22,027 nt of DNA. It comes from a virus. The stretch spans positions 1 through 22,027 of IMG/VR virus record IMGVR_UViG_3300037193_001320. The stretch is one strand, 5' to 3'. The position numbers and the translations under genes were made by a program. Of this stretch, positions 1 to 22,027 are shown one piece after another (position 1 is the stretch's first letter; the number at the start of each line of letters is the position of its first letter). A model generated the notes under the pieces. That model searched no databases and was not told the origin of the DNA. It saw only the letters and a program-made list of their open reading frames with translations.

Positions 1-56
1 GCGACCTCGCCCCGGGCGCCCTGGTGGAACCCGCCGGCGTCGACCTGGACGTGTAA
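1..56 (+). CDS. 3' end of an upstream gene (partial)
   Basis: The third frame is open from the left edge and ends at a TAA at 54-56, giving the last 17 residues (ending VDLDV). It lies 19 bases before the terminase start on the same strand, where phages often place the terminase small subunit. Too little is visible to name it, and a small subunit is only a positional guess. Confidence 0.5.
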   Translation, partial: DLAPGALVEPAGVDLDV

Positions 57-75
57 GCCCGCTGAGGGGGTGTCG

Positions 76-1722
76 ATGCCCCCCAAGACCGCCGGCCGGT
101 CGCGTGTCGGCGGCCGCGGACTGTCCCCGCTGGACCGGTTGAAGCTTGAGCGGCTGTTGCACCTGCGCGAGCTCCGCCGGCGGGCCGACGCCCGTAAACG
201 CGAGGTCACGTCGTCGCGGTGGTCCACGCCCGGGGACATGGCCCTGGAGTTGGACCCGGACAACACGATCCAGACGCCGGCGCTGGACGTGATCGACGCC
301 GCTGTGGGCCGGGTGTACCGCGGCGAGATTAAGCGGCTGATCATCAGCCTTCCGCCGCAGGAAGGCAAGAGTCAGCGGATCAGCCGGCGGACGCCGCTGT
401 GGTGGCTGAACCGCAACCCCGACGCCCGGATCGTCATCGCCTCGTACGAGCGGGGGGTGGCCCGCCGCTGGGGTCGCACGATCAAGAACGACATCGCGCA
501 GCACGGCGACACCCTCGGCCTGCGCGTCCGCGACGACACGTCCGCGGCGCACGAGTGGCAGCTCGACGGCGCCGAGGGCGGCGTCTACTGCGTCGGTATC
601 GGTGGCGCCCTCACTGGTCGGCCCGCCGACGTGATGATCGTCGACGACCCGCACAAGGGCCGCAAAGACGCCGACAGTGCGGTGCAGCGCGAGACCGTCT
701 GGGACTGGTGGACGGAGACCGCCCGAACGCGGTTCGGCGCGAACACCCCCGTAATCGTGATCATGACCCGGTGGCATGAGGACGACCTCGCCGGCCGGCT
801 CATCGACCACGACAAGGGTGCCTGGACCGTCGTCAACATCCCCGCCAAGGCCGACCACAACCCCGCCGAGGGCGGCACCGACCCGGTCGGCCGTCAGCCC
901 GGCGAATACCTCGAGTCGACGCGCGGCCGGCACATCACCCGCCCCATCGGCAAGTGCGAGCTCCACCCCGTCGGCATCACCAAGCCGGACGGCCAGGTGG
1001 TGGAGTGCTGCGACTGGGACGACATTCAGCACGACGTCGGCGCCCGCGGCTGGGAAGCCCTCTACCAGGGCAACCCCACCCCATCCACCGGCGCGATCTT
1101 CAAAAAGCATCACCTGCGCGACGCCCAGTACGACGCCCCGCAATGGACGGAACGGGCCGACGGGTCGATGTGGGCTGTCGGCTTCGACGAGGTGGTGGCC
1201 TCGTGGGACATGGCGTTCAAAGACACCGAGGGCTCCGACTACGTGTGCGGGCAGGTGTGGGGACGCCGCGGCATCCACGCCTACCTACTCGACCAGGTGT
1301 ACGGGCAGATGGACTTTGTGGCCACGTGCCACGCCGTCCGCGAGCTCGCCGTCCGCTGGCCGCAGGCCGTCCTCAAACTCGTCGAGGACAAGGCCAACGG
1401 CACCGCGGTCATCAACCAGCTGCGCCGCCAGGTCCCCGGCCTCGTCCCGGTGGAACCCGACGGCAGTAAGGCCGCCCGCGCCGCCGCGGTGTCGCCGTTC
1501 GTCGAGGCCGGCGAAGTGCACCTACCGGCACCGGAGCTTGCCCCCTGGGCCGGCTCCCTGATCGTCGAGCTCACCCAGTTCCCGCAGTCGCCGAACGACG
1601 ACCGGACCGACGCGTTCACGCAGGCCGTGAACCGGCTGCTACTCAACCCGCTGCTCACCGACGACTCGATCGTCGAGGACGACGAGGACGGACCGTCCGA
1701 GGGGTCGATCTCCCTCTACTGA
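76..1722 (+). CDS. terL: Phage terminase large subunit (ATPase plus nuclease)
   Basis: This is the motor that packages phage DNA into proheads and cuts it. Numbering from the GTG at 70, the N-terminal ATPase shows a Walker A-like PPQEGKS at 95-101, a Walker B VMIVDD at 188-193 and the coupling motif MTRWH at 232-236. The C-terminal RNase H-like nuclease shows acidic positions D380 (ASWDMAF), E439/D440 (VEDKANG) and D511/D514 (DDRTDAF), the usual pattern of this family. Length of about 550 residues is normal. I prefer ATG 76 because GAGGGGG ends five bases before it, while GTG 70 would sit inside that ribosome site. Between the two domains, residues 294-316 carry C296, H299, C313 and C314, a possible small metal-binding insertion. 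The gene is followed after 17 bases by a small ORF and then the portal gene. Confidence 0.95.
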   Translation: MPPKTAGRSRVGGRGLSPLDRLKLERLLHLRELRRRADARKREVTSSRWSTPGDMALELDPDNTIQTPALDVIDAAVGRVYRGEIKRLIISLPPQEGKSQRISRRTPLWWLNRNPDARIVIASYERGVARRWGRTIKNDIAQHGDTLGLRVRDDTSAAHEWQLDGAEGGVYCVGIGGALTGRPADVMIVDDPHKGRKDADSAVQRETVWDWWTETARTRFGANTPVIVIMTRWHEDDLAGRLIDHDKGAWTVVNIPAKADHNPAEGGTDPVGRQPGEYLESTRGRHITRPIGKCELHPVGITKPDGQVVECCDWDDIQHDVGARGWEALYQGNPTPSTGAIFKKHHLRDAQYDAPQWTERADGSMWAVGFDEVVASWDMAFKDTEGSDYVCGQVWGRRGIHAYLLDQVYGQMDFVATCHAVRELAVRWPQAVLKLVEDKANGTAVINQLRRQVPGLVPVEPDGSKAARAAAVSPFVEAGEVHLPAPELAPWAGSLIVELTQFPQSPNDDRTDAFTQAVNRLLLNPLLTDDSIVEDDEDGPSEGSISLY

Positions 1723-1739
1723 CCCCGGGAGGTTCCGCC

Positions 1740-2156
1740 GTGCCGCTGCACATCGTCCCCGAGCGGGAGGAAGGCCACCAGCGCGACGAGGCCTGCCCGT
1801 GCTCGCCGAGCAAAACCGAGGGGTACGCCACCGTCGGCGTCGGCCGGAACCGGCACCCGTACCGCGGGGAGATCGTCACGCACCGGCCGTTCGTCGAGGC
1901 GCCGACGCCCGCACCCGACGACGAGACCGCCGGCGATACCGACTGCGGCCACGTCATCGTCACCGAACACGGGGTCGAGCAGCACCACCAGATCCCCGAC
2001 GACAGCGTCCCGCACGCCCCCACAAGCGAGTGCGGCTGCAAGCCGCAGCGTGTCACCGCCGGCGGCCACGTCGTGTACGTGCACCCGGACCCGGACGGCG
2101 ACACCGACGCCGCCCTGTGGCATGAGCACGCCGACCAGGACGGGGGCGCCCAGTGA
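1740..2156 (+). CDS. Small Cys/His-rich protein between terminase and portal
   Basis: A GTG start has a good GGGAGG site seven bases upstream, and the stop overlaps the portal start by four bases (GTGA), so the gene belongs to the packaging operon and is probably translationally coupled to portal. The 138-residue product has no signal peptide or membrane segment. It has paired-cysteine motifs at CPC 19-21 and CGC 98-100, plus a CGH at 69-71 and several histidines (H82, H83), which suggests metal binding. The C-terminus is acidic and rich in Asp and His. I do not recognise the family. A head-associated or structural accessory role is inferred from position only. Confidence 0.75.
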   Translation: MPLHIVPEREEGHQRDEACPCSPSKTEGYATVGVGRNRHPYRGEIVTHRPFVEAPTPAPDDETAGDTDCGHVIVTEHGVEQHHQIPDDSVPHAPTSECGCKPQRVTAGGHVVYVHPDPDGDTDAALWHEHADQDGGAQ

Positions 2157-4111
2157 CGACCGCCGCCAGGCCCCGCCGGTCACGTCGGGAACCCGCCCCG
2201 TCCCGTAGCACCGTCGAAGCTGCGCTCCGCGGCGAACTCGCCATCGTGCAGGACAACCTCGAGCTGGCCGTCCGCCGGTTGCAGGAATCCGTGGCCGCCG
2301 GCGCCTCGCCGTTCTCTGGTGAGCTGTCCGAGGCCGGCGTCGCCGACCTGGAGCGGCAGCTGGTCATGGACCCCGGTTGGCGGGTCTTCGCTGTCCTCGC
2401 CGAGCGGGAGTTCTCCGCCGACGGCATGGTCATGCTGCGGAAGGTGTGCCGCCTCTCGGCGATCGCCAACCCGCTGATCAAGCGTGGCCTGAACCTGCGC
2501 GCGTTCTACGTGTGGGGGCAGGGCTGCCAAATCGTCGCCCGCGCCAACGGCAAGAACCGCGACAACGCCGACGAGCAGGACGTGCAGGCCGTCCTCGCCG
2601 AACACATCGCCGACCCGGGCAACCAGCGCGCCTTGTACGGCCAGCAGGCCCGCGAGGAGAACGAACTCGCCCTCGGCACCGACGGCGACGTGTTCATCAG
2701 CCTCTACACCAAGCCGCAGTCCGGATGGGTCCAGACCCGCACGATCCTCGCCGACGAAGTCGCCGACATCATCAGCAACCCCGAGGACAAGGCAGAGCCG
2801 TGGTTCTACCACCGGGTGTGGGCTTTGGACGGCTTCAACGCGGACGGCACGCCCCGGCACGGGCAGGCCGAGATGCTGTACCCCGACGTCGACTACAGGC
2901 CGAAGGTCAAGCTGGCCCGGTTCGCCGGGAAGAAGATCGCCTGGGACACCCCGGTCGTGCACGTTGCGGTGAACCGGCCGAAGGGCTGGCTCCGCGGCAT
3001 CCCCGACGCGTACAGCGTCATCAACTGGTCGCGGGCGTACAAGGAGTTCCTCGAGCAGTGGGCCGGCCTCATGCGTTCGCTGGCGAAATTCGCGTGGCGC
3101 CTCACCGCCGAAGGTAAGCAACGAGAGCAGGCCAAGACAGCGATGGCCGCGGCGACCGCCGCCCGTACCCGCGGCGGCGAAGAGCCGGTCGGGTCGGTCG
3201 CGTTTACTCCGCCGGGGGCGTCCCTCGAGGCGATCCCGAAGTCCGGCGCGGTCATCGACTCGATGAGTGGCCGGCCCCTGGCGATGATGGTCGCCGCCGG
3301 TCTCAACGTGCCCGTCACCATGCTGCTCGCCGACCCCGGGCAGACCGGTGCCCGGGCGACCGCGGAAACCCTGGACTGGCCCACCGAGCTCGGCATGAAG
3401 TCCCGCCGTGAACTGTGGAGCGCCGCCCAGCTACGCATCGCCCGGTACGTGATCGCGGAGAGTGTCCGCGCGTCCCGCGGCAAACTCAAAGGCAAGATCG
3501 ACACCGATCGGGTTACCGGCCGGGAAGTCGTCATCCTCGCCGGCGACACCGACGACACCATCGACGTCGTCTGGCCGCCGCTGGACAAGCAGGACCCGAA
3601 GGCGGTCATCGACGCCGTGGTGGCGTCGAACGCCACCGGCACGGTCAAGCCGGATCTGGTGCTGCGCCTGATCCTGGACGCCCTGGGCGTCCGCGAGGCC
3701 GAAGCAATCGTCAACGAGATGCTCGACGACGAGGGCAACTTCAAATGGCCCAGCACGGGCGCACCCGCCGGGCCTGGGCAGCAGGCCGCCGACCTTGCCC
3801 GTACCGGCGGTGACCCGGCGGCCGCCGGTGTCGGCTCGATGCGACCCGACGGAAGGCCCGCAGATATGCCACCGGACACACCGGCCGAACCGACCGCGCC
3901 GACCGAGGAAGGTGTCAGCGCCGACGCGATGGCCCGGCAGGCAGACGCCGACTTCGGCCTGTTCGGCGGCACCGGCGCCGACGCCGAGAAGGACACGGGC
4001 GGCGAAGCGGACCCTGCCGGCGGGGAGCCGGCCGCCGCGGTGGCCGAGGACGAAGCGAGCACCGACGGCCCACCCGCCGAGCTGTACGACCCGACGTTTT
4101 TCAAGCTGTAA
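2153..4111 (+). CDS. Phage portal protein
   Basis: The portal forms the ring at the capsid vertex through which DNA enters and leaves, and it nucleates head assembly with terminase and scaffold. The 652-residue product has the expected core: NPLIKRGLNLRAFYVWG around residues 104-120, then the region holding RGIPDAYSVINW and KEFLEQWAGLMRSLAKFAW near 282-316, typical of the clip/stem part of actinophage portals. About 120 residues at the C-terminus (from roughly 525) are acidic, Pro/Ala/Gly rich and probably disordered, ending in YDPTFFKL. The start is a GTG overlapping the previous stop, with no strong ribosome site of its own, so coupling is likely. Order terminase-small protein-portal supports the call. 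A family search would be needed to place it more precisely. Confidence 0.93.
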   Translation: MTTAARPRRSRREPAPSRSTVEAALRGELAIVQDNLELAVRRLQESVAAGASPFSGELSEAGVADLERQLVMDPGWRVFAVLAEREFSADGMVMLRKVCRLSAIANPLIKRGLNLRAFYVWGQGCQIVARANGKNRDNADEQDVQAVLAEHIADPGNQRALYGQQAREENELALGTDGDVFISLYTKPQSGWVQTRTILADEVADIISNPEDKAEPWFYHRVWALDGFNADGTPRHGQAEMLYPDVDYRPKVKLARFAGKKIAWDTPVVHVAVNRPKGWLRGIPDAYSVINWSRAYKEFLEQWAGLMRSLAKFAWRLTAEGKQREQAKTAMAAATAARTRGGEEPVGSVAFTPPGASLEAIPKSGAVIDSMSGRPLAMMVAAGLNVPVTMLLADPGQTGARATAETLDWPTELGMKSRRELWSAAQLRIARYVIAESVRASRGKLKGKIDTDRVTGREVVILAGDTDDTIDVVWPPLDKQDPKAVIDAVVASNATGTVKPDLVLRLILDALGVREAEAIVNEMLDDEGNFKWPSTGAPAGPGQQAADLARTGGDPAAAGVGSMRPDGRPADMPPDTPAEPTAPTEEGVSADAMARQADADFGLFGGTGADAEKDTGGEADPAGGEPAAAVAEDEASTDGPPAELYDPTFFKL

Positions 4112-4183
4112 CCGCCCTCCGGACGGCGACGGCGCTGACACCGCCTGCGCTCATCGCGGCTGACCAGAAAGGGCGGGCGGACT

Positions 4184-7100
4184 GTGGCCGTGGCCAAGAC
4201 CAAGAGGAAGTGGAACCCGTCGCACCACCCGCGGGACTCCCGCGGCCGGTTCACTCGGTCATCGACGCGGGTGATGCAGGCCGCCGACCGTAAACGCGCG
4301 ACGGCAGGGCAGCAGGGCTTCAACCCGGCCAAACTCGACGACGCCGCCGCCCGCGCGGAGTGGCTGCAGCAGGCTTCCGCGGCCACCCCGTCACCGGAAG
4401 GGTCGGCGATCTCCCGCTACCTGGACGGCGGGTGGCGCGACGACAACCCGCGGCTCCGGGCAGGGAAGCCGGTCGACGGCGTGGACCAGCTCGACGCCGC
4501 CTTCGAGCCGCTGGACGAAGACGTCATGCTGCGCCGCGTCGTCCCCGCCGCGATGTTCGCGCACATCCCAATCGACGCGCTCGTCGGGATGAAGGTCCGC
4601 GACGCCGCCCCGGCCTCGGCGTCTCTGGACCACACCGGCCCGGGCCACCCGGGCGCCGTGACCATGCACATCGCCGCCCCCGCCGGAACGCGCGCGTTCG
4701 TCAACGACGACGCCGGCGAGGTCCTACTCATGCGCGACACCGAGGTCGCGATCACCCGGGCCGTGCAACGCGACGACGGGCAAGGCTGGGACCTGTACGG
4801 GGTGGTCATCCCCCGCACCGACACACCCGCCCGGCCCAAGAAGCGTGCGGATGACGACGCTGGCGGCGACACTGAGCCCGCCGCCGCGGCCGTGCCCGCC
4901 GGCGACCAGGCCGGCGCCGGGGACGGCGGCGACCGGGGGGTTACGACACCACCCGCTGCCGCCCCGGCGCCCACCGACGACACCACGCCAGCCGACGACA
5001 CGGCCCCGACGGCTGGCACCCCTGCGCCCAAAGCCAGCGCGGCCGCAGAGCCGGCCGCGGCCGCAGAGCCAGCCGCTGCTGCTGCCGCCAAGGCGCCCGA
5101 GGCAAAGGACCCCGCACAGCTGGCCGAGCCTGGCGATCTCCCCGGCGACGCCCGCACCCTCGGCGACGTGGTCCGCGGCGGCGGCATCCTGCCCACCGAC
5201 GCGGACGAAGAGCTCGTCCGTGCGTACCTGCTCGCCCGCATCGGCACGTTCGCCGACCCGAAGAGCGGCATCACCGCCGAACCCCGGGTGGCCATGGCCG
5301 ACGGTCGAATCACGCTGCGGTACAACCTGACGCACCCCGAGCAGGGGAAGGTCGGATCCGCGAAGCGGCGGATCCTGGCGAATGCCATCACCGGCGAGCC
5401 GTACGTGATCAACGAACACCTGGAGATCGACAACCCGGACCTGCGCGGCGCCGGCTTCGCCGCCCGGTTCAACCGCCGCAACGAGGCGTTCTTCCTGGCG
5501 AACGGCATCAACACCGTCCGACTGACCGCGAATACGGACGTCGGCGGGTACGCCTGGGCCCGCGACGGCTACGACTTCGACGGCGTGTGGGGCGCCGAGG
5601 ACCTGGCCGGGCAGTTGGGCACGTGGATGGCCGACGGAGACCGCGCAGCAGGGTGGGACGACACCACCCGGGCGGCCGCGCAGGACCTCACCGACCGGTC
5701 GCTGGCCGCGTCGGCGGAATACGACCGGCTGATGCGCGGCGGCACAATGAACGCCCGCGACGCGTTCGACGCCGCCCTTGAGCTCGCCCCGACACCGCTC
5801 GAGTTCGCCATGCTCGGCTGGACTCCCGGCACCGGCGGCGGCAAGGCCGCGATGTGGCCCGGCAAAGAGTTCCTCCTCGGTCGGCAGTGGAACGGCGTCA
5901 AGGACCTGCGGACGCCCGCCGCCGGCGACGACTCGGACGCTGGCACCAGTGCGCCCGCCGCCGGCAACCTCGCACCCGAGGGCACCCCGCTGGCCGCCCT
6001 GTCACCCGCCGACCAGGCCCGGGTCCGGATCGCCGTCGCCGACCACGCCGCGGCCATCTTCAACGCCCCGATGATCGGCGGTAGCCGCGACGACGTGGCC
6101 CGCTACCTGTCCGAGGGGAAGCTGGCCGCGGTCACCGACCGGCACGACCTCAAGACCGTGTGGCCGGCCGTCGCGCAGGCCCTCGCCGCCGACCCGGACG
6201 CGGTCAACCGCAGCGACGCCGACCGCAAGGCCGCCGCAGCCCAGCGCACCGAGGCCGCCGAAGGCCTCGCCGGCGAGGCCGCCGCGGCGATGAAGGCCGG
6301 CGACTACGACACCGCCCTGGCGAAGATCGACCAGGGTGAGCAGACCGACCCGGATCACCGCACCGGCCGCGACCGCGGCTGGCCGGAGCTCCGCTCCATC
6401 GTCGAGCGCCGTCGTGACGCGGCGGCCGCCGAGAACACCGCCGCGGCCGCCGAACTCGCCCCCGAGGCCCCTGCGGCTGGCACCGGTGCGCCCGGCGACG
6501 GCCCAGACATCAGCGACGCCCCGAAGGACGTGATCCGGGCCGCAGTCGGCGACGACCGGTACCGGCAGATCCGCAGCGCCACGGTGTTCAGCGGCGGCGA
6601 CCTGGCCGCCGAGCTCACCCCGGCGGAGAAGACCGCCATTCGCGACGCGATCGACGGCGAACCGCTGGACCACAACCGGATCACTGCGGCGATCGGCGCC
6701 CAGCGATACAACGCGATCTTCGCCGGTGCTGTCATGCCGAGCACCCGTGACGTCGACCGGCCGGCAGCCATCCGGGCGGCGCTGGCCGCCCAACTGACCG
6801 ACGACGAGAAAGGGCGCCTCGCCGCCACCCCAGCAACGCCCGAGGCCGGCGCCCGTGACCTATCAGGCGCCCCCGCCGGCAGCCTCGCGGCGAGCGTGCA
6901 CAGTGGTATCAAGTCCCGCCGCGCCCTGTCCGGCGGCGCGTCCGGCGCCCTGGTCGAGCTGGTCACGTTCAACGACGGCAAGCAGGCGGTCCGCAAGACC
7001 GCCGACGCCGGAAGCCGCTTCTCCGACCACGAGGACCTCAGCCCACGAGACCAGCAAGACGCCGAAGAGCTCGGCGCCCTGGTCGCTGGCGCGTTCGGAG

Positions 7101-10100
7101 TGCGCGTGCCGGAAGTGGTACGCGAAAGCGACGACACCGCGTACTTCGAGTTCCTACCCGGCAAGACCGGCACCGCGATCGCCGTCGAAGCGGACGACAA
7201 GGTGGGCGCCCTCGTCCGGTACGCCGACTCCGACGCCGGCAAGCGCATGGGCCTCGCGGACATCGTGATGGCGAACCCGGACCGCAACGGCGGCAACTGG
7301 CTCGCCGATGGCGACGACCTCGCCGGCATCGACCACGCCCTCTCGTTCGACTACGGCGAGCAGGACCCGGGCGACGCCCCGGCTGACGGCCCGGCCGGCG
7401 ACCGCTTCCAACGGCACTACCTCGCCGGCGACGGTGGAGACGCCGCCGGCTGGATTGACAACCCGCTCACCGCGGCGGACGTGACCGAGGCCCGTGCCCG
7501 GCTGGCCGCCCTGCGCCCCGAGTTCGACCGCCTCGGCCGCGGCGGCTGGCACGACGCCGCCACCGCCCGGTTCGCTGCGGTGGCCGCACACGCCAGAGGC
7601 GACCGCAACCTGATCGCCTCGAACGCCCCAGAGACGCCCGCCGCCCCGACGGCTGGCACCAGTACGCCCGACGCCGCAGAGGCGAAGCTGCCCCGCACGC
7701 AGGCTAAGGCCCTGGCCATCCTGCGTGACATGGACACCGGCGAGGTCTCCGAGTATCACTGGCGGACCGCCGGCGGCGCGATCTCCGCCATTCAGCAGCT
7801 CGAACGCAAGGGGTACGTGACCCGCCGCAAGTTGCCGTTCGTAATGCCGACCGGCCCGTACAAAGGCGAGACGTTCGACGAGTGGCACTACACCCTCGCC
7901 GACCAGCCCACACCGGCCGAGACGCCCGCCGGCGACGCCGATACCCCGACGGCTGGCATCCCTGCGCTCGCCGTCGCCGGCCCGGCCGACCTCGCCGCCG
8001 CGATCGCCAGCGGCGAGACCGCGGTCCAACCACTCACCGGCGGCGCCAACGGCAAGGTCGAGCTCGTCACCTACCAGGACGGCACCATCGCGGTCCGGAA
8101 GACCCCGGTACCGAACGACAACGACCCAACGCCGGCCGAGGAGCAGGCCGACGCTGAAGAGCTGTCCGCACTGGTCTACCGCGCGCTGGGCGCCAACGTG
8201 CCCCGGGTGTACCGCTCCGGCCCCGAGCAGGTCGTTCAGGACTACATGCCGGGCCGCTCCGGCAGCGACTACAGCAACGACGACCGCGAACGGTTCGTGG
8301 ACAGCGACGCCGGCCGGCTACTCGGCCTCGGTGACATTCTGATCGCTAACCAGGACCGGCACTCGTCCAACTGGCAGGTCGACGACGACGGCAACCTCAT
8401 CGGCATCGATCACGCGCTGGCCTACGAGTTCAACCAGCTGATCGACGCCGATGGCGAGTTCGTTGCCGAAGAGCCCCCGGGTGCCCCGTTCGCCCCGGGT
8501 GGCGTCTTCGCCGTCCCGTTCCTGGTCCCGTACGGCCAGCGCGGCGACGGCGACGGGTGGGCCGACCACGACTTCACCCCCGCCGATATGGACGTGGCCC
8601 GCGCCCGGCTGGACGCGCTGCAGCCGAGGTTCGCCGAGGCCGGGCGCGGTGACTGGCACGCCATGATGATGGCCCGGTTCGATGGGCTGGCCGCGCACGC
8701 GACGGGCACCCGGAACCGGATCGCCGACAACGACCAGCCGGCGGCCGGCGCGAGTGCACCCGAGGTGCCGGGCGGCGCCCGGATTCCCGGCGAAGGCGGC
8801 GAACGGCCGAACCCGCGGGACGACCCGGCCGGCTGGGCGGCTGCCTCCACCGACGCCGAGCTCGCCGACACCGCAACCAAGCGTGGGCTGCTCCCGCGGG
8901 TCAAGAAGGCGATCGCCGAAGAGCAGCGCATCCGCGCCCTGTCGCCGGAAGAGCGCGCCGCCCTCGCCGCTGGTCCGCCGCCGCGGATGCAGGACCCGCA
9001 GTACAAGAAGGACTACGAGCGCGGCTGGCAGGCATCGAAGCGCAACGCCCCGAACGGCCTGGAAAAGGCCGACGCCCGCAACGAGGTCGACGCCTGGTAC
9101 GACGGCTGGTCCGACTACTCGGTGGACGCCCCGAAGTGGTCCACCCCCCGCGAAGACGACGCGAACGACCGCGGCCTCGCCGCCGGCGAACCCCTGTTTC
9201 AGGTGGTCACCTACTACGTCGACCCCGACACCGGAGAGCGCCGCGAATCCGGGCCACGCGAGTCGTTCTACGGCCGCGAACGGCTGTCCCTGTTCCTCAA
9301 GGGCCACGCCGGCGTCGACATCGCCCCGGTCGCGATCGTCAGGGACGCCCCGGGCAGCGCGGCCAGCCGCAACGGCCGGAACGTGTTCGAGTGGACATCC
9401 ACGCCGCAAGCCCCGGCATCCACCCTGCAAACCCCGGCGGCTGGCACCAGTGCACCCGCTCCCGGCAGCCCCGAAGAGGTCCTAACCTGGACCGTCACCC
9501 AAAACCCCGACGGTCTCTGGCAGTACACCAGGCCCGACGGCAAGCAGTGGGGATTCACCTTCGCAACGGAGGACGACGCCCAGGCAGCGCTTGACGCCCT
9601 GTACGAGGCGCGCGGCGGCATACCCGACCCAGAAGTGGCCCGCGCCCGGCGGCTGGCGCGGCTCAACCAGACAACCCTGATCGGTCAAGCCGCGCCGACC
9701 CCGGCCGGTGACGTCGTGGTCGGTGGCGCCCTGGTCCGGGACGCTCTGCGGCCCCTCGACGTGATCGGCGTCCGCGCGTACACGCAGGCCGGCGTCGACC
9801 GGGTCGAGATCACTATGCGGTCGGGCGGCGGCATCTTGTCTGCCGACTACACCGCCGACTTCGACCTGGCGTATGTGTCTCCGGACGCCCGGACCGAGCC
9901 GGCACCGCCGGTCACCGACGACGAGCGCCGCAGGATGGGGCAGGCCCCGGTCGCTGACGTGGCGCCCCGGACCGCCCGCGCTGCCGCAGACCTCGCCGGC
10001 CGGCGTATGCGCGCCGGCGACATCGACGGTGCGCTCGCCGCGATCGCCGCGGGTGAGGCCATCGACCCGGACTTCCGGAACCTACCCGGGCACAACTGGG

Positions 10101-12874
10101 CCGACATGCGGGCCCTGGCCACCGCCAGCCGCACCCCGACGGCTGACACCAGCACGCCCGAAACGCCGGCCACCGTGCAACCTGCCGCCGTGGCTGGCAC
10201 CAGTACGCCCGAAACGCCAGCGATGCAGGCTGACCTGCTCGGCGGCGCCACCGAGTTCGTGCCGCAGGACCGGGCCACCATCGGCGTGGCCGCCCGCGCC
10301 GGCGTAGGCCGCGAACGTGCCATGGCCGCCGTGCAGCAGCTCGGCCTGTTCGCCTCCGACGAACGGGAGATCGGCGGGCAGGGCGCCCTGCTGGACGCGC
10401 TCATGGCCATGCCGCCCGCCGACCCGCCACCCGCCGAGCTGCCGGCGCCGGCCGACGTCGACCCTCGGGACCAGCTGGCCGGCCGCATCCTCCTCGACGG
10501 GGTGGACGACTGGTCGGATGAGCAGCTTTCTGGGGCGTTCGTTGACCTCACCGCCGGCGACGAAATCGGCGACCAGCACGCCGCGGCGATGCGCGTCATC
10601 GAGGGCGAGTGGACCCGCCGCGAGCAGGCCATGCAGGGCACCGCCGCGGCGGTGCCCGACGACCTGACCACACTGCCCGAAGACGACGTCGTGGCGCTGC
10701 TCGTGCAGCTCACCAGCAGCGACGGCACCCTCGACGACGACGCGGTTGCCCGGGTCAACGCCGAGCTCGACCGGCGCGAGGCCGCAGCAGTCGCAGCGAA
10801 CGAGACCGCCGCGCGGCGGGCCCTGCTGGACCGTGACCCGGCGTCCTTCACCGACGACGCCGACTTCGAGGCCGCGACCGCTGCGGCGACCGACCTCGGC
10901 GAATGGGATGCGTTCGCCCGGATCATGGCCGCGTGGGAGGCGCACGAAACCCGCCGGCAGGCTGAAGAGGACGCCGCGCGGGCCGAGGCCGCCCGGGTGG
11001 AGGCCGAGCGGCTCGAAGCCGCGAGGATCGCTACCGAGGCGGCTGCCGCCCGGGAGGCCGCCGCCGCCGCTGAGGCTGAGCGGGTACGCGTCGAGAACGC
11101 GATGATCGCCGCCCGTGCGGCCGCCGTCATCCCACCCACCGAGGACTCGGCGGTCCGGTCGGCGCACCAGGCACTCGGCAACGACGGGGTGCGCCGGGCG
11201 ATCGGCGCCGACAAGTTCGACGCGATCGCCGCCGCGGTCGGCAATAGCCCGCTGCAGACCGACGACCAGCGCATGTACGCGATCCGTGCCCAGCTGGTGA
11301 ACCTGCCGGAACAGGACCGGGCCCGGATCGTGCTGGCCGCGGCCGAGGTGGAAACGCCGGACGATGTGCGCGCCATGAGCGACAGCGAGCTCATGATGGA
11401 GACCCTGCTCGGCGGGGTCCCGATGGCTGGCGAGACACCGGAGCAGGCCGCCGAGCGGCAGGCCCGCACACGGTCGATCAACGCCGAGCAGAACCGCCGC
11501 GGCATGGTCAAGTTGCGCGCCGAGGGCCTGGAGGCGTTTGCCCGGTACCGGGAGCGGCTACGCACACAGCCGGTCGACCAGCTCACCGACGCCGAGCTCG
11601 CAGGCGCCGCCGGCACGCTCGCCGGTGACCCCGATTCCGATCTGCTCGCCAAGCTGGTCGAGATCCGCGCCGAGGCCGACCGGCGGATGGCCGCGGCCGC
11701 GGACCGAGCGACCCGCAAGGCCACCGGCCCGACCGCCGCGGCGAAGCTCCGCAACCCGATCGGGGACCTCGGCGACCTCGAGCGGAGGACCAACGGGTAC
11801 CGCGACACCGCGTACGGCCGCGAGGCTGGGGGACGTCTCCGGCAGGCCCGGGCGCTCACCGTCGGGTTGCCGGACACCGCCGACGACAAGGCGATCCGGG
11901 CGGCGGAGAAAGCCGACGAGCGGAGCCACTACGAGCGGGCGGCGTGGACGATCGCCTGGTATCGGCACCTCGCAGAGTTCGCCGACATCGACGACCGGTA
12001 CCGCAGCACCTACTGGGTGACCGGGCCGTCCGACGAGCCGGATCTGCCCGACGTGCCCATGCCGCTGCCTGGGGCGAAGGTCGCCAAGCCGGTCGACGTG
12101 TGGGAGGCCATGAAGCAGCAGGCCATCTACGACCGCCGCGCAGGCATCGACACTGGCGCGTACCGGTACACGATGGCGCTCGCCCGGTCGTACGGCATCC
12201 CGTTCGACCCGGCGGACCGCACCGAGGACGCGATGCGGAAGCTGGGCAGCGCCAACCAGGACGCGATGCGCGGCGACACCCGCACCGCCGCCCAAAGGAC
12301 GGCGTCGTACATCGCCGAGTGGCGGCGCCTCGCCGCCGAGGACGGCGTCGACCCGGGCAACCACCTGCTGTACGGGCCGCCCGACAAGCGACCCAAGAGC
12401 CTGCCGCGGACCAGGTGGATCCCGACTGCCGACGAAGACATCAGGGTCAACCAGCTGGTCGCCCGCGGCATGGACTGGGATGAGGCGTTCGCCGAGGTCA
12501 TGGGCATCGACCTTGACGTGCTCCGCCGTGAGCAGGCCGCCGCGGCGGTCACCGGCAGCGCCCGCCCGACGGACAAGGTGCTCCGCGAGCACTACGCCGA
12601 GCACGTGTACCGGCAGTACATGGACGCCGAGAACGACCCGGCCACCGCCGGGAACCTGCTCAACGCCACCGGCAAGGCCAAGGGCATCGACCCCGAGTCG
12701 CTGTTCTCCGGCGACCCGGACCGTGCGTACCGGTACGCGTCGGAAGAACTGATGCGATGGTGGGGAGACCACCCGCGGCTCACCTACGCCGACTACAAGG
12801 CGCAGATCGTCGGCGACGCCCGCGGGGCCCGGGACCGGACGGCGCAGGCCAGTAAGGGGAACGAGTTCGCATGA
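4184..12874 (+). CDS. Giant multi-domain 'polyvalent' phage protein (2,896 aa)
   Basis: A single open frame of 8.7 kb fills about 40% of the window. Domains I can see, in order: basic N-terminus; ADP-ribosyltransferase-like fold 60-210; Ala/Pro linker; GNAT-like region 325-470; helical hairpin 690-743; helical pair 780-880; kinase-like domain 911-1145; winged-helix-like segment 1165-1240; second kinase-like domain 1280-1515; Tyr/Trp-rich YxxGW...WYDGW region 1603-1655; small beta segments 1767-1812 and 1824-1900; a second helical hairpin 1930-1983; acidic helical repeats 2108-2502 with a long charged helix 2240-2312; and a conserved-looking helical C-terminus 2525-2896. No membrane segment is evident. 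Many unrelated activities joined by low-complexity linkers, next to portal, match the polyvalent proteins of phages, which are thought to enter the host with DNA and act against its defences. Delivery is inferred, not shown. Start GTG 4184 follows GAAAGGG; GTG 4190 is an alternative. The next gene overlaps the stop by four bases. Confidence 0.88.
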   Translation: MAVAKTKRKWNPSHHPRDSRGRFTRSSTRVMQAADRKRATAGQQGFNPAKLDDAAARAEWLQQASAATPSPEGSAISRYLDGGWRDDNPRLRAGKPVDGVDQLDAAFEPLDEDVMLRRVVPAAMFAHIPIDALVGMKVRDAAPASASLDHTGPGHPGAVTMHIAAPAGTRAFVNDDAGEVLLMRDTEVAITRAVQRDDGQGWDLYGVVIPRTDTPARPKKRADDDAGGDTEPAAAAVPAGDQAGAGDGGDRGVTTPPAAAPAPTDDTTPADDTAPTAGTPAPKASAAAEPAAAAEPAAAAAAKAPEAKDPAQLAEPGDLPGDARTLGDVVRGGGILPTDADEELVRAYLLARIGTFADPKSGITAEPRVAMADGRITLRYNLTHPEQGKVGSAKRRILANAITGEPYVINEHLEIDNPDLRGAGFAARFNRRNEAFFLANGINTVRLTANTDVGGYAWARDGYDFDGVWGAEDLAGQLGTWMADGDRAAGWDDTTRAAAQDLTDRSLAASAEYDRLMRGGTMNARDAFDAALELAPTPLEFAMLGWTPGTGGGKAAMWPGKEFLLGRQWNGVKDLRTPAAGDDSDAGTSAPAAGNLAPEGTPLAALSPADQARVRIAVADHAAAIFNAPMIGGSRDDVARYLSEGKLAAVTDRHDLKTVWPAVAQALAADPDAVNRSDADRKAAAAQRTEAAEGLAGEAAAAMKAGDYDTALAKIDQGEQTDPDHRTGRDRGWPELRSIVERRRDAAAAENTAAAAELAPEAPAAGTGAPGDGPDISDAPKDVIRAAVGDDRYRQIRSATVFSGGDLAAELTPAEKTAIRDAIDGEPLDHNRITAAIGAQRYNAIFAGAVMPSTRDVDRPAAIRAALAAQLTDDEKGRLAATPATPEAGARDLSGAPAGSLAASVHSGIKSRRALSGGASGALVELVTFNDGKQAVRKTADAGSRFSDHEDLSPRDQQDAEELGALVAGAFGVRVPEVVRESDDTAYFEFLPGKTGTAIAVEADDKVGALVRYADSDAGKRMGLADIVMANPDRNGGNWLADGDDLAGIDHALSFDYGEQDPGDAPADGPAGDRFQRHYLAGDGGDAAGWIDNPLTAADVTEARARLAALRPEFDRLGRGGWHDAATARFAAVAAHARGDRNLIASNAPETPAAPTAGTSTPDAAEAKLPRTQAKALAILRDMDTGEVSEYHWRTAGGAISAIQQLERKGYVTRRKLPFVMPTGPYKGETFDEWHYTLADQPTPAETPAGDADTPTAGIPALAVAGPADLAAAIASGETAVQPLTGGANGKVELVTYQDGTIAVRKTPVPNDNDPTPAEEQADAEELSALVYRALGANVPRVYRSGPEQVVQDYMPGRSGSDYSNDDRERFVDSDAGRLLGLGDILIANQDRHSSNWQVDDDGNLIGIDHALAYEFNQLIDADGEFVAEEPPGAPFAPGGVFAVPFLVPYGQRGDGDGWADHDFTPADMDVARARLDALQPRFAEAGRGDWHAMMMARFDGLAAHATGTRNRIADNDQPAAGASAPEVPGGARIPGEGGERPNPRDDPAGWAAASTDAELADTATKRGLLPRVKKAIAEEQRIRALSPEERAALAAGPPPRMQDPQYKKDYERGWQASKRNAPNGLEKADARNEVDAWYDGWSDYSVDAPKWSTPREDDANDRGLAAGEPLFQVVTYYVDPDTGERRESGPRESFYGRERLSLFLKGHAGVDIAPVAIVRDAPGSAASRNGRNVFEWTSTPQAPASTLQTPAAGTSAPAPGSPEEVLTWTVTQNPDGLWQYTRPDGKQWGFTFATEDDAQAALDALYEARGGIPDPEVARARRLARLNQTTLIGQAAPTPAGDVVVGGALVRDALRPLDVIGVRAYTQAGVDRVEITMRSGGGILSADYTADFDLAYVSPDARTEPAPPVTDDERRRMGQAPVADVAPRTARAAADLAGRRMRAGDIDGALAAIAAGEAIDPDFRNLPGHNWADMRALATASRTPTADTSTPETPATVQPAAVAGTSTPETPAMQADLLGGATEFVPQDRATIGVAARAGVGRERAMAAVQQLGLFASDEREIGGQGALLDALMAMPPADPPPAELPAPADVDPRDQLAGRILLDGVDDWSDEQLSGAFVDLTAGDEIGDQHAAAMRVIEGEWTRREQAMQGTAAAVPDDLTTLPEDDVVALLVQLTSSDGTLDDDAVARVNAELDRREAAAVAANETAARRALLDRDPASFTDDADFEAATAAATDLGEWDAFARIMAAWEAHETRRQAEEDAARAEAARVEAERLEAARIATEAAAAREAAAAAEAERVRVENAMIAARAAAVIPPTEDSAVRSAHQALGNDGVRRAIGADKFDAIAAAVGNSPLQTDDQRMYAIRAQLVNLPEQDRARIVLAAAEVETPDDVRAMSDSELMMETLLGGVPMAGETPEQAAERQARTRSINAEQNRRGMVKLRAEGLEAFARYRERLRTQPVDQLTDAELAGAAGTLAGDPDSDLLAKLVEIRAEADRRMAAAADRATRKATGPTAAAKLRNPIGDLGDLERRTNGYRDTAYGREAGGRLRQARALTVGLPDTADDKAIRAAEKADERSHYERAAWTIAWYRHLAEFADIDDRYRSTYWVTGPSDEPDLPDVPMPLPGAKVAKPVDVWEAMKQQAIYDRRAGIDTGAYRYTMALARSYGIPFDPADRTEDAMRKLGSANQDAMRGDTRTAAQRTASYIAEWRRLAAEDGVDPGNHLLYGPPDKRPKSLPRTRWIPTADEDIRVNQLVARGMDWDEAFAEVMGIDLDVLRREQAAAAVTGSARPTDKVLREHYAEHVYRQYMDAENDPATAGNLLNATGKAKGIDPESLFSGDPDRAYRYASEELMRWWGDHPRLTYADYKAQIVGDARGARDRTAQASKGNEFA
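4361..4813 (+). other. ADP-ribosyltransferase-like domain of the giant protein
   Basis: Residues about 60-210 follow the plan of toxin-type ADP-ribosyltransferases: a basic strand LRR at 116-118 (NAD-binding Arg), a strand with SAS at 145-147 in place of the usual STS, a VTMHIAAPAGT strand at 159-169, then GEVLL at 178-182 leading to a final strand. E179 fits the catalytic Glu, but the residue two before it is Ala177, so the usual E/Q-x-E pair is incomplete, with D175 and D176 just upstream. It may be active on an unusual target or degenerate. The fold call is by eye from motif order. Confidence 0.6.
5156..5593 (+). other. Possible GNAT-like domain of the giant protein
   Basis: Residues about 325-470 form a compact alpha/beta region between two linkers. 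It has strands ending HLEID at 412-416, an RGAGFAARF loop at 421-429 resembling the acetyl-CoA pyrophosphate loop, a helix with NEAFFLANGI at 433-442, then VRLTANTDVGGYAWARDGYDF at 445-465. This last arrangement resembles the final strand, aromatic residues and 'GY.F' of N-acetyltransferases. The assignment is tentative. Structure prediction would settle it. Confidence 0.4.
6914..7618 (+). other. Kinase-like domain, copy 1, in the giant protein
   Basis: Residues about 911-1145 show a phosphotransferase plan of the PI3/4-kinase and HipA type. There is a Gly-rich SGGASG start, AVRK with K938, an acidic helix with E961/E962, LPGKTG, a catalytic loop NPDRNGGNW (D1033, N1038) and a metal-binding GIDHALSF (D1050). 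All key residues are present. It is clearly paralogous to copy 2, continuing through matching RLAALRPEF and GRGGWHDAATARF ends. Protein, lipid or nucleotide substrates are all possible; none is indicated. Confidence 0.7.
7676..7903 (+). other. Winged-helix-like segment between the two kinase-like domains
   Basis: Residues about 1165-1240 read as helix, helix, recognition helix (GGAISAIQQLERKGYVTRR at 1197-1215) and a beta wing ending in FDEWHYTL. This is the usual pattern of a winged helix-turn-helix that reads DNA, as in MarR-like and replication proteins. Linker repeats lie on both sides (7651 and 7951), so it looks like an independent module. Confidence 0.5.
8021..8728 (+). other. Kinase-like domain, copy 2, in the giant protein
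   Basis: Residues about 1280-1515 repeat the plan of copy 1: TGGANG, AVRK with K1306, E1325/E1326, MPGRSG, catalytic loop NQDRHSSNW (D1391, N1396) and GIDHALAY (D1409). The C-terminal helices GRGDWHAMMMARF and NRIA also match copy 1. The middle between GIDHALAY and the last helices is longer and diverged (1411-1460). Both copies keep the catalytic residues, so both may be active with different substrates. Confidence 0.7.
10505..11689 (+). repeat. Four degenerate helical protein repeats ending in E..RR
   Basis: Four segments of about 40 residues share the pattern D-x-hydrophobic-S/T/P-D/E-D/E-x-L...then a helix ending E-x-x-x/D-RR: residues 2108-2147 (WSDEQLSGAF...EWTRRE), 2159-2200 (LPEDDVVALL...ELDRRE), 2393-2440 (MSDSELMMET...EQNRRG) and 2463-2502 (LTDAELAGAA...EADRRM). 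The long charged helix 2240-2312 and an AIG-type helical unit lie between the second and third. They probably form small helical hairpins. Their role is unknown. Confidence 0.6.
11756..12871 (+). other. Helical C-terminal region of the giant protein
   Basis: Residues about 2525-2896 lack the Ala/Pro linkers and linker DNA repeats found upstream and look like one continuous folded block. It begins near RNPIGDLGDLERR, contains VNQLVARGMDWDEAFAEVMG at 2755-2774, and ends in a Trp/Tyr-rich helical part (ASEELMRWWGDHPRLTYADY, 2852-2871). Such a block could be the part that ties the protein to the virion. This is an inference from its position and different composition. Confidence 0.4.
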
Positions 12875-13158
12875 CGACGACCGCGCAGGCGCTCGGGGCA
12901 GCCCAGCGGCTCGCCCAATACGCGGCGATCACCGACGCCGGTGTCCTCTCCTGCCCGTACCCGGCCGACGCCACCGGCGTCCAGTCCGCGGCCCGCAGGG
13001 TGTGGCTACGCACCTACCTGCGGCTACGGCCACCGCCGGCCGGCACAGTCGACGACGGCGACCAGCTGCTCACCCTGGCCCACGGCCCAGACGAACCCGA
13101 CCCGGGCACCATGCCGGTCCGGCCCGAGCCGGACCTGTTCGCAGAGGGGGCACCGTGA
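12871..13158 (+). CDS. Small hypothetical protein (95 aa)
   Basis: ATG overlaps the stop of the giant gene (ATGA), with AAGGGG about a dozen bases upstream inside that gene. Its own stop overlaps the next GTG. The product has an Ala-rich helical start, a centre SCPYPADATGVQSAARRVWLR and a Pro/Asp-rich acidic C-terminus. There is no signal peptide, membrane segment or known motif. I do not recognise it. Tight coupling on both sides places it in the same transcript as portal and the giant gene, so a virion or assembly-related role is plausible but not shown. Confidence 0.75.
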   Translation: MTTTAQALGAAQRLAQYAAITDAGVLSCPYPADATGVQSAARRVWLRTYLRLRPPPAGTVDDGDQLLTLAHGPDEPDPGTMPVRPEPDLFAEGAP

Positions 13159-13418
13159 AGCAGCTGATCGTGACCGAGGTCGGCGACGGGACCGTGCTGG
13201 ACACCGTGACCCTGACCGACGCCGGCGACATCGAGTACGACACCGGCGCCGCCCGGGACATGCTGGCCCGCCGGCTGGGCGACGGCGGCGCCGCTGCGGT
13301 CGAGGCGTTCGCCAAGCTGGACGGCTGGTCGAACGGGTACGTGAAGGTCGCGGCCGCAGGCAACGACCAGGACGCCGGCCGGACACCGGCGGTCCCGAAC
13401 GTCCTGGTCGAACCGTGA
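13155..13418 (+). CDS. Small conserved-looking phage protein with GWSNGYV motif (87 aa)
   Basis: GTG start at 13155 has GAGGGGG five bases upstream and overlaps the previous stop (GTGA). The product looks beta-rich at first (KQLIVTEVGDGTVLDTVTLTDAG), then has a helix and the motif DGWSNGYVKV. It ends TPAVPNVLVEP. This ending is repeated almost exactly inside the next protein, and the DNA is repeated too. The four-base overlap with the next gene (GTGA at 13415) suggests coupling. Function is not recognised. A longer start upstream would overlap the preceding gene and is unlikely. Confidence 0.75.
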   Translation: MKQLIVTEVGDGTVLDTVTLTDAGDIEYDTGAARDMLARRLGDGGAAAVEAFAKLDGWSNGYVKVAAAGNDQDAGRTPAVPNVLVEP

Positions 13419-13780
13419 ACCGGGCGCAGATGCTCGCCGCCGCCGCCGCCGAACGGTTCCGGTGGCTGGACGAACACGCCGATGAGGTGGAGGCGGTACC
13501 CGCCGACTCGGCGCCACACGACGGCCCGGACGGGCCCAGCGACTACGCCGAGCACCACGCTGACCGGTCAGCGCCGGCCGACGTGGACGACCTCCTGTCG
13601 GCCCGCCTGGTCACCCTGATCGCCGGCGGCGACCCTGACCAGCAGGCCGCCGGGAAACCCCGGCCTGCGGGTAAAGCGAAAGGGGATGCGGTGGACACCG
13701 AAGAGACCGGCCGGGTCGTCGACGACGCCGGCGACGTGACCCTCGCCGAAGGCTGGACACCGGCGGTGCCGAACGTCCTG
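13381..13780 (+). repeat. 26-bp direct repeat across two neighbouring genes
   Basis: Bases 13381-13406 and 13755-13780 differ at one position. Both begin GGACACCGGCGGT and encode TPAVPNVL in their own gene's frame: at the end of the 87-aa protein and in the middle of the 189-aa protein. Recombination between them would delete 374 bases and fuse the two proteins in frame. Confidence 0.85.
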
Positions 13781-13984
13781 CTTGATCTGGCCGAGGCCGG
13801 CAGCGACCGCAAGCTGCGGAAATACTGGGTGTCCGGGCCGGGAGCCGCCAAGATCAATTGGGGTGCCGGTGGCGACTTCAAAAGGTGCGTCGCGCATCTC
13901 GGCAAGTACGTCAACGACCCCGAAGGGCTCTGTAACGAGTACCACCAGGCGGCCCTCGGTGCGCCGCCCGGCAAGGGGCACTGA
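13415..13984 (+). CDS. Phage protein with C-terminal KYW...GLCNEYH module (189 aa)
   Basis: GTG start overlaps the previous stop. The N-terminal half is acidic and probably disordered after a short helix (residues 2-25). The segment around TPAVPNVLLDLAEAGSDRK is followed by a compact C-terminal module with KYWVSGPGAAKI, WGAGGDF and RCVAHLGKYV, then GLCNEYHQAALGAPPGKGH. As I recall, this kind of KYW...PGK.H module recurs as an appended domain in actinophage head-region proteins. Its biochemical role is unknown to me. Its Cys, His, Trp and Arg residues look conserved in type. The stop at 13982-13984 ends the coupled series that began with terminase, and a strong hairpin follows. Confidence 0.8.
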   Translation: MNRAQMLAAAAAERFRWLDEHADEVEAVPADSAPHDGPDGPSDYAEHHADRSAPADVDDLLSARLVTLIAGGDPDQQAAGKPRPAGKAKGDAVDTEETGRVVDDAGDVTLAEGWTPAVPNVLLDLAEAGSDRKLRKYWVSGPGAAKINWGAGGDFKRCVAHLGKYVNDPEGLCNEYHQAALGAPPGKGH

Positions 13985-14000
13985 CCAGGCGAAACTGTCG

Positions 14001-14089
14001 GACCCCCACGCTAGCTTGATCGCACGGAAGAGCCCGGTCAGCGGCGGCCACCGCTTCCCGGGCTACGGCGATCAACCCGTACGGGGGTC
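14001..14089 (+). promoter_or_regulatory. Long four-stem hairpin upstream of the HNH gene
   Basis: Four nested perfect stems can be read: GACCCCC (14001-14007) with GGGGGTC (14083-14089); TTGATCGC (14016-14023) with GCGATCAA (14068-14075); AGCCCGG (14031-14037) with CCGGGCT (14058-14064); and AGCGG (14040-14044) with CCGCT (14051-14055), closing a six-base loop. Together they give 27 base pairs in 89 nt. The outer stem's 3' strand holds the only purine-rich site upstream of the HNH start (14098), so folding may hide it. There is no T-run after it, which argues against a simple terminator. Confidence 0.8.
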
Positions 14090-14097
14090 TCTCGCTC

Positions 14098-14877
14098 ATG
14101 TGCGAGTCTACCGACCATGTGCCCTGCGCGACCTGCGCGAAGCCAACACCGCCCGGCGAGCTCTACGCCCGCCGGTTCTGCGAATACCGGTGCTGGCGGC
14201 GAGCCAAGGCCCGGCGATCCCGCGGCGTACCAGAAGCCGACCCGCAGCCACAGACGACCCATTGCCGCACATGTGGTAGCGAGCGTGCCGGCGGCCACTA
14301 CGGCGGCCGGCACTGCTCGGAAGCGTGCGAGCAGCGAGCGCGGTCCCGGGAGCGCCGCGGCATACCCGTCGCCGACGCCCCCGCGCCCGGGTGCGAGCGG
14401 TGCGGGAAGCCGATCGCTCGGCCACACTGGACGCAAGCACGCTGGTGCTCCGGCACGTGCGCCAGCGCGGCCGGTCTGTTCCGGCAGTACCACCGCAGGC
14501 GGCCCATGATGGTTCGGGACTGCCGTGCGTGCGGCGAACCGATCCCGCCGGCAGCGTTCACCAACAAGGCGTTCTGCGACCGCAAGTGCCGCAGCAAGGT
14601 CCGCAATCCCGAGGTCGTCTTCCGGTACACCAACGCCCGCCGGATGCGGCTCACCGCGGCCACGGTCATGCCCATCCCGCGGCGGCAGCTGGTCCGGCTA
14701 CGGCGGGGCACCTGTTCGTACTGCCCGGCGCAGGCTGACACCATCGACCATGTGATCCCGCTGGCCCGCGGCGGCCGGCACGCCGAGGGCAACCTCGCGC
14801 CTGCGTGCCGATCATGCAACAGCAGCAAGGGCGACAAGCTCTTGGTGGAGTGGCGCCGCTGGTCGCTGGCAGCCTGA
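14098..14877 (+). CDS. HNH endonuclease with four N-terminal zinc ribbons
   Basis: The C-terminal HNH nuclease domain is clear: CSYC at 206-209, IDHVIPLARGG at 216-226 (D217, H218), N232, and CRSCN at 237-241 followed by SKGDK. It is a metal-dependent DNA-cutting domain of the kind found in free-standing homing endonucleases. Before it lie four CxxC-x(13-14)-CxxxC ribbons: C10/C13/C28/C32, C56/C59/C73/C77, C99/C102/C117/C121 and C142/C145/C160/C164. These probably bind DNA. Phage HNH proteins can also help packaging together with terminase, but those usually sit next to terminase. Start ATG 14098 is poorly served by a ribosome site except GGGGG within the preceding hairpin. Hairpins on both sides make the gene look like a separate, possibly mobile, unit. 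Confidence 0.92.
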   Translation: MCESTDHVPCATCAKPTPPGELYARRFCEYRCWRRAKARRSRGVPEADPQPQTTHCRTCGSERAGGHYGGRHCSEACEQRARSRERRGIPVADAPAPGCERCGKPIARPHWTQARWCSGTCASAAGLFRQYHRRRPMMVRDCRACGEPIPPAAFTNKAFCDRKCRSKVRNPEVVFRYTNARRMRLTAATVMPIPRRQLVRLRRGTCSYCPAQADTIDHVIPLARGGRHAEGNLAPACRSCNSSKGDKLLVEWRRWSLAA

Positions 14878-14917
14878 CGAGACGAACGGCCCTGCAGCGC
14901 GTCCTGAGCACATAGAA

Positions 14918-14952
14918 AACGGCGCCCCGGCAAGAATGCCCGAGGCGCCGTT
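14918..14952 (+). terminator. Hairpin after the HNH gene, probable terminator
   Basis: AACGGCGCC (14918-14926) pairs perfectly with GGCGCCGTT (14944-14952), and inside it GGCA (14929-14932) pairs with TGCC (14937-14940) around AGAA. It begins about 40 bases after the HNH stop. The flanks are GAAA before and only TT after, so termination efficiency without a longer T-run is uncertain. Confidence 0.6.
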
Positions 14953-15018
14953 CCCGTGGTGTGCGCGCTTCAGCGCGTGTTGTGATCCTCGCCGACCGGT
15001 TGAGCTGGGATTGTGCCA

Positions 15019-15035
15019 CCCCCGCGTAGGCGGGG
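15019..15035 (+). other. Short GC hairpin in the HNH-to-next-gene spacer
   Basis: The spacer from 14878 to 15098 (221 bases) holds the likely terminator at 14918-14952, a small CGCGC/GCGCG hairpin near 14965-14977 and this one: CCCCGC (15020-15025), loop GTAG, GCGGGG (15030-15035). I see no ORF with a ribosome site in the spacer and no clear promoter. The hairpin could be part of a second terminator or a leader for the next gene. Confidence 0.4.
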
Positions 15036-15098
15036 AAGAAGGCCGGCGCAGACCTCACCGTACCGCCGGCGCCTCCAAGGTCGGAAGGGGAACCGCCG

Positions 15099-15371
15099 AT
15101 GCTCAAGCAACAACGTGGCCCCTGGAAGGTCGACCTCAGCTTCGACGCCGCTGAGCTTCACGTCCGGCCTCGTGCCGACCTGGTGTGGCATCCGCTCACC
15201 GTCGCCTGCCCGTGCCGGCCGGCCGAGAGCACCGCCGATATCCGCGACGGCATGGGCGACGCGGTCGGCGACGTGGTGTCCCTGCCGGTGTTCGTCCACG
15301 TCGCGCTCGACGGCCGACCCGCCCCGCCTACCACATTGACCGCCCCGCCCGGCTCCATTTCGGGCGACTGA
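15099..15371 (+). CDS. Hypothetical protein (90 aa)
   Basis: ATG 15099 has a good GGAAGGGG site eight bases upstream, and the stop is at 15369-15371, 41 bases before the MuF-like gene. The product begins MLKQQRGPWKVDLSFDAAEL and has an AC-P-C pair in the middle (VACPCRP). It then looks beta-rich (DVVSLPVFVHVALDG) and ends in a Pro/Thr-rich tail. There is no signal peptide, membrane helix or family I recognise. Its position between the HNH unit and MuF suggests a head-module accessory gene, nothing more. Confidence 0.75.
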   Translation: MLKQQRGPWKVDLSFDAAELHVRPRADLVWHPLTVACPCRPAESTADIRDGMGDAVGDVVSLPVFVHVALDGRPAPPTTLTAPPGSISGD

Positions 15372-15412
15372 CGACGGGGCCGACCCGGTCCGCGAGACAA
15401 GGGGGACGGCGG

Positions 15413-16492
15413 GTGGCAGTCACCGACCGCACGCTGTGGCTGCTCGCCGAGCTCCGCGAACAGGTCGGCGGGAAAACCGACGACGTGGTACGCGACCTCA
15501 CCGCGGCGTGGGTGACCGCCTGGGACGAGGTGTCCGAGGCGTGGCGCCTGGCAATCGCCGAGATCATCGCCGAGTTCGTGGCGACGGGGGTGTGGCCGGC
15601 GCCGTGGAAGTTCGCTCGGCTGGCCCGGCTGAACACCACCGCGGTCCGCACCCAGCAAACCCTGGCCGTGCTCACTACCACCACGGTTGCGGCCGCCGGT
15701 GCCGGCGTGGACGAGGTGATCGCCGCGACCGTCGCCGCCGAACCGGCGATCATGGCGTCGCAGCTACCCGCCCAGCTCGCCGCGGCCGCCCTCAAAACGT
15801 ACGCCGAGAAGGTCGTCCCGTCGGCGCTCGAGGCGATCGCTCTACGCGCCCGGCAGCAGATCACCGTGACGACGTGGCCGCTGTCGCAGGAGGCGACCGA
15901 GGCGGTACGCCGTTCCCTGATCCGCGGGGTCGCCACCGGCGCGCACCCGACCGTCGCGGCCCGGGACATGCTGGACCGCGTCGAGGGGGACTTCAACGGC
16001 GGTCTCGCCCGGGCGTTGAACGTCGCCCGGACCGAAATGCTGGACGCGTACCGCGACGCGTCGGCGCATGTGCACCAGGTCAACGAGGACGTCCTCGACG
16101 GGTGGACGTGGATCGCCACCCTTGATCGGCGTACCTGTCCGGCCTGTTGGGGGATGCACGGCACCCACCATCCGCTGACACAGCAGGGCCCGTGGGATCA
16201 CCAGTCGGGGCGGTGCGCGCGGATGCCGAAGGTCCGAAGCTGGCGCGAGCTCGGCATCGACCTCGACGAGGACGACGACCTCACACCGAACGCGCAGCAG
16301 CGCTTCGACGACCTACCCGAGGCCGACCAGCGGGCGATCGTCGGCCCGGGCCGTCTCGCCATGCTCAACGCCGGGCAGATCACCCTCGCCGATCTGCCGG
16401 TGCGTAAGGACAACCCGGGCTGGCGTCCGTCGTATGTGCCCCGCAATCTCGCCCAGCTGGACCGGGTGGCCCGCCGCCGGCGGACACCGTGA
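15413..16492 (+). CDS. MuF-like phage head morphogenesis protein
   Basis: The protein belongs to the Mu gpF / SPP1 gp7-like group, minor head proteins that bind near the portal and help assembly and DNA ejection. The 359-residue product is mostly helical in its N-terminal 155 residues. The MuF domain at about 160-272 shows ALNVARTEMLDAYRDAS (201-217), GWTWIATLDRRTCPACWGMHG (230-250) and DHQSGRCARMP (262-272). C242, C245, H263 and C268 are the likely metal or core residues. Start GTG 15413 has AAGGGGG seven bases upstream; longer in-frame starts lack this. MuF is usually directly after portal. Here about 11 kb separates them, most of it the giant gene, so the head module looks expanded by insertion. 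Confidence 0.92.
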   Translation: MAVTDRTLWLLAELREQVGGKTDDVVRDLTAAWVTAWDEVSEAWRLAIAEIIAEFVATGVWPAPWKFARLARLNTTAVRTQQTLAVLTTTTVAAAGAGVDEVIAATVAAEPAIMASQLPAQLAAAALKTYAEKVVPSALEAIALRARQQITVTTWPLSQEATEAVRRSLIRGVATGAHPTVAARDMLDRVEGDFNGGLARALNVARTEMLDAYRDASAHVHQVNEDVLDGWTWIATLDRRTCPACWGMHGTHHPLTQQGPWDHQSGRCARMPKVRSWRELGIDLDEDDDLTPNAQQRFDDLPEADQRAIVGPGRLAMLNAGQITLADLPVRKDNPGWRPSYVPRNLAQLDRVARRRRTP

Positions 16493-16505
16493 GGCGGGGC
16501 TAGCT

Positions 16506-16566
16506 GTTCCCTGAGCCTCGCCGGCAGCCGTTCAGGGTTCCGGCCTCCAACCCTGAAGGAGGGAAC
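16506..16566 (+). promoter_or_regulatory. Leader with mutually exclusive pairings over a Shine-Dalgarno site
   Basis: Three pairings compete in this 61-base leader. TTCAGGGTT (16531-16539) pairs with AACCCTGAA (16549-16557), a 9-bp stem. GTTCCCT (16506-16512) pairs perfectly with AGGGAAC (16560-16566), which covers part of the ribosome site of the next gene. CCTCC in the loop (16544-16548) can pair with GGAGG (16558-16562) of the same site. CCCTGA at 16509-16514 can also take TCAGGG (16532-16537) from the 9-bp stem. This layout is typical of a translational switch. Function is inferred. Confidence 0.6.
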
Positions 16567-16803
16567 ATGACCGCTGACCTTTCGCCCCGTGCCCGCAGCG
16601 AGCTTGAGGCCCTGGCTCGGGTCCGCGGGCCCGGGCAGGCCGAGGCAATCCTCATCTCTCACCAGCGCCACGGCGGCGGCTGCCTGTGCGGTTGGGCCGA
16701 GTGGGGCCAGTCCCACGCCGGGCATCAGGTCGCAGAGCTTCGCAAGGCCGGGCTGCTCGCCGACGCGCCCGCGGATAGCCGGCTACCGGCCGCCGGCGAG
16801 TAG
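16567..16803 (+). CDS. Small protein with CxCGW...HxxH motif (78 aa)
   Basis: ATG 16567 has a near-perfect AGGAGGG site three bases upstream, one of the strongest in the window, embedded in the structured leader. The product has a helical first half and then GGGCLCGWAEWGQSHAGHQV. C39, C41, H50 and H53 could bind one zinc ion. Small proteins with this CxCGW...S.AGH pattern seem common in actinobacteria and their phages, but I know no assigned function. It is followed 30 bases later by another small gene on the same strand. Confidence 0.85.
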   Translation: MTADLSPRARSELEALARVRGPGQAEAILISHQRHGGGCLCGWAEWGQSHAGHQVAELRKAGLLADAPADSRLPAAGE

Positions 16804-16833
16804 GCCGCGGACATCAGAAAGGGTGCCAGCACC

Positions 16834-17082
16834 GTGAACGAGGCCCAGCGGCAACTCGCCGAACAATCCGCCCGCAACCTTGCCACCGCGGCCGCCGAGC
16901 AGGCCCCGGACCCCTCCGAGGAGGAGATCACCGGTGGGCGGTTCGCGTACGCCGCGTACGGCTCCCCGGGCGGCGCCGGCGACAAGACGTGGGATGGCCG
17001 GCCGATGCCTACCTGGGACGAGATGGGCGACCAGCAGCGCCGCGGGTGGATCGCCGTCGGGCGGGCCTTCCGCGACCGGTAG
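16834..17082 (+). CDS. Small conserved-looking phage protein (82 aa)
   Basis: GTG 16834 has GAAAGGG about ten bases upstream. The first half is a charged helix ending in an acidic PDPSEEEITGG stretch. The second half reads RFAYAAYG, DKTWDGRPMPTWDEMGDQQRRGWIAVGRAF, a compact Trp-rich helical motif of a type I have seen in small actinophage and actinobacterial proteins (Y..Y....G.pMP.W.e....Q..W...). No enzymatic residues stand out. It is probably cotranscribed with its neighbours. Confidence 0.82.
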   Translation: MNEAQRQLAEQSARNLATAAAEQAPDPSEEEITGGRFAYAAYGSPGGAGDKTWDGRPMPTWDEMGDQQRRGWIAVGRAFRDR

Positions 17083-17141
17083 ACACCCCGCGTCCCCCGC
17101 CCGGGCGCGCCGCCCAGCACGAGCAGGAGGAGTGCACCGCC

Positions 17142-18167
17142 ATGCCGGACACCACCAGCCTGACCACAATCGACGGCGTGACCACCGACGGGCACCGGGC
17201 ACGGGTCATCGTCGACATCACCGTCCCAGCCGCGGCCGAGCAGGTGTGGCCGCCGCCGATCGTGGTCGGCACCACGGTCAAGGAGGCCGACTTCGGCCTG
17301 TTCCGTGGCCGGGCGCGCGGGTCACGGTTCGCACGTACGTTCTCCCCGGACGGCCGGGGGTTTCTGCCCTGGTCGGCGCCGAACCGGCAGTTGCCTGACG
17401 GTGTGGCGGAGTTCCACTCCTGGAAGGACTGGCCGGCCGACACCACGGTCGTCGACGGCCTCACCGCGTGGCTGGACGCGATGCCGGCGCGCCTGCTCGA
17501 CGAGGCGCCGCTATTGCCGCACCTGCGCCCGTACGACCCGGATGGCTACAGCGACGGGCAACGCGACTCCGACGGGCTGTCCTGGCTGGTGACGTGGTGC
17601 CACGAGGGCGAACGCAACATGATCGAGGCCGGGATACCGGCCCGGGAGTGGCGGCGCCGGCACCGCCTCGCGTACAAGACGATCCGGCAGCACCGCCACG
17701 GGCACCGCGTCGGCTACATGAGCGTCGGCACGCTGACCTGGCTCGCGGCAACATCCGATCTGGCCCGGGGTGTCGTCAAGGGCGACTACGACCCGTTCGC
17801 GTGGTGGTCCGGCGTCGGTGACTTCGCCGCCATCGACTGCTACGCGCCCACGATCACGGAAGGCCGGGCAGCGCCGGCGATGTACCCGACCCCGGCGAAG
17901 TTCTTCGGGCCGCTTGTAGAGCTCGCCGCCGGCACCGGCCGCCGCCCGTTCGTGCCCGAGCTCGGCGTCGCCCGTCAGGGCGACCCGGCCGACACCGGTA
18001 CCCTCCGCGCGAACTGGATCACCAACTGTGTCCAGTACCTCGACAGCATCGGCACCGGTGGCGTCGCGTGGTGGGACGCCACCGGGTCGAAAGACTTCCG
18101 GCTCACCGACCCGGCCAGCGCCGCCGCCTGGTCGGCTGAGCTCACCCGCCGGAACCGCGACGGGTGA
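17142..18167 (+). CDS. TIM-barrel glycoside hydrolase-like protein
   Basis: The 341-residue product has the layout of a clan GH-A type (beta/alpha)8 glycosidase resembling family GH26. A first strand is near FGLFRGRARG (51-60). The candidate acid/base is in WCHEGERN (152-159, E155 or E157). Middle strands read VGYMSVGTLTW (190-200) and DFAAIDCYAP (227-236), the candidate nucleophile is in FVPELGVAR (270-278, E273), and a last strand is GGVAWWDATG (306-315). There is no signal peptide or membrane segment, so secretion is unlikely. A role on the virion against host-surface or extracellular glycans is inferred. A degenerate or non-catalytic barrel is also possible. Start ATG 17142 follows AGGAGGAG; in-frame codons upstream lack a site. 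The last 26 bases overlap, tail to tail, with a gene on the other strand. Confidence 0.72.
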   Translation: MPDTTSLTTIDGVTTDGHRARVIVDITVPAAAEQVWPPPIVVGTTVKEADFGLFRGRARGSRFARTFSPDGRGFLPWSAPNRQLPDGVAEFHSWKDWPADTTVVDGLTAWLDAMPARLLDEAPLLPHLRPYDPDGYSDGQRDSDGLSWLVTWCHEGERNMIEAGIPAREWRRRHRLAYKTIRQHRHGHRVGYMSVGTLTWLAATSDLARGVVKGDYDPFAWWSGVGDFAAIDCYAPTITEGRAAPAMYPTPAKFFGPLVELAAGTGRRPFVPELGVARQGDPADTGTLRANWITNCVQYLDSIGTGGVAWWDATGSKDFRLTDPASAAAWSAELTRRNRDG

Positions 18168-18795
18168 GCGCGGCCAGCGGCGACGGCCGGCCTCGTGGTG
18201 TAGCCCGCACCGCCGGCCAGTCGTACGCCGGGTCGGCGAGCAGCGCGTCCAGGTCCCCGGTGCGGAAGAGCAGCACCTTCGAGCTCCACTGCCCCCAATA
18301 CCAGCCGCACGACTTGATCCGCTCGGCCCGGACCAGGTGGTCAAAGTCGACGCGCCGGATCTGTAGGTAGCCTGCGGCCTGCTCGCTGTTCTGCCGCCGG
18401 CCCGCCACCGCGGCCGCTTTGAACGCTTCCACGTCGCGGAACGCCGCGATGCTGCGGCCGCAGTAGAGCGGGTGCCCCTTGTAGCTGCCGGCCCGGGCGA
18501 TCACACCGGCCCGGGCGAGCTCCACCACGGCGTCACGGTCCACCTCGACGCCCAGCCGCTCGGCCAGCGCCTCGGCGGCCTGCCACGCGCCGACGTCGGC
18601 GAGGTCGCCGACCTTCGCCCGGATCTCGGCCAGCTGCGCCCGGGCGGCGTCGACCACCTCGGCCGGCCACCGCCCGCCCGGCCCGGCCGGCGGGATCAGC
18701 CCGTCGTCCAGCGCCCGGGCGAATTCCCACCCGGCGAGGCCCAGCGCGTCCGGGAATTGCCGCGGCCCGTAGTCGCGTAGCTTCCGGGGGCTCAC
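18142..18795 (-). CDS. DNA-binding protein with three HTH-like units
   Basis: The 217-residue product is the last gene of a minus-strand cassette. I see three units of similar plan, each a helix-turn-helix followed by a short wing: residues about 13-50 (FPDALGLAGWEFARALDDGLIPP...GRWPAEVV), 70-122 (AEALAERLGVEVDRDAVVELARAGVIA...YCGRSIAAFRD) and 137-186 (EQAAGYLQIRRVDFDHLVRAERIKS...LFRTGDLDALL). The third resembles excisionase/MerR-type units. It ends with a GRPSPLAAL tail. This suggests specific DNA binding, perhaps as a regulator of the cassette. Start GTG 18795 overlaps the previous gene's stop (GTGA), which argues against the longer frame upstream. No strong ribosome site is visible, so coupling is likely. 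The 3' end overlaps the glycosidase-like gene by 26 bases. Confidence 0.8.
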   Translation of the reverse strand: MSPRKLRDYGPRQFPDALGLAGWEFARALDDGLIPPAGPGGRWPAEVVDAARAQLAEIRAKVGDLADVGAWQAAEALAERLGVEVDRDAVVELARAGVIARAGSYKGHPLYCGRSIAAFRDVEAFKAAAVAGRRQNSEQAAGYLQIRRVDFDHLVRAERIKSCGWYWGQWSSKVLLFRTGDLDALLADPAYDWPAVRATPRGRPSPLAALTRRGSGG

Positions 18796-19286
18796 GCGGG
18801 CACCAGCAGCGGCTCGGAGCAGCCACACGGGACACGCACCCAGTAGACGTTGCGCTTGTCGAAGGCCTGCATCGCCCACCAGCGGCGGCCGCGGCAGCTG
18901 GGGCACGCCTTGACGTCGCCCTGGTCGTCCTCGTCCTCGTCGTCGTCCCACGGCTCGTCGATCGGGTACAGGCCGAGCTCTTCGGGGTCGTCGTGCTGGT
19001 CGTTTCGGCAGCCGTCGTGCTCGGCCCGGCCGCAGCCGTGGCAGGTGCCGCAGAAGACCGGGCAGACCAGCACCGAGGTGGCATCGTCCGGGCCCATCTC
19101 TGCCGCCCAGTCACGCACCCCGGTACCGGTGCAGGTGCGGCATACGCCAGGCCCGGTGTACGGCGCCGGCAACGGCAGCTTCAGGCGCGGCCGCGGGTCG
19201 GTGACCTCGGCTAGCAGCCCGGACGTGTACTTCCCGGCGCCGGCGGCGGCCCGGGTGTCCTGCTTGCGTTTGCGGTTTTTAGTCAT
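18792..19286 (-). CDS. Cysteine-rich zinc-ribbon protein (164 aa)
   Basis: The product has a basic N-terminus (MTKNRKRKQ) and then several metal-binding knuckles: C49/C52 (CRTCTGTG), C75/C79 (CPVFC), C82/C85 (CHGC) with H90 and C93, C128/C131 (CPSCRGRR) and C154/C156. CxxCxGxG is the knuckle of the DnaJ central zinc domain, but there is no J domain here. An acidic run lies at 114-124. It is probably a nucleic-acid or protein-binding scaffold; function is unknown. Start ATG 19286 is preferred because GGAGAG lies four bases upstream; GTG 19298 overlaps that site. It is translationally coupled to the HTH gene downstream. The location after dpdA suggests a shared transcript. Confidence 0.82.
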   Translation of the reverse strand: MTKNRKRKQDTRAAAGAGKYTSGLLAEVTDPRPRLKLPLPAPYTGPGVCRTCTGTGVRDWAAEMGPDDATSVLVCPVFCGTCHGCGRAEHDGCRNDQHDDPEELGLYPIDEPWDDDEDEDDQGDVKACPSCRGRRWWAMQAFDKRNVYWVRVPCGCSEPLLVPA

Positions 19287-19325
19287 CGGACTCTCCACAC
19301 ACGAGACGCCCCACGCCCGCCCCGG

Positions 19326-19553
19326 TCAGTCGATGACAGCGACCAGCGCCCGCGATTCGGTGAACCTTCCCCTCAAGCGCCGGGAGGCGGCGTGGGCGCC
19401 CCGTGCGGCTTGGGTGCGGGCCGGCGAGATCAGCCCGAGGGCCAGCGGCCCATACCCCCCGATCGTAGGCCACCACCGGCGGTGGTCACCACAAGCCCGG
19501 GCGGGTGGCGTCCGCCCGTGGACGACGCCGGCGCCGGGCGTTCCGTCCCCCAC
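19326..19553 (-). CDS. Possible small protein overlapping the 3' end of dpdA
   Basis: Between dpdA (ending 19486) and the zinc-ribbon gene (19286) lies about 200 bases with one frame whose codons are GC-rich at third positions, as in real genes here. The frame reads WWPTIGGYGPLALGLISPART and later RGRFTESRALVAVID, then stops at 19326. The only visible start is a GTG at 19553, which overlaps dpdA by 68 bases and has GGGGAA too close to it. A frame on the same strand ending at 19279 is an alternative but has poorer codon use. I rate this as possible only. Confidence 0.35.
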   Translation of the reverse strand: MGDGTPGAGVVHGRTPPARACGDHRRWWPTIGGYGPLALGLISPARTQAARGAHAASRRLRGRFTESRALVAVID

Positions 19554-20643
19554 TTCCCCGGGGCGGCGGGCCGGCCGGTGCCGGCCACGCCATCCGGATC
19601 TCGCCGGCCGGGCCGTCCTCGATGACGACGGCCGGCGCCGGGACCTCGGCGACGACTCGGCCCTCCCGCTGGTCCGTGGTGACCGTGGCGAGGACCCGCT
19701 GGCGCCATGCCTGCGCGAACCGGGGGCAGTTGCGGCAGTCGGTCTGGTGGTCGCGGCACTCCGCCGGGCAGTCCCGGACGCACGCCCTGGTGCGGTGGTT
19801 GCAGCCGTCCAGGAGGTGGTTGTTCTTCCGGGCGTTCTCCGACCATGCGTACGAGTCGGCCGAGGCGAGCAGGTGCCCGATGATCGGCAGCGCCGAAATT
19901 TTCACGCCGAAGCCGTGCAGCTTGTAGCCGCGGGCGGCCAGCAGTTCGACCAGGGCGACGATTTCCGGCACGTCGCCGCGGCGGCAGATCGAGCCGAGGC
20001 CGACCCGCTCGGCGGTGAGGTCGACGCCGGCGGCTTCGTAGAGGTCGGCGCAGTAGAGGTAGTCGGCCGGCTCCCAGCCCTGCAACACCGGGATCCAAGG
20101 CACGTGCGGGTAGTTCTCCCGCAGCCAGAGGTAGTTCTCGACAGTCCACTCGATGTGCTCGCGGACGGTGGCGCCGGTGCGTTCCCGAACGATCGGCTCG
20201 CAGGGCCAATCCTGGGGGGCGACAAAATCGGGCATGCCGACATCCATGACGAACCGGGTCCACAGAGCGCCGTAGCTTTCGCAGTCCATCCACCACGGGT
20301 GCCGCTCACCGCGGACCTCGGAGGAGCCCGTGAGCGCCATGAACGCGCCCGAGTCCCCGAACCAGTTCCCCCACCGCTGGACCTTGAACCGGTCCGATTC
20401 GGTGTCGCGGTACCGGGCGAGGGTGTGCGCCGGAACCATGAGCGGCACGTCGTGGGGCAGGTCAGCGAGCCAGTTCGGGCGGGCGCCGAGGTAGTAGGTC
20501 AGCGGCTTCCGCTTGCGGGTGCCGTCCTGCTCAAACCGGTCGGGGTGCTCGATGCGTTCGCAGGCGAGTTCCCACGCAAGGAACGCGGCAACGTCGGCGT
20601 CTTCGTCTCCGGTCGCCGGGGGCAGTTCGGGCCGTGCTCGCAT
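19486..20643 (-). CDS. dpdA: DpdA-like 7-deazaguanine DNA transglycosylase
   Basis: DpdA enzymes are relatives of tRNA-guanine transglycosylase that swap guanine in DNA for a 7-deazaguanine such as preQ0. In phages this shields the genome from restriction. The 385-residue product shows the family landmarks: GDSGAF with D97, VAPQDWP with D145, IPVLQGW (184-190), VGLGSICRRGD (214-224), LHGFGVK (242-248) and SADSYAWS (261-268), where D263 fits the nucleophile. After the barrel comes a Cys/His cluster (C281, H283, C288, C292, C296, H299, C303, C306) replacing the CxCxxC...H zinc site of tRNA enzymes. A basic, Arg-rich tail ends the protein. Start ATG 20643 follows GAGAGG by eight bases. No preQ0-synthesis genes (folE, queC, queD, queE) occur in the window, so the base must come from genes elsewhere or from the host. 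It leads a minus-strand cassette inside the head module. Confidence 0.85.
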   Translation of the reverse strand: MRARPELPPATGDEDADVAAFLAWELACERIEHPDRFEQDGTRKRKPLTYYLGARPNWLADLPHDVPLMVPAHTLARYRDTESDRFKVQRWGNWFGDSGAFMALTGSSEVRGERHPWWMDCESYGALWTRFVMDVGMPDFVAPQDWPCEPIVRERTGATVREHIEWTVENYLWLRENYPHVPWIPVLQGWEPADYLYCADLYEAAGVDLTAERVGLGSICRRGDVPEIVALVELLAARGYKLHGFGVKISALPIIGHLLASADSYAWSENARKNNHLLDGCNHRTRACVRDCPAECRDHQTDCRNCPRFAQAWRQRVLATVTTDQREGRVVAEVPAPAVVIEDGPAGEIRMAWPAPAGPPPRGSGGRNARRRRRPRADATRPGLW

Positions 20644-20690
20644 CGTGTCTGCCTCTCGTCTCGCTGCCCGGTGTCCGGCCGAGCAACGCG

Positions 20691-20699
20691 AGCATATCA
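20691..20699 (-). promoter_or_regulatory. Possible extended -10 promoter for the dpdA cassette
   Basis: On the minus strand TG-A-TATGCT reads as an extended -10 element, in the only AT-rich stretch near here (about 20690-20755). It would start transcription roughly 40 bases before the dpdA ATG. The -35 region is poor. The same stretch has TAAAAT at 20707-20712 on the plus strand, a -10-like match without a -35. Confidence 0.35.
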
Positions 20700-20737
20700 C
20701 CCGAACTAAAATCGCGAAACCTCGGATTGGTGTAGTG

Positions 20738-20850
20738 CAGCCGCTGAAAAATTGCGGGCGCTGACCTACAAACCACCACCGCGCTTTCCCGGCCGAATCC
20801 GGCCGGCAGACAGGCCCGGGCCTCGCTGTAGGCGCGGGCCTGTTTCCTTT
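20738..20850 (+). terminator. Structured leader ending in an intrinsic terminator-like hairpin
   Basis: The 255-base divergent spacer holds three hairpins in a row on the + strand. CAGC+CGC pairs with GCG+GCTG (20738-20763, three-base bulge). CCGGCC pairs with GGCCGG (20789-20806). The strongest is CAGGCCCG (20811-20818) with CGGGCCTG (20835-20842), with an inner GCCT/AGGC stem, followed directly by TTTCCTTT. The last looks like a real terminator in + direction, yet no + gene lies upstream for 2.5 kb. It may attenuate the protease transcript or end a small RNA. Confidence 0.6.
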
Positions 20851-20898
20851 CCGCACCAGGCCCCACCTGGGCCGCAACCGAGCCCGGGAGGTCTCGCC

Positions 20899-22027
20899 AT
20901 GTCCCGACCCCGAACGCGCGTCCCGGGCCGCTACGAGCGGCCCGCTAATCTCCGTGCCCCGCTGGGTGACCACGCCGGCGAGGCCGGCATCCGGGCCGGC
21001 TACCGCGAGGGCGTACGCGTCCGCGCCGACAACGCCCGCGCCGAGCTCGCCGCCGCCCGCCACGCCCGCCTCGTCGACCTGATCACCTCCGGGCAGGTCA
21101 CCGTGGTCGACGAACCGCCCGCCGGCGCCGAGGTCGCCACCGTGGAGGGTGCCGTCGCCGAGGTCGCCCGCCGCGGCGCGTTGCCGCTACGCGAGGCCGT
21201 CGGCGGCCGCGTCACCGAGGCGCCCAAGGACACCGCGTCCGGCCGGCTGGTGACCCTCGACATCATCCGGTCTGGCTGGAACACCAGCGGCAGCCGCTAC
21301 TACGGCGCCGACGTGCTCGAGCGCGACGTGCCCAGGGTGTACGGCAAGGGCACACAGATGTACATCGATCACCCTTCGGCGACTGAGGGCGACGACCGTC
21401 CGGAACGGTCCCTGCAGACCCTCGCCGGCGTGTTCGTCGACGAGCCCTGGGCGGTGCGTGAGGACGACGGCAGCGTCGTCATGCGCGTCACCGCGCAGGT
21501 GTTCGCCCCGTGGCAGCCACTCATCCGCGAGGCGTGGAAGACCGTCGGCGTGTCGATCAACGGCAACGGGCGCGGGGACTACGGCGTCGCCGAGGGCCGC
21601 GAGGGCCTGATCATCGACGAGCTCACCTACGGCCGGTCGGTGGACTTCGTGACCGTTCCCGGCGCCGGCGGGCGCGTCCTCGGCCTGCTCGAGTCGGACC
21701 GGCCGGCGCCGGCCGATGTGGTGACCCGTGAGGCCGGCAGCCTGGGCGCGTACGTGGAGAGCCGCATCCACCTGGGCTTTACGGAGCTCGGCGACGACTT
21801 GTACGCCGGCGGGTACGTCAACCGCCGGGAACGGATCATCCTGTCCGGCGCCATCGGTGACGCCCTGTCGGTGTTCGTCGGCCGCCTCGAGGTCGACGCG
21901 CCGCAGCTGTACCAGCGCGGCCGGTACGCCGGCCCGGACGACGACGGCGACGCCGGCGACACCGTGACCGCCGAGGCCGCCGCGGTCCGGACCCGTGAGG
22001 CCACCGTGGAGCAGTCCCGGATGGCGA
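20899..22027 (+). CDS. Prohead (capsid maturation) protease, 3' truncated by the window
   Basis: The frame is open to the right edge (376 codons). The protease domain at about 108-262 has the assemblin-like plan of phage prohead proteases: RSGWNTSGSRYYGADVL (124-140), MYIDHPS with H158 as catalytic base, GVFVDEPW (177-184), VGVSINGNGRG with S219 as nucleophile, and YGRSVDFVTVPGAGGRVL (244-261). It would cut scaffold and capsid proteins during head maturation. The N-terminal 100 residues are Ala/Arg/Glu rich. The part after 262 is probably helical and may include a scaffold or a second domain. Start ATG 20899 has GGGAGG seven bases upstream. Scaffold and major capsid genes would be expected to the right. 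The order is unusual because a reverse cassette separates it from MuF. Confidence 0.9.
   Translation, partial: MSRPRTRVPGRYERPANLRAPLGDHAGEAGIRAGYREGVRVRADNARAELAAARHARLVDLITSGQVTVVDEPPAGAEVATVEGAVAEVARRGALPLREAVGGRVTEAPKDTASGRLVTLDIIRSGWNTSGSRYYGADVLERDVPRVYGKGTQMYIDHPSATEGDDRPERSLQTLAGVFVDEPWAVREDDGSVVMRVTAQVFAPWQPLIREAWKTVGVSINGNGRGDYGVAEGREGLIIDELTYGRSVDFVTVPGAGGRVLGLLESDRPAPADVVTREAGSLGAYVESRIHLGFTELGDDLYAGGYVNRRERIILSGAIGDALSVFVGRLEVDAPQLYQRGRYAGPDDDGDAGDTVTAEAAAVRTREATVEQSRMA

What the first reader, a model, noticed from the sequence alone, without database searches (positions are those of the whole stretch)
18142..20643. DpdA-led antisense cassette interrupts the capsid genes
A DNA deazaguanine transglycosylase, a zinc-ribbon protein and a triple-HTH protein are grouped on the opposite strand between MuF/glycosidase-like genes and the prohead protease. 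DpdA is normally near preQ0 genes in an early region. Here it is with two non-biosynthetic partners, which could guide or regulate modification. This may be a compact self-contained DNA-protection module that takes preQ0 from outside the window or from the host.
Basis: partly seen in the sequence, partly recalled or inferred. Interest (0 to 1): 0.7.

Follow-up and report, generated by a model that had tools for sequence, protein, structure and literature searches.

The report
Solo DpdA beside unrelated accessory genes
An actinobacterial phage carries, backwards among its capsid genes, a lone copy of an enzyme family that swaps modified guanines into DNA, next to two probably unrelated small genes; this enzyme type is already known from many phages, and the three genes do not form a recurring system.

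Summary
The three antisense genes are real. A PF23859 DpdA (19486-20643) is predicted to have the tRNA-guanine-transglycosylase fold and keeps the catalytic residues. A Zn-finger protein (18792-19286) and an HTH protein (18142-18795) overlap by four bases. They lie in a 4.4-kb accessory interval between MuF and prohead protease, which are near neighbours in 11 other relatives.

The proposed module fails. The closest relative (G001, 89.7 kb, same gene order, DpdA 62% identical) has nothing antisense at this junction. It carries its DpdA about 55 kb away and lacks the other two genes. Neither partner occurs within about 8-10 kb of DpdA in 160 other loci. The Zn protein recurs in Streptomyces phage Gilgamesh far from dpdA; the HTH protein recurs in a phage fragment without DpdA.

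The expectation of nearby preQ0 genes fails for this family: 45 of 46 records lack QueC and QueD. Solo DpdA, even antisense among structural genes, is known from mycobacteriophage cluster B1; Orion (B1) had no detectable 7-deazaguanine. Most likely this is a solo transglycosylase using host-made or salvaged precursor, parked beside an unrelated regulatory pair.

Side result: a third of related DpdA loci have a queuosine-precursor-transporter-like gene directly beside dpdA.

The parts
19486..20643 (-). dpdA: 385-aa solo DpdA (TGT-superfamily 7-deazaguanine transglycosylase)
   Evidence: PF23859 E=3.9e-47; PHROG 1279; AF2 model pLDDT 80.8, Z 18.7 to TGTs, Foldseek match to DpdA 7ui4; D97, D145, Q188, D263 conserved
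18792..19286 (-). DnaJ-like zinc-finger protein, 164 aa, acidic middle
   Evidence: GC-frame; sub-threshold PF00684; 39% identical to Streptomyces phage Gilgamesh gp5 with conserved CxxC pairs
18142..18795 (-). HTH protein, 217 aa, GTGA overlap with the Zn gene
   Evidence: GC-frame; sub-threshold PF12728; 59% identical homologue in L014
20644..20898 (.). divergent intergenic region between dpdA and protease; AT-richer stretch with an extended -10-like TGATATGCT before dpdA (inference)
   Evidence: sequence; the sigma-70 scan found no consensus promoter
20789..20845 (+). two tandem hairpins, the second followed by TTTCCTTT, terminator-like, ahead of the protease
   Evidence: fold z=-4.24; terminator scan
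   Evidence: no Pfam/PHROG/NCBIfam match; 54% identical gene at the same place in G001
15413..16492 (+). MuF-like head protein (left core flank)
   Evidence: PF04233 2.2e-7; PHROG head morphogenesis
20899..22026 (+). prohead protease, cut by the contig end (right core flank)
   Evidence: PHROG 15531 head maturation protease 9.8e-17

Best explanation
The antisense block is two neighbouring accessory units placed in a variable interval of the head-gene region. dpdA encodes a solo DpdA that most likely exchanges guanine for a 7-deazaguanine base in phage DNA by the TGT mechanism (fold and conserved active-site residues: shown by comparison; DNA as the target and the identity of the base: inferred). 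The precursor would come from the host or the medium, because QueC, QueD and a queuosine-precursor transporter were found neither in the window nor in its long relative; without precursor the enzyme would be idle. The translationally coupled Zn-finger/HTH pair is probably a separate regulatory unit brought together with dpdA by chance, not a guide or partner of the modification.
For: DpdA family match and TGT fold; TGT-equivalent residues D97, D145, Q188 and D263 conserved (hhalign aligns Q188 and the G215-G217 loop with the same motifs of a true TGT, though with E=0.08). A family member in an overlapping queC-queD-dpdA operon. A Vut_1/queuosine-precursor-transporter-like gene abuts dpdA in 53 of 163 usable family loci, and 49 of 50 actinobacterial genomes with such a DpdA lack a clear tRNA TGT, so 7-deazaguanine supply plausibly serves this family and not tRNA queuosine. 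C5-methyltransferase neighbours in the window's own DpdA clade (named from sequence motifs). No Zn/HTH partners at 160 DpdA loci; G001 has the empty site and a displaced DpdA.
Against: Orion, an actinophage with a solo DpdA of this group, had no detectable 7-deazaguanine (PMC6884629), so solo members may be inactive in usual hosts or have another substrate. The window's own clade has no transporter gene beside dpdA in any member. The host is unknown and the contig is a fragment, so preQ0 genes elsewhere in the phage cannot be excluded. Lack of recurrence rests on few homologues of the Zn and HTH proteins.
Confidence: 0.62

Rival explanations
1. A dedicated three-gene DNA-modification module in which the Zn and HTH proteins target or regulate DpdA.
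For: Same strand, contiguous, Zn and HTH coupled by a 4-base overlap; the Zn homologue and a DpdA co-occur in the Gilgamesh-type genome.
Against: No co-localisation in 160 DpdA loci; absent from the closest relative; a 199-bp gap separates dpdA from the pair; homologues of Zn and HTH are found away from DpdA.
Confidence: 0.1
2. The solo DpdA has diverged in function: an RNA or nucleoside target, a base other than preQ0, or an inactive relic.
For: Orion DNA unmodified; Hutinet et al. raise functional divergence for singleton DpdAs (PMC6884629). The window and G001 proteins have a longer metal-site loop and N-terminal extensions.
Against: All catalytic positions kept over wide divergence, which argues against a relic; transporter and queC-queD linkages in the same family point to 7-deazaguanine substrates.
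Confidence: 0.23
3. The phage carries its own preQ0 pathway elsewhere and the window simply misses it.
For: The window is a 22-kb linear fragment.
Against: The 89.7-kb syntenic relative has no QueC or QueD, nor do nearly all other DpdA records searched; only one has them.
Confidence: 0.05

Closest known systems
Solo DpdA of mycobacteriophage cluster B1 (Orion, Fang, UncleHowie)
   Same: PF23859-type DpdA without preQ0 genes, on the opposite strand among structural genes with small neighbours (Fang gp19-gp21)
   Different: About 35% identity; inserted between major tail protein and head-to-tail adaptor rather than between MuF and protease; unrelated neighbouring genes
DpdA with preQ0 pathway (Rosebush, CAjan; queC-queD-dpdA of G022)
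   Same: Same superfamily and catalytic aspartates
   Different: Those encode the precursor pathway next to or with dpdA; here none is seen
Bacterial dpd islands (DNA preQ0 insertase DpdA, PDB 7ui4)
   Same: TGT-like DNA preQ0 insertase fold
   Different: No DpdB, DpdC or restriction genes among the cassette proteins
tRNA-guanine transglycosylase (TGT, PF01702)
   Same: Fold, active-site aspartates and a Cys/His metal site
   Different: No sequence-level family match to PF01702; 49 of 50 actinobacterial genomes with this DpdA lack a clear TGT

Membership tests
DpdA (PF23859) / TGT superfamily | significant match to the family profile | tested here: met
   161 bits against a cut-off of 27
DpdA (PF23859) / TGT superfamily | TGT-like barrel | tested here: met
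   Z 18.7, 261-269 residues aligned to TGTs; 7ui4 at 5.4e-6; this is a predicted model
DpdA (PF23859) / TGT superfamily | catalytic Asp pair and substrate-binding Asp/Gln | tested here: met
   D97, D145, Q188, D263 invariant in 41 homologues; equivalence to TGT D102, D156, Q203, D280 from motif position and own knowledge
DpdA (PF23859) / TGT superfamily | C/H metal site | tested here: met
   C281, H283, C303, C306 invariant in 7 homologues; H283 93% and C306 98% in 168
DpdA (PF23859) / TGT superfamily | inserts 7-deazaguanine into DNA | not testable with these tools
   needs nucleoside mass spectrometry
DpdA with de novo preQ0 pathway | folE/queD/queE/queC in the same phage | tested here: inconclusive
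   QueC and QueD absent from the window and from G001, but the window is a fragment; FolE and QueE not searched
transporter-dpdA salvage pair | Vut_1 gene directly beside dpdA | tested here: not met
   no PF02592 match in the window; the gene upstream of dpdA is the divergent protease
Solo DpdA group of actinophages | DpdA without preQ0 biosynthesis genes | tested here: inconclusive
   met for QueC and QueD in the held sequence and in G001; the phage genome is incomplete
Bacterial dpd island | dpdB/dpdC or restriction operon next to dpdA | tested here: not met
   cassette proteins match no such Pfam or PADLOC family
Three-gene DpdA-Zn-HTH module | recurring linkage of the three genes | tested here: not met
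   0 of 160 other DpdA loci; absent in G001

The most novel reading that the evidence does not exclude
Actinobacterial phages and mobile elements run a precursor-scavenging form of DNA deazaguanine modification: no synthesis genes, only a DpdA often coupled to a dedicated queuosine-precursor-type transporter, in hosts that have no tRNA queuosine pathway; the window's clade is a branch that dropped or never had the transporter and relies on host-made preQ0.
Probability: 0.4. Interest if true: 0.6.

Novelty: new member of a known kind. Interest (0 to 1): 0.3.

Why it matters
The cassette itself adds one more solo DpdA in a head-gene interval. The family survey is more useful: it suggests why solo DpdAs persist (the precursor is salvaged) and names strains and phages in which a question open since 2019, what solo DpdAs do, can be tested directly by feeding preQ0.

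Tried and rejected
A three-gene module: rejected for lack of recurrence. The plus-strand 619-aa ORF across dpdA: rejected by GC-frame. A preQ0 pathway in the nearest relative: QueC and QueD not found. Transporter in the window or G001: not found. Defence-system match for the cassette: none in PADLOC. Single-protein searches for the Zn protein in viral contigs and for DpdA in genomes found nothing; an alignment query was needed. The glycosidase search found only G001. HTH fold search: only weak MerR-type hits, E>0.08. Profile comparison of DpdA with a TGT: weak (E=0.08), so residue equivalence rests on motifs and fold. The phylum-wide searches for Zn and HTH homologues scored only a few candidates per genome, so the counts are lower bounds. 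No anticorrelation was apparent by eye between a host QueC and a transporter beside dpdA. Rosebush itself was not in the phage collection.

Full report
What is there. The window is a whole 22,027-base virus record, classed linear and often a fragment in such cases, so nothing beyond it is held. GC-frame analysis shows three coding genes on the minus strand between 18142 and 20643: dpdA (20643-19486), a zinc-finger protein (ATG 19286-18792) and an HTH protein (GTG 18795-18142). The last two overlap by GTGA; dpdA is separated from them by 199 bases. The block is convergent with a plus-strand gene (17142-18167) and divergent from the prohead protease (20899 on).

DpdA. Pfam PF23859 matches with E=3.9e-47 and PHROG 1279 with 1.7e-48. 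The AlphaFold model made from a 41-sequence alignment (pLDDT 80.8, most of the core above 90) aligns to tRNA-guanine transglycosylases with Z 18.7, and Foldseek also lists the DNA preQ0 insertase DpdA, 7ui4. D97 (in DSGAF), D145, Q188 and D263 are conserved in the family; D97, D145 and D263 are also present in the DpdA of phage CAjan, whose deletion abolishes DNA modification (PMC6884629). The enzyme therefore looks competent; its substrate and target are inferred.

The place. Eleven further relatives with terminase, portal, MuF and protease have MuF and protease close together (0-0.8 kb) without dpdA, Zn or HTH genes; one of them, L188, has a different antisense gene there. In the window this interval is 4.4 kb, in G001 4.9 kb. 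G001 (IMGVR_UViG_3300034760_000025, 89.7 kb) shares terminase 54%, portal 59%, the ends of the giant ORF, MuF 57%, the glycosidase-like gene 54% and the protease 49%, in the same order, but has only a 77-aa plus-strand gene between the glycosidase-like gene and the protease. Its DpdA (62% identical) lies at 85385-86848. So dpdA has changed place between close relatives. Tandem hairpins with a T-rich tail before the protease (z -4.2) suggest that the cassette sits at a transcription-unit boundary (inference).

Partners. No Zn or HTH homologue occurs within about 8-10 kb of DpdA in 80 viral and 80 bacterial loci. The HTH protein has a close homologue (59%) in L014, near terminase-like and portal-like genes in the fetched stretch, with no DpdA there. 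The Zn protein has a homologue in Streptomyces phage Gilgamesh (gp5), whose DpdA is gp114, far away, and one in a Streptomyces genome, G073. Five of 396 actinobacterial genomes gave HTH matches and one a Zn match, with limited sensitivity. The association in the window is therefore best read as chance neighbourhood.

Precursor supply. QueC and QueD occur in one of 46 searched records, nearly all DpdA-bearing, where queC, queD and dpdA overlap; control genomes gave matches. Across the family, a Vut_1 (PF02592) gene abuts dpdA, usually upstream on the same strand within about 15 bases, in 53 of 163 usable loci, and in 24 of 86 clusters at 70% identity. Tested examples pass Pfam's cut-off and best match NCBIfam 'queuosine precursor transporter', though below its cut-off. 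On the tree the trait is clustered, 19 changes against 40 in shuffles. The window clade (support 0.999: L002, L016-L019, L141) has none; its neighbours include C5-cytosine-methyltransferase-like proteins and a PAPS-reductase-like protein. Of 50 actinobacterial genomes with a family member, one has a clear TGT and 20 have a strong QueC. The loci were chosen by similarity to this DpdA, so these are not unbiased frequencies.

Known background. Hutinet et al. 2019 (PMC6884629) describe phages with DpdA alone as the largest group, report no 7-deazaguanine in Orion DNA, and note YhhQ transporter homologues without correlation to any group. Cluster B1 phages (239 known in 2022) carry DpdA; the six described there have no other preQ0 genes (PMC9584339); in Fang it is antisense among structural genes. 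GATOR-GC reports YhhQ in about 9% of bacterial dpd islands (PMC11888242). I found no paper in the held library on a transporter-dpdA pair in this actinobacterial family; subscription papers are mostly not held.

Verdict. It is a new member of the known solo-DpdA kind. The linked transporter finding is the part most worth following.

Noticed in passing
L055:7489-8001, L082:7477-7992, L128:7480-7995, L041:7477-7992 and about 50 further loci: A queuosine-precursor-transporter-like (Vut_1, PF02592) gene directly abuts dpdA in 53 of 163 usable loci of this DpdA family in actinophages and actinobacteria, suggesting a salvage-type modification pair.
   Followed up: partly
window:4184-12874: Giant 2896-aa ORF between portal and MuF with a PI3/PI4-kinase-like match (residues about 1367-1413, E=2.8e-9); only its ends are conserved in G001.
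   Followed up: partly
window:20789-20845: Tandem plus-strand hairpins with a T-rich tail just before the protease gene, z -4.2.
   Followed up: partly
L017:6092-7135 and about 10 loci; Gilgamesh gp116 in L013: PAPS-reductase-like ATP pyrophosphatase genes recur near this DpdA family.
   Followed up: no
L209:1947-3768 (record G022): Overlapping queC-queD-dpdA operon in a phage contig of the same DpdA family.
   Followed up: partly
L002:2879-3290: G001's DpdA has an N-terminal extension of about 140 residues with a CHC2-like zinc-finger pattern (CKCP...CPCCGFRGD), by eye only.
   Followed up: no
L188:7333-7992: Another antisense accessory gene (219 aa, unknown) in the MuF-protease interval of a relative.
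   Followed up: no
window:14098-14877: HNH endonuclease gene between head genes (PF01844).
   Followed up: no
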